NCBI RefSeq assembly: GCF_000315425.1
Contig: NZ_JH992924.1
Span: forward strand, 60,695-124,694
Source: Massilia timonae CCUG 45783
GTDB lineage: Bacteria; Pseudomonadota; Gammaproteobacteria; Burkholderiales; Burkholderiaceae_D
DNA length: 64,000 nt
Direction of reading: 5' to 3'
Shown here piece after piece: positions 1 to 64,000 of the stretch. Numbering within the stretch: the first letter of the stretch is position 1; each line of letters opens with the position of its first letter. Under the pieces are notes generated by a model, which saw nothing but the letters and a program-made list of their open reading frames with translations, searched no databases and was not told the DNA's origin. Both the position numbers and the translations under genes were made by a program.

Positions 1-102
1 ACGCCGCCCGCGGCCCAGCCCACGCCACGTCCGGCGGCGCCCGCCGCCACGCCACCTGCAACGACCGCGACCGCGCCCGCGCCGGCCGCCCGAACGGAGT
101 AA
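1..102 (+). CDS. mreC: C-terminal end of MreC (partial)
   Basis: The reading frame is open from base 1 and ends at TAA 100-102. The 33 visible residues are almost only Ala, Pro and Thr, ending Ala-Arg-Thr-Glu. The assignment as MreC, the periplasmic scaffold of the rod elongation complex, rests on position: it sits 6 bases upstream of mreD and leads into mrdA and rodA, the standard mreBCD-mrdA-rodA order. A low-complexity Pro/Ala tail is common at the end of betaproteobacterial MreC. The catalytic-free beta-barrel body lies outside the window, so the family cannot be confirmed from sequence here. Confidence 0.75.
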   Translation, partial: TPPAAQPTPRPAAPAATPPATTATAPAPAARTE

Positions 103-108
103 GCCGCC

Positions 109-627
109 ATGCCCGGTCGCCGTCCGCATTACATCCTGCTGCCCGTCAGCCCGCTGTTCATCGCCTTCAGCCTGGTGTGCGCCTTCATGCTCAACCTGAT
201 GCCCTGGGGGCGCTGGGTCGGGGCGCCCGACTTCGTCGCGCTGGTGCTGGTGTTCTGGGGCATCCACCAGCCGCGCAAGGTCGGCATCGGCGTCGCCTTC
301 TGCATGGGCCTGTTGATGGACGTGCACGACGCCAGCCTGCTGGGCGAGAACGCGCTCGCCTACACCGTGCTGTCCTACCTGGCCATCATGATCCACCGCC
401 GCGTGCTGTGGTTCCCGCTGCTGACCCAGGCCTTGCACGTGTTCCCGCTGCTGCTGCTGGCGCAGGCCATCCAGCTGGTCGTGCACCTGGTGGTCTCCGG
501 CCGCTTCCCCGGCCTGCTGCCGTTCGTCGAGAGCGTGGTGGCGGTGGCGCTGTGGCCGCTGATCACCTGGCTGCTGCTGGCGCCCCAGCGGCGCGCCGTC
601 GACCGCGACCATACCCGCCCCATCTGA
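109..627 (+). CDS. mreD: Rod shape-determining protein MreD
   Basis: 172-residue inner-membrane protein with about five hydrophobic segments, starting near residues 14-34 (VSPLFIAFSLVCAFML) and ending near 140-160, and a basic C-terminus. Length and topology fit MreD, which links MreC to the elongasome. The motif region with GENALAYTVLSYL after a short cytoplasmic stretch is typical of the family. ATG 109 follows the mreC stop by 6 bases and mrdA begins 16 bases after its stop, so it is co-transcribed and probably translationally coupled with its neighbours. Confidence 0.93.
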   Translation: MPGRRPHYILLPVSPLFIAFSLVCAFMLNLMPWGRWVGAPDFVALVLVFWGIHQPRKVGIGVAFCMGLLMDVHDASLLGENALAYTVLSYLAIMIHRRVLWFPLLTQALHVFPLLLLAQAIQLVVHLVVSGRFPGLLPFVESVVAVALWPLITWLLLAPQRRAVDRDHTRPI

Positions 628-643
628 CCAGGTTTGCCCAGGA

Positions 644-2614
644 ATGACCGAGTTCAAGGATAGCGACCGCGAGATCCACCAGTTCCGGATGCGCCTCACG
701 GCGCTGGTGGCGCTCGTCTTCATCTGTTTCGGCCTGCTGGTCGCGCGCGTGGTCTGGCTGCAGGTGCTGCACCACGACCAGTACGCGGCGCAGGCCGAGG
801 ACAACCGCATTGCGCTGGTGCCGATCGTGCCCAACCGCGGCCTGATCGTGGACCGCAACGGCGTGGTCCTGGCGCGCAACTATTCGGCCTACACGCTCGA
901 GATCACGCCGTCCAAGCTGCAGGCCGACATGGAGTCGGTGATCGACGAGCTGGCCAAGCTGGTCGAGATCGACGCGCGCGACCGGCGCCGCTTCAAGCGC
1001 CTGCGTGAAGAGTCGCGCAGCTTCGCCAGCATCCCGCTGCGCACCCGCCTGACCGACGACGAGGTGGCGCGCTTCACCGCCCAGCGCTTCCGCTTTCCCG
1101 GCGTCGAAGTCCAGGCGCGCCTGTTCCGCCAGTACCCGATGGGCGAGGTGGCCTCGCACGTGATCGGCTACATCGGCCGCATCAACGCCAAGGAAGCCGC
1201 CGCGATCGAGGAGGGCGACGACGCCGCCAACTACAACGGCACCGACCATATCGGCAAGGAAGGCGTCGAGAAGCGCTACGAGCGCCAGCTGCACGGCATC
1301 ACCGGCTACGAGCAGGTCGAGCGCTCGGCCGGCGGGCGCGCGATCCGCACGCTCAAGCGCACGCCGCCGGTACCGGGCAGCAACCTGATCCTGTCGATCG
1401 ACATCGAGCTGCAAAAGATCGCCGAGGAGGCCTTCGGCGACCACCGCGGCGCGCTGGTGGCGATCGAGCCCTCGACCGGCGACGTGCTGGCCTACGTCTC
1501 GCGGCCCGGCTTCGATCCGAACCTGTTCGTCGACGGCATCGACTACCAGAGCTGGAACGAGCTGAACACCTCGCTCGACCGGCCGCTGATGAACCGTCCG
1601 CTGTCGGGCACCTATCCGCCGGGTTCGACCTTCAAGCCCTTCATGTCGCTGGCGGCGCTCGAGCTGGGTTACCGCCGTCCGCAGGACGCGATCCGCGATC
1701 CCGGCTTCTTCATCCTGGGCGGACACCGCTTCAACGACGACAAGCCGGGCGGCCACGGCATCGTCAACATGTACCACTCGATCGCCCATTCGTGCGACAC
1801 CTATTACTACCAGCTGGGCAACGAGATGGGGATCGACAACATCTCGAAATTCATGAGCGAATTCGGCTTCGGCCATCCGACCGGGATCGACCTCGATCAC
1901 GAAAAGACCGGCGTGCTGCCGTCGAAGGAATGGAAGGCCGAGCGCTTCAAGCGCAACCGCGCGGCCCAGAAATGGGTGGGCGGCGACACCATCTCGATCT
2001 CGATCGGCCAGGGCTTCAACAACTACACCATGCTGCAACTGGCGCATGCGACCGCGATCCTGGCCAATGACGGCGTGGTGATGAAGCCGCACCTGGTCAA
2101 GATGGTCGAGGATGGCGTGACCCGCGAGCGCACCCTGACCGTGCCCAAGGAGACCCGGCGCCTGTCGATGAAGCAGGAGCACCTCGATTTCATCAAGGAT
2201 GCGATGGCCGGCGTGATGCGCGAAGGCACCGGGCAACGCGCGTTTTCGACCGCCACGTACACGTCGGCCGGCAAGACCGGCACCGCGCAGGTGATCGGCC
2301 TGCGCGGCAAGAAGTACGACGCCAACGCGATCGACGAACGCCATCGCGACAATGCGCTGTTCACCGCCTTCGCGCCGGTCGAGCAGCCGCGCATCGCGCT
2401 GGCGATGATCGTCGAGAACGCCGGTTTCGGCGGCGTCGTGGCGGCGCCGATCGCGCGCAAGGTGCTCGACTATGCGATCCTCGGCAAGCGTCCTGCGCCG
2501 CCGCCGGAGCCGAAGGATAGCGCCCGTCCCGCCACCGTCAAGGCGGCCGCGCCGGCCGCTGCAGCCGCTGCGCCCCAACCTTCGGCCCCCGCCACCGCCA
2601 CCCGAACCGAATAA
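644..2614 (+). CDS. mrdA: Penicillin-binding protein 2 (peptidoglycan D,D-transpeptidase)
   Basis: 656 residues. One N-terminal membrane anchor at about 17-39, a PBP dimerisation domain, then the transpeptidase domain: STFK with nucleophile Ser328 and Lys331, a second motif SCD (in SCDTYYYQLG) in place of SxN as usual for PBP2, and KTGTAQ at about 544. The last 45 residues are an Ala/Pro-rich tail. It cross-links side-wall peptidoglycan together with RodA. An AGGA ribosome site sits just ahead of ATG 644, and the stop is 3 bases before rodA. No missing catalytic residue. Confidence 0.97.
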   Translation: MTEFKDSDREIHQFRMRLTALVALVFICFGLLVARVVWLQVLHHDQYAAQAEDNRIALVPIVPNRGLIVDRNGVVLARNYSAYTLEITPSKLQADMESVIDELAKLVEIDARDRRRFKRLREESRSFASIPLRTRLTDDEVARFTAQRFRFPGVEVQARLFRQYPMGEVASHVIGYIGRINAKEAAAIEEGDDAANYNGTDHIGKEGVEKRYERQLHGITGYEQVERSAGGRAIRTLKRTPPVPGSNLILSIDIELQKIAEEAFGDHRGALVAIEPSTGDVLAYVSRPGFDPNLFVDGIDYQSWNELNTSLDRPLMNRPLSGTYPPGSTFKPFMSLAALELGYRRPQDAIRDPGFFILGGHRFNDDKPGGHGIVNMYHSIAHSCDTYYYQLGNEMGIDNISKFMSEFGFGHPTGIDLDHEKTGVLPSKEWKAERFKRNRAAQKWVGGDTISISIGQGFNNYTMLQLAHATAILANDGVVMKPHLVKMVEDGVTRERTLTVPKETRRLSMKQEHLDFIKDAMAGVMREGTGQRAFSTATYTSAGKTGTAQVIGLRGKKYDANAIDERHRDNALFTAFAPVEQPRIALAMIVENAGFGGVVAAPIARKVLDYAILGKRPAPPPEPKDSARPATVKAAAPAAAAAAPQPSAPATATRTE

Positions 2615-2617
2615 GCC

Positions 2618-3736
2618 ATGGCCCATATTCCAGAACGGCGCTCGCTGCGCCGCCGCCTGCGCCCGTACTTCACGGTGTTCGACCTGCCGCTGACCCTGAT
2701 CCTGGCCATGCTGGTGACGATCAGCATGGTCACCATGATGTCGGCCGGCGCCGATTTCCCGGACCGGGTCGAGCACCAGATCCGCAACTTCCTGCTGTCC
2801 TTCGCCGTGATGTGGGTGGCCGCGAACATCGCGCCGCAAACCCTGATGCGGCTCGCGGTGCCGGTCTATGCGGTCGGCGTGGCCCTGCTGGTCGCGGTCG
2901 CGCTGTTCGGCCTGATCAAGAAGGGCGCGCAGCGCTGGCTGCACATCGGCGTCATCGACATCCAGCCGTCCGAGATCATGAAGATCGGCCTGCCGCTGAT
3001 GCTGGCCTGGTACTTCCAGACCCGGGCCCAGGTCGCCGGCTGGAAGCATTACATCGTGGCCGCCGTGATCCTGATGATCCCGGTCGCCCTCATCATGGAG
3101 CAGCCCGACCTCGGCACCTCGCTGCTGGTCGCGTCGTCGGGACTGTACGTGATCTTCCTGGCCGGCCTGTCGTGGAAGGCGATCGCGGCGGTGACGGCGA
3201 GCGTCGTGGCCTTCCTGCCGATCGGCTGGTCGATGATGCACGACTACCAGCGCCAGCGGGTGATGACCCTGATCGATCCGACCTCCGACCCGCTGGGCAA
3301 GGGCTTCCACATCATCCAGTCGATCATCGCGATCGGTTCCGGCGGCGTGACCGGCAAAGGCTATATGCAGGGCACCCAGGGTTACCTGGAATTCGTGCCG
3401 GAACGCACCACCGACTTCGTGTTCTCGGTGTATTCCGAGGAGTTCGGCCTGGTCGGCAACCTGTTCCTGCTGTTGGTCTACCTGCTCTTGATCGGACGCG
3501 GCCTGATGATCGCGGCCAATGCGCCGAACACCTTCGGCCGCTTGCTGGCCGGTTCGATCGCGATGATTTTCTTCACCTATGCCTTCGTCAATATGGGCAT
3601 GGTTTCAGGAATATTGCCTGTCGTGGGGGTGCCGCTGCCCTTCATGAGCTATGGCGGCACGGCCTTCATCACGCTGGGCCTCGGCGCCGGCATCCTGATG
3701 AGCATCCAGCGGCATCGCAAGCTGGTGCAGACCTAG
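2618..3736 (+). CDS. rodA: SEDS peptidoglycan glycosyltransferase RodA
   Basis: 372 residues, about ten membrane segments, with SEDS signatures such as QRWL..G...QPSE near the second loop, DYQRQRV, and the C-terminal GMVSGILPVVGVPLPF...SYGG block. RodA polymerises lipid II glycan strands for cell elongation with PBP2 as partner. It is the last gene of the operon. Its stop codon TAG (3734-3736) lies inside the outer arm of a large palindromic element, so transcript end and the element are physically merged. Confidence 0.97.
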   Translation: MAHIPERRSLRRRLRPYFTVFDLPLTLILAMLVTISMVTMMSAGADFPDRVEHQIRNFLLSFAVMWVAANIAPQTLMRLAVPVYAVGVALLVAVALFGLIKKGAQRWLHIGVIDIQPSEIMKIGLPLMLAWYFQTRAQVAGWKHYIVAAVILMIPVALIMEQPDLGTSLLVASSGLYVIFLAGLSWKAIAAVTASVVAFLPIGWSMMHDYQRQRVMTLIDPTSDPLGKGFHIIQSIIAIGSGGVTGKGYMQGTQGYLEFVPERTTDFVFSVYSEEFGLVGNLFLLLVYLLLIGRGLMIAANAPNTFGRLLAGSIAMIFFTYAFVNMGMVSGILPVVGVPLPFMSYGGTAFITLGLGAGILMSIQRHRKLVQT

Positions 3737-3902
3737 GGAAGCGCTGATTTATTCATGGCGGCGGTCTTGGCACGGAAAAAAGGCGCCCTGCTGCGTTGTA
3801 AATCCTCGCCATACCACGCGGTATGGCTGCGGTTTACGCCTTGCCGGGCGCCTTTTTCCGTCGCCAATCCCATCCGTCAGAATAAAACAGCGCTTCCCTA
3901 GG
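3732..3902. repeat. Nested palindromic intergenic element, copy 1
   Basis: 171 bp. Outer arms 3732-3754 and 3880-3902 are reverse complements over 23 bases with one mismatch. Second arms 3773-3788 and 3846-3860 (CGGAAAAAAGGCGCCC against GGGCGCCTTTTTCCG) match with one bulge. A third pair, GTAAA/TTTAC at 798-802/833-837 of the 3 kb block, surrounds a central hairpin 3808-3827 (GCCATACC-ACGC-GGTATGGC). It starts inside the rodA stop codon and ends 21 bases before the stop of the convergent kinase gene. It may serve as a bidirectional terminator or mRNA end. Two more elements of the same plan occur at 12138 and 46134. Confidence 0.85.
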
Positions 3903-3923
3903 ACGGCCAAGCCGTCCACGCGT

Positions 3924-6077
3924 CTAGCGCACCCGGCCGCCGCGCGCCCCGGGGCCTGCCGTGTGCACCTCGGTCAGCAAGGCCATCAAGCGGGAAATAT
4001 CGACCGGCTTGGTGAAGAAATGGTCGAAGCCTGCCGCGAAGGCCTTGTCGCGGTCGGACTGCTGGCCATATCCGGTGACGGCAACCAGCACCGGAGGCGG
4101 CAGCCGCGGCATCGCGCGCAGCCGGCGCGCCAGCGCGTTCCCATCGAGCTCGGGAAGGCCGATGTCGAGCAGGCAGATATCCGGCCTGATCGTCTCGACG
4201 TTGTCGAGCGCCCTCACCGAGCTCAGTTCGACCACGACGTCATGGCCGGCCGATTCGACCAGCATCGACAGCATGGCGGCGGCGTCGGCATTGTCGTCCA
4301 CCACCAGCACTTTCAGCCCGCCCGCCGCCGGCGCGAGCCCCGTGGCGGAACCGGCGCTGCCGGCCGGCGCGGCATCGGGTTCGATCCGCGGCAGGGTCAC
4401 GGTGAACCGGCTGCCCTGTCCGGCGCCCGCGCTATGCGCGCCGACGCTGCCTCCGTGCAGCTCGACCAGGTTGCGCACCAGGGCCAGGCCGATGCCCAGC
4501 CCGCCCTGGGTCCGGTCGGCATCGCGCTCGCCCTGGGCGAACAGATCGAACACGCGGCCGACCAGCTCGTGGGCCATGCCGATGCCGTTGTCGCTCACCG
4601 AGATGGCGACGTCGCGCTCCCGCACCTCGACCCGCATGTCGATCGCGCCGCCCGGCGGCGTGTACTTGGCCGCATTGTTGAGGAGATTGGCGAGCACCTG
4701 CACCAGCCGCTTGCGGTCGCCGCGAACGTAGGCCTTCCCCGCGCGGCAGATGCAGCGCAGCGCATGCTGGCGCTTTTCCATCAGCGGGCGCGCCTGCTCC
4801 TCGGCGTCGGCGATGACGTCGTGCACATCGATCTCTCTCTGTTCCAGCGTGATCAGGCCGCGGGTCACGCGCGAGATATCGAGCAGGTCGTCGACCAGCG
4901 CGGTCATGTGCGCGACCTGGCGCTGGATGACGGCGCTGGTCCGGCGTATCTTGTCCTCGTCGAGGCGGGCGGCGGCGAGCAGGTCGGCCGCGGCGCTGAT
5001 CGGCGCCAGCGGGTTGCGCAGTTCATGCGCCAGCATCGCGAGGAATTCGTCCTTCAGGCGGCTTGACAGGCGCAGCGCTTCTTCGGCCCGGGCCCGCTCG
5101 ATCGCGTCCCAGGTGCGCTCGGCCACGTCGGCGATGATCTCGAGTTCACCCGGCGTCCAGCGGCGCGGCACCGAATGGCCGACATTGAAGTTGGCGCGCA
5201 GCTGGCCACCCCGGTTCAGCGGCATGACGACGACCGACTGCATCCCGAGATCCTGGTAGGCCTGCGCATGCCCGGCCAGGTGCGGGTCGGCCGCGATGTC
5301 CTCGGCCACCACCGCCCGCGCGGCGCGCAGGCTTTGCAGCAGGTAGGGACTGAACGAGGCCACCGATCCGTGCATCGGCAGGCCGGGCAGGGCGGGCAGC
5401 TCGCCGCCGTGCGTCCATTGCGCGGGAATGTGGAAGCAGCCGGCCTGGTCGTCGATTTCGGCGTAATAGGCGCGCGTGACGCCCAGGTGCTGGCGGATCA
5501 GCCGGGTCGCCGTGCCGATGATGTCGTCGGTCGTCGCCAGCCCCCTCAATTCGTCGGCCAGGTTGAGCTGGAAAGCGCGCCGGCGTTCCGCCATGACGCG
5601 CGCGCTCGTCTCGACCGCCGCGGTGAACATGCCGACGACGGCGCCCGAAATATCGCGGATCGGGCTGTACGAAAACGTGAAGTGGCACAGTTCGGGGTAG
5701 CCGTTGCGCAGCAGTTCGAGCGGCATGTCCTCGCCCCTGACCGCGATGCCGTCGTTCATCACCTGGTCGACCATGGCGCCGATCGTCGGCCAGATTTCGG
5801 GCCAGGTTTCCCGGGCCGGGCCGCCGAACGACGCCGGGTGCTTGCTCGAACCGAGGATCGGCCGGTAGAAATCGTTGTACAGCTGGATCAGGTCCGGGCC
5901 CCACCATATCGCGATCGGGAACTGCGATTCGAAGCAGACGTTCACCTGCAGCCGCAAGGCGTCGGGCCAGGTGGATGGGTCGCCCAGGCAGGTGCGCGAC
6001 CAGTCGGTCTGCCGCAGCAGGGTCACGGTGTCGCCGTTACCCGGCAGGTGATCGAAAATATGCGAAGCGTGCAACAT
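3924..6077 (-). CDS. Hybrid sensor histidine kinase/response regulator (PAS-GAF-HisKA-HATPase-REC)
   Basis: 717 residues from ATG 6077. The longer frame up to 6290 would overlap rlpA and its extra 71 residues look non-coding. Order: PAS-like fold (about 20-150, W-W-G-P-D-L...YND), GAF domain (about 175-330), HisKA with phospho-acceptor His351 in LAHELRNP, HATPase_c with DNGIGM and GLGIGL, and a C-terminal receiver with Asp638 in LLDIGLPELDG. No membrane segment is seen, so it is probably cytoplasmic. No cognate output regulator is adjacent. The PAS-GAF arrangement with the WWGPDLIQLYND motif resembles the large soluble kinases abundant in Massilia; the signal is unknown. Confidence 0.88.
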   Translation of the reverse strand: MLHASHIFDHLPGNGDTVTLLRQTDWSRTCLGDPSTWPDALRLQVNVCFESQFPIAIWWGPDLIQLYNDFYRPILGSSKHPASFGGPARETWPEIWPTIGAMVDQVMNDGIAVRGEDMPLELLRNGYPELCHFTFSYSPIRDISGAVVGMFTAAVETSARVMAERRRAFQLNLADELRGLATTDDIIGTATRLIRQHLGVTRAYYAEIDDQAGCFHIPAQWTHGGELPALPGLPMHGSVASFSPYLLQSLRAARAVVAEDIAADPHLAGHAQAYQDLGMQSVVVMPLNRGGQLRANFNVGHSVPRRWTPGELEIIADVAERTWDAIERARAEEALRLSSRLKDEFLAMLAHELRNPLAPISAAADLLAAARLDEDKIRRTSAVIQRQVAHMTALVDDLLDISRVTRGLITLEQREIDVHDVIADAEEQARPLMEKRQHALRCICRAGKAYVRGDRKRLVQVLANLLNNAAKYTPPGGAIDMRVEVRERDVAISVSDNGIGMAHELVGRVFDLFAQGERDADRTQGGLGIGLALVRNLVELHGGSVGAHSAGAGQGSRFTVTLPRIEPDAAPAGSAGSATGLAPAAGGLKVLVVDDNADAAAMLSMLVESAGHDVVVELSSVRALDNVETIRPDICLLDIGLPELDGNALARRLRAMPRLPPPVLVAVTGYGQQSDRDKAFAAGFDHFFTKPVDISRLMALLTEVHTAGPGARGGRVR

Positions 6078-6166
6078 GGTTGAAAGCGGACAGACCGGCG
6101 ATGCCGCAGTATGCCCTGTTTTTTTGCGCCGGAACCACACTTTCGGAACGATCAGGGCACGCGGAC

Positions 6167-6242
6167 GTCTTGCCAAAACGGCCATTATCGCATTCCGGCT
6201 TGATGCCTGCATATTGATGAGTCTGGCAAGACAACGTAAACT
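6167..6242 (+). promoter_or_regulatory. Predicted sigma-70 promoter of rlpA with flanking inverted repeat
   Basis: TTGATG (6214-6219), 17-base spacer, TAAACT (6237-6242). The spacer contains TGGCAAGAC (6224-6232), an exact inverted copy of GTCTTGCCA at 6167-6175. The region between the divergent kinase start (6077) and rlpA (6275) is 197 bases, so both genes may be controlled from it. Confidence 0.5.
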
Positions 6243-6274
6243 GGGGGTCGACCTAACACGATGGAGGACGGCCA

Positions 6275-7288
6275 ATGGGCGTTCGTACAAGCTTCCTGGC
6301 GGTCATACCGGTTGCCATTCTAGTATCGGCCTGCAGCAGCACGGGAGAGCATAAAAAGCTCAATCCTTTCCCCTGGCCGCACAAGCCGACCGCCAAGCAT
6401 GGCAAGGCGCCCCAGCTGCCGGCCGCCAAGTCGGGCCGCGGCGGCTACTACAAGGACGACGGCCCGGGCGACGACATCCCCGACGGCCTGCTCGACGTGC
6501 CGGACGCCGTGGTCAAGGCCGAGCCCTTCAACAAATGGACCAGCCGTCCCTACACGGTGCTGGGCAAGACCTATACGCCGCTGGGAAATGACGAGCGGTA
6601 CAGCGCGCGCGGCGTCAGCACCTGGTATGGCGTCAAGTTCCACGGCCAGCGCACGGCGTCCGGAGAACTGTACGATATGTACAAGATGACGGCCGCGCAT
6701 CCGACGCTGCCGATCCCGTCCTATGTGCGCGTGACCAGCCTCGACACCGGCAATTCGGTGGTGGTGCGCATCAACGACCGCGGCCCCTTCCATTCCAGCC
6801 GCATCATCGACGTCTCGTACACGGCGGCGCTCAAGCTCGGGCTGCTGGGCAAGGGCAGCCATGAAGTCGAGATCGAGCGCCTGTTCCCGGGCGATCCGAT
6901 CGTCCCGCCGGCGCAGATCGCGGCCGCGCGCCGCGAAGTCGCGTCGATCGCGCAATCGGCGCCGCCCGAGATCGAGGCGCTGATGCTGGAAGACCGGATT
7001 CATTCCGACAGCGCGGCGCTGGTGAGCCAGGCAGAGCCGGTGTCCGCGCCCGCGCCGGCCGGTCGCTTCTTCATCCAGCTCGGCGCCTATGGCCGCGCCG
7101 GCACCGCCGAGGCGATGGGAGAAAAGATCGCCGATGCCGGCGTCGAGCTGGGCAAGCTCGAAGTGGTGAAGGTGGGTTCCCTGAATCGCCTGTACGGCGG
7201 CCCCTACGCCAGCCGCGCCGAAGCGATGGAAGCCATGCGTGCGCTGCCGTCCAGCCTCGGCTTCAAGCCGATCGTGGTCCAGCGCTGA
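6275..7288 (+). CDS. rlpA: Septal ring lytic transglycosylase RlpA, lipoprotein
   Basis: 337 residues. Signal peptide with lipobox ending at Cys20 (LVSAC). Double-psi beta-barrel domain at about 105-200 with the family signatures GVSTWYG, TASGELYD, AAHPTLP and VRINDRGPF. C-terminal SPOR domain at about 260-337 (FFIQLGAYG...YGGPYASRAEA), which binds denuded septal glycan. RlpA cleaves such glycan strands during daughter-cell separation. ATG 6275 follows a GGAGG ribosome site at 6263-6268 and the lipobox fits this start. The gene stands alone, divergent from the kinase. Confidence 0.95.
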   Translation: MGVRTSFLAVIPVAILVSACSSTGEHKKLNPFPWPHKPTAKHGKAPQLPAAKSGRGGYYKDDGPGDDIPDGLLDVPDAVVKAEPFNKWTSRPYTVLGKTYTPLGNDERYSARGVSTWYGVKFHGQRTASGELYDMYKMTAAHPTLPIPSYVRVTSLDTGNSVVVRINDRGPFHSSRIIDVSYTAALKLGLLGKGSHEVEIERLFPGDPIVPPAQIAAARREVASIAQSAPPEIEALMLEDRIHSDSAALVSQAEPVSAPAPAGRFFIQLGAYGRAGTAEAMGEKIADAGVELGKLEVVKVGSLNRLYGGPYASRAEAMEAMRALPSSLGFKPIVVQR

Positions 7289-7333
7289 TCGCCCCCTCGT
7301 CGAACGCGGCGCGCTGAACCTCCGCGCCATGAA

Positions 7334-7360
7334 AAATGGCCGGCGAACCGGCCATTTCTT
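7334..7360. terminator. Bidirectional terminator between rlpA and the PEP-CTERM gene
   Basis: Perfect 10-bp stem AAATGGCCGG/CCGGCCATTT with CGAA loop, followed by TTTCTT on the plus strand and by a T5 run on the minus strand. It lies between convergent genes and can serve both. Confidence 0.85.
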
Positions 7361-7378
7361 CGAGCGGAAAAGAAGCGC

Positions 7379-8173
7379 TTATGCCTGTGCGGCGGTGCGG
7401 CGGCGGCGCAGGAAGCCGATGGCGGCCAGGCCGGCGCCGGCCAGCAGGACGCTCGACGGCTCAGGCACTTCGCCCGGCTCTTCAGTCGGCTCTTCCACCT
7501 TGGTGTAGTCGAGCAGGAGCTCGGAGTTGGTGAGCATCAGGTCGCCGAGCACTTTCAGCTTGAACGTCAGTTGGCCATCGTTCAGCAGCGCGTCGATGAT
7601 GGACTGGTTCGTCACGGTGCCGCTGATGGTGAACTCACCGGTGTACGCCTTCTTCACGGTCGTCGTCGTGGTCGTGGTATCCGAATATTGCGAGTGCGAT
7701 TGTTTGCAGATGAAGAAGAACCATTTCGTGCATTTTTGGCCGTCGTAAATTTCCTGGAAGCTCGACGGGGAGGTATAGCTCGACTCGAAGAGCTGGGTGC
7801 TTCCGCTTCCGAGCAGGAAGTCGCCGAACCACAGGGCGGCGCTCTCTTGTTCACCGGTATAGGTATGGGTATTGGTGACCGTCACATCACGGGTGCTCTT
7901 GCCATTCTTGACCTTGCCGTATTCGCCTTCGTCGCGGTCGCTGGTCGAGGTCAGTTTCATCAGTTCGCCATCGTCCTTGAAGGAGAACGAATACGACAGG
8001 CTATTGAAGGTATATTTTTCTGGCAGCGGCGTATCGTTGATGAAAGCGACTTTGTAGCTGCCCTGATCCAGCATCCCGTTGGCCAGCGAGCCGTTCAGCG
8101 AAATGGGTGCAGCGGCAGCGGTGGTCGACAGCGTGGCAGCGGCGAGCAGCAAGGCGGTGATGATCTGTTTCAT
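7379..8173 (-). CDS. PEP-CTERM sorting domain-containing surface protein
   Basis: 264 residues from ATG 8173, which has a GAGGGG ribosome site; the upstream in-frame codon at 8209 is rejected. N-terminal signal peptide (MKQIITALLLAAATLSTTAAAA), a beta-rich body with many Thr and Ser including a run of six Thr, and a C-terminal PEP-CTERM signal from about residue 236: VPEPSSVLLAGAGL, a hydrophobic stretch and RRRR. Such proteins are processed by exosortase and travel to the surface or into exopolysaccharide; exosortase is not in this window. The body is not recognised. A sigma-54-type promoter lies 52 bases upstream of the start. Base composition is lower in GC than its neighbours. Confidence 0.9.
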   Translation of the reverse strand: MKQIITALLLAAATLSTTAAAAPISLNGSLANGMLDQGSYKVAFINDTPLPEKYTFNSLSYSFSFKDDGELMKLTSTSDRDEGEYGKVKNGKSTRDVTVTNTHTYTGEQESAALWFGDFLLGSGSTQLFESSYTSPSSFQEIYDGQKCTKWFFFICKQSHSQYSDTTTTTTTVKKAYTGEFTISGTVTNQSIIDALLNDGQLTFKLKVLGDLMLTNSELLLDYTKVEEPTEEPGEVPEPSSVLLAGAGLAAIGFLRRRRTAAQA

Positions 8174-8224
8174 GGTTTCCCCTCGGAACGTCAAATTATA
8201 TTGGAACAACTTAATTTGATATAG

Positions 8225-8241
8225 AGCAAATAGTGTGCCAA
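8225..8241 (-). promoter_or_regulatory. Sigma-54 (RpoN) -24/-12 promoter of the PEP-CTERM gene
   Basis: On the minus strand the bases read TTGGCACACTATTTGCT. This matches the consensus TTGGCAC-N5-TTGCT, with exactly ten bases between the invariant GG and GC. Transcription would begin near 8213-8216, giving a leader of about 40 bases before ATG 8173. The surrounding 8200-8300 stretch is AT-rich, as expected for an upstream activator and bending region. Confidence 0.8.
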
Positions 8242-8335
8242 GGATATAAGTGTTTGTTTTGGTTAATTAAAATTTCTTGAGGAAAATTAAGTGTAAAGAT
8301 ATTCGACAGCTTGCGGGTGGTCAACTGCACACCGC

Positions 8336-8362
8336 ATAAAAAAGCGCGCCATGTGGCGCGCT
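8336..8362 (-). terminator. Terminator of the argS-side leftward operon
   Basis: Stem AGCGCGCC/GGCGCGCT with a four-base loop; read on the minus strand it is followed by a run of six T. It lies 28 bases past the stop of the SPOR gene at 8390. Confidence 0.85.
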
Positions 8363-8389
8363 GGATGGATGCGATACACGACCGCGACG

Positions 8390-9133
8390 TTATTCGCAGT
8401 TGCGCAAGTCGGCGCCGGAGAAGTTGCCGATGAGCGTGGAAAGCCGGTTGCGCGCACCGGCATCGATCGCCTGGTACTGGTAGGCGGGGCGCATGACTTG
8501 CGGGCCACGCGGCAGCACCCGCACACCGCGCACACCCTGGCGCTGCAGTTGCGCCACCAGCTTCTGGGCCGCGCTGTCGGTCTTGAACACGCCCAGCGAG
8601 ATCGCCCAGCGCAGCGGCGAGTCGCCCTGCATGATGTAAAAATTCTCGACACCGCGTTCCTTGAGCTCGGCGGCGCGGCGCTGGGCGCCTTCGCGGCCGC
8701 CGTTGGGAGGCAGGTAGACCAGGCGGCTGGTCACTTCCTGGAAGGGGACGTCGACCCGCGACTGGCGCGCAGCGAGGTCCAGGCTGGCCACCCGGGTTTC
8801 GAAACGGCGGGCGTCGGCGGCGCTGAAGGGACCGGCCTGGACGCAGGCGATCAGGTCCGGCGCCACGGCGGCCGGCGGCGCCGGCTCCGGCGAGGGCGCG
8901 GCGGCGGATGGCTCGGCGCGGGCTTCGGCGTCGCCGGCTTCCATGGCCTCGGCCTCGTCCAGCGCGCGCTTGGCCTCGACCGCCGTCAGTTGCGTGATGC
9001 GTTCGGGCGCCAGCTGGTTGTTCAGCCGGCCTGGCTCGCGCTCACCGGCGCCGGGCTGGCCCAGCATGCCCTGGCCATACGCCAGCAAGGCCGCGTTCGC
9101 GGCCAGCAGCGCCCAGAATACGAATTTCAACAC
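8390..9133 (-). CDS. SPOR domain-containing membrane protein
   Basis: 247 residues from GTG 9133, overlapping the coaX stop by 7 bases. One N-terminal membrane anchor (FVFWALLAANAALLAYG), an acidic Ala/Pro/Glu linker (about 50-95), and a C-terminal SPOR-like repeat fold (about 95-210) with QAGPFSAADA and LGVFKTDSAAQKL. Predicted to sit in the inner membrane with its domain in the periplasm, probably binding septal peptidoglycan. The gene ends the birA-coaX operon, an arrangement common in Burkholderiales. The exact role is unknown. Confidence 0.85.
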   Translation of the reverse strand: MLKFVFWALLAANAALLAYGQGMLGQPGAGEREPGRLNNQLAPERITQLTAVEAKRALDEAEAMEAGDAEARAEPSAAAPSPEPAPPAAVAPDLIACVQAGPFSAADARRFETRVASLDLAARQSRVDVPFQEVTSRLVYLPPNGGREGAQRRAAELKERGVENFYIMQGDSPLRWAISLGVFKTDSAAQKLVAQLQRQGVRGVRVLPRGPQVMRPAYQYQAIDAGARNRLSTLIGNFSGADLRNCE

Positions 9134-9870
9134 CGTGCTTCCCCCTCTCTCCAGGCGGTCGCCGCCTGCAGGCCGACCAGCACGATATTATCGACCACCC
9201 TGTGCGCGACCTTGAGCGCGGGCGCGATGGTCGGCGCCGCGCCGCCCGAGACGATGCAGGAAGAGGCGCCATGTCCGGCCACGGCGCGCTCGATGGCGCC
9301 GGCCTGGGCCGACAGCACGCCGGAGAGAATCGCGTCGTTGGTATTGTCGCCAAACAGCGCCGGCACGGCGCCAGGGACTACCTGCGGCAGCTGCGCCGTG
9401 TTGCTGGCCAGGCTGGACGCCATCAGCGCCAGGCCGGGCAGGATCATGCCGCCCACGAACAGGCCGTCGGCGCTCACCGCGTCGACCGTGGTCGCGGTGC
9501 CGCAGGTGGCGACGATCAGGTTCTGCCTGGGCGCCAGGGCGCGCGCGCCGATGGCGGCGGCGAAGCGGTCGCAGCCCAGGCGGCCGGGGTCGCGGTAGCC
9601 GTTGCGCAGGCCGGCGCGCTCCACGCTGGAGGCGAACCATTCGACCTCGATCCCGGCCGGCAGCAGGGCCGCGATGCGCCCGGCCAGCTGTGGGCCGGCG
9701 ACGTTCGACACCAGCGCGCGGGTCACGCCGGCGCTCGCCCATCGGGCAGCTGCTTCGTCCAGCTGCGCATGCAGCACGGCGCCGTGCAGGCGCCACGCGC
9801 CGAGGGCGCTGCCGGCGTCGGCCAGCGCCCACTTGACGCGGGTATTGCCCGCGTCGACCAGCAGCATCAT
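9127..9870 (-). CDS. coaX: Type III pantothenate kinase
   Basis: 247 residues from ATG 9870, which overlaps the birA stop as ATGA. ASKHA-fold signatures: LLVDAGNTRVKWA at the N-terminus, NGYRDPGRLGCDR before the centre, and TCGTATTVDAV with a following GGMILPGL. CoaX phosphorylates pantothenate, the first step of coenzyme A synthesis. Unlike type I CoaA it is not feedback-inhibited by CoA, and it needs a monovalent cation (family knowledge). Pairing with birA is conserved in betaproteobacteria and in Bordetella. Confidence 0.95.
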   Translation of the reverse strand: MMLLVDAGNTRVKWALADAGSALGAWRLHGAVLHAQLDEAAARWASAGVTRALVSNVAGPQLAGRIAALLPAGIEVEWFASSVERAGLRNGYRDPGRLGCDRFAAAIGARALAPRQNLIVATCGTATTVDAVSADGLFVGGMILPGLALMASSLASNTAQLPQVVPGAVPALFGDNTNDAILSGVLSAQAGAIERAVAGHGASSCIVSGGAAPTIAPALKVAHRVVDNIVLVGLQAATAWREGEARC

Positions 9871-10631
9871 GTCTTCACCCGCAGCGAGACGTCGCCGGCC
9901 ATCACGGTGATGCGGCCCTCCGACGTGTCGAGCAGCAGGCGGCCGCTGTCGTCGACGCCGGCGGCGCGGCCCTCGTGCCGCACCGCGCCGTGGTCGAGCA
10001 GGACCACGGTCTCGCCCTGCCAGGCGTGGCGCAGGTTCCAGCGCGCGGCGAAGGCGGCGAAGCCGCGCGCGGAAAACTCCGCCAGCGCCGCGGCCAGGCC
10101 GTCGAGCAGGGCCGCCATCAGGACGTCGCGCTCCATGCGCGCCAGCCAGGGCACGCCGGCCGCGCTGCGTCCCAGCTGCGCTTCCATCTCGTCCGGCATC
10201 AGGAGATTGAGGCCGATGCCGATCACGGTCCAGGTGCCGCCACCGGGCGCGGACTGGGTCTCGACCAGGATGCCGGCCAGCTTGTCGCCGTCCTTGAGCA
10301 GGTCGTTCGGCCATTTCAGCTGGACTTGCTGGCCCAGCGCGCCGAGCGTCTCGGCCAGCGCCACGCCGATGGCCAGCGGCAGGCCGCTAAGAAGCTGCGG
10401 GCCGCCGTCGAATTTCCACGCCAGCGAAAAGGTCAGCGAACCTTCGGGCGAAGACAGCCAGCTGCGGCCGGCGCGCCCACGGCCGGCGGTCTGGTGTTCG
10501 GCCACCAGCAGCAATGGCGCTTCGAGCGTCGCGGCGCGCGCCAGCAGGTCGGCATTGGTGGAGCCGGTCTGCGCCACGACGTCGACCGCCACGCCGGCCT
10601 TCGACAGCGCGCGGATGGCATCGGCGTTCAT
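9867..10631 (-). CDS. birA: Biotin--[acetyl-CoA-carboxylase] ligase
   Basis: 254 residues. It begins directly with the catalytic domain (QTGSTNADL near residue 22) and lacks the N-terminal helix-turn-helix of the E. coli bifunctional BirA, so it should be ligase only and not the bio-operon repressor. Motifs seen: AGRGRAGRSW (biotinyl-5'-AMP loop) and KWPNDLL. A C-terminal SH3-like domain ends near VMAGDVSLR. Its start overlaps the SDR stop as ATGA, and its stop overlaps coaX. Confidence 0.94.
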   Translation of the reverse strand: MNADAIRALSKAGVAVDVVAQTGSTNADLLARAATLEAPLLLVAEHQTAGRGRAGRSWLSSPEGSLTFSLAWKFDGGPQLLSGLPLAIGVALAETLGALGQQVQLKWPNDLLKDGDKLAGILVETQSAPGGGTWTVIGIGLNLLMPDEMEAQLGRSAAGVPWLARMERDVLMAALLDGLAAALAEFSARGFAAFAARWNLRHAWQGETVVLLDHGAVRHEGRAAGVDDSGRLLLDTSEGRITVMAGDVSLRVKT

Positions 10632-11413
10632 GCTTCCCCCTGGCGCTGTTTGGTCGGCGCGCGCGCGAACAGGCGGTCGAACAGGAAATTGGGCAACAGG
10701 CGCAGCAGCTTGGCGACGACGCCCATCTGCCAGGGCAGGACGCGGTAGCTGTCGCCGCGCGCGATCACGGTGGCGGCTTGCGCCGCGAAGCGGTCGGCGG
10801 GCATCAGGAAGGGCATGGGAAAACGGTTCTTGCTGGTCATGGGGGTGTCGATATAACCGGGGGCGATCGTCACCACCCGGATGTTGGTCGCGCGCAGCTC
10901 GACCCGCAGCGCTTCGCAGTAGCTGTGCACGGCGGCCTTGCTGGCGCAGTAGGCGCCGGCGCCGCGCATGCCGCGCACGCCCGCCACGCTGCCGATGCCG
11001 ACCAGGCGGCAGGGCGTCGCCTGCTGCCGCATGACGGGAATAAAGGGGGTGAAGGTGGCGACCGTGGCGCCCACGTTGGTGGCGAACACCGCGTCGAACA
11101 CGGCCAGGTCGGCCGCGCGGTCGGTGAGCGTGCCGTGCGAGATGCCGGCGCTGGCGATGACGACGTCGGCGCCGCCGTTGGCGGCGATGAAGTCAAGCGC
11201 GGCCGCGGCCAGGCCGTCGCGATCGAGCACGTCGACCGCGTAGATGTGATGCCGTTCCGGGTGGGGCAGCGAAGCGGCCAGCGCAACCAGGTGGTCGCGC
11301 CGCCGCGCCAGCAGGCCGAGCGTGGCGCCGCGCGCGGCGTATTCGCGCGCCAGGGCGGCGCCGATGCCGCTCGAGGCGCCGGTGATGAAGACGCGCTCCG
11401 TCCGCGTCGACAT
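10628..11413 (-). CDS. SDR family NAD(P)-dependent oxidoreductase
   Basis: 261 residues. Classical short-chain dehydrogenase: glycine-rich cofactor motif TGASSGIGAA (about 11-20), the NAG-equivalent SAG, catalytic Ser in GIGSVAG, and YCASK with Tyr and Lys. The Arg pair after beta-2 (LLARRRD) suggests NADP preference. The substrate is not evident. It sits between a SPOR gene and birA with gaps of 4 bases and an ATGA overlap, so it is operon-bound; that does not define its pathway. Confidence 0.88.
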   Translation of the reverse strand: MSTRTERVFITGASSGIGAALAREYAARGATLGLLARRRDHLVALAASLPHPERHHIYAVDVLDRDGLAAAALDFIAANGGADVVIASAGISHGTLTDRAADLAVFDAVFATNVGATVATFTPFIPVMRQQATPCRLVGIGSVAGVRGMRGAGAYCASKAAVHSYCEALRVELRATNIRVVTIAPGYIDTPMTSKNRFPMPFLMPADRFAAQAATVIARGDSYRVLPWQMGVVAKLLRLLPNFLFDRLFARAPTKQRQGEA

Positions 11414-11417
11414 GGGC

Positions 11418-12083
11418 TTAGCGCTGGTTGCGCACGATGGCGACGTCGATGCCGCTGTCGAGCAGCTTGGCGCGCGCCTTGTTGACGGCTTCGACTTGCG
11501 AGTAGGGGCCGACCCGCACCCGGTGCAGCACGCCGCTGTCGGTGCTGCGGTCGGTGATGGCGGCCTCGAAGCCGAGCAGGGCCAGCTTGGCGCGGGTGTT
11601 CTCGGCGTCCGACATCTCGCGGAAGGCGCCGGCCTGCAGGTAATAGATGTAGCCGTCGGTCACGGCCGCCGCGCCGGAGGCGGGGGCGGCGGTGTTGACC
11701 GGGCCCGGCGGCGGTGGCGGCGCGCTCGGGCGCGGCTCCTGCATGCCGGCGATGGCGGCGCCCAGCGGGTCGGAGTCGGGCTGCTGCTGTGGCGACGGCG
11801 CCGGCACGCTCGCCGGCGCGCTCGGCTGGGCCGGCGTTTGCGGCACCGGCGCCCGGTTGCCGTACATCGGCTTGTTGGGATCGGACGCCTGGCTCGGCTC
11901 GAGGTCGGCCGGGCGGCCCATCTTGTTGGAACGGTCGGTGAACGGCGAGGCGCCCTTGGTGATCACGAGCGCGACCGCCACCGCGATCCCCAGCCCGATG
12001 ATCAGGCCGACGATGATGCCGGTCAGGGTGCTGCCGCGTTGGTAGCGTTGGCTACGCTTCGAGAAGGTACGGATGACGGTCAT
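11418..12083 (-). CDS. FtsN-like SPOR domain protein
   Basis: 221 residues from ATG 12083 (MTVIRTFSKRSQRYQRG). The 17 upstream in-frame residues are not needed. A short basic cytoplasmic tail precedes one membrane helix (GIIVGLIIGLGIAVAVALVI, about 20-40), a Pro/Ala-rich periplasmic linker (about 60-145), and a C-terminal SPOR domain (YYLQAGAFREMSDAENTRAKL). This matches FtsN-like proteins usually encoded downstream of argS in betaproteobacteria, which activate septal peptidoglycan synthesis. An FtsN E-domain cannot be pointed to with confidence. The palindromic element at 12138-12273 separates it from argS. Confidence 0.88.
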   Translation of the reverse strand: MTVIRTFSKRSQRYQRGSTLTGIIVGLIIGLGIAVAVALVITKGASPFTDRSNKMGRPADLEPSQASDPNKPMYGNRAPVPQTPAQPSAPASVPAPSPQQQPDSDPLGAAIAGMQEPRPSAPPPPPGPVNTAAPASGAAAVTDGYIYYLQAGAFREMSDAENTRAKLALLGFEAAITDRSTDSGVLHRVRVGPYSQVEAVNKARAKLLDSGIDVAIVRNQR

Positions 12084-12137
12084 GACGCTTTCTGGTGATG
12101 AGACGTTGGGCTTCGGTTCCAGTGCTGCCTGCACTTT

Positions 12138-12273
12138 AGGGCACTTCGAAAAACCTGCTGCGCGTTGCAGTTTCGGTCGGGCCGCGTAGGTCTGCGATGC
12201 TCACCGTACGGCCGTACGGTTGCGCTTCTCGACCGAAACTGCTGCCGCTCGCGACGGTTTTTCGAGGCGCCCT
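12138..12273. repeat. Nested palindromic intergenic element, copy 2
   Basis: 136 bp lying exactly between the argS stop (12274) and the SPOR gene. Outer arms 12138-12155 and 12256-12273 match over 18 bases with two transition differences. Inner arms GCAGTTTCGGTCG (12167-12179) and its exact complement (12230-12242) are 13 bp. The centre, ACCGTACGGCCGTACGGT (12203-12220), is an 18-bp perfect palindrome. The plan equals copies 1 and 3, and CTGCTGCG-GTTG is shared with copy 1, while the arm sequences differ. Confidence 0.85.
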
Positions 12274-13986
12274 TCACATCTTGTCCGGCGCCGAGACGCC
12301 GATCAGGGCCAGGCCGTTGCGCAGCACCTGGCGGGTGGCGGCGGCCAGCGCCAGGCGGGCCAGCTTGAGCGACTCGTCGTCGTCGAGCAGCCACTTGTGC
12401 GCGAAGTAGTAGCTGTGCAGCTCGCCGGCCAGTTCGCGCAGGTAGAACGCGACCTGGTGCGGGCCGAGTTCTGCCTGCGCGCGCTGCAGCATCTCGGGAT
12501 AGGCCGCCAGCTTGGCCAGCAGCTGCGACTCGTGCGGTTCGGTCAGCGGCGACAGATCCGCCTTGGCCAGGCTGGCGACGTCGCCGCCCCAGTTGGCCAG
12601 CGCCGAGCAGATGCGCGCGTGGGCATACTGCACGTAGTAGACCGGATTCTCGTCATTGGTCGCGAGGGCGACGTCAACGTCGAACACGAACTCGGTGTCG
12701 GCCTTGCGCGAAATCAGGAAGAAACGCACCGCGTCGCGGCCGCGCGTGACGTCGCCATTGCCCGACCATTCGATCAGGTCGCGCACGGTGACGTAGGAGC
12801 CGGCGCGCTTGGAGATCTTGACCTCTTCGCCGTTCTTCATCACGGTGACCATCTTGTGCAGCACGTAGTCGGGATAGCCCTGCGGGATGCCGATATTCAC
12901 CGCCTGCAGGCCGGCGCGCACGCGCGCGATGGTGCCGTGGTGGTCGCTGCCCTGGATGTTGATCGCCTGGTCGAAGCCGCGGCGGAATTTCTGGATGTGG
13001 TAGGCGACGTCGGGCACGAAATAGGTATAGGTGCCGTCGGACTTGCGCATCACGCGGTCCTTGTCGTCGCCGTAGTCGGTGGTCTTGAGCCACAGGGCGC
13101 CGCCGTCTTCATAGGTCTTGCCGGCATCCACCAGGGCCTGCACCGCGGCTTCCACCTTGCCGTCGGCGTACAGCGACGACTCGAGGTAGTAGTTGTCGAA
13201 CTTGACGCCGAACGCCTGCAGGTCCTGGTCCTGCTCGTTGCGCAGGTAGGTCACGGCGAAGCGGCGGATCGATTCGATGTCATTCACGTCGCCGCTGGCG
13301 GTGGCGGGTTCGCCGTCGCTGGCCGACACGGTCTTTTTGGCCAGGAAGTCGGCCGCGATGTCGGCGATGTAGTCGCCGTTATAGGCCGACTCCGGCCATT
13401 CGGCGTCGCCCGGCTTGAAGCCGCGCGCGCGCGCCTGCACCGAGGTGGCGAGGGTGGCGATCTGGACGCCGGCGTCGTTGTAGTAGAACTCGCGCGTCAC
13501 TTCGATGCCCTGCGATTCGAACAGCGACGACAGCGCATCGCCCAGCGCGGCCTGGCGGCCGTGGCCGACGTGCAGCGGACCGGTCGGGTTGGCCGAGACG
13601 AATTCGATGATCGCATGGTGGCCGCTGGCGGCGCCGGCGCGGCCGAAGGCTTCACCCTGCTCGAGCACGCTGCGCACCACCGACTGCTTGGCGGCGGCGG
13701 CCACGCGCAGGTTGATGAAGCCGGGGCCGGCAATCTCCGCCGATTCGATCAGGCCCTGCGCGCCCGGCTCGGCCTGCAGCGCGGCGACCAGGCGGGTGGC
13801 CAGTTCGCGCGGATTGGTCTTGAGCGGCTTGGCCAGCTGCATGGCGATATTGCAGGCGATGTCGCCGTGCGAAGGATCGCGCGGACGCTCCAGCACCACA
13901 TTGGGGGCCAGGTCGGTGCCGGCGACGATCGGGGCGAGGGCTGCCTGGAACAGGGCAACGATTTGTTGTTTTTGTTGGGCGAGCAT
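12274..13986 (-). CDS. argS: Arginyl-tRNA synthetase
   Basis: 570 residues from ATG 13986 ([10 protein letters not shown]); upstream in-frame residues overlap the promoter region and are rejected. Class I synthetase: HVGHGR as the HIGH motif in [18 protein letters not shown] replaced by ISKRAG (SKR form), and the C-terminal DALR anticodon-binding domain. A TATAAT -10 box lies on the minus strand at 14067-14062 with no good -35, about 75 bases before the start, in the region shared with divergent rsmB. Confidence 0.97.
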
Positions 13987-14191
13987 GGGAATGGTCGAAA
14001 AATTAGGTACTACGGATGGACGGCGCCTATTATCGGGAAGACGAGCAGGCAAACAGTGAACATTATACTAGTTTGATGCCACGCTTTGGCTGGCCACGGC
14101 GTTCGCGATTGGCGGTTCAACAACCATATTAAGCGTCGCCAAAGGCATAACCGTTACAATGGGAGCCCATTTTCGCAACATTTTATTCGCC

Positions 14192-15820
14192 ATGACTGAC
14201 AAGCGTCCAACGCTCACCCTGAAACCCAAGGCCAGGCCCGCCGCCGACCGGCGCGCGCCAGGCGCGGTCGGCCGCAACCCGGTTCCGGCCGGCGCTGCGG
14301 CAAAGGGTCCTGCGCGGGGGCAGGGCGGTCATGGCAAGCCCGGTCCGAGCGCATCAGGCCAGCCCCGGCCGGCAGATCCCGACCGCCGCCCGGTCGGCAA
14401 GCCGCCTCGGGCGCAGGGTGGCGACTTCCCCGGCCAGCAGCCGCGTGCGCAGCGTGAAGAAACGCCGCGTCTGCGCCAGAGCCACGAAGTGAAAGTCGCG
14501 CCGCAGCGCGACTACCGCCCCGACCTCAAGTCCGATTCGCTGGCGCTGGCGCTGCTCGGCGCCGCCAGCGCCGTGGCGCGCGTGCGCGGGGGCAGCGCGC
14601 TGCCGCAGGCCCTGGCTGCCGTCTTCGGCGCCTACGACGCCACGCCGCAGGCGCGCGGCGCGATCCAGGACATCGCCTACCGCACCATGCGCCAGCTGGG
14701 CCGCAGCGAGACCCTGCTGGGCCTGATGACCAGCAAGGCGCCCGAGCCGCCGATGCTGGGCGGCCTGTTGTGCGCGGCGCTCTCCCTGCTCGATCCGCCC
14801 GAGGGCCAGGCGGCCCCGTATGAGGCCTTCACCGTGGTCGACCAGGCCGTCAACGCGGCCGCGGCCCATCCCGATTTCGCCCATGCCAAGGCCATGGTCA
14901 ACGCCGTGTTGCGGCGCTTCCTGCGCGAGCGCGAGGCGCTGGTCGCAGAAGCCCTGCGCGAGCCGCTGGCGCGCTTCAATTATCCGCAGTGGTGGATCGA
15001 CACCATGCGCGCGGCCTATCCGCGCGACTGGGAAGCCGTGCTCGAGGCCGGCAACGTCCATCCGCCGCTGACCCTGCGCGTCAACCGCCGCAAGACCGAT
15101 GTCTCTGCCTATCTGCACGCCCTGAACGAAGCCGGCCTGCAGGCCGAGCAGGTGGGCTTGACCGCGGTGCGCCTGGCCCAGGCCATCAACGTGGCCCAGA
15201 TCCCGGGCTTCGCCGACGGCGTGGTGTCGGTGCAGGACGCCGGCGCCCAGCTGGCCGCGCCGCTGCTCGACCTGAAGGACGGCATGCGCGTGCTGGACGC
15301 CTGCGCCGCTCCCGGCGGCAAGAGCGGTCACATCCTCGAGACCGCCGACGTGCAGCTGACCTCGGTCGACGCCGACCCGGCGCGCCTGGCGCGCGTGGGC
15401 GACAACCTGGGCCGCCTCGGCCTGGACGCGACGCTGCTGGCCGCCGATGCCGGCAGCCGGGACTGGTGGGATGGCCGTCAATACGATCGTATCCTGGCCG
15501 ACGTGCCGTGCACCGCCTCGGGCATCGTGCGCCGCCACCCGGATATCCGCTGGCTGCGCCGCAAGTCGGATACATCCCAACTTGCAACACTTTCTTCCAA
15601 AATACTCGACAATCTTTGGCAGATGTTGCTGCCCGATGGTAAATTGCTGTTCGTGACATGTTCGCTCTGGCCCCAGGAATCGGAGGCGCAGGCAGCCGCT
15701 TTCGCGGCTCGCCACGACGCAGTCCGCCTTGATGCGCCGGGCCAACTCCTGCCGCTCGGCGGCGCCGGACAGGATCATGACGGTTTGTTCTACGCCCTGT
15801 TCCAGAAGAAAGCGGCGTAA
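14192..15820 (+). CDS. rsmB: 16S rRNA (cytosine-967-C5)-methyltransferase RsmB family
   Basis: 542 residues from ATG 14192. An unusual 110-residue basic, Pro/Gly/Arg-rich disordered leader precedes a NusB-like RNA-binding domain (about 115-255) and the methyltransferase domain: AdoMet loop DACAAPGGKSGH, general base motif DVPCTASG with one catalytic Cys, and TCSLWPQE with the second. It places m5C967 in the 30S head. Bases 15570-15665, inside the catalytic domain, are strikingly AT-rich with rare codons and contain a possible internal promoter (TTGGCA 15616-15621, 18-base spacer, TAAATT 15640-15645) facing the downstream DUF4390-ntrYX genes. Confidence 0.93.
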   Translation: MTDKRPTLTLKPKARPAADRRAPGAVGRNPVPAGAAAKGPARGQGGHGKPGPSASGQPRPADPDRRPVGKPPRAQGGDFPGQQPRAQREETPRLRQSHEVKVAPQRDYRPDLKSDSLALALLGAASAVARVRGGSALPQALAAVFGAYDATPQARGAIQDIAYRTMRQLGRSETLLGLMTSKAPEPPMLGGLLCAALSLLDPPEGQAAPYEAFTVVDQAVNAAAAHPDFAHAKAMVNAVLRRFLREREALVAEALREPLARFNYPQWWIDTMRAAYPRDWEAVLEAGNVHPPLTLRVNRRKTDVSAYLHALNEAGLQAEQVGLTAVRLAQAINVAQIPGFADGVVSVQDAGAQLAAPLLDLKDGMRVLDACAAPGGKSGHILETADVQLTSVDADPARLARVGDNLGRLGLDATLLAADAGSRDWWDGRQYDRILADVPCTASGIVRRHPDIRWLRRKSDTSQLATLSSKILDNLWQMLLPDGKLLFVTCSLWPQESEAQAAAFAARHDAVRLDAPGQLLPLGGAGQDHDGLFYALFQKKAA

Positions 15821-15863
15821 GTTCTTTTACACTACGCGCATTTTTTAAGGCCCCGGCTCACCC

Positions 15864-16439
15864 GTGACGTTACGACTTTTACGCCTCCTCGCCTGCCAGC
15901 TGCTGCTGGCGCTTGCGTGCGTTGCTGCGTGGGTACCGGCGCAGGCGGCCGACGGGATCGAGATCAGCCGCGCCGCGATCGAAGCGAGCGACGACGGCTA
16001 CCGGCTCAACACGGTCTACGATTTCGAGCTCAATAGCGGCCTGCGGGATGCGCTCCAGCACGGCGTGCAACTGCATTTCACCACCGAGATCGAGCTGGTG
16101 CGGCCGCGCTGGTGGTGGCGCGACGAGCGGGCGGTGTCCGCCAAGCGCACCATCCGCATTTCGTATGACGTGCTGACGCGCCAGTATTACGTGACGGTGG
16201 TCGGCTCCTTCCAGGAGCGCTTCCAGACCTTCGAGGATGCGATGTTCATGGTGCGCCGGCCGACCCGCTGGCTGATCGCGCCCAAGGGCAAGCTCAAGCC
16301 GGGCGAAGTCTACGAAGTCTCGCTGCGCATGTACATGGACCGCGAATACCTGCAGAAGCCGCTCCAGGTCAACGCCCTCAACGATTCCGACTGGCGCCTG
16401 ACGTCCAGCCGGAAGACCTTTACCTATCGTGCAGAGTAG
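15864..16439 (+). CDS. DUF4390 domain-containing exported protein
   Basis: 191 residues from GTG 15864. Signal peptide (about 1-29, cleaved near AQAADG), then the DUF4390 body with YDFELNSGLRDALQHGVQLHF and LTRQYYVTVVGSFQERFQ. The family is of unknown function but is regularly encoded between rsmB and the NtrY-type kinase in Burkholderiales, as here. Its stop overlaps the ntrY GTG by 11 bases, so translation of the two is likely coupled. A periplasmic accessory or sensor role for the kinase is inference only. Confidence 0.9.
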   Translation: MTLRLLRLLACQLLLALACVAAWVPAQAADGIEISRAAIEASDDGYRLNTVYDFELNSGLRDALQHGVQLHFTTEIELVRPRWWWRDERAVSAKRTIRISYDVLTRQYYVTVVGSFQERFQTFEDAMFMVRRPTRWLIAPKGKLKPGEVYEVSLRMYMDREYLQKPLQVNALNDSDWRLTSSRKTFTYRAE

Positions 16440-18708
16440 ACCGGTCAACCAGGTCTTGCGCTACGCCCTCGTCGTGGGCTGCGCGGTAGTGTGCATCCTG
16501 CTGTTCCTGCTCGCGTCGGCCTCGGCCAATTCCGAATTCCTTGGCCGCTACTACGGCTGGCTGATCGGACTGATCGGCGCGGTGGCCTTCGTGCTGCTGG
16601 CCTTCGTCGCGGTCGCCCTCGGCCGCCTGTATTCGCGCCACAAGGCCGGCAAGTTCGGCTCGCGCCTGATGGCGAGACTGGTGCTGCTGTTCGCCGGCAT
16701 CGGCATCCTGCCCGGCGTCGTCATCTTCATGGTGTCGGTGAATTTCGTCTCGCATTCGATCGACTCGTGGTTCGACGTCAAGATCGAGTCGGCGATCGAG
16801 TCGGGCCTGAACCTGGGCCGCGCCGCGCTCGACGAATCGCTGGCCGAACTGGGCGCGACCGCGCAGACCGCCGCCGCGACCCTGGCGGGCCAGGGCGACA
16901 TGAGCGCGCAGCCGGTGCTGGCGCGCCTGCTGGCCGACACCAGCGGCCTGCAGAGCGCGATGCTGGTCGACGAGAAGGGCGCGGTGCTGGCCGCGGCGCT
17001 GGAAGACCGCGGCGCCAACCTGGCGGCCGACGCGCCCAACGAACGCATGCTGAAGAGCGCCGCCATGCCGGGCGGGTATGCGCTGGCCGAAGGCGGCGTC
17101 GACCGCGACCTGAGCGAAGAGGGGCTCGATGGCGTCTCGAGCGCGCTCGACGCCGTCACGGGCCTGCGCCTGCGCGTGGTGCTGGCCGTGCCCGAGCCGC
17201 CCGGCGCGCCGCAGCGCTACCTGCAGCTGCTGCAGTCGGTGCCGGTCAACCTGGCCTCGAACGCCGAGGTGCTGCGCTCGGCCTACAGCGAATACCGCCT
17301 GCGCCTGGAAGCGCGCACCGGCCTGCGCAAGATGTACATCGGGATGCTGACCCTGACGCTGCTGCTGGCGATCTTCGGCGCCGTCGGCAGCGCCTTCCTC
17401 ATCGCCGGCAACCTGGCGCAGCCGCTGCTGGTGCTGGCCGAGGGCACGCAGGCGGTGGCCGAGGGCGACCTGTCGCCCAGGCCGATCGTCCAGACGAAGG
17501 ACGAACTGGGCACGCTGACGCAATCGTTTAACGCCATGACCGGCCAGTTGTTCGAGGCCAGGAGCGCGGTCGAGCGCAACCGCGCCGCGCTGCAAAGCGC
17601 CAAGGCCCACCTCGAATCGGTGCTGGCCAATATGTCGGCCGGCGTGATCGTGCTCGACGCCGAGGGCCTGGTGGTGAACTCGAACGACGCCGCCTACCGC
17701 ATCCTGCAGGTGGAACCCGGCGCGATGGCCGGGCCGCTGGCGCGGATCCCGGGACTGGAACACTTCTCGAACTGCATCACGCGCGCCTTCTCGGCCCAGA
17801 GCGCGCACTCGGCGGCCGAGCGGCGCAAGCGCGCGCACTGGCAGCAGCAGATCGAGATCCCGCGCCGCGGCAGCGGCGACGACCACGACCACGACCTGGT
17901 GCTGCTGGCGCGCGGCTCGCGCCTGCCGGTGGGCGCCGACAGCGGCTTCATCGTCGTGTTCGACGACATCTCGGACGTGATCACGGCCCAGCGCTCGGTG
18001 GCCTGGGGCGAGGTCGCGCGGCGCCTGGCGCACGAGATCAAGAACCCGCTCACGCCGATCCAGCTGGCGGCCGAGCGCATGCAGATGAAGCTCGAGGACA
18101 GCCTGCCGCCGAAGGAGGCCGAGCTGCTCAAGCGCGGCACCACCACCATCGTCAACCAGGTCGACGCCATGAAGCGCATGGTGGACGACTTCCGCGACTA
18201 CGCGCGCACGCCGCCGGCCATGCTCGAGCAGCTCGACCTGAATGGCCTGATCGGAGAAATCCTGAACCTTTACCTGGCCGAGGATGGCAATGACGTCATC
18301 CACGCCAGCCTGGCGCCGAACCTGCCGCGCGTGATGGGCGACGCCACCCAGCTGCGCCAGGTGATCCACAACCTGGTGCAGAACGCCCAGGATGCGCTGG
18401 TCGACCGCGGCCCGGACGCGCCGCCCCCGCGCGTGGACGTGAGCACCGAGGCGATCCACTACACCGGCGCCGACGGGCTCGCGGGCACCGCGGTGCGCCT
18501 GGCGATCGTCGACAACGGCCCCGGCTTCGCGCCGCGCATCCTGGCGCGCGCCTTCGAACCGTATGTCACCACCAAGGCCCGCGGCACCGGCCTGGGCCTG
18601 CCCATGGTCAAGAAAATCGTGGACGAGCACGGGGGCCGGATCGACGTCGGCAACCGCAGCGATGGAACTGGCGCAGCGGTATCGATTTTGCTGCTAAAGT
18701 TAGCTTGA
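16429..18708 (+). CDS. NtrY-type membrane sensor histidine kinase
   Basis: 759 residues from GTG 16429. Membrane segments near 12-30, 40-62 and 78-100, then a roughly 200-residue periplasmic sensor region, another helix near 305-330 (LTLTLLLAIFGAVGSAFLIAG), HAMP (about 330-385), PAS (about 390-500), HisKA with His535 in RRLAHEIKNPLTPI, and HATPase_c with DNGPGF and GTGLGLPMVKKI. The domain order is that of NtrY, a nitrogen or redox sensor. The regulator at 18867 is its likely partner. Strict NtrY function is not proven. Confidence 0.93.
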   Translation: MQSRPVNQVLRYALVVGCAVVCILLFLLASASANSEFLGRYYGWLIGLIGAVAFVLLAFVAVALGRLYSRHKAGKFGSRLMARLVLLFAGIGILPGVVIFMVSVNFVSHSIDSWFDVKIESAIESGLNLGRAALDESLAELGATAQTAAATLAGQGDMSAQPVLARLLADTSGLQSAMLVDEKGAVLAAALEDRGANLAADAPNERMLKSAAMPGGYALAEGGVDRDLSEEGLDGVSSALDAVTGLRLRVVLAVPEPPGAPQRYLQLLQSVPVNLASNAEVLRSAYSEYRLRLEARTGLRKMYIGMLTLTLLLAIFGAVGSAFLIAGNLAQPLLVLAEGTQAVAEGDLSPRPIVQTKDELGTLTQSFNAMTGQLFEARSAVERNRAALQSAKAHLESVLANMSAGVIVLDAEGLVVNSNDAAYRILQVEPGAMAGPLARIPGLEHFSNCITRAFSAQSAHSAAERRKRAHWQQQIEIPRRGSGDDHDHDLVLLARGSRLPVGADSGFIVVFDDISDVITAQRSVAWGEVARRLAHEIKNPLTPIQLAAERMQMKLEDSLPPKEAELLKRGTTTIVNQVDAMKRMVDDFRDYARTPPAMLEQLDLNGLIGEILNLYLAEDGNDVIHASLAPNLPRVMGDATQLRQVIHNLVQNAQDALVDRGPDAPPPRVDVSTEAIHYTGADGLAGTAVRLAIVDNGPGFAPRILARAFEPYVTTKARGTGLGLPMVKKIVDEHGGRIDVGNRSDGTGAAVSILLLKLA

Positions 18709-18712
18709 GTGT

Positions 18713-18769
18713 CCTGAAATGAAGATTCATTGAATCAAACCTGATTGTTCAACGAACCTCCATTTCAGG
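18713..18769. other. Long hairpin between ntrY and ntrX
   Basis: Two 22-base arms, 18713-18734 and 18748-18769, pair with three transition differences around a 13-base loop. It begins 4 bases after the ntrY stop. There is no T run, so it is not a clear terminator. It may protect the ntrY mRNA end or decouple expression of the two genes. Confidence 0.6.
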
Positions 18770-18797
18770 GCATGAGAACTCAGCCCCATCAGCAAAC

Positions 18798-18825
18798 TTG
18801 GCTTAAGTGCAAAAAAACTTATAAA
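18798..18825 (+). promoter_or_regulatory. Possible sigma-70 promoter of ntrX
   Basis: TTGGCT (18798-18803), 16-base spacer containing an A7 tract, TATAAA (18820-18825), 41 bases before ATG 18867. Together with the hairpin just upstream this suggests the regulator can be expressed apart from the kinase. Confidence 0.5.
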
Positions 18826-18866
18826 ATTGCACACGTGACGGGTAGAAGATCAGGAAGGTAGAAACG

Positions 18867-19622
18867 ATGGCGAACATACTCGTAGTTGACGATGAAATGG
18901 GCATCCGGGAACTCCTGTCGGAGATTCTCGGCGACGAAGGCCATGCCATCACCCTGGCCGAGAACGCGCAACAGGCGCGCGAGGCGCGTGCGGCCGCGAC
19001 GCCAGACCTGGTGCTGCTCGACATCTGGATGCCGGATACCGATGGCGTGACCCTGCTCAAGGAGTGGCAGCGCGACGGCATGTTGACCATGCCGGTCATC
19101 ATGATGTCGGGCCATGCGACCATCGACACGGCGGTCGAGGCGACCCGCATCGGCGCCCTGAATTTCCTCGAAAAGCCGATTGCCCTGCAAAAGCTGCTCA
19201 AGGCGGTCCAGCAGGGCCTGACCCGCGCGCAAGAGGTGGCGCGCGCACCGATGGCGCCGCCGCGCCCGATCGCGCCGAGCGCGCCGCCGGTGGCGAGCGA
19301 CGCCGCCATCGCCGCCCCCAGCGCGCCGATGTTTGCGTCCCCCGGCGTGCAGCCCGGCCCAGGCGTCGGCATGGGCAACGGTACGCGCATGGTGCATGCG
19401 GTGTCGCAGGGCGAGGGCACCGGCTATACGCTGTCGTTCGACCTGCCGCTGCGCGAGGCGCGCGACGCCTTCGAGCGCATGTACTTCGAGCATCACCTGG
19501 GCCGCGAAGGCGGCAGCATGACGCGCGTGGCCGAGAAGACCGGCCTCGAGCGCACCCACCTGTACCGCAAGCTCAAGCAGCTGGGCGTCGAACCGGGCAA
19601 GCTCGCCAAGAAAGGGGGATGA
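18867..19622 (+). CDS. NtrX-like response regulator lacking the AAA+ domain (REC-linker-Fis HTH)
   Basis: 251 residues. Receiver domain at 1-120 with acidic pair DDE and phospho-acceptor Asp52 in LLDIWMPDTDG, then Lys in EKPI. An Ala/Pro-rich linker follows (about 125-190), and a C-terminal Fis-type helix-turn-helix (about 195-245: LREARDAFERMYFEHHL...GLERTHLYRKLKQLG) typical of NtrX. The roughly 240-residue sigma-54-interacting ATPase domain (GAFTGA, Walker motifs) is absent, so it should bind DNA as an ordinary regulator. The stop overlaps the next gene as ATGA. Confidence 0.9.
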   Translation: MANILVVDDEMGIRELLSEILGDEGHAITLAENAQQAREARAAATPDLVLLDIWMPDTDGVTLLKEWQRDGMLTMPVIMMSGHATIDTAVEATRIGALNFLEKPIALQKLLKAVQQGLTRAQEVARAPMAPPRPIAPSAPPVASDAAIAAPSAPMFASPGVQPGPGVGMGNGTRMVHAVSQGEGTGYTLSFDLPLREARDAFERMYFEHHLGREGGSMTRVAEKTGLERTHLYRKLKQLGVEPGKLAKKGG

Positions 19623-20032
19623 TGGCCCGCGCGGCCACCGTCCTCGTCACAGGGTCCAGCGCCGCCGCACGCGAACAGGCGATCGCGGCGCTGCTGGCCG
19701 TTCCTCCCGCTGCCGTTTCCGATCCTGGCGCGCCTGGCGCCGGCGCAGCCACGTCGCGCGACTTCAGCGCGGTCATCCTCGAAGGCCTGGGCGTGGCCGC
19801 CACGCCGCTCGAGACCGGCCCCGGCATGCAGGTCGTGCGCATCGCTCCCGGGTGTTTGTGCTGCGACGGCAATCTCGTTTTGCGTGTAACATTGAATCGA
19901 CTGCTGCGCCAACGCCCGGGACGCCTGTTTCTCGGCCTGGCGAGCAGCGAACACCTTGATCAGTTGCGATCGTGGCTTGCAGCGCCGCCATACGATCAGC
20001 TGTTGGCACTGAACCCGACCGTCCACGCCTGA
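19619..20032 (+). CDS. Degenerate CobW/G3E-like protein without P-loop
   Basis: 137 residues, ATG 19619 overlapping the ntrX stop. The protein keeps the CobW-family cysteine motif GCLCCDGNL (Cys79, Cys81, Cys82) followed by LNRLLRQRPGRLFLGLASSEHLDQL, which parallels the CobW stretch after CxCC. At the P-loop position it reads VTGSSAAAREQA, with no GKS/T, and it ends before the C-terminal domain of real CobW proteins (about 300 residues or more). GTP hydrolysis is therefore unlikely. It may retain metal binding through CLCC. Coupling to ntrX suggests a conserved locus, but its role is unknown. Confidence 0.7.
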   Translation: MMARAATVLVTGSSAAAREQAIAALLAVPPAAVSDPGAPGAGAATSRDFSAVILEGLGVAATPLETGPGMQVVRIAPGCLCCDGNLVLRVTLNRLLRQRPGRLFLGLASSEHLDQLRSWLAAPPYDQLLALNPTVHA

Positions 20033-20092
20033 AGGCACTTGACGGTCTTGAAATCGGTTCGGACAGCCCCACCTCTGAAGCGAAGTGAACAG

Positions 20093-20118
20093 CCTGCCGT
20101 ACGCCGCCATGCGGCAGG
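20093..20118. other. Hairpin after the CobW-like gene
   Basis: CCTGCCG (20093-20099) pairs with CGGCAGG (20112-20118). There is no T run. It may mark the end of the ntrYX transcript or affect the leader of the DUF3567 gene. Confidence 0.35.
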
Positions 20119-20149
20119 GTTGCACTAATTTCTGATCGAAGGAGTCATC

Positions 20150-20407
20150 ATGAACATGATCTATAACAGCGAACAGTACAGCGTCGTCGAGTTCGGCGTC
20201 GACCGTGAACTCGAAGCGCTGCGATTTGGCGGCTTCGAGATCGTCGACAAGGCCGGCCGTCGCGAGGCCTTCATTGGCGGCCGCCTCGCGCAATCGTTCC
20301 GGCGCGACGTCAACAACCTGATTGCCAGCGAACCCACCATGGAAGAGATCGACGACTTCCTGGGCTCGTATGACACCCTGATGAGCCAGCCCGTGGTTCT
20401 TCATTGA
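20150..20407 (+). CDS. DUF3567 family small protein
   Basis: 85 residues, preceded by a strong GAAGGAG ribosome site. The sequence starts MNMIYNSEQYSVVEFG and contains GGFEIVDKAGRREAFIGG and a C-terminal acidic helix, the pattern of the betaproteobacterial DUF3567 family. Small, soluble and acidic; no catalytic motif is visible and the function is unknown. A good intrinsic terminator follows at 20455, so it is probably a monocistronic and well-expressed gene. Confidence 0.88.
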   Translation: MNMIYNSEQYSVVEFGVDRELEALRFGGFEIVDKAGRREAFIGGRLAQSFRRDVNNLIASEPTMEEIDDFLGSYDTLMSQPVVLH

Positions 20408-20454
20408 GCACGTGCATTGAGCCAGGACAGCATTTCGCTGCGCTGACGCCCCCG

Positions 20455-20490
20455 AGCGCCATTGCCACCAGCGGGCGATGGCGCTTTTTT
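20455..20490 (+). terminator. Intrinsic terminator after the DUF3567 gene
   Basis: Twelve-bp stem AGCGCCATTGCC/GGCGATGGCGCT with one G-U pair and a seven-base loop, followed by six T. Confidence 0.9.
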
Positions 20491-20515
20491 CATCGGTCAT
20501 GGTAAGCTGCGGGCC

Positions 20516-21280
20516 ATGTGCCAGCTCCTCGGAATGAACTGCAATGTCCCTACCGACATTGTCTTCTCTTTTACCGGCTTCGCCCACCGCGGCGGCCGTA
20601 CCGACACCCACCACGACGGCTGGGGAATCGCCTTCTTCGAGGGCAGTGGCGTGCGCCACTTCGTCGATCACCAGGCCGCCATCGCCTCGCCGATCGCCGA
20701 ACTGATCAAGCGTTATCCGATCAAGTCGACCAACGTCATCGCCCACATCCGCAAGGCCACCGTCGGCCACGTGGCGCTGGAAAACTGCCATCCCTTCGTG
20801 CGCGAGCTGTGGGGCCGCTACTGGGTGTTCGCCCATAACGGCGACCTGAAGGATTTCGCGCCCGTGCTCGACGGCGCCTTTCGTCCGGTAGGCACCACCG
20901 ACAGCGAACTGGCCTTCTGCTACCTGCTGCAAAGCATGCGCCGTGAATTCGGCGACACCGCGCCGGGCCGCGAGGAGTTGCGCGCACTGCTCGAGCGCAT
21001 CATTCCCGGCATCGCCGCCCACGGCACCTTCAATATGATGCTGTCCGACGGCGCCGCGCTGTTCACCCATTGCTCGACCAAGCTGTGCTACGTGGTGCGC
21101 AAGTATCCCTTCGTGACGGCCTGCCTGTCCGACGAAGACCTGTCGGTCGACTTTTCGCAGGTGACCACGCCCGACGACCGGGTCGCGATCATCGTCACCG
21201 AGCCGCTCACGACGAACGAGGAGTGGACCCATTTCGCGCCGGGTGAGCTGAAGGTGTTCGTCGACGGATTGCCGCAGTAA
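20516..21280 (+). CDS. Class II glutamine amidotransferase (YafJ-like)
   Basis: 254 residues from ATG 20516, chosen so that Cys2 becomes the N-terminal nucleophile (MCQLLGMNCN). Ntn-hydrolase glutaminase motifs: HRGGRTDTHHDGWGIAFF, HIRKATVG, ENCHPFVRELWGRYWVFAHNG and TDSELAFCYLL. There is no synthase domain, so the acceptor of the released ammonia is unknown; YafJ-type stand-alone domains have this form. The gene starts 26 bases after the preceding terminator. Confidence 0.92.
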   Translation: MCQLLGMNCNVPTDIVFSFTGFAHRGGRTDTHHDGWGIAFFEGSGVRHFVDHQAAIASPIAELIKRYPIKSTNVIAHIRKATVGHVALENCHPFVRELWGRYWVFAHNGDLKDFAPVLDGAFRPVGTTDSELAFCYLLQSMRREFGDTAPGREELRALLERIIPGIAAHGTFNMMLSDGAALFTHCSTKLCYVVRKYPFVTACLSDEDLSVDFSQVTTPDDRVAIIVTEPLTTNEEWTHFAPGELKVFVDGLPQ

Positions 21281-21409
21281 ACACTGTGTATCGATTGTGA
21301 CAACACCGATGTTTCGCGAATAACGTTCTTCTAATAAATTAGTGCCAAGAAGACACACGCCGGGATGGATGCGGTAAAGTAGTCCGATTGATGCGAGAAC
21401 GAGAACGAG

Positions 21410-22687
21410 ATGACCGATACCGCCAGCCTCGACGAGGCCTCCCAGCCGCTACGCATGCGCCATTTCTACCTCGCGCGCCAGCCCGTGCTGGACCGCAACC
21501 AGGCGCTGTTCGGCTATGAACTGCTGTTTCGCGGCAGCGCCCAGGGCCCGGCCCATTTCGATTCGGGCCTGTCGGCCAGCGCCAGCGTCATCCACCATGC
21601 ATCCCAGCTCGGCCTGCCGCGTGCGATCGGCGACGCCAACGCCTTCATCAACGTCGACAAGGACGTCCTGATGAGCGATATGTTCGCCTTCCTGCCACGC
21701 GAGCGCACGGTGCTGGAGATCGTCGCTTCGGTCGAGCCGGACGACGCCGTCATCGAACGCATGCGGGCCCTGGGCAAGCATGGCTTTCGCTTCGCGGCCG
21801 AGGCGGCGGCCCACGGCCCGGCGCTGTCGCGCCTGCTGCCCGTGATCGACTTCGTCAAGATGGATTTGCGCGCGCTGCCGGCCGTGACCCTGCTGTCGCT
21901 GGCGCCGCGCCTGCGCACCACGGGCAAGCGCCTGGTGGCCGAAAAAGTCGAGAGCCACAGCGAATACCGCACCTGCCTGGACATCGGCTTCGACTACTTC
22001 CAGGGCTATTATTTCGCCAAGCCGTCGGTGCTGGCCAGCCGCAAGCTGTCGCCGTCGCAGACGACGGTGCTCGACCTGGTGAACCTGGTGGCGTCCGACG
22101 CCGACAACGCCGAGATCGAAAGCGTGGTCAAGCGCGAGGTGACGATCGGCCTGAACCTGCTGCGCCTGGTGAACACGCCGGCGGTGGGGGCGGGGCGACG
22201 CATCGAATCGATCAGCCAGGCCCTGACCCTGCTGGGCCGGCGCCAGCTGCAGCGCTGGCTGCAGATCCTGCTGTATGCCGAGCCCGACGTGCGCGGCCAC
22301 AGCCAGAGCCCGCTCCTGCTGCTGGCCACCACGCGCGCGCGCCTGATGGAGCTGCTGGCCCAGCGCCTGCGCCCCGGCCAGAAGAACGTCGCCGACGTCG
22401 CCTTCACGGTCGGCATGATGTCCCTGATGGACACGCTGTTCTGCATCCCGATGATGGACATCGTGGAGCAGATCCCCGTGATCGACGAAGTGCGCGCCGC
22501 GCTCCTGCAGCGCAGCGGCTTCTTCGGCGAGCTGTTGAAGCTGGCCGAATCGATCGAGCGCATGGACGACGAGGGCGACGACCTGCTGGCGGGCCTCAAG
22601 AGCCTGTCGATGGATGGCGACGACCTGGCCGAACTCGAGGTGTCGGCGTTCGAGTGGAGCGACAAGGTGGTGCGCTACGCGATCTGA
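21410..22687 (+). CDS. EAL-HDOD domain signalling protein (YuxH-like)
   Basis: 425 residues. The N-terminal half (about 18-225) is EAL-like, with LARQPVLDRNQALFGYELLFRG and IDFVKMDLRAL. The EAL signature is degenerate (ELLF for EALL-R), so cyclic-di-GMP cleavage is doubtful. The C-terminal half (about 230-410) is an HDOD domain with VTIGLNLLRLVNTPA and SISQALTLLGRRQLQRWL. Such proteins act as regulatory scaffolds. The ATG follows two GAGAAC repeats that supply the ribosome site (GAGAACGAGAACGAG). Confidence 0.9.
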   Translation: MTDTASLDEASQPLRMRHFYLARQPVLDRNQALFGYELLFRGSAQGPAHFDSGLSASASVIHHASQLGLPRAIGDANAFINVDKDVLMSDMFAFLPRERTVLEIVASVEPDDAVIERMRALGKHGFRFAAEAAAHGPALSRLLPVIDFVKMDLRALPAVTLLSLAPRLRTTGKRLVAEKVESHSEYRTCLDIGFDYFQGYYFAKPSVLASRKLSPSQTTVLDLVNLVASDADNAEIESVVKREVTIGLNLLRLVNTPAVGAGRRIESISQALTLLGRRQLQRWLQILLYAEPDVRGHSQSPLLLLATTRARLMELLAQRLRPGQKNVADVAFTVGMMSLMDTLFCIPMMDIVEQIPVIDEVRAALLQRSGFFGELLKLAESIERMDDEGDDLLAGLKSLSMDGDDLAELEVSAFEWSDKVVRYAI

Positions 22688-22716
22688 GCGCCGCACACTT
22701 GGCGCGTCACGAAAAA

Positions 22717-22744
22717 AACGCCGCGGATCTCGCGGCGTTGTGTT

Positions 22745-22745
<1 letters not shown>
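22717..22745. terminator. Bidirectional terminator between the EAL-HDOD gene and metH
   Basis: Nine-bp perfect stem AACGCCGCG/CGCGGCGTT with a five-base loop. It is followed by TTGTGTTTT on the plus strand and a T7 run on the minus strand, between convergent genes. Confidence 0.85.
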
Positions 22746-26512
<3,767 letters not shown>

Positions 26513-26610
26513 CGTGTTTTTCCGAAGGTGCGGCTTGACAGGCCGGTTGAGAAAGGGCGGTCTACGATTATACGTCAAGCGGCGCGATAGGCCCGGCAGT
26601 GGGGGTGTGT

Positions 26611-26689
26611 ATGTATCGTTATGTATTCAACGCCGCATGCGTTACATAGCGTTACATTTGTTGGGGTGGCTGCAATCTTTACGATACAT
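26611..26689. promoter_or_regulatory. Repeat cluster in the metH/brnA divergent region
   Basis: GCGTTACAT occurs twice (26639-26647 and 26649-26657), one helical turn apart. A related CGTTATGTAT lies at 26617. ATGTATCGT (26611-26619) is an exact inverted copy of ACGATACAT (26681-26689). The cluster sits between metH (start 26512, leftward) and the BrnA-type gene (26750). It looks like a multi-site operator; autoregulation by the antitoxin is inference. Confidence 0.45.
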
Positions 26690-26749
26690 GGCGAGACGAC
26701 AATCAAGGTCCGCCTCCACGAGTGGCGAACGTATAGATGGGATAACCGC

Positions 26750-26977
26750 ATGAACAAAGAATACCAACCGGATTGGGATCAGCCTATGGACCGCAACCCG
26801 GAGCCAGCAATGTCGTCGAAGCCACAAGTCGCCAGCAATGGTGTGAAACAGATCGTCACGATCCGCCTGGATGTGGATATGCTTGAATGGTTCAAGGCCG
26901 CAGGTCCCGGCTACCAGACCCGCATCAACCAGGTTCTGCGTGAACACATGGACGCCCAGCGTACGTCGCAGGCGTAG
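26750..26977 (+). CDS. BrnA-type (DUF4415) antitoxin-like protein, apparently without toxin
   Basis: 75 residues from ATG 26750. An N-terminal acidic, Pro-rich stretch precedes the BrnA ribbon-helix-helix pattern KQIVTIRLDVDMLEWFKAAGPGYQTRINQVLREHM. In brnTA operons the BrnT ribonuclease gene lies immediately upstream; here the 230 bases upstream hold no BrnT-like frame and none follows. An orphan RHH regulator is the simplest reading. An earlier in-frame ATG (26621) would run through the repeat cluster and is disfavoured. Confidence 0.72.
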   Translation: MNKEYQPDWDQPMDRNPEPAMSSKPQVASNGVKQIVTIRLDVDMLEWFKAAGPGYQTRINQVLREHMDAQRTSQA

Positions 26978-27037
26978 GGGTGGCGGCTTTGCCGCCGACG
27001 CGGTGATCGTTATCGGTTGATCGCCGCAACCGTTTTG

Positions 27038-27067
27038 CACGTCATCCCCGCCCGCGGGGACGACGTG
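27038..27067. other. Strong hairpin between brnA-like gene and fmt
   Basis: Thirteen-bp arms CACGTCATCCCCG and CGGGGACGACGTG with one mismatch and a CCCG loop, located between convergent genes. There is no T run on the plus strand. It may be a processed mRNA end or a small dispersed repeat of the GTCATCCCCG type. Confidence 0.5.
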
Positions 27068-27101
27068 TTATGAAATCGACTTCAGGAGCGCCGCGAGCGC
27101 T

Positions 27102-28049
27102 TCAATTGAACGTCAACCCCGCCAGCGAAAACCCTTTCAGGAATTCCGCCGCCTTCAGGCGCTTGCCGCCAGGCTTCTGCAGCTCGTTCAGGCGCAGCGC
27201 ACCTTCTCCGCAAGCGACCACGATGCCGCCGGCGTCGGCCTGCAACACCGCGCCCGGTGCGCCGCTGCCTTCAACCGCTTCGGCCGACCAGAACTTCACC
27301 GCCACGCCATCGACCACCCCGTTCGCGCCGGGGAAGGGGTTGAAGGCGCGCACCTTGCGCGCCAATACCGCGGCCGGCAGGCTGAAATCGAGCCTCGCTT
27401 CTTCCTTGCCGATCTTGGCGGCGTAGGTCACGCCTTCGTCCGGCTGCGGCACGGCGGTCAGCTCGCCGGCTTGCATCTTGCGCAGCGCGTCGACGATCAT
27501 GCGTCCGCCCAGCGCGGCCAGCTTGTCGTGCAGGCTGCCGGTGGTATCAAGCGGGTCGATCGGCAGGCGCTCCATGGTCAGCATCGGCCCGGTATCCAGG
27601 CCTTCTTCCATCTCCATGATGGTCACGCCGGTTTCCAGGTCGCCCGATTCGATCGCGCGGTGGATCGGCGCGGCGCCGCGCCAGCGCGGCAGCAGCGAAC
27701 CGTGGATATTGATGCAGGGACGGATGTCGAGCGTGCTGCGCGGCAGGATCAGGCCATAGGCCGCGACCACCATCACGTCGTAGTCGATCGACTGCAATTG
27801 CTCGTGCGCGGCGCGCGCCTGCGCGGCGCGCTCCGGATCCCTGGCGTCCATGCGCAGCGACAGCGGCTGCGCCACCGGCATGCCGTGCGCCAGCGCGTAC
27901 TGCTTGACGCTGGATGCCTGCAGTTGCATGCCGCGCCCGGCGGGGCGGTCGGGCTGGGTCAGGACCAGCGGGATCTCGAAGCCGGCCTCGTGCAGGGCAC
28001 GCAGGGCGACGGCGGCAAATTCGGGGGTGCCGGCGAAAACGACTTTCAT
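27102..28049 (-). CDS. fmt: Methionyl-tRNA formyltransferase
   Basis: 315 residues. N-terminal formyltransferase domain with FAGTPEF and the loop [11 protein letters not shown], then folate-binding and catalytic motif [16 protein letters not shown], with His and later Asp in LDTGPML, followed by a C-terminal OB-fold (about 210-310). It formylates initiator Met-tRNA with 10-formyl-THF. It lies 13 bases downstream of def, the usual def-fmt pair. Confidence 0.97.
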
Positions 28050-28062
28050 GTCACCGCCGCAA

Positions 28063-28602
28063 TCAACGGCGGGCGGCGCGCTGGGCGGCGTCGCGCTGCA
28101 TGCCGCGTTCTTCCTTCTGCAGCTTGGCCTTGATGCGGTTGCGCTTGAGCGGCGACAGGTATTCGACGAAAACCTTGCCCATCAGGTGGTCCATCTCGTG
28201 CTGGATGCACACGGCCAGCAGGCCGTCGGCCTCGACCTCGAACGGCTTGCCGTCGACGTCGAATGCGCGCACCTTGACCCGGGCCGGGCGCTCGACGCCG
28301 TCGTAGATGCCGGGCACCGACAGGCAGCCTTCGTCGTAGACCTGCTTTTCTTCGCTGGCCCAGGTGATCTCGGGGTTGATGAAGACCATCAGCTTTTCTT
28401 GCGCTTCGGTCACGTCGATGGTAACCACGCGTTCGTGCACGTCCACCTGGGTGGCGGCCAGGCCGACGCCAGGCGCGTCGTACATGGTTTCCGCCATGTC
28501 GGCCACCAGCTTGCGCAGGCGCTCGGTGCCGAATTCGGTGACCGGCTTGGCGACCTTGTGCAGGCGCGGGTCGGGGTAGCGGAGGATGTCGAGAAGTGCC
28601 AT
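28063..28602 (-). CDS. def: Peptide deformylase
   Basis: 179 residues from ATG 28602 ([14 protein letters not shown]); the in-frame stretch up to 28755 is not protein-like. All three active-site motifs are present: [17 protein letters not shown] with the metal Cys, and HEMDHLMG with two metal His and the catalytic Glu. It removes the formyl group that fmt adds. First gene of def-fmt, divergent from the LysM gene. Confidence 0.97.
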
Positions 28603-28909
28603 ATCGGATCGGATGTCGGTGGAGTTGTCTAGGTTGAACGGGTACTTGGCTGGCAGGCAAGACAGGACGCAAACCCGCCACACGCCCTGGCGCGCAGACC
28701 TCGGTTTGCTTGCTAGTTCAGGGATTTGTGTGCAGAATTTGATTCTATACAGCAACCCTTCCGTGAGCGGGGAGCGGTACGTCGTGCTGTCTCTCGCTGC
28801 GGCCGGGCCGGATGACGGAGCGGCCTGTTCAGCATCATGACCTGCATTGGATGCAGCTGCAATCTGGCGGCATCATTTAATCTTACGCCGCATTAAACGG
28901 ACGTCTTCA
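28603..28909. other. Intergenic region between divergent def and LysM gene
   Basis: 307 bases with no convincing gene. It must carry the promoters of def-fmt (leftward) and lysM-dprA (rightward). I see isolated -10-like boxes (TATACA near 28750 and TTTAATCT near 28877) without good -35 partners, and a TGCAGCTGCA palindrome near 28853. No terminator or riboswitch was recognised. Confidence 0.5.
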
Positions 28910-30028
28910 ATGAAAAATTTTAGCACAGTCGTGGCCCGTGCTGCTGCGGCGGCGTTGCTCGCATGCGCCGCCGGCGCCTCGGCCCAGACCCCAGTGCCCG
29001 CTGCCGCCTGCAGCTTCCGCCCGGACGCACCCGACAAGCACGTCGTGGTCAAGGGCGATACCCTATGGGATATTTCTGGCGCCTTCTTGCGCAACCCATG
29101 GTGCTGGCCCCAGGTCTGGGGCATGAACCGTGACGAAATCCGCAACCCGCACTGGATCTATCCGGGCCAGACCATCTGGTTCGACCGCGCGCGTGGCCGC
29201 CTGAGCCTGCAACAGCCCGGCACTAGCCTCGATGGCGGCGACGACCGCGATGCGCCTCCGCTGACCCGCCTGTCGCCGCAGGTGCGCAGCGAAGGCCTGG
29301 CGCGCGACGCCGTGCCGGCGATTCCCGCCGGCGCCATCGAACCCTATCTGACCCAGCCGCTGGTGGTCGAGGCCGACGAGCTGGCGGGCGCGCCGCGCAT
29401 CGCCGCCTCGCAGGAAGGCCGCGTCTACCTGGGAGAAGGCGACCGCGTCTACGTGCACGGCGACGTCAAGCACGAGAGCGTGTTCCAGGTGTTCCGCCCC
29501 GGCGCGGCGCTGACGGACCCGCAGACCGGCCTGGTGGTGGCGCACGAAGCCGCCTTCCTGGGCACCGTCAAGCTGCTCAAGCCGGCCGCGCCCGGCGTCG
29601 ACGTGCACACCTTCCAGGTGGTCGATACCGTGCAGGAGATGGGCGTGGGCGACCTGCTGCTGCCGGCGCCGCCGACGCCGGTGCGCAACTACGTGCCGCA
29701 CGCGCCGCTGCAACCCGTCGACGGCCGCGTCATGTCGATCTATTCGGGCGTGACCTACGCCGGACAGAGCCAGGTCGTCACTGTCAACCGGGGCACGGTT
29801 GACGGGCTCGATGTCGGCGCCGTGCTGCAGCTCTATCATCTCGGGAAGACTGTGGCCGATCCGCAAAGCCGGGGTTTCCTGGGCCTGGGCCGGCAGCAGT
29901 TGAAACTGCCCGACGAGCAATACGGCAGCCTGTTCATCTTCCGCGTGTTCAAGAACGTCTCGTACGGCTTGGTCATGCAGGTGACGGCGCCGGTGCAGGT
30001 GGGCGACGTCGCCAGATCACCGGAGTAA
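28910..30028 (+). CDS. LysM peptidoglycan-binding domain-containing exported protein
   Basis: 372 residues from ATG 28910. Signal peptide (about 1-27, cleaved after ASA), then one LysM domain (about 42-92: HVVVKGDTLWDISGAFLRNPWCWPQVWGMN...IYPGQTIWF). The remaining 280 residues are beta-rich without a known catalytic motif. Long LysM proteins of this kind are regularly found immediately upstream of dprA in betaproteobacteria. The stop is 8 bases before the dprA start. Role in envelope integrity is inferred. Confidence 0.9.
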   Translation: MKNFSTVVARAAAAALLACAAGASAQTPVPAAACSFRPDAPDKHVVVKGDTLWDISGAFLRNPWCWPQVWGMNRDEIRNPHWIYPGQTIWFDRARGRLSLQQPGTSLDGGDDRDAPPLTRLSPQVRSEGLARDAVPAIPAGAIEPYLTQPLVVEADELAGAPRIAASQEGRVYLGEGDRVYVHGDVKHESVFQVFRPGAALTDPQTGLVVAHEAAFLGTVKLLKPAAPGVDVHTFQVVDTVQEMGVGDLLLPAPPTPVRNYVPHAPLQPVDGRVMSIYSGVTYAGQSQVVTVNRGTVDGLDVGAVLQLYHLGKTVADPQSRGFLGLGRQQLKLPDEQYGSLFIFRVFKNVSYGLVMQVTAPVQVGDVARSPE

Positions 30029-30035
30029 CCCCGCC

Positions 30036-31181
30036 GTGCAAGACACGGAACCCCATCCCATTGCCGAGCGCGCCACCCTGATCGCCGATTGGCTGCGCCT
30101 GGAACAGGCGCATGGGGTGGGGTGCCGCAGCGCGCATGCGCTGTTGTCCGCCTTCGGCTCGCCCGGCGCCATCTTCAGGGCCGGGGCAACGGCGCTGGCG
30201 GCCCATGTGTCGGCGGGCCAGGCGCAAGCGGTGAGCGCGCCGGTCACGCCCGCCTTGACGGCCCTGGTCGCGGCCACCCTGGCCTGGCTGGAGCAACCCG
30301 GCCACCACCTGATCACCTTCCACGATCCCCTGTACCCGCCGGCGCTGGCCGAGATCCCCGATCCGCCGCTGCTGCTGTACGCCGCCGGCCGCATCGAGCT
30401 GCTGGCGCGGCCCCTGGTCGCCGTGGTCGGCAGCCGCAACGCCAGCGTGCAGGGCAAGCTCGACGCCGAATCCTTTGCCGCGGCCCTGTCCGGCGCCGGC
30501 CTGTGCGTGGTGTCGGGGCTGGCGCTGGGCATCGACACCGCCGCCCATGAAGGCGCGCTGCGCGGGCTAGGCGCCACCATCGCCGTGGTCGGCACCGGAC
30601 TCGACCGCGTCTACCCGGCGCGCAACCGGATGCTCGCCCACCGCATCGCCGAACACGGCTGCCTGCTCAGCGAATACGCGCTGGGCACGCCGCCGCTGGC
30701 CGCCAATTTCCCGCGCCGCAACCGTGTGATCAGCGGCCTGGCGGCCGGCGTGCTGGTGATCGAGGCGGCGGCCCAGTCGGGCTCGCTGATCACGGCCCAG
30801 ATGGCGGCCGAGCAGGGCAGGGAGGTGTTCGCCTTGCCCGGCTCGATCCATTCCGCGCTGGCCAAGGGATGCCACCGCCTGATCCGCGACGGCGCGCAAC
30901 TGGTCGAGACGGTGGACGAGGTGCTGCTGGCGATGCGGGTGTCACCGCTGGCGGCCCTCGGGCAAGCATGTCGCCAGAAGCGCGACGCCGGGCCGGACGA
31001 AACGGCGGAAGAAGACGCCGAGCTGTTGCTCGCGCTGGGCCACGAACCGGTGGCGCTCAACGATTTGCTGGCGCGGCTGGGGACCGATGCTGGCGAGCTC
31101 GGCGGGCGACTGCTGGGCCTGGAACTGGCCGGTCTGGTGGTGCAGTTGCCGGGCGGAAGGGTGCAGCGCATCTGGCCTTAG
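30036..31181 (+). CDS. dprA: DNA processing protein DprA
   Basis: 381 residues from GTG 30036. N-terminal SAM-like helices, the Rossmann-like DprA core (about 110-300: LVAVVGSRNAS, SGLALGIDTAAHEGAL, GTGLDRVYPARN, PRRNRVISGLA, QSGSLITAQMAAEQGREVFALPG), and a C-terminal winged helix (about 325-381). DprA loads RecA on incoming single strands during transformation. Together with smg and topB it forms a conserved order. Presence of dprA alone does not show competence. Confidence 0.96.
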   Translation: MQDTEPHPIAERATLIADWLRLEQAHGVGCRSAHALLSAFGSPGAIFRAGATALAAHVSAGQAQAVSAPVTPALTALVAATLAWLEQPGHHLITFHDPLYPPALAEIPDPPLLLYAAGRIELLARPLVAVVGSRNASVQGKLDAESFAAALSGAGLCVVSGLALGIDTAAHEGALRGLGATIAVVGTGLDRVYPARNRMLAHRIAEHGCLLSEYALGTPPLAANFPRRNRVISGLAAGVLVIEAAAQSGSLITAQMAAEQGREVFALPGSIHSALAKGCHRLIRDGAQLVETVDEVLLAMRVSPLAALGQACRQKRDAGPDETAEEDAELLLALGHEPVALNDLLARLGTDAGELGGRLLGLELAGLVVQLPGGRVQRIWP

Positions 31182-31394
31182 GCCTACTTCGAATCAGGCC
31201 GCGTGGATGCACATTTAATAGATTGCCTGTGCTTCATCTCACGAAGTTTGCGAATTGTATGTTCTTGTTTTTAATCGTTTTTGGTAAGCTAGCTGATCGA
31301 ACAAGGCTTGCATACAACGTTTTTTCCACGAGGCAGCGCGACAGGCGCGCTCTACTTGTGCCGCACGAAGTTTAGCTGCTACAGTAGCGTCACT

Positions 31395-31853
31395 ATGTTC
31401 GACATCCTGGTCTATCTCTACGAGACGTACTACCGTCCCGACGCCTGCCCCGAGCCGGCAGCCCTGGCTCGCAAACTGTCCGCTGTCGGCTTTGACGACA
31501 TCGAAATCTCGGAAGCGCTGGACTGGCTGACCGGGCTGACCGATGCGCCGCTGCCCGACACGATCGATGCCTCCACCGGCATGCGCTACTACGTGGACGA
31601 AGAATATATCGAGCTGGGCAGCGCCGCGATCGGCTTCATCGCCTTCCTCGAAAGCGCCAAGGTGCTCGGCCCCATCCAGCGCGAAATCGTCATCGAGCGC
31701 GCACTGGCCTGCGACGAGTCCCCCATCGCCTTGAGCAAGCTCAAGATCATCGTGTTGATGGTGCTCTGGAGCCAGGGCAAGGAACCGGACGCGCTGATGT
31801 TCGACGACTTGTTCAGCGACGACGACGAGCAGGAACCGCGTCTGCTGCACTGA
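31395..31853 (+). CDS. smg: DUF494 family protein Smg
   Basis: 152 residues from ATG 31395 ([13 protein letters not shown]), the invariant start of the family. An acidic, helical protein with [22 protein letters not shown] and [19 protein letters not shown], ending in a run of Asp/Glu. Smg lies downstream of dprA/smf in many proteobacteria; its function is not established. It is followed by a clear terminator. The 213 bases upstream are AT-richer than average but no strong promoter was found. Confidence 0.93.
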
Positions 31854-31881
31854 CCGCGGCGTCGCTTTTGTAAGACATTCG

Positions 31882-31902
31882 ACGGGGCTAGTGCCCCGTT
31901 TT
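31882..31902 (+). terminator. Terminator after smg
   Basis: Seven-bp stem ACGGGGC/GCCCCGT with a TAGT loop and a T4 run. Confidence 0.8.
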
Positions 31903-31990
31903 GCATTTCTGGCTCACCATTTCTGGGCGGCACATAGACCATATGTGGCCCGCATCGCACCATCACGAAGCGCAAGGTGTACTTGCAGGG

Positions 31991-32053
31991 AGCGCGATAA
32001 CGCGCTTATCATTGGCCGCTTCATCTTGACAGTTACCAATCAGACACTATGGC
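31991..32053 (+). promoter_or_regulatory. Promoter region of topB
   Basis: A consensus -35 TTGACA (32026-32031), a 16-base spacer and a weak -10 TATGGC (32048-32053), 78 bases before topB. Just upstream, AGCGCG-ATAA-CGCGCT (31991-32006) forms a small perfect hairpin that overlaps an alternative GATAA/TTATC pairing. The remaining intergenic bases 31903-31990 show nothing recognisable. Confidence 0.45.
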
Positions 32054-32130
32054 CGGAATTTCACCGGCCCGGCTGCCAGCATGTATGATGCGCAAGCCCA
32101 CACTATATAGATAGCACGACGAGAATCACT

Positions 32131-34791
<2,661 letters not shown>

Positions 34792-34830
34792 CAGGTCGAG
34801 GGCGGGTGCATCCCGCCTGGTCCGGACGTA

Positions 34831-34858
34831 AAAAAACCGCGGCTTGCCGCGGTTTTTT
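34831..34858. terminator. Bidirectional terminator after topB
   Basis: Twelve-bp perfect stem AAAAAACCGCGG/CCGCGGTTTTTT with a CTTG loop. It serves topB and the convergent small gene at 34886. Confidence 0.93.
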
Positions 34859-34885
34859 CATTCCAGCATCAGGGATGTGCGATGC

Positions 34886-35092
34886 TCACTCCTGCCATTC
34901 CTTCAGTGCGAGGATTGCCGCCTCGCCATTGCGGATCGCTTTCACACGCCGCACGACTTCATTGCGCCACGCTTCATCGGCGTCCTGGTCGGGGCCGTCG
35001 ATGTCCTGTAGCAGCAGCTGCATGATTTCCTGTTTCTCGGACGGACTCAGCAGCTTGAGTCGTTCGGCGATTTCCGCGACGGCGTTGGACAT
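34886..35092 (-). CDS. Addiction module component-like protein (orphan antitoxin)
   Basis: 68 residues, helical: MSNAVAEIAERLKLLSPSEKQEI then QDADEAWRNEVVRRVKAIRNGEA. This is the pattern of the putative addiction module component family (TIGR02574 / unstable antitoxin), whose members usually end VLARL and pair with a ParE/RelE toxin encoded next to them. No toxin-sized frame follows before the terminator at 34858, or precedes it before the ABC-M1 gene, so it appears orphaned. Confidence 0.7.
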   Translation of the reverse strand: MSNAVAEIAERLKLLSPSEKQEIMQLLLQDIDGPDQDADEAWRNEVVRRVKAIRNGEAAILALKEWQE

Positions 35093-35134
35093 GATGCTCT
35101 CTCCTATAATTTTGTTTCGATCATAGCGCGAGAA

Positions 35135-38100
35135 CTATTGATTGTCGACTGGCAGCATATTGTCATTCGGTTTGCGATCGATCAATTTGTTGTCGGGATC
35201 GATGCCGGCGCGGCCCGGCACGCCATCGACCACCAGGGTCAGCTGCTGCGCGGCCTGGGTCACCAGCCGCCGTTCGCGCGCCAAGGGGTTGCCATTGCGG
35301 TCATCCACGCCGAATTCGACGTAGTCGTTCATTGGCACCGGCCGCTCCTCGCCCTGTTCCGTCATCCGCAGCTTGGCGGCGTGGGCATCGATCGTGACCT
35401 CATGCTTGCCGTCCGGACGGCGGCGCGCGACGGCGCTGGCGGCGCGGTTTTCGTAGAACACGATCGATTCGAACAGGTCGTCGATCAGGTAGGCCTTGTC
35501 CTGCGGCGTCACCGCGCGCAAGGCCCCGACCAGGCTGGAGGCGGTCGGGTAGGGCGCGCCGCGGTAGGCGTATTGCTGCAGCAGGCCGCGCAGCACGCCG
35601 CTCACGACGTCCTCGCCGAGCATGTCCTGCAGCAGGTACAGCGCCAGGCCGCCCTTGTACTGGTGGATGTAGCGCTGGTTCTCGTTATGGGCCAGCGGCA
35701 GTTCCTTCTCCTGTTCCTGGGCGCGGCCGATCAGGTAGGCCTCCAGGTCATGGCGCAGGAAGCGCCGCATCTTGTCCGCGCCAAGCGAGCGCTTCATCAC
35801 CATCAGCGCCGTGTACTCGGCCAGGCTCTCGGACAGCAGGGTGGCGCCGCGCGTGTCGGCGCCGACCAGCTGCTGGCCCCACCACTGGCGCGCGGTCTCG
35901 CGGGCGCTGACGTAGAACGGGTAGTCGAGGTCCTTGGGCGAACCGGGATCGACGCGCGCGATGAAGGCGGCGCCTTCGGACAGGGGGATCAGGCCCGGGA
36001 AGGCTTGCGCGGTGCGGACGGTGCGCGGGAATTCGGCGATGCGCAGCTCGCGCAGCGGATAGCGGCCGACATGGCGCGCGCCGTAGTCCAGCCCGGCCTG
36101 GGCGCCGCGCACCAGGCGCTCGACGTTGACGTCGTGCCCCGGCTGGTAGTAGACGTCGATCGTCACATCCTGCCAGCGGTCGTGGCGGACTTCGTAGCGC
36201 GCCGACTGGAAGGCATAGGCGTTCAGCATGGGACGGTCCATCTTGTAGCGGAAGTGGCGCCGCCCGCCCTCGTTCCATTCGCGCACCAGGGTGCCGGGCG
36301 CGATCGCGACCTGGTCCGCGCTGGTGCTGACGGTGGCCTCGAAACCGATCCAGTCGGCGTCGACGCCGATGCGGTGGGTGGCGCGGCCGGCCGGGTCGTC
36401 GCGCGCCGGCATGGGCGCGCGCGCGGCCAGTCCGTGGCGGCGCCGGTCACGCACGTCGCTCAGTTCGACCGAAGGTTGATAGCCGATGCGCGGCATGACC
36501 TCGTTGGTGAAGAAGGTGCCGTTGGCGACCACCGGCGTGTCGCTGCCCAGGCCCAGCAGGCCGCGCGGCGCGTAGTCGAGTTCGAAATCGAGGTCCAGGC
36601 GCGCGCCAGGCGCCAGCGGGGCGGCCAGGCGGTAGTGGTAGAAACCGCGGTCGGGATCGCGCGTGACCGTCGTCGCCGGCTGGCCGAAGTTCGGCGTCAG
36701 GCGCGCGCCGCGCTGCTGGTACAGCACCAGGTCGCGGATCGGCGCGCCGCTGCGGTTCTCGAGCCGGTAGCTGCCCTTGACGTGCAGGGCGCGCCGTTCG
36801 GGATGGATGGCGGCGTCGAGCCTGACGTCGACGATGCGCGGCTGCGGCAGCCGGGCGAAGCCGTGGTAGCGCTTCTCGTATTCGGCGCGCAGCAGTTCGC
36901 TGCGCCAGGTGGTCAGGTAGCCGCCGCCCGACAGTTCCCAGGCCAAAAAACCGCCGGCGCCCGCGAACACGGCCAGCCCCAGGCCGAAGCAGGTCAACAC
37001 CTTTGGCGTCAGGTTGCGGCGCGCCAGGCGCAGGCGCTCGCGCCAGGCGTCGTCGACCCCGCGCGGCCACAGCGCGCGCGCCAGCGCCAGCAGCATCAGC
37101 GCCGCGCCGCTCCAGTACAGCAGATAGAAGCGCTCGCGCAGCAGCTGGTGGCCGAAGCCGTTCATCGGCGAATACGTCAGGTCGGGCCAGACCCCGTACA
37201 GCAGCAGCGGATGGTTCTGGCCGGCGCTGTTCAACAGCAGCGCCGCCACGAGCCAGGCGATCATTAAAAAGTTGGCCAGGTATTTGTGATTGACGACGAC
37301 CTGCACCGCGATCGCCAGCACCGCGATCAGCGCGTAGTTCGGCAGCAGGATGGTAAACAGCGCATGCAGGTACAGCCCTGGCTCGAGCTGGAAGTAGCCC
37401 TTGAACAGCTGGATCAGCATGCCGGTGACCATCGCCAGCAGCACCAGCAGCGCCTGCAGGCCGATCAGGGCCAGGGTCTTGCCGGCCAGCGGCAGCCAGC
37501 TCGGCACCGGCAGCGCGTCCAGCATCTGGGCCACGCGCGTCTCGCGTTCGCGCCAGACCAGTTCACCGGCATAGAAGATCGTGATGGCCAGCATGAACAG
37601 GCCGAACACCGCGCGGATCAGCTCCAGCACCATATAGGTCACCGGATAGGTGGCGGCGCCGTAGATGGCGTCGAGGTCGATTCCGCCGGCGACCAGCGCC
37701 AGCACGCCGCCGGTGGCCAGCGCCGCGAAATAGACGTTGCGGGTCATTTCGCGCAGTTCGCTGCGCGCCGACTTGAACAGCAGCAGCGCCAGGCTGCGCG
37801 CCGCGAAATCGGGTTGCGCGGTGGTGTCGCGCGCGGCCTGCGACAGTTCGACCGGCAGGTCGGGCTGGGCCTGGCCGCGGCCACGCGTGCGCGCCTGCAC
37901 GTCGGCCTCGCCGATGAAGTGGAAGCGCCAGTAGCCGAGCAGCAGCGCCAGCAGCGCGAAGCCGCACCACAGCAGGCGGTTGATCAGGTAGACGTCCTGC
38001 AGGTCGATCGGATTGAGGTTGCGCTCGGCCAGCGGCCAGTACTCGGTCAGCAGGAACAGGGAGGTGGTGCCGAACGGGTCGATCAGGGCGGCCAGGGTCT

Positions 38101-38722
38101 TGAAGTCGAGGTCGCGCGCCAGCGAGGGCGCGACGGTATAGCCGATGGTCATGACCACGGCGGCCACGTAGACCGGCAGCATGCGCCGGGTCAGCGCGGC
38201 GAGCACGAAGAAGATCGCGCCGAAGATGAACAGGTTGGGCAGCAGCGTGAACAGGTAGGGCTTGATCCAGGCCGACGCCAGAGATCCGCCCAGGCGGTCG
38301 GACGCGATGCCGGGAATGAAGGTGCCGAGCCACAGCCCGATCACGATGCCGGAAAAGATCACCGCCAGGGTCGCGAACGCGCCGAGGAAGCGGCCGAACA
38401 CGTAGTCGGCCTTGCTTAACGGCGCGCTGAAGAAGAAGTGGTGCATCTCGTGTTCGAAGTCCTGCTGCACCGCGCGTCCCATCACCGCCGCCGTCACCAC
38501 CGTGCCCAGGCTGCCGAGCAGCGCCGTCGCGATCGCGATCTGGCGCGGCGCGTCGACCAGGACCCGGCTGCCGAAGGTGACGAGCAAATCGCGAAACGCC
38601 CCGCCCGAGGCGGCCATCCAGGTCATGGCGAGCGCCAGGAAGACGGCGAAATAGACCCAGGTCGAGAGCCGCCGCAGGCGCTGGCCCGCTTCGAAGCGGG
38701 CGATGACGAACAGGGCGCGCAC
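35135..38722 (-). CDS. ABC transporter permease fused to M1 aminopeptidase-like domain (catalytic His lost)
   Basis: 1195 residues from GTG 38722, two bases after the ATPase stop. Two ABC-2-type membrane blocks (about 15-245 and 280-545, each with about six helices), a further membrane segment near 590, then a periplasmic M1-type (gluzincin) domain (about 620-1130). Where M1 enzymes have HExxH followed by QWWG, this protein reads Arg941-Glu942-Thr-Ala-Arg945-QWWG: both zinc histidines are CGC arginine codons. The third-ligand motif SESLAEY (Glu965) remains. The domain is therefore probably a binding module, not a peptidase. Natural fusions of this type are annotated as ABC permease/M1 aminopeptidase. 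Confidence 0.88.
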
Positions 38723-38724
38723 GG

Positions 38725-39618
38725 TCAGCAGTTCCCGGCGGCCGGGTTGTGGCGGCCGGCGATGGTGGCGAAATACACGTCTTCCAGGCTGGCGCGCGCC
38801 GGCTCGAAGCCGTCGCCCGGATCGTCCTCGGAATACACATGGATCAGGGTGCGTCCGCTGAGCAGGCGGGTCGAGATCACGCTGTAGCGCGCTTGGTAAG
38901 CGGGCAGCTCGGCCTTGGTGACGAAACGGGCCCAGATGAAGTCCTCGATCCCGTAGATCAGCTCTTGCGGCTCGCCGCACAGCAGCACCTGGCCCTTGTT
39001 GATGATCGCCATATTGGCGCACAGGTCGGCCACGTCGGACACGATGTGGGTCGACAGCAGCACCGTGCGTTCTTCGCCGATGTCCGACAGCAGGTTGTGG
39101 AAGCGCACCCGCTCCTGCGGATCGAGGCCGGCGGTGGGTTCGTCGACGATGATCAGGCGCGGGTCGCCCAGCAGGGCCTGGGCGATGCCGAAGCGCTGGC
39201 GCATGCCGCCCGAGAAGGTGCCCAGGCGCTGGTCGCGCACTTCCCACAGATTCGTTTGCTGCAACAGGCCGTCGACCACTTCGCGCCGGCGCGCCTTGTG
39301 CGACAGGCCTTTCAGTTGGGCGAAATGGTCCAGCAGTTCGTAAGCGCTCACCTTCGGGTAGACGCCGAAATCCTGCGGCAGGTAACCGAGCATGCGGCGC
39401 ACCGCGTCCTTTTCGTCGAGCACGTCGATATCGTCCAGGAACACCGAACCGGAGTCGCACTCTTGCAAGGTCGCCAGGATCCGCATCAAGGTCGATTTGC
39501 CCGCGCCATTCGGGCCGAGCAGCCCGAACATCCCGGCCGGGATGTTGAGCGTGACACGGTCCAGCGCGACCACGCCGTTGGCGTAGGTCTTGGACAAATT
39601 GCGGATTTTCAATTGCAT
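38725..39618 (-). CDS. ABC transporter ATP-binding protein
   Basis: 297 residues. Walker [11 protein letters not shown]-loop [11 protein letters not shown], signature [12 protein letters not shown], Walker [13 protein letters not shown] and H-loop STHIVSD, then a C-terminal extension of about 80 residues. It belongs to the exporter-type ATPases and pairs with the fused permease at 35135, with its stop two bases before the permease start. The substrate is unknown. Confidence 0.94.
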
Positions 39619-39836
39619 GACGACTCCTGGCTGCTGCCTCGCGCGTATTTACGCCAGGCCAAACACTTTTTCACACTGGCATTGTATTCAATCGGCACGG
39701 CCACGGCGGGCGCGGTGCGACATACGGTCCAAACAGGGACCCAGACCGCATTATCCGGTGACAGGACGCACGATGGTTTTCTTTCGATAAATTTCTTGCA
39801 ATAGAAGACCGCGTGCGGCGCAAGCCGGGGCAAAGC

Positions 39837-40328
39837 ATGGATAATGGCTGCATGGACTCCATCACCCAAGAAAAGCTCTTGATCCTGATGCGCGAGGGGC
39901 GCAGCCGGGCCGAATCCACCGACTGGTTCCGCGTCGCGCTGGGACTGGTCTACCTGGCCGGCCTGATGACCAAGGAGGCGATCGACTTCAAGACGGTCGA
40001 TCGCGAGTACAACCGCTTCATCTATCACACGCTGGGCAAGGGCCACACCATCACCAGCGTGCTGCAGTTCATGAGCGGCGCGAAGGTGATGCCGACGGTG
40101 GAGTCGGCGCGCTTCCTGGACGCCTTCAGGCGGCATTGCCCGGGCGTGCCGCTGGTGTCGTTGCCCTTCCTGCTGGAGTTGAACCTGGGCGTGGCCAAGA
40201 ACATCTCGGGGCTGGAGCCCGAGGGACCGCTGGCCGACTGGATCGCGCGCAAGAAACAGGAGCAGGGAACGCAGCAGGATGGCGCCGGAGAGCAGGCGCA
40301 CGCTGGGCCGCATGCCGAAGGCATATAA
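39837..40328 (+). CDS. Conserved hypothetical protein upstream of coq7
   Basis: 163 residues if ATG 39837 is used; GTG 39813 and ATG 39852 are alternatives, and the GGGG at about 39827-39830 favours 39837. Soluble, mostly helical, with a hydrophobic patch at [12 protein letters not shown], then [36 protein letters not shown] and a charged tail. I do not recognise the family. It ends 34 bases before coq7, and a TATAAT box overlaps its stop codon. A link to ubiquinone synthesis is only positional. Confidence 0.72.
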
Positions 40329-40329
40329 T
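40324..40329 (+). promoter_or_regulatory. Candidate -10 box for coq7
   Basis: A perfect TATAAT overlaps the TAA stop of the preceding gene. No good -35 is seen at 16-18 bases upstream, so activity is uncertain. Confidence 0.4.
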
Positions 40330-40362
40330 GAACGCTTCAGCGACCAGAACATCGAGCACACC

Positions 40363-41007
40363 ATGATTGCGAACCGTTTCATCAGCCCCCTGGACCAACT
40401 GATCGTCGGCGTCGACAAGGCCTTGCGCGTCGTCGGCGGCGTGGCGGCGATGTCGCGCCCGAACCCGGGCGCGCACGCCATCGACGGCGAACTGAGCGAC
40501 GCCGAGCGCCGTCACAGCGCGGGCCTGATGCGGGTGAACCACGTGGGCGAGGTATGCGCGCAGGCGCTCTACGATTCGCAGGCCAACTTCGCCCATACGC
40601 AAGAGGTGCGCACCCAGTTCGAGCACGCCGCGCGCGAGGAAGAAGACCACCTGGCCTGGTGCGCGCAGCGCCTGACCGAGCTTGGATCGCAGCCGAGCGT
40701 GCTGAATCCCCTGTGGTATGCGGGCGCCTACGTGATGGGCAGCGTGGCGGCGCGGATCGGCGACCCGGTCAGCCTGGGCTTCGTGGTCGAGACCGAGCGC
40801 CAGGTCGAGGCGCACCTGAACAGCCATCTGGAACTGCTGCCCGCGCAGGACGCCAAGTCGCGCGCCATCGTCGACCAGATGCGCATCGACGAGATCGCGC
40901 ACGCCGACGCGGCGCAATCCGCGGGCGCGGCGTCGCTGCCGTTGCCGGTCAAGGTGGCGATGCGGGCGATGGCGAAGGTGATGACCACCACCGCTTACCG
41001 CATCTGA
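40363..41007 (+). CDS. coq7: Ubiquinone biosynthesis C5/C6 hydroxylase Coq7 (DMQ monooxygenase)
   Basis: 214 residues from ATG 40363. A ferritin-like di-iron protein: first Glu in [15 protein letters not shown], ExxH in [13 protein letters not shown], and a second-half pair with [11 protein letters not shown] and [10 protein letters not shown]. It hydroxylates 2-polyprenyl-3-methyl-6-methoxy-1,4-benzoquinone in ubiquinone synthesis. Betaproteobacteria use Coq7 in place of UbiF. The N-terminal ATGs within the previous frame are too early. Confidence 0.95.
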
Positions 41008-41017
41008 GGTGACGGCG

Positions 41018-41037
41018 TTGGCGGCGGGCGCCGCCAA
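41018..41037. other. Hairpin between convergent coq7 and OsmC gene
   Basis: Perfect 8-bp stem TTGGCGGC/GCCGCCAA with a four-base loop. No T run; a weak terminator at best. Confidence 0.4.
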
Positions 41038-41058
41038 TGTGGGTGGTATGCGTGGTTC

Positions 41059-41481
41059 TTACACTTCCACGATCTCGAACGAGTGCGTGATCTCGGCCGT
41101 CCTGGCCAGCATGATCGACGCCGAGCAGTACTTCTCGTGCGACAGCTTGACCGCGCGTTCCACCGTCGCCTGCTTCAGGTTGCGGCCGCTGACCGTGAAG
41201 TGGAAGTTAATCTTCGTGAACACCTTGGGATCAACGTCGGCGCGTTCGGCCTGCAGGGTCACGTCGCAGCCGCGCACGTCCTCGCGGCTGCGCTTGAGGA
41301 TCAGGACCACGTCATAGGCGGTGCAGCCGCCGGTGCCCACCAACACCATTTCCATCGGGCGCGGCGCCAGGTTATGGCCGCCGCCCTCCGGCGCGCCATC
41401 CATGGCCACCATGTGGCCGCTGCCGGTCTCGGCCCGGAAACTCATGCCCGACGGGCCGTTCCAGCTGACTTTCACTTCCAT
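41059..41481 (-). CDS. OsmC family peroxiredoxin-like protein
   Basis: 140 residues from ATG 41481 (MEVKVSWNG), after rejecting a 36-residue upstream extension. The two reactive cysteines of the family are seen: one in VGTGGCTAYDVV and the second in SHEKYCSAS. Proteins with this spacing (YhfA branch) may reduce organic hydroperoxides or act on other substrates. It is convergent with coq7 and lies 100 bases from the ABC permease gene. Confidence 0.9.
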   Translation of the reverse strand: MEVKVSWNGPSGMSFRAETGSGHMVAMDGAPEGGGHNLAPRPMEMVLVGTGGCTAYDVVLILKRSREDVRGCDVTLQAERADVDPKVFTKINFHFTVSGRNLKQATVERAVKLSHEKYCSASIMLARTAEITHSFEIVEV

Positions 41482-41581
41482 GCGATTCTCCGTGTTGCTG
41501 ATGCGTCGATAAGGACGTCGATTGTACGGCAGCCGCCGGCCGCGCGCAGGCGGCTGCTGCCTCAGGCTCACACGCCCCGCA

Positions 41582-42766
41582 TCAAACACCCAGCACGTAC
41601 TTCTCGCTCTTCATGCGCCAGCTGGCAAAGGCGACGATCAACAGCGCCGGGACCAGCGAACAAAGGAAGGTCAGCACGAACGGCGCGAAGCCGATGTCGC
41701 CGCTCTTGGCCAGCTCCTTGATCAGGGTCTGGTTCGACAGCATCGGCATCAGGTACATCCATTGCGCGGTCTTGAGTTCCATGAACGAGACCACGAAGCC
41801 AGGCAGCAGCGGCAGGATCATCACCAGGCTGACCGTGGTCTGGGCTTCCTTGAAGGTCTTGGCGTTCATCGCCATGGCGACGTACAGGGCCGAGGACAAT
41901 AGCGCCAGCGGCATCGTCGCCACGCACACCAGCAGCAGCTCGCCCCAGCCCAGGTTCCACGACATGCCGATTTCTTCCAGCGGCAGCCAGCGCAGGATCG
42001 CGTGGCCCAGCATCAGCACCACGGTGACGCCCAGCAGGGCCAGCACGCTGGAAGCGAGCCACTTGCCGCCCACCAGCTCCCAGCTGTGCGCCGGCTGCGC
42101 CATCAGCACTTCCAGCGAGCGCCGTTCGCGTTCGCCGGCGGTGCTGTCGACTGCCGACGACATGTTCAGCAGGAAGGCCGGGAAGAACAGGAAGCCGATC
42201 AGGCCGCCGATGACCATGGCCGAGCGCGAGGCATTGGTGCCGGTGTCGTAGCGCTGCAGCTGGATCGGCGCCAGCGTGGCCGGGGACACGCCGTGCGCCA
42301 GCAGGCGCGCGCTGGCGATATTGCTGCCGTAGGCCTGCAGGATCTCTTCGAGCTCGCGCCGCTGCGGGCCGCTTTCGGTCGACGAATCGAACCATAACTC
42401 GATGCGCGCGGGCCGCATCGAGTGGTAGTTGTCGATGAAGTCGTCCGACAGGCGCAGCACGGCCGAGATCTTCTTGCCATGCAAAAGTTCGCCGATCGCT
42501 TCCTCGGTCATGGGCCCGGATTCGTTGATCGTCACGCTGCGTTCGCGCAGCTGGGAGATCAGGGTCGGGGCCTTGGCCCCGCCGATCACGGTCAGGTGGA
42601 TGCCTTCGCGCTCGGTCTTGGTGCTCTTGTCGATCAGCTGGTGCAGCGTGACGCCGAGGATCGCCGGATAGAACAGCACCGCCAGCACCAGGAAGCCGAA
42701 GGTGCGGCGGTCGCGCAGCGTCTCGCGCAGCTCCTTGAGGAATACGACCTTGAGTTTGGATTTCAT
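41582..42766 (-). CDS. ABC transporter permease (NatB-like)
   Basis: 394 residues from ATG 42766. One N-terminal helix (TFGFLVLAVLFYPAILG), a roughly 150-residue extracytoplasmic region, then six helices in the C-terminal half. This is the layout of NatB/ABC-2 exporters described for sodium extrusion in Bacillus; the substrate here cannot be read. The start overlaps the ATPase stop as ATGA. Confidence 0.88.
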   Translation of the reverse strand: MKSKLKVVFLKELRETLRDRRTFGFLVLAVLFYPAILGVTLHQLIDKSTKTEREGIHLTVIGGAKAPTLISQLRERSVTINESGPMTEEAIGELLHGKKISAVLRLSDDFIDNYHSMRPARIELWFDSSTESGPQRRELEEILQAYGSNIASARLLAHGVSPATLAPIQLQRYDTGTNASRSAMVIGGLIGFLFFPAFLLNMSSAVDSTAGERERRSLEVLMAQPAHSWELVGGKWLASSVLALLGVTVVLMLGHAILRWLPLEEIGMSWNLGWGELLLVCVATMPLALLSSALYVAMAMNAKTFKEAQTTVSLVMILPLLPGFVVSFMELKTAQWMYLMPMLSNQTLIKELAKSGDIGFAPFVLTFLCSLVPALLIVAFASWRMKSEKYVLGV

Positions 42767-43494
42767 GCGATGCCTTCCTCGGTGCCCACCAGGCTGACGA
42801 ACGCGTCTTCCAGGTCGGCGATGCCGGTGCGCCGGCACAGTTCTTGTGGCGAGCCCTGGGCCACGGTATGGCCCTTGGCGATGACGATCACGTCCTCGCA
42901 CAGGTGGACCACTTCCTGCATCACGTGGGTGGCCATAATCACGCAGCAGCCATCCTCGCGCAGGGCGTTCAGCGCGGTGCGCAGCGCGCGCGTGCTCATC
43001 ACGTCCAGGCCGCGGCTCGGTTCATCCAGCAGCAGGTGGCGCGGGCGGTGCAGCAGGGTGCGCGCCAGCGCCACCTTGATGCGCTGGCCCTGCGAGAAGC
43101 CCTTGGTCTGGCGCTCGAGGATGTCGTCCATCCCGAGCAGTTCCGACACCTCGACGATGCGGGCGCGCAGCGCGGCGCCGTCCATGCCGTTCAATTCGCC
43201 GAAGTAGTTCAGGTATTCGCGCGTGGTGAGGCGCTCGTACAGCCCGAACTGGTCGGTCAGGAAGCCGATATTGCGGCGCACCGCCATCGGATCCCGCTCG
43301 GGGTCGACGCCGCCGATCGAGATGGTGCCGTGGTCGCGCCGGAGGAGGCCGACCAGGGTGCGCAGCAGGGTGGTCTTGCCGGCGCCGTTGGGGCCCAGCA
43401 GCGCGGTGATCTGGCCGTCGCGCGCGGTGAAGGAAACGCCGCCCAGCGCCTGGACGGCGCCGAACTGCTTGCGTACATCGTGGACTTCGATCAT
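42763..43494 (-). CDS. ABC transporter ATP-binding protein (NatA-like)
   Basis: 243 residues from ATG 43494 (MIEVHDVRKQFGAVQ). Walker [16 protein letters not shown], signature FSQGQRIKVALA, Walker B LLLDEPSRGLD, and H-loop ATHVMQEV. It is the ATPase for the permease at 41582. It begins 13 bases after the stop of the alpha/beta hydrolase gene, so the three leftward genes may share a transcript. Confidence 0.93.
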   Translation of the reverse strand: MIEVHDVRKQFGAVQALGGVSFTARDGQITALLGPNGAGKTTLLRTLVGLLRRDHGTISIGGVDPERDPMAVRRNIGFLTDQFGLYERLTTREYLNYFGELNGMDGAALRARIVEVSELLGMDDILERQTKGFSQGQRIKVALARTLLHRPRHLLLDEPSRGLDVMSTRALRTALNALREDGCCVIMATHVMQEVVHLCEDVIVIAKGHTVAQGSPQELCRRTGIADLEDAFVSLVGTEEGIA

Positions 43495-43507
43495 GGGGTT
43501 CCCGGAT

Positions 43508-44959
43508 TCAAGGTTGCGGCCCGGCGCTGCCGAGCTGGAAGGTGGGGGCCGGCACCTCGGCCATGCAGGCGGCGTCGAGTTTGTCTTGCGGCCGGTCGAG
43601 GAAGGCGCGCAGCAGGCGCGGCGCGCAGCCGAGCTGCGACACGCCGTGGCCGGCATTGGCCACCACGACGTGCTGGGCCCGGGCCATCGATGTCGCGGCC
43701 GCCTCCGCGCGGTGCGGCGGCGTGACCGGATCGAGGGCGCCCGAGAGCAGCAGGGCCGGCGCCTCGATGCGCGCCGGCCGCACATACGGCACCGCCGGCA
43801 CCTTGATGTCCTGGCACAGCCTGGGGATCATCTCGGCCAGCGGGCGCGCCAGCACGGCGGCGTCGGATTTCATCAGTTCGGGCGTGAAGCGCGGCACGTC
43901 TTCGGCGCACACCACGGCGAAGTGCAGCAGCATCGACATGCTGGCGTCGTTGCCGAAGTCGCCGGCCAGGTTCTGGCGCGCGACGAAAGGCTCCCAGCGT
44001 CCACGGCTGGCGCTGTGGATCAGGAAGGGCAGGCGGCGCGCATCGGCCGGCGCATACAGGATGTTGTGCACGGTGCCCAGGAAGCGCTGCGAACTCATGG
44101 TGAATTCGGTCGGCTCGGCGGTGCGTGGATTCGGCAGCGACAGGCGCACATTGCCCGACTCGACCTTCTGAACCAGCGCATCGAACTCGGCGCGCAGGTT
44201 CGGGTAGGCTTTGTTGCAAGCAGCATCTTTGGCGCAGGCGGCGAACAGGCCGTCCAGCGCCGCCTGGCCGTCACGCCCGCCGGCCGGGATCACCTGGTCG
44301 GGCGCGGCCACGCCGTCCAGCACCAGGCTGCGTACGCTGTCCGGATAAGCGCGCGCATAGGCCTGGCCCAGGCGGGTGCCGTAGGAGCCGCCCCACAGGT
44401 TCACCTGGCGGTAGCCCAGCGCGCGCCGCACCTGCTCCAGGTCGCGCGCGGCGGCCGCCGTGGTGTAGGCGGCCAGCGGCTGCTTGTTATTGGCGATGCA
44501 GGCGCGCAGCTCGGCCATCAGCTGGTCGTCCGTCATGCGCTCGTGTTCCGGCTTGCTTTCGCAATCGAGCTTGCCCGAACGGCCGGTGCCGCGCTGGTCG
44601 ATGAAGACGATGTCGCGGGTGGCGCGCACCCGGTCGAAGGCGAGCTTGAGCAGGGGCAGCACGTCGCTGCCGGCCTGGCCGGGGCCGCCCGCCAGCACGA
44701 ACAGCGGGTCGCCGCGCGTGCCCTGGCGATAGGCCGGGGCGACGGTGACGTGCAGCTTGAGGGTGCCGGATTGCGGCTTGGCATGATCGAGCGGCACGTC
44801 GACGGTCACGCAGCGCAGCGCTTCGACCACGCCGGGCAGGTGGCAGCTGCGTTCGGTCGTCGCCGGCGCCGGCGTGCTGGCAGCGGGCTGGGCGCTGGCA
44901 AGGCTCGTCGCCAGGAGTGGCAGGAACAGTATGGCGGGCAGAATCTTAGATCTCTTCAC
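43508..44959 (-). CDS. Secreted alpha/beta hydrolase, tripeptidyl aminopeptidase (TAP) type
   Basis: 483 residues. Signal peptide (about 1-23, ends SLASAQ). Alpha/beta-hydrolase core with oxyanion loop VLAGGPGQAG, DQRGTGRSGKLDC, nucleophile elbow GGSYGTRLG, a helical cap, and a TAP-like C-terminal domain carrying the catalytic Asp (ALDPVTPPHRAE) and His (NAGHGVS). Family members release N-terminal peptides or proline. Start ATG 44959 has a GAGGAGATGC ribosome site. The gene is divergent from rplM. Confidence 0.92.
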   Translation of the reverse strand: MKRSKILPAILFLPLLATSLASAQPAASTPAPATTERSCHLPGVVEALRCVTVDVPLDHAKPQSGTLKLHVTVAPAYRQGTRGDPLFVLAGGPGQAGSDVLPLLKLAFDRVRATRDIVFIDQRGTGRSGKLDCESKPEHERMTDDQLMAELRACIANNKQPLAAYTTAAAARDLEQVRRALGYRQVNLWGGSYGTRLGQAYARAYPDSVRSLVLDGVAAPDQVIPAGGRDGQAALDGLFAACAKDAACNKAYPNLRAEFDALVQKVESGNVRLSLPNPRTAEPTEFTMSSQRFLGTVHNILYAPADARRLPFLIHSASRGRWEPFVARQNLAGDFGNDASMSMLLHFAVVCAEDVPRFTPELMKSDAAVLARPLAEMIPRLCQDIKVPAVPYVRPARIEAPALLLSGALDPVTPPHRAEAAATSMARAQHVVVANAGHGVSQLGCAPRLLRAFLDRPQDKLDAACMAEVPAPTFQLGSAGPQP

Positions 44960-45102
44960 AGCATCTCCTCAGGTTGCAACGATGATAAGTTCGCGCTGTT
45001 TCTCCGGTCAACCGATTGTTTCAACAACGCATCAAGGCATGCGTATCGGGTAGCAGCCCGCAGGCAAGCGCGTGGAGACGTTGCGCTCGACGCGGATGAG
45101 GA

Positions 45103-45131
45103 TTGACGGCAAGGCGGTGGCGGGGTATGAT
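45103..45131 (+). promoter_or_regulatory. Strong sigma-70 promoter of rplM-rpsI
   Basis: TTGACG (45103-45108), exactly 17 bases, TATGAT (45126-45131). Near consensus, as expected for ribosomal protein genes. Start would be near 45138, leaving a 92-base leader. Confidence 0.85.
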
Positions 45132-45137
45132 TGCCGG

Positions 45138-45215
45138 CTTTCCGTTTGCTCAGGAAAGACAATAAGGACGAGTCCGCTGAAGTCTTGTGCGGAACCACCA
45201 TTTGAGCAATTTTTT
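45138..45215 (+). promoter_or_regulatory. Structured rplM leader with terminator-like element
   Basis: Hairpin 1 pairs CTTTCC (45138-45143) with GGAAAG (45153-45158). Its loop contains TTGCTCA (45146-45152), which is an exact complement of TGAGCAA (45203-45209), itself followed by six T. A further stem TCCGC/GCGGA lies at 45173-45193. The two pairings exclude each other in part. This resembles an attenuator or autogenous control site for L13/S9; the mechanism is inference. Confidence 0.5.
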
Positions 45216-45229
45216 CTTTTGGATTAAAC

Positions 45230-45658
45230 ATGAAAACTTTTTCCGCTAAGGGCCACGAAGTCCAGCGCGACTGGTTTGTCATCGACGCGACGGACCTGGT
45301 CCTCGGACGTGTTGCCAGCGAAGTGGCACTCCGACTGCGCGGCAAGCACAAGCCAGAGTTCACCCCGCACGTCGACACCGGCGATTTCATCGTCGTGATC
45401 AACGCCGGCAAACTGCGCGTGACCGGCACCAAGGCCACCGCAAAAACGTACTACCGTCACTCGGGCTACCCGGGCGGTATCTACGAAACCAACTTCCTGA
45501 AAATGCAACAGCGTTTCCCAGGCCGCGCACTCGAGAAGGCTGTCAAGGGCATGCTGCCTAAGGGCCCACTCGGCTACGCCATGATCAAGAAGCTGAAAGT
45601 GTACGCGGAAGGTACCCACCCGCACGCTGCTCAGCAACCACAAGCACTGACCCTCTAA
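45230..45658 (+). CDS. rplM: 50S ribosomal protein L13
   Basis: 142 residues, the standard length. Family signature [19 protein letters not shown] and [10 protein letters not shown], with GMLPKGPLG. Codon choice is strongly biased to preferred codons. L13 is an early 50S assembly protein. It is 9 bases upstream of rpsI in the conserved rplM-rpsI operon. Confidence 0.99.
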
Positions 45659-45667
45659 GGAACTGAC

Positions 45668-46060
45668 ATGATCGGTAACTACAACTACGGCACCGGCCGT
45701 CGCAAGAGTGCAGTCGCTCGCGTGTTCATCAAAGCTGGCACCGGCCAGATCATCGTGAATGGTAAGCCGGCATCGGAATACTTCTCGCGTGAAACCGGCC
45801 TGATGGTGATCCGTCAGCCGCTGGAACTGACCGGCAACGTCGAGCGTTTCGACATCAAGGTCAACGTGCACGGCGGTGGCGAATCGGGCCAGGCTGGCGC
45901 CGTCCGTCACGGCATCACCCGCGCACTGATCGACTACGACGCAGGCCTCAAGGGCGACCTGGCACGTGCCGGTTTCGTCACCCGTGACGCCCGTGAAGTC
46001 GAGCGTAAGAAAGTTGGTCTGCGCAAAGCACGTCGCGCAAAGCAATTCTCGAAGCGTTAA
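45668..46060 (+). CDS. rpsI: 30S ribosomal protein S9
   Basis: 130 residues. Begins [19 protein letters not shown] and ends with the basic tail RRAKQFSKR whose last Arg contacts P-site t[18 protein letters not shown] is the family signature. Last gene of the operon, followed by two hairpins, a UUCG-capped one and a terminator. Confidence 0.99.
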
Positions 46061-46070
46061 TTGTCTTCCT

Positions 46071-46129
46071 CAGTGCCTTCGGGCACTGGTTCAGAAAAGC
46101 CGTCCGCCGCAAGGTTGGGCGGCTTTTTT
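46071..46129 (+). terminator. UUCG hairpin and terminator after rpsI
   Basis: CAGTGCC-TTCG-GGCACTG (46071-46088) has the exceptionally stable C(UUCG)G loop. It is followed by stem 46095-46105/46117-46127 (AAAAGCCGTCC with GGGCGGCTTTT, one G-U pair) and a T6 run. Confidence 0.92.
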
Positions 46130-46133
46130 GCAT

Positions 46134-46289
46134 GAGCCTGTCTCAGTAGGCGGGAGTCGCTGCTGGCGCGCCTGACAAGCGTGGGCTGCGTTGCTCGTCG
46201 TTGCATGGCGCGCCATGCGGCCTCCTCGCGCCTTGTCCACGCTTGCCATGCATCGCCATCAGCTTCCCCCCGCCTACTGAGACAGGCTC
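46134..46289. repeat. Nested palindromic intergenic element, copy 3
   Basis: 156 bp between the rpsI terminator and argC. Outer arms 46134-46154 and 46269-46289 are a perfect 21-bp inverted repeat. Inner arms CAAGCGTGG (46176-46184) and CCACGCTTG (46237-46245) match over 9 bp. The centre GCATGGCGCGCCATGC (46203-46218) is a 16-bp perfect palindrome. CTGCGTTG before and CGCCTTG after the centre are shared with copy 1. No coding potential is evident. Confidence 0.88.
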
Positions 46290-46378
46290 GGGACAGGTAC
46301 AACGCCCGCATACACAGGCTGTTAAAATGCAGCCTCGTCCTGGGAAAGGGCCTTTTTACCATTATTGAAGGAACAGAT

Positions 46379-47416
46379 ATGATTAAAGTTGGCATCGTCG
46401 GCGGAACCGGATACACGGGCGTGGAATTGCTGCGGCTGTTGGCCGTTCATCCGGATGTGCAACTGACCGCGATCACCTCGCGCAAGGAAGACGGCCTGCC
46501 GGTGGCCGATATGTTTCCTTCGCTGCGCGGTCGCGTCGATATCGCCTTCTCGAGCCCGGACAAGGCCGATCTGAAGCAGTGCGACGTGGTGTTTTTCGCC
46601 ACCCCGCACGGCGTGGCGATGGCCCAGGCGCCCGAGCTGCTGGCGGCCGGCGTCAAGGTGATCGACCTGGCGGCGGACTTCCGCATCAAGGACCGCGCCG
46701 TCTTCGAAAAATGGTACAAGATCGAGCACACCGCGCCCGAGCTGCTGGATGAAGCCGTCTATGGCTTGCCGGAACTGAACCGCGACGATATCAAGGGCGC
46801 ACGCCTGATCGCCAATCCGGGTTGCTATCCGACCACGATGCAGCTGGGCTTCTATCCGCTGCTCAAGGCCGGCCTGATCGGCGCCGGCAGCCTGATCGCC
46901 GACTGCAAGTCGGGCGTCTCCGGCGCCGGCCGCAAGGCCGAGATCGGCACGCTGTTCTCGGAGTCGAGCGACAACTTCAAGGCCTACGGCGTGCATGGCC
47001 ACCGCCACACCCCGGAAACCTCGGCCCAGCTGGCGCGCTATACCGACCAGAAGGTCGGCCTGATCTTCACCCCGCACCTGGTGCCGATGATCCGCGGCAT
47101 GCACGCGACCCTGTACGCGCGCCTGACGAAGGAAATCGACAACGCCGCCCTGCAGGCGCTGTTCGAAGAACAATACAAGGACAGCGAATTCGTCGACGTC
47201 ATGCCGTTCGGCTCGCACCCGGAAACGCGCTCGACCCGCGGCTCGAACATGCTGCGCCTGGCGCTGCACCGTCCGGAAGGCACGGATACCGTCGTGATCC
47301 TGGTGGTGCAGGACAACCTGGTCAAGGGCGCGTCGGGCCAGGCCGTGCAGTGCATGAACCTGATGTTCGGCCTGCAAGAGTCGAAGGGCCTGCAGCAGAT
47401 CGCGCTGTTGCCATAA
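46379..47416 (+). CDS. argC: N-acetyl-gamma-glutamyl-phosphate reductase
   Basis: 345 residues from ATG 46379 with a GAAGGAACAG ribosome region; the frame upstream lies in the palindromic element and is not coding. NADP-binding [17 protein letters not shown] at the N-terminus, catalytic Cys in ANPGCYPT, and HGHRHTPE. It catalyses the third step of arginine synthesis. Just upstream, AGGCTG and CAGCCT (46316-46335) flank a TTAAAATG box, which may be part of its promoter. Location after rpsI is usual for Burkholderiales. Confidence 0.97.
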
Positions 47417-47439
47417 CGCTGTTGCCATAATCGTCACCC

Positions 47440-47527
47440 TTGATCTGCGACCCGACGCAGATCAAAGCGACGACCTTTGAGCCGGGTAAATTGACTGTTG
47501 GATACACCCACTCCAACGGTCAATTTT
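47440..47527 (+). terminator. Two tandem hairpins between argC and the bactofilin gene
   Basis: Hairpin A is a perfect 10-bp stem TTGATCTGCG/CGCAGATCAA (47440-47465) without T run. Hairpin B (47488-47526) has 15-bp arms with a single G-U pair, a nine-base loop, and TTTT at its end, 16 bases before the next ATG. B is terminator-like, and the close start codon also allows a role as leader structure. Confidence 0.65.
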
Positions 47528-47542
47528 CCTCAGAGGTGCGTC

Positions 47543-47944
47543 ATGTTCGGTCGACAAGTAAAAAGCGAAATAGACAGCCTGGTCGGAATTTCGGCCCGCA
47601 TCGAAGGGGACCTGTGTTTCACCGGCGGACTGCGCATCGACGGCGAAGTCCATGGCAATGTGGTGGCGGTGGATGGCGCCGACAGCATGCTGATCGTGTC
47701 GGAGCACGCGCGGATCGAAGGCGAGGTGCGCTGCGCCAGCCTGGTGGTCAATGGTTATATCGCCGGCGCGGTTTACTCGTCGGAACTCCTTGAATTACAG
47801 CCGAAAGGCCGCATTAATGGGGATGTACACTACCGTTTGCTCGAGATGCACGGTGGGGCGTTGGTAACAGGTAAATTGACGCACCAACCCGCCAGCGAGC
47901 CGGTGTTTCATCTAGCCGACGCCGTCGAAGGCTCGGCAGCATGA
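47543..47944 (+). CDS. Bactofilin (polymer-forming cytoskeletal protein)
   Basis: 133 residues from ATG 47543 (MFGRQVKSEIDSLVG); a longer frame from 47498 crosses hairpin B. Beta-helix repeats with G at regular spacing: ARIEGDLCFTGGLRIDGEVHGNVV, HARIEGEVRCASLVVNGYIAGAV, KGRINGDVHYRLLEMHGGALVTGKL. Bactofilins polymerise without nucleotide and localise wall enzymes. It stands near anmK and an M23 peptidase; in other bacteria bactofilins are often next to M23 peptidases. Confidence 0.93.
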   Translation: MFGRQVKSEIDSLVGISARIEGDLCFTGGLRIDGEVHGNVVAVDGADSMLIVSEHARIEGEVRCASLVVNGYIAGAVYSSELLELQPKGRINGDVHYRLLEMHGGALVTGKLTHQPASEPVFHLADAVEGSAA

Positions 47945-47954
47945 CTTCCGCCAA

Positions 47955-47971
47955 CCGTCTATAATGGACGG
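47955..47971 (+). promoter_or_regulatory. Candidate erpA promoter -10 box inside a small inverted repeat
   Basis: A perfect TATAAT (47960-47965) is framed by CCGTC (47955-47959) and GACGG (47967-47971). The -35 region is poor. The start codon of erpA is 33 bases on. A repressor site over the -10 is possible. Confidence 0.5.
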
Positions 47972-47997
47972 TGTTTGATTTATTCAGGAGCTTTCCC

Positions 47998-48366
47998 ATG
48001 ACCGCAGTCGCCGAAGTGCAAGATTTCGACACGATTCCCGTACCAATCAACTTCACCGACAGCGCCGCTCAGAAAGTTGCTCAGCTGATCGAAGAAGAAG
48101 GCAACCCCGACCTCAAGCTGCGCGTCTTCGTGCAGGGCGGTGGCTGCTCGGGCTTCCAATATGGTTTCACCTTCGACGAGATCGTCAATGAAGACGACAC
48201 GACGATGGAAAAGAACGGCGTCCAGCTGCTGATCGACTCGATGAGCTACCAGTACCTGGTCGGCGCCGAGATCGACTACAAGGACGACCTCGAAGGCGCC
48301 CAGTTCGTGATCAAGAATCCGAACGCCACCTCGACCTGCGGCTGCGGTTCGTCGTTCTCGGCGTAA
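47998..48366 (+). CDS. erpA: Iron-sulfur cluster insertion protein ErpA
   Basis: 122 residues from ATG 47998. A-type carrier with the three conserved cysteines: [10 protein letters not shown] and C-terminal STCGCGSSF. ErpA delivers Fe-S clusters to apoproteins, including isoprenoid enzymes. The single gene lies between bactofilin and anmK as in many betaproteobacteria. Downstream are a 20-bp palindrome and a terminator. Confidence 0.96.
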
Positions 48367-48379
48367 TCGTTGCCTGCCC

Positions 48380-48432
48380 ATCCAGACCGCGGTCTGGATC
48401 ATCGACGGCCCGCTCCTGCGGGCCGTTTGTAT
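48380..48432 (+). terminator. Perfect palindrome and terminator after erpA
   Basis: ATCCAGACCGCGGTCTGGAT (48380-48399) is a perfect 20-bp palindrome. Stem ACGGCCCG/CGGGCCGT (48405-48426) follows with a TTTGTATTTG tail. Confidence 0.8.
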
Positions 48433-48493
48433 TTGCTATCTATGCAGCCGACCTGCAGTGGTAGCATGACGCTTTTTTGAGACAGAGATAGCC

Positions 48494-48721
48494 ATGACCG
48501 TATTCGCGATGCCCGTGTTCGACGCCACCGTCATCTATGAGGGCAAGGAATTGTTCAAGGGGCAGGGCGCCGCCAAAGGCTGGGCCGAGAAGCTGGCCCG
48601 GGAAATCGAGAGCGAGGTCACGGTGGAAAAAATCGGCACCGGCTGGGCGTTGTGCGGCGTGGTCGATGGCGCGCCGTGCCAGTGGGGCATCCTCGGCCAG
48701 CGGCTCAAGCGTTTCGACTGA
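48494..48721 (+). CDS. Small conserved hypothetical protein
   Basis: 75 residues; ATG 48494 or the in-frame ATG 48509 could be the start. The sequence has VIYEGKELFKGQGAAKGWAEKLAREIESEVTVEKIGTGWALCGVV and a basic end. The pattern is a compact alpha/beta protein with two Cys. I do not recognise the family. A moderate upstream GAGACAGAGATAG region may serve as ribosome site. It is 35 bases from the next small gene and probably co-transcribed. Confidence 0.7.
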   Translation: MTVFAMPVFDATVIYEGKELFKGQGAAKGWAEKLAREIESEVTVEKIGTGWALCGVVDGAPCQWGILGQRLKRFD

Positions 48722-48756
48722 CGCCGCAACCTATCAATCCAATAGCAAGGTAAGCA

Positions 48757-49023
48757 ATGAACAAGAACGAGCTCGCGAAATTCGATGCGAAGAAGCTGAT
48801 GAACAAGATGGGCCCCAAGGGCGCCGTCGTCGGCAAGCCCGGGGATGCGCCGGCAGCGGACCGCCGCGAACAACGCGAGCGCGACCGTGCGCTGGGGCTG
48901 GTGCCGTTCGCCGTCAAGCTCAATGGCGACCTGGTCAAGCAGCTGCAGGCGCAGAGCAAGGAGCAGGGCGTCGACCTGAACGAGCTGGTGGCGCAGTTGC
49001 TGCAAAAAGGCCTGGCCGCCTGA
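48757..49023 (+). CDS. Small basic protein with ribbon-helix-helix-like C-terminus
   Basis: 88 residues. N-terminal Lys-rich segment (MNKNELAKFDAKKLMNKMGPKG), a charged Arg/Glu stretch, then VPFAVKLNGDLVKQLQAQSKEQGVDLNELVAQLLQKGL. The last part has the strand-helix-helix pattern of CopG/Arc proteins (VKL..DLVKQL...GV.LNELV..LL). A DNA-binding role is a guess from this pattern. The gene converges with anmK, 3 bases apart. Confidence 0.72.
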   Translation: MNKNELAKFDAKKLMNKMGPKGAVVGKPGDAPAADRREQRERDRALGLVPFAVKLNGDLVKQLQAQSKEQGVDLNELVAQLLQKGLAA

Positions 49024-49026
49024 GTT

Positions 49027-50124
49027 TCAGGCTGGATACAAGGCGCCCAGGATGCGCGGACCGCGCGCGCCGGTGACCGCCGCCAGGTTGCCCGGTTCGC
49101 GGTTGGCGAAACGCCAGCCCAGCCAGGCGAAGGCCAGCGCCTCGACCCGGTTCGGCGCCACGCCCAGTTCCGCCGTCGAGGCCACTTTCACGCCGCCCAG
49201 CCCGGCGCCAATGGCGCGCAGCAGGGCGCCGTTGTAGGCGCCGCCGCCGCAGACGTACACCGCATCCGGCGTCACGCCTTCCTCGATGATCGCGCGCGCG
49301 ATCGTCACCGCCGTCAATTGCACCAGGGTTGCCTGCACGTCGGCCGGCGCGAGATTGCCGAAGGGCGAGAGATTGGCATCGAGCCATGGCGCATGGAACA
49401 GGTCGCGTCCGGTGCTCTTGGGCGCCGGCTGGCGGAAATACGGTTCGTCGAGCAGGGCGTCCAGCAGCGGCTGGTGGACAGTGCCGGTCGCACCCCAGGC
49501 GCCATCCTCGTCATAGGCGCGCCCCAGGTGGCGCGCGATCCACAGGTCGAGCAAGACATTGCCCGGACCGGTATCGAAACCGGTCACGCGGCCGTCGCCA
49601 TGCAGCACGCTGATATTGCCGATGCCGCCGATGTTGACCACCACGCGCGCCGTGCCCGGCTTGCCGAAGGCGGCCTCGTGGAAGGCCGGCACCAGCGGCG
49701 CGCCCTGGCCGCCGGCGGCGACGTCGCGGCTGCGGAAGTCGGCGATCACGTCGATGCCGGTCAGCTCGGCCAGCAGGGCCGGATTATTGGTCTGGCGCGT
49801 AAAACCCAGTTCGGGGCGGTGGCGGATGGTCTGGCCGTGGACGGCGACGGCGGCCACCGGGCCGGCGCTGGATGGCAGCAGTGCGCGCACGCAGTCGGCG
49901 TAGGCCAGGGCCAGGCCGTTGGCGGCCAGCGCCTCGCGCTCCAGTTCGTTGTCGCTGGCGGCCTGCAGGGCCATCAGTTCGCTGCGCAATGCGTCGGGGA
50001 AGGGCGTGAAGGCGGCGGCCACGGTCTGGATGGCGCCATTGCTGAAGTCGGCCAGCACGCCGTCGACGCCGTCGAGGCTGGTGCCGGACATCAGGCCGAT
50101 GTAGAGGGAAGGTGTCTCGGTCAT
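49027..50124 (-). CDS. anmK: Anhydro-N-acetylmuramic acid kinase
   Basis: 365 residues. ASKHA kinase with [15 protein letters not shown] at the N-terminus, [18 protein letters not shown] and [11 protein letters not shown], ending in the C-terminal CGGGAYN block. AnmK opens and phosphorylates anhMurNAc for recycling of the cell wall. It is adjacent to the M23 peptidase gene on the same strand (107-base gap containing a terminator). Confidence 0.97.
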
Positions 50125-50172
50125 TGTTGTATCGGGTTCAGGTGCCTATAGAGGCCAGCAAGCATACAAAAG

Positions 50173-50213
50173 AAAACGCCCTCCGGCATCGAAATGCGAG
50201 GAGGGCGTTTTTT
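50173..50213 (-). terminator. Terminator of the M23 peptidase gene
   Basis: Perfect 12-bp stem AAAACGCCCTCC/GGAGGGCGTTTT with an inner GCAT-CGAA-ATGC stem. On the minus strand a T4-C-T4 tract follows. Confidence 0.9.
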
Positions 50214-50230
50214 ATACAGGACGGTGCGGC

Positions 50231-51595
50231 TTAGCGGGCTGCCATCGACGAGCCGCTTGGCGCCATCAGCGAGAAGCGGTGGTTCATCTCGGCGGCTGCC
50301 ATGCGGAAGCGTGCCAGTTCGGCCTGGTTCAGCGGTTGCTGGGCCAGCGACTTGAACTTGTTCGGGTCCTTGGCCACGCCTGCGACGCGGAATTCATAGT
50401 GCAGGTGCGGGCCGGTCGACCAGCCGGTCGAGCCGACGTAGCCGATCACCTGGCCCTGGCTGATCTTGGCGCCCTTGCGCATGCCTGGCGCGATGCGGCT
50501 CATGTGGGCGTAGGCGGTGCTGTAGTTCGACCAGTGCTTCAGGACGACCATATTGCCGTAGCCATTGCCGTTGCCTGCGAAGTCGACGGTGGCATCGGCC
50601 ACGGCGCGGATCGGGGTGCCGGTGGCGGCGGCGAAGTCGACGCCTTTATGCGCCTTGAACTTGCCCGAGATCGGGTGCACGCGCATCGAGAAGCCCGACG
50701 AGACGCGCGAGTATTGCAGTGGCGATTTGAGGAAGGCTTTCTTGAGCGACTTGCCGTCCAGCGAGTAGTAACCACCCTGCTTGGAGACCGGATCTTCGTA
50801 CCACACCGACTGATAGCTGGTGCCGCGGTTGACGAATTCGCCGGCCAGGATGCGACCGGTCTTGATCAGTTCGCCGTCGAGCCAGAAGGTTTCGTACACG
50901 ACATTGAAACGGTCGCCGCGCTTGACGTCGCTGCGGAAGTCGATATTGGTCGAGAACATCTCGATGATCTGGCCAACGATCGAATCCGGGATGCTGCCGC
51001 CGTCGACGTTGGCGTCGGTGGCCGCGTACAGCGAGCTGGTGATTTCGCGCGAACGCATCTCGATGCGGCGCTCGAGCTTGGCCGGCGCCTCGAGGGCGAC
51101 GAATTCCTCGCCCTTGCGCTGCACGGTGATCGTGCGTGCTTCGCCGCTCTTGCCGTCGCTGACGGTGGCGCGCATCGACAGCAGCAGGCCGTTCTCGTCG
51201 GTCTCGGCCTGGATGCGCTTGCCGGTCTGGAGCGACAGCAGGCGCTTTGCGAGCTTGTCGGAGCGAACGAACTTTTGCGCTTGCGCGTCTTCGATGCCGA
51301 GGCGGGTGAAGAGCGAGCCGAGCGAATCGCCGCGGCGGATGCGTTCTTCGTGGATGAACTGCTGCTCGTCTTGCTGGAGCGCGGCGATCTGGTCGGCCAG
51401 GTTCGGCAGTTCCAGGTCTTGCGCAACAGAGGTGACGGGCAGGTCGGAGGGATCGGGAGCGATCGGTGCAACGCCCACGGCGCCAAAGGCGCACACGCTC
51501 AGGAAGACGGCGCCGGCGCTCAGGACGCGGGCTTTGCGGGTCTTCGGCAGCAGCGCTAGCAGGCTTTTACCAGTGATTTTCTGTATAGGGTTCAT
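50231..51595 (-). CDS. M23 family metallopeptidase (MepM-like)
   Basis: 454 residues from ATG 51595 (MNPIQKITGKSL); the upstream TTG 51628 is less likely. One membrane anchor near 23-45, an OapA/LysM-like region (about 75-170 with IRRGDSLGSLFTRLGI), a second domain, and the M23 peptidase (about 300-420): zinc His and Asp in HKGVDFAA and the HxH pair in HLHYEF. It should cut peptidoglycan cross-links during growth. Divergent from tyrS. Position next to anmK and tyrS is conserved. Confidence 0.94.
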   Translation of the reverse strand: MNPIQKITGKSLLALLPKTRKARVLSAGAVFLSVCAFGAVGVAPIAPDPSDLPVTSVAQDLELPNLADQIAALQQDEQQFIHEERIRRGDSLGSLFTRLGIEDAQAQKFVRSDKLAKRLLSLQTGKRIQAETDENGLLLSMRATVSDGKSGEARTITVQRKGEEFVALEAPAKLERRIEMRSREITSSLYAATDANVDGGSIPDSIVGQIIEMFSTNIDFRSDVKRGDRFNVVYETFWLDGELIKTGRILAGEFVNRGTSYQSVWYEDPVSKQGGYYSLDGKSLKKAFLKSPLQYSRVSSGFSMRVHPISGKFKAHKGVDFAAATGTPIRAVADATVDFAGNGNGYGNMVVLKHWSNYSTAYAHMSRIAPGMRKGAKISQGQVIGYVGSTGWSTGPHLHYEFRVAGVAKDPNKFKSLAQQPLNQAELARFRMAAAEMNHRFSLMAPSGSSMAAR

Positions 51596-51743
51596 GCAAT
51601 CAGTTAAAATTTGCGGCTGAACTTTCAAGGGCCATGTATTGCGTTTCCGAAAAAGTTTTCTCTAGGAAACGAAAACAGGATCGTGAATTATACCAAAAGA
51701 AGTGGTCCTACAACCGTTTTAGCCAATTTCCTACACGAATTTT

Positions 51744-53003
51744 ATGACCTCAAATGCAGCTGGTGCTAGCACTCCGGCAACTTCCATTAATGCTTTGCCA
51801 CTGACTGACAAGGTCCTTGAGTCCCTCGCGATCGCCAAGCGCGGCGTCGACGAACTGTTGATCGAAAGCGATTTTGCGCAAAAACTGGCGCGCTCGGAGC
51901 AGACCGGCAAGCCGCTGCGCATCAAGCTGGGCCTGGATCCGACGGCCCCGGACTTGCATCTCGGCCACACCGTCGTGCTGAATAAATTGCGTCAATTGCA
52001 AGACCTGGGTCACCAGGTGATCTTTTTGATCGGCGACTTCACTTCCATGATTGGCGACCCGTCGGGCCGCAACGCCACCCGTCCGCCGCTGACCCGCGAG
52101 CAGGTCGAGGAAAACGCGATGACGTATTTCCGCCAGGCCTCGCTGGTACTGGACGCCAGCCGCACGGAAATCCGCTACAACTCCGAATGGTGCGATCCTT
52201 TGGGCGCGCGCGGCATGATCCAGCTCGCCTCGCGCTACACCGTGGCCCGCATGATGGAGCGCGACGACTTTACCAAGCGCTACAAGAGTGGGACTCCGAT
52301 CGCCGTGCATGAGTTCCTTTATCCGCTGATGCAGGGCTATGATTCGGTCGCTTTGCAGTCAGACCTTGAGCTGGGTGGAACGGACCAGAAATTCAACTTG
52401 CTGGTTGGCCGCGAGCTGCAGAAGGACTACGGCCAGGAGCCGCAGTGCATCCTGACCATGCCGCTGCTGGAAGGCCTGGACGGCGTCGACAAGATGTCCA
52501 AGTCCAAGAACAACTATATTGGCATCACCGAAGCGCCGAACAGCATGTTCGGCAAACTGATGAGCATCTCGGACGAGATGATGTGGAAGTACTTCAATCT
52601 GCTGTCGTTCCGCTCGCTCGACGACATCGCGCAATTGAAGGCGACGATCGACGGCGGCGCCAATCCGCGCGATGCGAAAGTGGCGCTGGGCAAGGAAATC
52701 GTCACGCGCTTCCACTCGGCCGCTGCGGCCGACGACGCGCTGGCCGACTTCGTCAACCGCTCCAAGGGCGGCATTCCGGACGACGTGCCGGAAGTGTCGC
52801 TGTCCGGCGCTCCGCTGGGCCTGCCGCAACTGCTGAAGGCCGCCGGCCTGTGCGCCTCGACCTCGGAAGCCATGCGCATGGTCGACCAGGGCGGCGTGCG
52901 CATCGACGGCGCCGTGGTCAGCGACAAGGGCCTGCAAGTGGCTGCCGGCGCCGTCGTGGTGCAAGTCGGCAAGCGCAAGTTCGCCCGCGTCACGCTCGCA
53001 TGA
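51744..53003 (+). CDS. tyrS: Tyrosyl-tRNA synthetase
   Basis: 419 residues. Class I motifs: HLGH ([14 protein letters not shown]) and KMSKS (DKMSKSKNN). C-terminal S4-type RNA-binding domain (about 350-415). The long TyrZ-like form with IREF-type spacing is usual in betaproteobacteria. ATG 51744 has a weak ribosome site; a TATACC box near 51694 is a possible -10. Its stop overlaps dtd as ATGA. Confidence 0.98.
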
Positions 53004-53458
53004 TTGGCCTGCTGCAACGCGTGAGCGAAGCGGCGGTGCGCGTCGACGGCCAGACCGTCGGCGCCATCGGGCCCGGCCTGATGGTGTTGGTGTGCGCCGA
53101 AAAGGGCGATACCGAACGCGAGGCCGACCTGCTGCTGACCAAGCTGCTGGGGTACCGCGTGTTTTCCGACGAGGCCGGCAAGATGAATCGCAGCGTGACG
53201 GACACTGGCGGCGGCCTGCTGCTGGTGCCGCAGTTCACCCTGGCGGCCGATACGAAATCGGGCACGCGTCCTTCGTTCTCGCCGGCCGCCGCGCCGGAAG
53301 ACGGACGGCGCCTGTTCGAGCATGTCGTGCGCCAGGCGCGCGAGCGCCATGGCATTGTCGAGACCGGCGTATTTGGTGCCGACATGAAAGTGTCACTCAT
53401 CAACGATGGCCCGGTCACATTCTGGCTGCGTATTGATCCCGTCGGGGCGGCGCGCTGA
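53000..53458 (+). CDS. dtd: D-aminoacyl-tRNA deacylase
   Basis: 152 residues from ATG 53000. [14 protein letters not shown] at the N-terminus, [17 protein letters not shown] (the usual SQFTL reads PQFTL here, a common variant in betaproteobacteria), and GPVTFWL with the Gly-cisPro motif that rejects L-amino acids. It hydrolyses D-Tyr and Gly misacylated tRNA; coupling to tyrS is functionally sensible. Confidence 0.96.
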
Positions 53459-53505
53459 AACCCGCGCCTGGCGCCAAGGTCAAATTTAGTAGCCAGGGAG
53501 GTCAT

Positions 53506-54171
53506 ATGCGAATCTGGAGCGATTCATTCACCGATGGGGCCGACATCCCCGCCGCTTACGCGTTCGCGGTCAGCGATCCTGATGCCCACGTCAAGCTGTC
53601 GAGCAACCGCAATCCCCATATCGCCTGGGACGACGTGCCGGCCGGCACGCAGTCGCTGGTACTGATCTGCCACGATCCCGACGTGCCGTCCGAAGGCGGC
53701 GACGTCAACAAGGAAGGCCGTACCGTACCGGCCGCCTTGCCGCGCGTCGATTTTTTCCACTGGACGCTGGCCGACATCCCGGTCTGCCTCAAGTCGCTGG
53801 CCGAAGGCATGTTTTCCGACATGGTCACGCCGCATGGAAAGCCCGGTCCCGAAGTCGCCTTCACCGTCAAGAACGGCACCGAACACCAGCTGCGCCACGG
53901 CGTCAACGACTATACCGGCTGGTTCGCGGGCGACCCCGACATGGCGGGCGAGTTCTACGGCTATGACGGCCCGTGCCCGCCATGGAACGACGAGCGCGTG
54001 CACCATTATGTGTTTACGCTGTATGCGCTCGACATCCCGCGCCTGCCGCTGGAGGGGCGGTTCACAGGCCACGAGGCGCGCATGGCGATCCAGGGGCATA
54101 TCCTGGACGAAGCGCGTATCTTCGGCACGTACTCGCTCAATCCGCGCATCGTGGCCGACCTGTCCAAATAA
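53506..54171 (+). CDS. YbhB/YbcL family Raf kinase inhibitor-like protein
   Basis: 221 residues. PEBP fold signatures: PHIAWDDVPAGTQSLVLICHDPDVP and DFFHWTLADIP, then YDGPCPPWNDERVHHYVFTLYALD and EARMAIQGHIL. There is no signal peptide, so it is cytoplasmic. Function in bacteria is unclear. GGGAGGTC provides the ribosome site. It is followed by a histidine phosphatase gene after 38 bases. Confidence 0.93.
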   Translation: MRIWSDSFTDGADIPAAYAFAVSDPDAHVKLSSNRNPHIAWDDVPAGTQSLVLICHDPDVPSEGGDVNKEGRTVPAALPRVDFFHWTLADIPVCLKSLAEGMFSDMVTPHGKPGPEVAFTVKNGTEHQLRHGVNDYTGWFAGDPDMAGEFYGYDGPCPPWNDERVHHYVFTLYALDIPRLPLEGRFTGHEARMAIQGHILDEARIFGTYSLNPRIVADLSK

Positions 54172-54187
54172 ATCATTTCGCTGCCCC

Positions 54188-54209
54188 GAGGTTCGGGTGC
54201 AAGAACCTC
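54188..54209 (+). promoter_or_regulatory. Hairpin ending directly at the start codon of the phosphatase gene
   Basis: GAGGTTC (54188-54194) and GAACCTC (54203-54209) form a perfect 7-bp stem whose last base touches ATG 54210. The only Shine-Dalgarno-like GAGG is inside the stem, so translation is probably modulated by its folding. Confidence 0.5.
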
Positions 54210-54896
54210 ATGACCCAGAACGCAACGCCCGCGGGCGCCACCACCATCCTCCTGATCCGCCACGGCGAAACCGCCTGGAATGCCGAGCGCCGGCTGCAGG
54301 GCCATCTCGATATCGCACTCAATGCCGAAGGCGAGCGCCAGGCCGCGGCGCTCGGCGCGGCGCTGGCCGGCGAACGCATCGACCTGGTCGTGTCGAGCGA
54401 CCTGGCGCGTGCGCGGCAGACGGCCGAGGCGATCGTGCGCGCCCGCGGCCCGCACGGGATCGATCGCCCGGGTCCGCAGCGCGACCCCCAGCTGCGCGAA
54501 CGCTGCTACGGCGGCTTCGAAGGCTTGCTCTACAGCGAAATCGCGGCCCGCTTTCCGCTCGAGTTCGCCGCATGGCAGGCGCGCAACGTCGATGCGGTCC
54601 TGCCGCCAGGTAAGAATCAGGGTGAAACTTTCCGCAGCTTCTACGAGCGCGCCACGAAGGCGATCCTGGGCCATGCGGCGCGCCACCCCGGCCAGACCCT
54701 GGCGCTGGTGGCGCACGGCGGCGTGCTCGAGTGCGCCTACCGGGCGGCTCTCGGCCTGCCGCTGGAAACGCCGCGCGACTTCAAGGTGCACAACGCCAGC
54801 ATCAACCGTTTCGTGGTCGAGCAGGGCTGCTTGACACTGGTCAGCTGGGGTGAAATTGGTCACTTGCGCCAGACGGCGCTGGACGACTTGCCCTGA
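54210..54896 (+). CDS. Histidine phosphatase family protein (phosphoglycerate mutase-like)
   Basis: 228 residues from ATG 54210. Phospho-His motif LLIRHGETAWN, R in ARARQTAEAI, E in ERCYGGFEG, and second His in LVAHGGVLECAYRA. Such enzymes (GpmB/CobC branch) are cofactor-independent of 2,3-BPG and act on diverse phosphates; the substrate is unknown. Followed by a terminator at 54911. Confidence 0.93.
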   Translation: MTQNATPAGATTILLIRHGETAWNAERRLQGHLDIALNAEGERQAAALGAALAGERIDLVVSSDLARARQTAEAIVRARGPHGIDRPGPQRDPQLRERCYGGFEGLLYSEIAARFPLEFAAWQARNVDAVLPPGKNQGETFRSFYERATKAILGHAARHPGQTLALVAHGGVLECAYRAALGLPLETPRDFKVHNASINRFVVEQGCLTLVSWGEIGHLRQTALDDLP

Positions 54897-54910
54897 CAGC
54901 CAAGCGCGTA

Positions 54911-54937
54911 AAACAGGCGCGACAACGCCTGTTTCTT
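54911..54937 (+). terminator. Terminator after the histidine phosphatase gene
   Basis: Nine-bp perfect stem AAACAGGCG/CGCCTGTTT, six-base loop, TTTCTTC tail. Confidence 0.85.
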
Positions 54938-55045
54938 CGGCCTGCCAATATCGCACACGCAACAATCACATTAATTTTGCTGATAATTTGAGCAGCGCTT
55001 GGGGTAAAATAGCAGGTTCCCAAGAAACTTCTGAGTTTTTCTGCT

Positions 55046-56071
55046 GTGCAAATCGGTCCATATCACCTGCGTAATAACGTCTTTGTCGCCCCCATGGCCG
55101 GAGTGACGGACCGTCCGTTCCGGCAGCTGTGCAAGCAGCTCGGCGCGGGCTATGCGGTGTCCGAAATGGCGGCGTCGAACCCGCGCCTGTGGGCCAGCGA
55201 AAAGACCTCGCGCCGCATCGACCATGCGGGCGAGATGGAGCCGAAGGCGGTGCAGATCGCCGGCGCCGATCCTAAAGACCTCGCCGATTGCGCGAAGTTC
55301 AACGTCGAGCGCGGCGCTCAGATCATCGACATCAATATGGGTTGCCCGGTCAAGAAGGTGTGCAATAGCTGGTGCGGTTCGGCCCTGTTGCAGCACGAAG
55401 ACCTGGTCGAGCGCATCCTGCACGCCGTGGTCGAGGCGGTCGACGTGCCGGTCACCCTGAAGTTCCGCACCGGCTGGGATCGCCAAAACAAGAACGCGCT
55501 GCGCATTGCGCGCCTGGCCGAGCAGGCCGGCATCCAGATGCTGACCCTGCACGGCCGCACCCGCGCCGACGGCTACAAGGGCGAGGCCGAATACGACACC
55601 ATCCGCGCCGTGAAGCAGGCGGTGAGCATCCCGCTGGTGGCCAATGGCGACATCACGACGCCCGAGAAGGCGAAGTTCGTGCTCGACCATACCGGCGCCG
55701 ATGCGGTCATGATCGGCCGCGCGGCCCAGGGCCGTCCCTGGATCTGCCGCGAGATCGACCACTACCTGCGCACCGGCGAACACCTGCCGGCGCCGCTGGT
55801 GGACGAAGTGCGCGAATTGATGAACGAGCACTTGCCGGCCCATTACGCCTTCTATGGCGAATACGTCGGCGTGCGCACCGCGCGCAAGCACATCGGCTGG
55901 TATGTACAAGACCTTCCGGGCGGCGAGGAATTCCGGCAGCGCATGAACTTGCTGGAATCGACGGCCGAGCAACTGGCGGCGGTCGATGAGTTTTTCAAAT
56001 CGCAGCACAGGCATGGCGAGCGGTTACAATACCGCCCCTCGCATTCGGATGTCGACGCGATCGCGGCATAA
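55046..56071 (+). CDS. dusB: tRNA-dihydrouridine synthase B
   Basis: 341 residues from GTG 55046 (QIGPYHLRNNVFVAPMAGVTDRPFR). FMN barrel with catalytic Cys in NMGCPVKKVCNSWCGSALL, and FRTGWD and HGRTRADGY. It reduces U17 in tRNA. It precedes fis with 94 bases in between, the dusB-fis operon known from enterobacteria. The upstream 148 bases are AT-rich, with a TAAAAT box near 55003 and no good -35. Confidence 0.96.
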   Translation: MQIGPYHLRNNVFVAPMAGVTDRPFRQLCKQLGAGYAVSEMAASNPRLWASEKTSRRIDHAGEMEPKAVQIAGADPKDLADCAKFNVERGAQIIDINMGCPVKKVCNSWCGSALLQHEDLVERILHAVVEAVDVPVTLKFRTGWDRQNKNALRIARLAEQAGIQMLTLHGRTRADGYKGEAEYDTIRAVKQAVSIPLVANGDITTPEKAKFVLDHTGADAVMIGRAAQGRPWICREIDHYLRTGEHLPAPLVDEVRELMNEHLPAHYAFYGEYVGVRTARKHIGWYVQDLPGGEEFRQRMNLLESTAEQLAAVDEFFKSQHRHGERLQYRPSHSDVDAIAA

Positions 56072-56165
56072 GCACCAGGAATAAGCACCACACCACAAGA
56101 AGAACACGGGGACGCGCTGTGCGTGAGCGCAGCAATCATTAAACCAGGATGAAGCAGCAGAAGAC

Positions 56166-56399
56166 ATGAGCAAAGAAAGTATCCAGGAAGTCGTCCAGAA
56201 GAGTCTCGAAGATTATTTCAACGATCTGGGCGAACAAAAGCCGACCAACATCTACGACATGATGGTGTTGACCGTCGAAAAGCCCGTCCTCGAAGTCGTC
56301 ATGTCGCGCGCCGACGGCAACCAGTCGCACGCCGCACAGATGCTGGGCATTAACCGGAACACTTTGCGCAAGAAACTGCAGGAGCACGGGCTGCTCTAA
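56166..56399 (+). CDS. fis: DNA-binding protein Fis
   Basis: 77 residues, the short betaproteobacterial form (98 in E. coli) without the N-terminal Hin-activation arm. C-terminal helix-turn-helix: [27 protein letters not shown] nucleoid protein and regulator. Directly upstream, ATAAGCACCA occurs twice (56068-56077, 56081-56090), as part of the dusB end. Confidence 0.96.
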
Positions 56400-56494
56400 G
56401 CGTGACCCACGTGGCCGCGCACCGGGCGCGCGGCCATGACCGGATCCCCGATCCGCCTGCCCGCCGCCAGGAATTCTCAACCATAGGCCACACC

Positions 56495-58081
56495 ATGATC
56501 AAACAAGCTCTCATTTCCGTATCCGACAAGACCGGCGTGCTCGATTTCGCGCGCGCGCTCTCTTCGCTCGGCGTCAACATCCTGTCCACCGGCGGCACCG
56601 CCAAGCTGCTGCAGGATAACGGCGTGCCGGTGACCGAAGTCGCCGACTACACCGGTTTCCCGGAAATGCTGGATGGCCGCGTCAAGACCCTGCACCCGAA
56701 AGTGCACGGCGGCATCCTGGCGCGCCGCGATTTTCCTGAGCACGTCGCCAAGCTGGAAGAGCACGGCATTCCGCAGATCGACATGGTCGTGGTCAACCTG
56801 TACCCGTTCCAGCAGACCGTCGCCAAGGAAGAGTGCTCGCTGGAAGATGCGATCGAGAACATCGACATCGGCGGCCCGACCATGCTGCGTTCGGCGGCCA
56901 AGAACCACCGCGACGTGGTCGTGATCGTCGACCCGCTTGACTATGGTGTGGTGCTGGCCGAGATGAAGGGCCAGGGCGAAGCCACCGGCCCGGTCAGCTA
57001 TGAAACCAGGTTCCGCCTGGCCAAGAAAGTGTTCGCGCACACCGCGCAGTACGACGGCGCGATCACCAACTACCTGACCAGCCTGGGCGAAGACCGCGCG
57101 CACGCGACCCGTTCGAGCTTCCCGCAGACCCTGAACATGGGCTTCGAGAAAGTCCAGGACATGCGCTACGGCGAGAACCCGCACCAGGGCGCCGCCTTCT
57201 ACCGTGACCTGGTCAGCGTCGACGGCGCACTGGCCAACTACACCCAGCTGCAGGGCAAGGAACTGTCGTACAACAATATCGCCGATGCCGATGCGGCCTG
57301 GGAATGCGTCAAGTCGCTGGGCGGTCTCGGCCAGCCGGCCGGCTGCGTGATCGTCAAGCACGCCAACCCGTGCGGCGTGGCGATCGGCACTGATGCGCTG
57401 GACGCTTACTCGCGCGCGCTGCAGACCGACCCGACCTCGGCCTTCGGCGGCATCATCGCCTTCAACGTCGAAGTCGACGGCACGGCGGCCGAAGCCCTGT
57501 CAAAACTGTTCGTCGAAGTGCTGATCGCGCCATCGTTCACCGCGGAAGCGCGCCAGATCATGGCGGCCAAGCAGAATGTGCGCCTGCTCGAGATCGCGCT
57601 GGGCGCCGGCCAGAACGCGTATGACGTCAAGCGCGTCGGCGGCGGCCTGCTGGTGCAGTCGCCGGATGCCAAGAACGTAGGCCTGGGCGAACTGCGCGTG
57701 GTCACCAAGAAGCACCCGACCCAGCAGCAGCTGCAGGACATGATGTTCGCCTGGCGCGTGGCCAAGTTCGTGAAATCGAACGCGATCGTGTTCTGCGCCA
57801 ACGGCATGACCCTGGGCGTCGGCGCCGGCCAGATGAGCCGCATCGACTCGGCCCGCATCGCCTCGATCAAGGCCCAGAACGCCGGCCTGTCGCTCACCGG
57901 TTCGGCGGTGGCGTCGGATGCCTTCTTCCCGTTCCGCGACGGCCTGGACGTGGTCGTTGACGCCGGCGCGACCTGCGTGATCCACCCGGGCGGCTCGATG
58001 CGCGACCAGGAAGTGATCGATGCGGCCGACGAGCGCGGCGTGGTGATGCTGTACACCGGCACCCGTCACTTCCGTCACTGA
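56495..58081 (+). CDS. purH: Bifunctional AICAR transformylase / IMP cyclohydrolase
   Basis: 528 residues from ATG 56495; the in-frame ATG 56402 would give a 31-residue non-conserved leader. N-terminal MGS-like IMP cyclohydrolase (about 1-145: [33 protein letters not shown]) and C-terminal transformylase (about 200-528: [22 protein letters not shown]). Last two steps of purine synthesis. It lies downstream of fis. Confidence 0.98.
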
Positions 58082-58093
58082 TCCGGTGACACG

Positions 58094-58157
58094 TCGGGCC
58101 GGCGGAACTTGCCGGCCCGATGCGATCAAACCGTGGTGAACCTGTGTTTTTGCACAG
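58094..58157 (+). other. Hairpins between purH and ruvC
   Basis: A perfect 10-bp stem TCGGGCCGGC/GCCGGCCCGA (58094-58120) without T run, and a small CTGTG/CACAG hairpin (58142-58157) followed by TATTTTT. Together they may end the purH transcript. Confidence 0.55.
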
Positions 58158-58199
58158 TATTTTTCCCACGAACACCCCCAGCCGGGGTAACATTCCATA

Positions 58200-58739
58200 A
58201 TGATTATTCTCGGCATCGACCCGGGCCTGCGCACGACGGGGTTCGGCGTTATTGAAAAACACGGCGCCAAGCTGCGCTACGTCGCCTCGGGCACCATCAA
58301 GACCGGGCTGGAGGGCGCTTTGCCGCCGCGGCTCAAGGTCATCCTGCACGGCGTCAGCGAAATCATCGCCACCTACCGCCCGGCCTGTTCGGCCATCGAA
58401 AAAGTCTTCGTCAACGTGAACCCGCAATCGACCCTGCTGCTGGGCCAGGCGCGCGGCGCGGCGATCACGGCCCTGGTCAGCGCCGACCTCGACGTGGCCG
58501 AATACACGGCGGTGCAGGTGAAGCAGGCCGTGGTCGGCACCGGGAAGGCGGCCAAGCCGCAGGTGCAGGACATGGTCGCGCGCCTGCTCAAGCTGCCGGG
58601 CCTGCCGGGCACCGACGCCGCCGACGCCCTGGGCGTCGCCATCTGCCATGCTCACAGCATCGACACCTTGTCGCTACTGGGCACGCTGTCGCCCGATATG
58701 CAGGCGCTGCGCATGAAGAACAGCCGTCTCGTCTCTTAA
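58200..58739 (+). CDS. ruvC: Holliday junction resolvase RuvC
   Basis: 179 residues. RNase H-like fold with [15 protein letters not shown] (first Asp), [11 protein letters not shown] (Glu) and [16 protein letters not shown] (C-terminal Asp pair). It cleaves Holliday junctions in RuvABC. First of ruvC-ruvA-ruvB with 15-base gaps. Confidence 0.98.
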
Positions 58740-58754
58740 TTAGGAACCTTACCG

Positions 58755-59333
58755 ATGATCGGTCGCCTCTCTGGAATCCTGCTCGAAAAAGCGCCGCCGC
58801 ACGTGCTGGTCGATTGCAATGGCGTCGGCTATGAAGTCGACGTGCCGATGAGCACCTTTTATAACTTGCCGCATACCGGCGAAAAAGTCGTGCTGTTCAC
58901 CCACCTGGTGGTGCGCGAGGATGCGCACCTGCTGTTCGGCTTCGGCTCCGCTTCCGAACGCGCGTTGTTTCGCCAGCTGATCAAGATCACCGGCATCGGC
59001 GCGCGCATGGCGCTGGCGATCCTGTCCGGCATGTCGGTGGCCGAATTGTCGCAGGCCGTCACGCTGCAGGAAACCGGCCGCCTGGTGAAGGTGCCGGGCA
59101 TCGGCAAGAAGACGGCCGAACGCCTGCTGCTCGAACTGAAAGGCAAGCTGGGCGCCGACATCGGCATGGTCGCCGGCGCGGCGCGTGACGACGCGCAGGT
59201 GGACGTGCTCAATGCGCTGGCCGCGCTGGGGTATTCTGACAAGGAAGCGCTCCTCGCGATCAAGAACATGCCGGCCGGCTCGAGCGTCTCGGACGGCATC
59301 AAGTTCGCGCTGAAGGCGCTGTCCAAAGGCTGA
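58755..59333 (+). CDS. ruvA: Holliday junction branch migration protein RuvA
   Basis: 192 residues. N-terminal OB-fold ([28 protein letters not shown]), double helix-hairpin-helix ([33 protein letters not shown]), and C-terminal RuvB-contacting domain ([13 protein letters not shown]). Standard size. It targets RuvB to junctions. Confidence 0.98.
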
Positions 59334-59348
59334 GGAAGAATCTGAGCA

Positions 59349-60416
59349 ATGAGCATCCAGACCGACAACTTCACCGAACACCGCGTGATCGACGCCGCGC
59401 CGGCCTCGCCCAACGAAGAGGCGATCGAACGCGCCTTGCGTCCGAAGCAGCTGGACGAATACGTCGGCCAGGAAAAGATCCGCGATCAGCTCGAGATCTT
59501 CATCCACGCGGCGCGCAAGCGGCGCGAGGCGCTCGACCACACCCTGCTGTTCGGTCCGCCGGGCCTGGGTAAAACGACGCTGGCCCACATCATCGCGCGC
59601 GAGATGGGCGTCAACCTGCGCCAGACCTCGGGCCCGGTGCTCGAGCGTCCCGGCGACCTGGCGGCGCTGCTCACGAATCTCGAGCCGAACGACGTGCTGT
59701 TCATCGACGAGATCCACCGGTTGTCGCCGGTGGTCGAGGAGATTTTGTATCCGGCGCTCGAGGACTACCAGATCGACATCATGATCGGCGAGGGTCCGGC
59801 CGCGCGCTCGGTCAAGCTCGACCTGCAGCCGTTCACCCTGGTCGGCGCCACCACCCGCGCCGGCATGCTGACCAATCCGCTGCGCGACCGCTTCGGCATC
59901 GTGGCGCGCCTCGAGTTCTACAACGTCGACGAGCTGACCAAGATCGTGGCGCGCAGCGCCGCATTGCTGGAAGCCCCGATCGACGAGGACGGCGCGCGCG
60001 AAGTCGCCAAGCGCGCGCGCGGCACGCCGCGTATCGCCAACCGCCTGCTGCGCCGCGTGCGCGACTACGCCGAAGTGAAGGGCAATGGCGAGATCACGCG
60101 CGAGATGGCCGACCGCGCGCTCAAGATGCTCGACGTCGACACCGTCGGCTTCGACGTCATGGACCGCAAGCTGCTGGAGGCGGTGCTGTTCAAGTTCGCC
60201 GGCGGCCCGGTGGGCATCGGCAACCTGGCGGCGGCAATCGGCGAGGCCGCCGACACCATCGAGGACGTGCTCGAACCGTATCTGATCCAGCAGGGCTATC
60301 TGCAGCGCACCCCGCGCGGACGCATCGCCACGCCGCTGGCCTACCAGCACTTCGGCGTCACCGCGCCGCGCATCAGCCCGACGGGCGATTTGTGGGATAA
60401 CTTGCCTCCCGGCTGA
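59349..60416 (+). CDS. ruvB: Holliday junction helicase RuvB
   Basis: 355 residues. AAA+ motor with Walker [11 protein letters not shown], Walker [10 protein letters not shown], sensor GATTRAG, and C-terminal winged helix ending [17 protein letters not shown]. It drives branch migration with RuvA. Ends the operon; the next gene is convergent after 9 bases. Confidence 0.98.
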
Positions 60417-60425
60417 ATCGCGCGC

Positions 60426-60824
60426 TCAGGGTCCCGGCGCGGGATGACGGCGCCGCCGCTGCAACAGCGCGGCGAGGAGGGGCGCCGGCCGGTAGACGAG
60501 CTTCAGGTACAGCAGCACGCTCAAGCCGATGACGGCGCCGGCCAGCCACAATACCGCGGGCGAGCTGCCGCGCCACAGCAGTGCGGCACTGGCGACCGTC
60601 GGCACGCCCAGCAGGATCGCGGCCGCCGTGCGCAGCAAGGCCGAGCGCAGGCGCTGGCCCGCCATGCCGATCATGATGAAACCGCTCGAGGCCAGCACCA
60701 CGCAGGCCAGCGCCGCGCCGGCCCGGCCCGTATCCGGGGGCATGCCGCCGACGCGGATCAGTATGGCGGGTGCGATGAGCACCAGCACGCCGGCCACCAG
60801 GCTGGCGAGTCGAAGAAAGATCAT
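60426..60824 (-). CDS. Small hydrophobic membrane protein, unknown
   Basis: 132 residues, about four membrane helices (near 5-23, 38-56, 62-80, 85-106), and a basic C-terminus with RRRRHP. There are no conserved motifs I recognise and it is very rich in Ala and Leu. The start ATG 60824 has a GCAAGGATGTGCC ribosome region (AAGGA). A real gene is likely from its strand-specific codon pattern and start site, but conservation is unknown. Confidence 0.65.
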   Translation of the reverse strand: MIFLRLASLVAGVLVLIAPAILIRVGGMPPDTGRAGAALACVVLASSGFIMIGMAGQRLRSALLRTAAAILLGVPTVASAALLWRGSSPAVLWLAGAVIGLSVLLYLKLVYRPAPLLAALLQRRRRHPAPGP

Positions 60825-61046
60825 GGCACATCCTTGCAGGGTGAAGAGACGACAAACGTCGGTTCATGGATAGCCATACGAAAAACATGCTGCCTGTCCG
60901 GCAGTGGAACCAAGATGGCACACAAGAAAAAATACTTGTCGTAATTGTTTCTTCGTGCGCGACGCCTTGTCACATCCCGGTCGCCGATCGCACGGTATTT
61001 CCGCGCGCATGCGCGGCGATCCGCGCCGCGTCGCGCATCGCAGACA

Positions 61047-61166
61047 GCGCTCGGACGGGTGGGCGAGGCGGATGAAGTGGGGCGCGTGATCGCCAGCCTG
61101 CCGGGTCCGGAACTGGCCTGGGTCAATGCCGAGTCGATCGAGGTCGGCGGCGGCTACCAAGTCTGA
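61047..61166 (+). pseudogene. Remnant of the C-terminus of an SDR oxidoreductase
   Basis: The frame encodes ALGRVGEADEVGRVIASLPG followed by PELAWVNAESIEVGGGYQV and stop. This matches the end of a classical SDR (GRxGEPxEVAxxVxFL..., then VNGQxIxVDGGxxx). The upstream bases 60825-61046 hold no SDR core in any frame (no YxxxK, no glycine-rich loop). It is a decayed fragment. The rest of 60825-61309 contains no gene I can support; only a small stem at 61188-61207 was seen. Confidence 0.65.
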
Positions 61167-61187
61167 GTGGAAGGAAGCGCGATGCGA

Positions 61188-61207
61188 TCCGGATGGCAGC
61201 ATCCGGA
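61188..61207. other. Small hairpin upstream of the amidohydrolase gene
   Basis: TCCGGATG (61188-61195) pairs perfectly with CATCCGGA (61200-61207), loop GCAG. No T run. Confidence 0.4.
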
Positions 61208-61309
61208 ACTGGGCGGATGACATTTGTCAGCCAGGATTGATGGCAAGCGATTCTGTCGGGCCGGCGGCGGCACCGACATACTGGTTTCACACCAACTCGT
61301 GAGGAAACC

Positions 61310-63121
61310 ATGCCCATCCCCGTCCTGAAAACCTTATTCGTCGCCACCTGCGTCGCCCTGTCCGGCACGACCCTGGCCGCCGCCACCCTGGTCCAGGACG
61401 TGCGCGTCTTCGACGGCAAGGCCGTGCACGAACGCCGTTCGGTGCTGTTCGACGGCGGCGTCATCGTCGACGCCGACTTCCGCGGCGCGCCGCCCGCGGG
61501 CAGCCGCATCGTCGGCGGCGCCGGCCGCACCCTGCTGCCGGGCCTGATCGACGCCCATACCCACGCGTTCAGGCAGCTCGACCTGCCGCTGCTGTTCGGC
61601 GTCACCACGCAGGTCGACATGTTCACCGCCGTGCCGCTGATGCAGGAGGTGAAGGGCAGCATGGCGGCCGGCCGCAATGCGGGGCGGGCCGACATGTTCT
61701 CGGCCGGCACCCTGGCCACCGCCCCGAACGGGCACGGCACCCAGTACGGCCTGCCCATCCCGACCCTGAGCCGGCCGGAGCAGGCGCGCGACTTCGTCGA
61801 CGCGCGCATCGCCGAAGGCTCCGACTTCATCAAGATCGTGCTCGAAGCCGGCGGGCAGGGCACGAGCAGGATGAATTCGCTCGACCTGGCGACCGCCAGG
61901 GCGCTGATCGAGGCCGCCCACCTGCGCGGCAAGCTGGCCGTGGTCCACGTCAGCAACGAGCGCGATGCGCGCGCCGCGCTGGAGGCCGGCGCCGACGGCC
62001 TGGTGCACCTGTTCCTGGGCGCCACGCCCGATCGGCAGGCTGTCGACGGCCTGGCCCGGCTGGCCAGGACCAGGGGCGCCTTCGTGATCCCGACCTTCGC
62101 GGTCCTGGAAAGCATGGCCGGCGTGCGCGGCGACGACCTGCTCGCCGACGCCCGGCTGGCGGCGCTGGTCGACCGCGAAGGCGCCGCCACGCTCAAGGCG
62201 CGCTACGGCGCGCAGGCGCGGCCGCAGGCGCTGGCGGCGCCGAAAGCCGTCACCGCCGCATTGCGCAAGGCCGGCGTGCCGATCCTGGCTGGGACCGATG
62301 CGGGCAACGCCGGCACCCTGTACGGCATCAGCATGCACCGCGAACTGGCGGCGCTGGTCGAGGCCGGCCTGAGTCCGGCCGAGGCGCTGGCCGCCGCCAC
62401 CAGCGCCCCGGCCGCGGCCTTCAGGCTGGGCCGGCGCGGCTGCATCGCCAGGGGCTGCAAGGCCGACCTGCTGCTGGTCGAGGGCAATCCCGCGGCCGAC
62501 GTCCGGGCCACGCGCCACATCGTCGAGGTGTGGAAGGATGGCCAGAGCGCCAATCCCCTGCGCGATGCGCGGCGCCAGCGGGTGGCGCAGGAAAGCGGCG
62601 GCGCCACCCGCCAGGCGCTGCCGCCGGATGGCCGCATCAGCGACTTCAGCGCCAGCCGCCTGGGCAGCCCGTTCGGCAGCGGCTGGCTGCCGTCGACCGA
62701 CCAGTTCGCGGGCGGCAAGTCGACCGTCAAGCTCGACGTGCTGGCGCCGCTGCCCGACGGGCAGGTGCCGTTGGCGGTGCGCGCCACGGTCGCGCCGGGC
62801 CTGCCGTTCGCCTGGTCCAGCGTGGCCTTCATGCCCGGCGCCCAGCCGATGCAGCCGGCCGACCTGAGCGCGGCGAAGATCCTGCGCTTCAAGGTGCGCG
62901 GCGACGGCAAGACCTATCAGGTGATGCTGATGGGCGCCGGCAGCCAGCGGCCGAGCATGGTGCCCTTCGTGGCCAAGGGGGAATGGGAAGAAGTGAGCGT
63001 GCCCTTGTCGGCCTTCGCCGGCATCGATCCGGCCGCCGTCGCCATGCTAGCATTCAGTGCCGGACCGCAACCGGGCGACTACCGCTTCGAACTCGCCGAC
63101 GTGCGCCTGCTGGAACAATGA
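61310..63121 (+). CDS. Secreted amidohydrolase with C-terminal CIA30-like domain
   Basis: 603 residues. Signal peptide (about 1-24, ends LAAATL). Amidohydrolase barrel (about 25-420): metal motif DAHTHAF with His83 and His85, the bridging-Lys candidate in DFIKIVLEAGG, further His in VVHVSN and GLVHLFLG, and Asp in AGTDAGNAG. The last 170 residues are a beta-sandwich resembling CIA30/carbohydrate-binding proteins (DFSASRLGSPFGSGW...FKVRGDGKTYQVMLMG). Substrate unknown; cyclic imide or peptide derivatives are typical of this family. Start GAGGAAACC gives a good ribosome site. It lies 17 bases from the kinase gene. Confidence 0.88.
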   Translation: MPIPVLKTLFVATCVALSGTTLAAATLVQDVRVFDGKAVHERRSVLFDGGVIVDADFRGAPPAGSRIVGGAGRTLLPGLIDAHTHAFRQLDLPLLFGVTTQVDMFTAVPLMQEVKGSMAAGRNAGRADMFSAGTLATAPNGHGTQYGLPIPTLSRPEQARDFVDARIAEGSDFIKIVLEAGGQGTSRMNSLDLATARALIEAAHLRGKLAVVHVSNERDARAALEAGADGLVHLFLGATPDRQAVDGLARLARTRGAFVIPTFAVLESMAGVRGDDLLADARLAALVDREGAATLKARYGAQARPQALAAPKAVTAALRKAGVPILAGTDAGNAGTLYGISMHRELAALVEAGLSPAEALAAATSAPAAAFRLGRRGCIARGCKADLLLVEGNPAADVRATRHIVEVWKDGQSANPLRDARRQRVAQESGGATRQALPPDGRISDFSASRLGSPFGSGWLPSTDQFAGGKSTVKLDVLAPLPDGQVPLAVRATVAPGLPFAWSSVAFMPGAQPMQPADLSAAKILRFKVRGDGKTYQVMLMGAGSQRPSMVPFVAKGEWEEVSVPLSAFAGIDPAAVAMLAFSAGPQPGDYRFELADVRLLEQ

Positions 63122-63138
63122 GAACGACGGAGCCCACC

Positions 63139-64000
63139 ATGATGACGACCCTCAGGAAAGCGCTGGCACGGCCCTGGATTCCGCCCGCATACGGCAGGCT
63201 GCAATACGTCTGGCTCCTGTCGCTGGGCTATCTGTTCTGGAAGTTCGCCTACGTGACGCCGACGGCGCCCGAACTGGCGCTGCTGGTGCTGACCCTGGCG
63301 ATCTTCATTCCGCTGTATTGCGCCAGCTTCTGGGCGCGCGGCTGGCAGGTCGCCGCCTGCGTGGTGGCCGGCTGCGTGCTCGGCACGGCATGGGCGCGCT
63401 GGAACCCGGGCGCCGCATCGTTCTTCATCTTCGCCTGCGCCATGTGCGCCCGCATCCCGGGCCTGGGCCGCGCCGTCGGCGCCATGCTGGGCGTGATCGC
63501 CTGCGGCGCCGCGGCGTCGTTCCTGGCCGGACCGATGCAACTGATCCTCCTGATGCCGATCCTGATGGCCGGCCTGCCGGTCGGGCTGTCCTGCATCATG
63601 GATGCGCGCCAGCGCAGCGCGCGGGAGCAGCTCATGCGCAAGCAGGAAGAAGTGGAGCACATGGCGCGCATCGCCGAGCGCGAACGCATCTCGCGCGACC
63701 TGCACGACCTGCTCGGCCATTCGCTGTCGCTGATCGCCCTCAAGGCCGAACTGGCGCGCAAGCTGGCCGGCCGCGACGACGCCGCCTGCGCGCGCGAAAT
63801 CGCCGACATCGAAGCCAGCGCGCGCACCGCCCTGGCCGAGGTGCGCACGGCCGTCACCGGCTACCGCGAGAGCGGCCTGGCCCAGGCCCTGGCCAGCGCC
63901 CGCGCCAGCCTGCAGGCGGCCGACGTGGCGCTCGACGAACGGGTCGAGCGCATCGAGCTGGCCCCGGCCGCCGAGCACGTGCTGGCGCTGGCGGTGCGCG
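63139..64000 (+). CDS. DesK/NarL-type sensor histidine kinase (cut by window end)
   Basis: Frame from ATG 63139 (or the next codon 63142) remains open to base 64000, giving 287 visible residues. About five N-terminal membrane helices (about 25-150), a coiled-coil (KQEEVEHMARIAERERI), and HisKA_3 with His in RISRDLHDLLGHSLSL, followed by the start of the dimerisation region. The HATPase_c domain lies outside. DesK-type kinases commonly pair with a LuxR-type regulator downstream. Linked to the amidohydrolase gene by a 17-base gap. Confidence 0.9.
   Translation, partial: MMTTLRKALARPWIPPAYGRLQYVWLLSLGYLFWKFAYVTPTAPELALLVLTLAIFIPLYCASFWARGWQVAACVVAGCVLGTAWARWNPGAASFFIFACAMCARIPGLGRAVGAMLGVIACGAAASFLAGPMQLILLMPILMAGLPVGLSCIMDARQRSAREQLMRKQEEVEHMARIAERERISRDLHDLLGHSLSLIALKAELARKLAGRDDAACAREIADIEASARTALAEVRTAVTGYRESGLAQALASARASLQAADVALDERVERIELAPAAEHVLALAVR

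Follow-up and report, generated by a model that had tools for sequence, protein, structure and literature searches.

A probable miniature transposon of Massilia carries a strand-specific folded core that is common to elements with unlike ends

The palindrome at positions 46134–46289 of the window, the window being the whole stretch of 64,000 nucleotides from Massilia timonae CCUG 45783 that was analysed, is very probably a MITE. The more interesting outcome concerns what it contains, namely a core of about 50 nt that is conserved as a fold on one strand, here the minus strand, and that is common to elements with unlike ends.

Layout and setting of the element

The element spans 156 bp and is bounded by terminal inverted repeats of 21 bp (46134–46154 on the left and 46269–46289 on the right) that match each other perfectly. 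The two sides of an inner stem are located at 46170–46184 and 46237–46251, and the centre is occupied by the apical hairpin, a perfect 16-bp palindrome with the sequence GCATGGCGCGCCATGC (46203–46218). The nested palindrome that had been noticed in the bare sequence was recovered in this layout with its perfect outer arms and perfect centre, the inner repeat being an imperfect one of 15 nt with 87% identity. Inside the inner stem lies the shared core (46186–46235), which on the minus strand, the strand with the conserved fold, reads CAAGGCG ... CAACGCAG. Written out on that strand, the core of the window copy is 5'-GAC AAG GCG C-GA-G-GA-G ... C-GA-C-GA-G CAA CGC A GCC-3', where GAC stands in the place of the GGC with which the core starts in most relatives. 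The sequence and the covariation pattern mark a GA-N-GA motif on each side of the core stem, again on the minus strand, one at 46223–46227 and the other opposite it at 46195–46199.

The element is flanked by housekeeping genes, an S9-like ribosomal gene (45668–46060) before it and an ArgC-like gene (46379–47416) after it, both names being presumptive and based on the translations. Chance open reading frames run across the 156 bp, and the element is apparently without genes. When its folding energy was compared with that of 200 dinucleotide shuffles, z scores of −8.4 for the plus strand and −10.3 for the minus strand were obtained, and none of the shuffles was as good. At gathering scores, the window matched no family of Rfam 15. 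With the threshold relaxed to E ≤ 1, no family matched over the core in seven loci; all matches obtained were below gathering score, namely miRNA-like ones that fall on a neighbouring hairpin in L116 and two in L001 that stop short of the element.

Copies, empty site and target duplications

Nine copies are present in the genome of the window, the other eight being 79–91% identical to the window copy, and copies were found in 20 of the 25 genomes of the genus (own genome counted). A whole-genome search for further copies, which had been proposed when only the sequence had been read, therefore did not come back empty, either here or in relatives. Genomes from other families of the order gave core-only matches in 2 of 16 cases. 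The closest relative, G011, has the site without the element, with flanks that are 98% and 92% identical. This empty site reads TTTTTTGC-TTCT-GGGATAGG and is filled here as TTTTTTGC-AT-[156 bp]-GGGACAGG; the window copy itself lacks an intact target duplication.

Family A was matched in 78 loci, with both ends recognisable in 72, and as L034 equals L106, 71 distinct copies were counted. An exact 3-bp target duplication is present in 34 of these 71 copies with clear ends (TAA 20, TTA 12, TGA 1 and ATA 1), while mispaired flanks agree in 19%, and the consensus target is C-TNA-G. In addition, 36 of the 71 copies lie at most 12 nt from the stop codon of an ORF that has a coding-like composition and a length of 80 codons or more, compared with 70 of 3081 control flank positions, or 2.3%. 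Contact with a gene end is on the left-hand side only in 20 copies, on the right-hand side only in 7 and on both sides in 9. Insertion at CTNAG accounts for this gene-end placement, since such targeting would favour stop codons and retain them in the duplication. Copy number, distribution in the genus, the empty site, the target duplications and the stop-codon placement all agree with the initial suggestion of miniature mobile elements.

Copies that have lost their centre persist as relic palindromes of 20–29 bp, such as GAACCTATCCCGGTAGGTTC flanked by TTA and TTA, as is expected from slippage at a hairpin and at short repeats. The 12 single ends that were examined in G011, G012 and G020 adjoin relics in eight cases and fragments in four, and a transposon in none. 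Several of the relics L091, L094–L098, L101 and L102 retain TTA or TAA flanks. A 171-bp form also occurs in several genomes and has a recurrent, CTACGCGCATGTCGC-like insert of ~15 nt in one arm (L006, L062, L065, L066, L067, L076, L079, L083, L084 and L087). In plasmid and phage collections the element was without a match at E 1e-5; in plasmids its 82-bp middle gave only weak partial matches at E up to 10, and one core pattern had no exact match in viral contigs.

Other palindromes in the window

The sequence-only reading had united the element with two further three-layered palindromes of the window. For one of them, the kinship holds. This second element (3727–3907) has the same core frame with other ends, GGAAGCGCTG, is flanked by CTAG on each side and is present as a single copy; its core match (3778–3856) scores 51 bits with the covariance model R1 introduced below. 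The sequence CTGCGTTG occurs in the window on the plus strand only, at 3791 and 46186, and is absent from the other strand. For the palindrome at 12138–12273, the layered plan is indeed similar, with arms AGGGCACTTCGAAAAACC and GGTTTTTCGAGGCGCCCT that agree at 89% and a centre that recalls the core loosely. However, it was not matched by the core model when its own genome was searched at E ≤ 0.01, so its membership is unsupported and it possibly represents a different family.

A core common to unlike elements

R1, a covariance model that was built on 15 sequences, mostly of this genus, and covers the core region (76 nt), matched 38 of 120 genomes of the order, in 32 of 78 genera, and 45 of 229 genomes of the class (own genome included in each count). 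Furthermore, GTDB genomes were scanned with a strict pattern in which the GA pairs were fixed, the positions between them were left free and the second motif was largely fixed. This yielded at least 118 stretches in at least 80 loci, with at least 76 distinct cores and at least 65 distinct arm pairs. Among the matches listed were Massilia, Thiobacillus, Denitromonas, Azoarcus, Methyloversatilis, Gallionellaceae, Comamonadaceae, Sedimenticola, Chromatiales and others, as well as a lone Desulfobulbus MAG, which may be mis-binned. Like arms were seen, among the matches listed, in the Massilia records L201, L230, L248 and L249.

The core sits inside MITE-like palindromes that differ in their ends and target duplications. 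Elements of the genus have the consensus end GARCCTRTCYC with a TNA duplication. In G317, where there are 17 core matches in total, the ends are CCTAAAAACC and the duplications have 5 bp (ATGAT, TTGAA, TTCAA, ATTAT or ATCAT), exact in all seven copies examined; identity between copies is 97–99.6% inside each of two subgroups and ~85–88% between the subgroups. The elements of G250 and G162 have GGGCCTGTTAACAC as ends, are inserted at TA, mostly inside CTAG, and carry two cores in 271 bp. G162 has three identical copies, two of which also have 14 nt of flank in common and may belong to a duplicated stretch. In the loci examined, 11 adjacent pairs of cores from two-core elements were found, 9 of them distinct, and all were arranged minus-plus at a distance of 25–29 bp, so that each strand has one core of the folding type. 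The fold predicted for the G162 element is branched. A second conserved frame round the core, TTCACC..GGTGAG-GCTACG with CAACTGAGGTTTCTAGG-like ends, appears in many genera (L120, L122, L125, L127, L132, L133 and L140).

Pairing is retained while the sequence varies, and on one strand

The positions left free in the scan pattern vary in a concerted manner. Among the matches listed, the 76 distinct cores have C-G 40, G-C 31, T-A 2, G-T 1 and G-G 2 at N1/N4, and C-G 38, G-C 34, T-G 2, A-C 1 and T-C 1 at N2/N3. Pairing is thus retained in 74 of 76 at each free position, by C-G/G-C swaps around fixed mismatches, and both N2/N3 arrangements are present within Massilia (L230 and L248, among the matches listed). 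Since the scan pattern itself fixes the G-A steps and, for the most part, the second motif, these were counted in 60 distinct cores found with the model instead. GA-N-GA is complete on both sides in 23 of the 60 cores, and 39 have it on one side or both, which indicates that the steps are common and not essential; elements such as L139 and the one at 3727–3907 retain the frame but pair differently at the positions of the G-A steps. The right-side AAC is present in 60 of 60 cores and the left-side AGGCG in 50. The two sides of the second motif also vary together. Of the 43 cores with CAAGG on the left, 40 have AACNC on the opposite side, and all 11 with CTAGG or CGAGG have AACNA there; 6 of the 60 were unclassified.

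The same holds for the complete element. An alignment of family A with 71 rows, 70 of them distinct and one 139-bp copy excluded by its length, was folded as minus strand with RNAalifold. Of the 47 consensus pairs, 22 have a double Watson-Crick change, compared with 4 to 7 when partners were slid by 1–3 columns. Standard pairs fill 97.4% of the cells of family A, 30–42% with slid partners and on average 91% with shuffled partners. The view, formed from the sequence alone, that the family keeps its fold while its sequence varies was thereby supported, and the covariance model and compensatory-change test suggested along with it showed an excess of such changes.

The mismatches that do occur in this fold are distributed unevenly between the strands. 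On the minus strand, G.T, A.C, G.A and C.T numbered 102, 7, 66 and 4 in the 65 distant arm pairs among the matches listed, 60, 14, 44 and 1 in the 60 model-found cores, and 96, 11, 88 and 4 in the outer 24 nt of the 71 family A copies; these three counts score all mismatch types alike, and their cells stem from related sequences and are not independent events. Over the whole family A element in the 71-row alignment, where pairs were chosen on Watson-Crick pairing only, G.T outnumbered A.C by 154 to 43, and the asymmetry is weaker when counted by alignment column (27 vs 13, p 0.04). In RNA as in DNA, G.T and G.A are tolerated better than the other mismatches, so the asymmetry identifies the strand and not the molecule. 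From these data we regard selection on a single-strand fold as highly likely.

These observations bear on two other readings of the palindrome. In one, a chromosomal protein would bind the palindrome as a duplex or cruciform, as has reportedly been proposed for BIMEs, and with its perfect 21-bp arms and 16-bp central palindrome the element would look the part. Nevertheless, a fold that is kept on one strand, where G.T and G.A are tolerated and A.C and C.T mostly are not, argues against a plain double-stranded cruciform. The cruciform function considered in the sequence-only reading is disfavoured for this reason, and a binding site would also leave the pairing round fixed mismatches without explanation; we judge it very improbable. 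The other reading is template switching (quasi-palindrome correction), which would keep the arms alike with no selection on the fold. Long, nearly complementary arms are what it would produce, and the centre-deleted relics indicate copying across the hairpin. It is, however, a strand-neutral process that should neither give G.T 102 to A.C 7 and G.A 66 to C.T 4 among the matches listed, nor fix loops and mismatches while the intervening pairs swap, and is to our minds equally improbable.

Gene direction, replication fork and candidate transposases

A role at the host site would be expected to impose one direction relative to genes. Of 81 placements in the wider set, 14 at locus edges and 13 inside a crudely called ORF were excluded, and the remaining 54 among the matches listed show no directional bias (++ 15, -- 15, -+ 12 and +- 12). 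For family A, an antisense position of the conserved strand relative to the abutting gene predominates by 20 to 7, which is suggestive at most. These numbers speak against a cis-acting RNA hairpin that alters mRNA stability or termination at the 3' ends of genes, with selection at each host site, a role that ERIC and NEMIS reportedly have as folded elements in read-through transcripts. The 36 of 71 family A copies at gene ends and the tolerance of G.T, which suits RNA, would agree with such a hairpin. Yet the CTNAG target already accounts for the gene-end placement, and altogether we consider this alternative unlikely.

A preference for the lagging strand was considered and dropped. With the origin placed at dnaA and the terminus at the opposite point, matches lay with and against the fork in ratios of 12/8, 7/10 and 14/7 in three chromosomes, which gives no clear bias; for G314, the count rests on 21 of 25 matches, those excluded being one weak match and the second core of a two-core element in three cases. 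With neither gene-direction nor fork bias in the wider sets, a role of the fold in the element's own life is likelier than one at the host site. The left/right skew of family A (20 vs 7) is not predicted by a pure propagation role and is a possible orientation bias.

The strand asymmetry would also be explained if the elements were REPIN-like and their hairpin were recognised in single-stranded form by a mobilising Y1 (RAYT) transposase. Moreover, a Y1 match is commoner among core-positive genomes of the order than among the others (32/38 vs 45/82, two draws of 120 genomes being assumed to contain the same genomes). On the other hand, G317, with its 17 core matches in near-identical copies, and G333, with 16, have no Y1 match. 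The former shows that a Y1 transposase is not required, and contradicts the RAYT reading, barring a diverged enzyme that escaped the search. Y1 transposition would not be expected to leave target duplications, which are present here, and no GTAG tag was seen by eye beside the core. We therefore hold this mode of movement to be highly unlikely.

No transposase with matching ends was found at the single ends and loci examined, in a search that did not include IS5-type families. Target duplications of the IS5 family are of the TNA or CTAG type, and such duplications would fit both the TNA of the genus and the CTAG round the single element at 3727–3907. For the elements with 5-bp duplications, their CCTA ends had suggested an IS1380-type origin, which was rejected, as no pair of such ends flanked a transposase in the loci examined (three from G317 and those from G038 and G342); seven of these loci also contained no core. 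An attC-like reading was dropped by eye. In the own genome, the Bac_DnaA model also gave eighteen partial matches of 306 bp with equal scores, which point to an insertion sequence of high copy number that includes an IstB-like helper gene.

A proposed mode of spread

The element may well be a non-autonomous transposon whose spread relies on a folded single strand, either RNA or ssDNA. A transposase from elsewhere would act on its terminal inverted repeats and insert it at C-TNA-G sites. On one strand, its core would form a stem containing a CAA bulge and a second small asymmetric loop, the stem including two tandem G-A steps in many members. The same core is carried by MITE-like elements with several kinds of ends and targets in Beta- and Gammaproteobacteria. 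During propagation, a putative trans-acting factor would read the folded single strand, and this reading would maintain the fold. We put the odds that propagation, and not the host locus, is what the fold serves at about even.

A bolder and clearly more tentative extension envisages a superfamily of miniature transposons that spans the class. Despite their different end and target systems, its members would have in common a single interchangeable core with a strand-specific fold, because they would spread via, or be licensed by, a folded single strand that is read by a putative, widely conserved factor. Two-core elements would then have one such core per strand in a branched fold. Should the core prove necessary for spread, Beta- and Gammaproteobacteria would have miniature transposons that rely on a folded single strand, a dependence that lies outside the usual duplex picture of such transposons. 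Near-identical copies in some genomes make direct testing possible, and many unannotated intergenic palindromes would, if this is true, belong to a searchable family.

Comparison with known systems

Among described repeats, REPs are short (20–40 bp), and those of the GTAG type are tied to RAYTs, according to PMC3733652. GTAG- and CGTC-tagged REPs and REPINs resemble our two-core elements in being palindromic, head-to-head dimers, and REPs, like the core, show alternative complementary stem residues (PMC3733652). In contrast to REPs as portrayed there, our elements have target duplications and include copies in genomes without a Y1 match, and at 156–271 bp they do not have the size of a REP or REPIN unit.

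A closer candidate is BRE, a Beta-proteobacterial repeat which PMC3110155 describes as about 75–91 bp long, GC-rich, dispersed and often in tandem arrays, in Bordetella, Comamonadaceae and Azoarcus. Its orientation is given there as independent of the replication fork, and one copy region is said to yield an 80-nt transcript (PMC3110155). Length, composition and hosts agree with those of the core, the comparison being one of descriptions and not of sequences. Whereas tandem arrays are typical of BRE in that account, no adjacent same-strand pair of cores was found in the 85 matches in 80 loci listed. BRE may be related to the core family. Intergenic Bordetella families are also listed in a survey of stem-loop families (PMC2267715). 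Apart from the possible link with BRE, our literature search, in which subscription journals were thinly covered, found no description of the core or its fold.

The ERIC and Correia/NEMIS families resemble the present element in being short, dispersed and strongly folded, with inverted terminal repeats, a target duplication and a placement at gene ends. Neither of those families is known to extend beyond one genus or a few related ones. Here, unlike in ERIC and Correia/NEMIS, one core is found across orders, in elements with different ends and different duplications.
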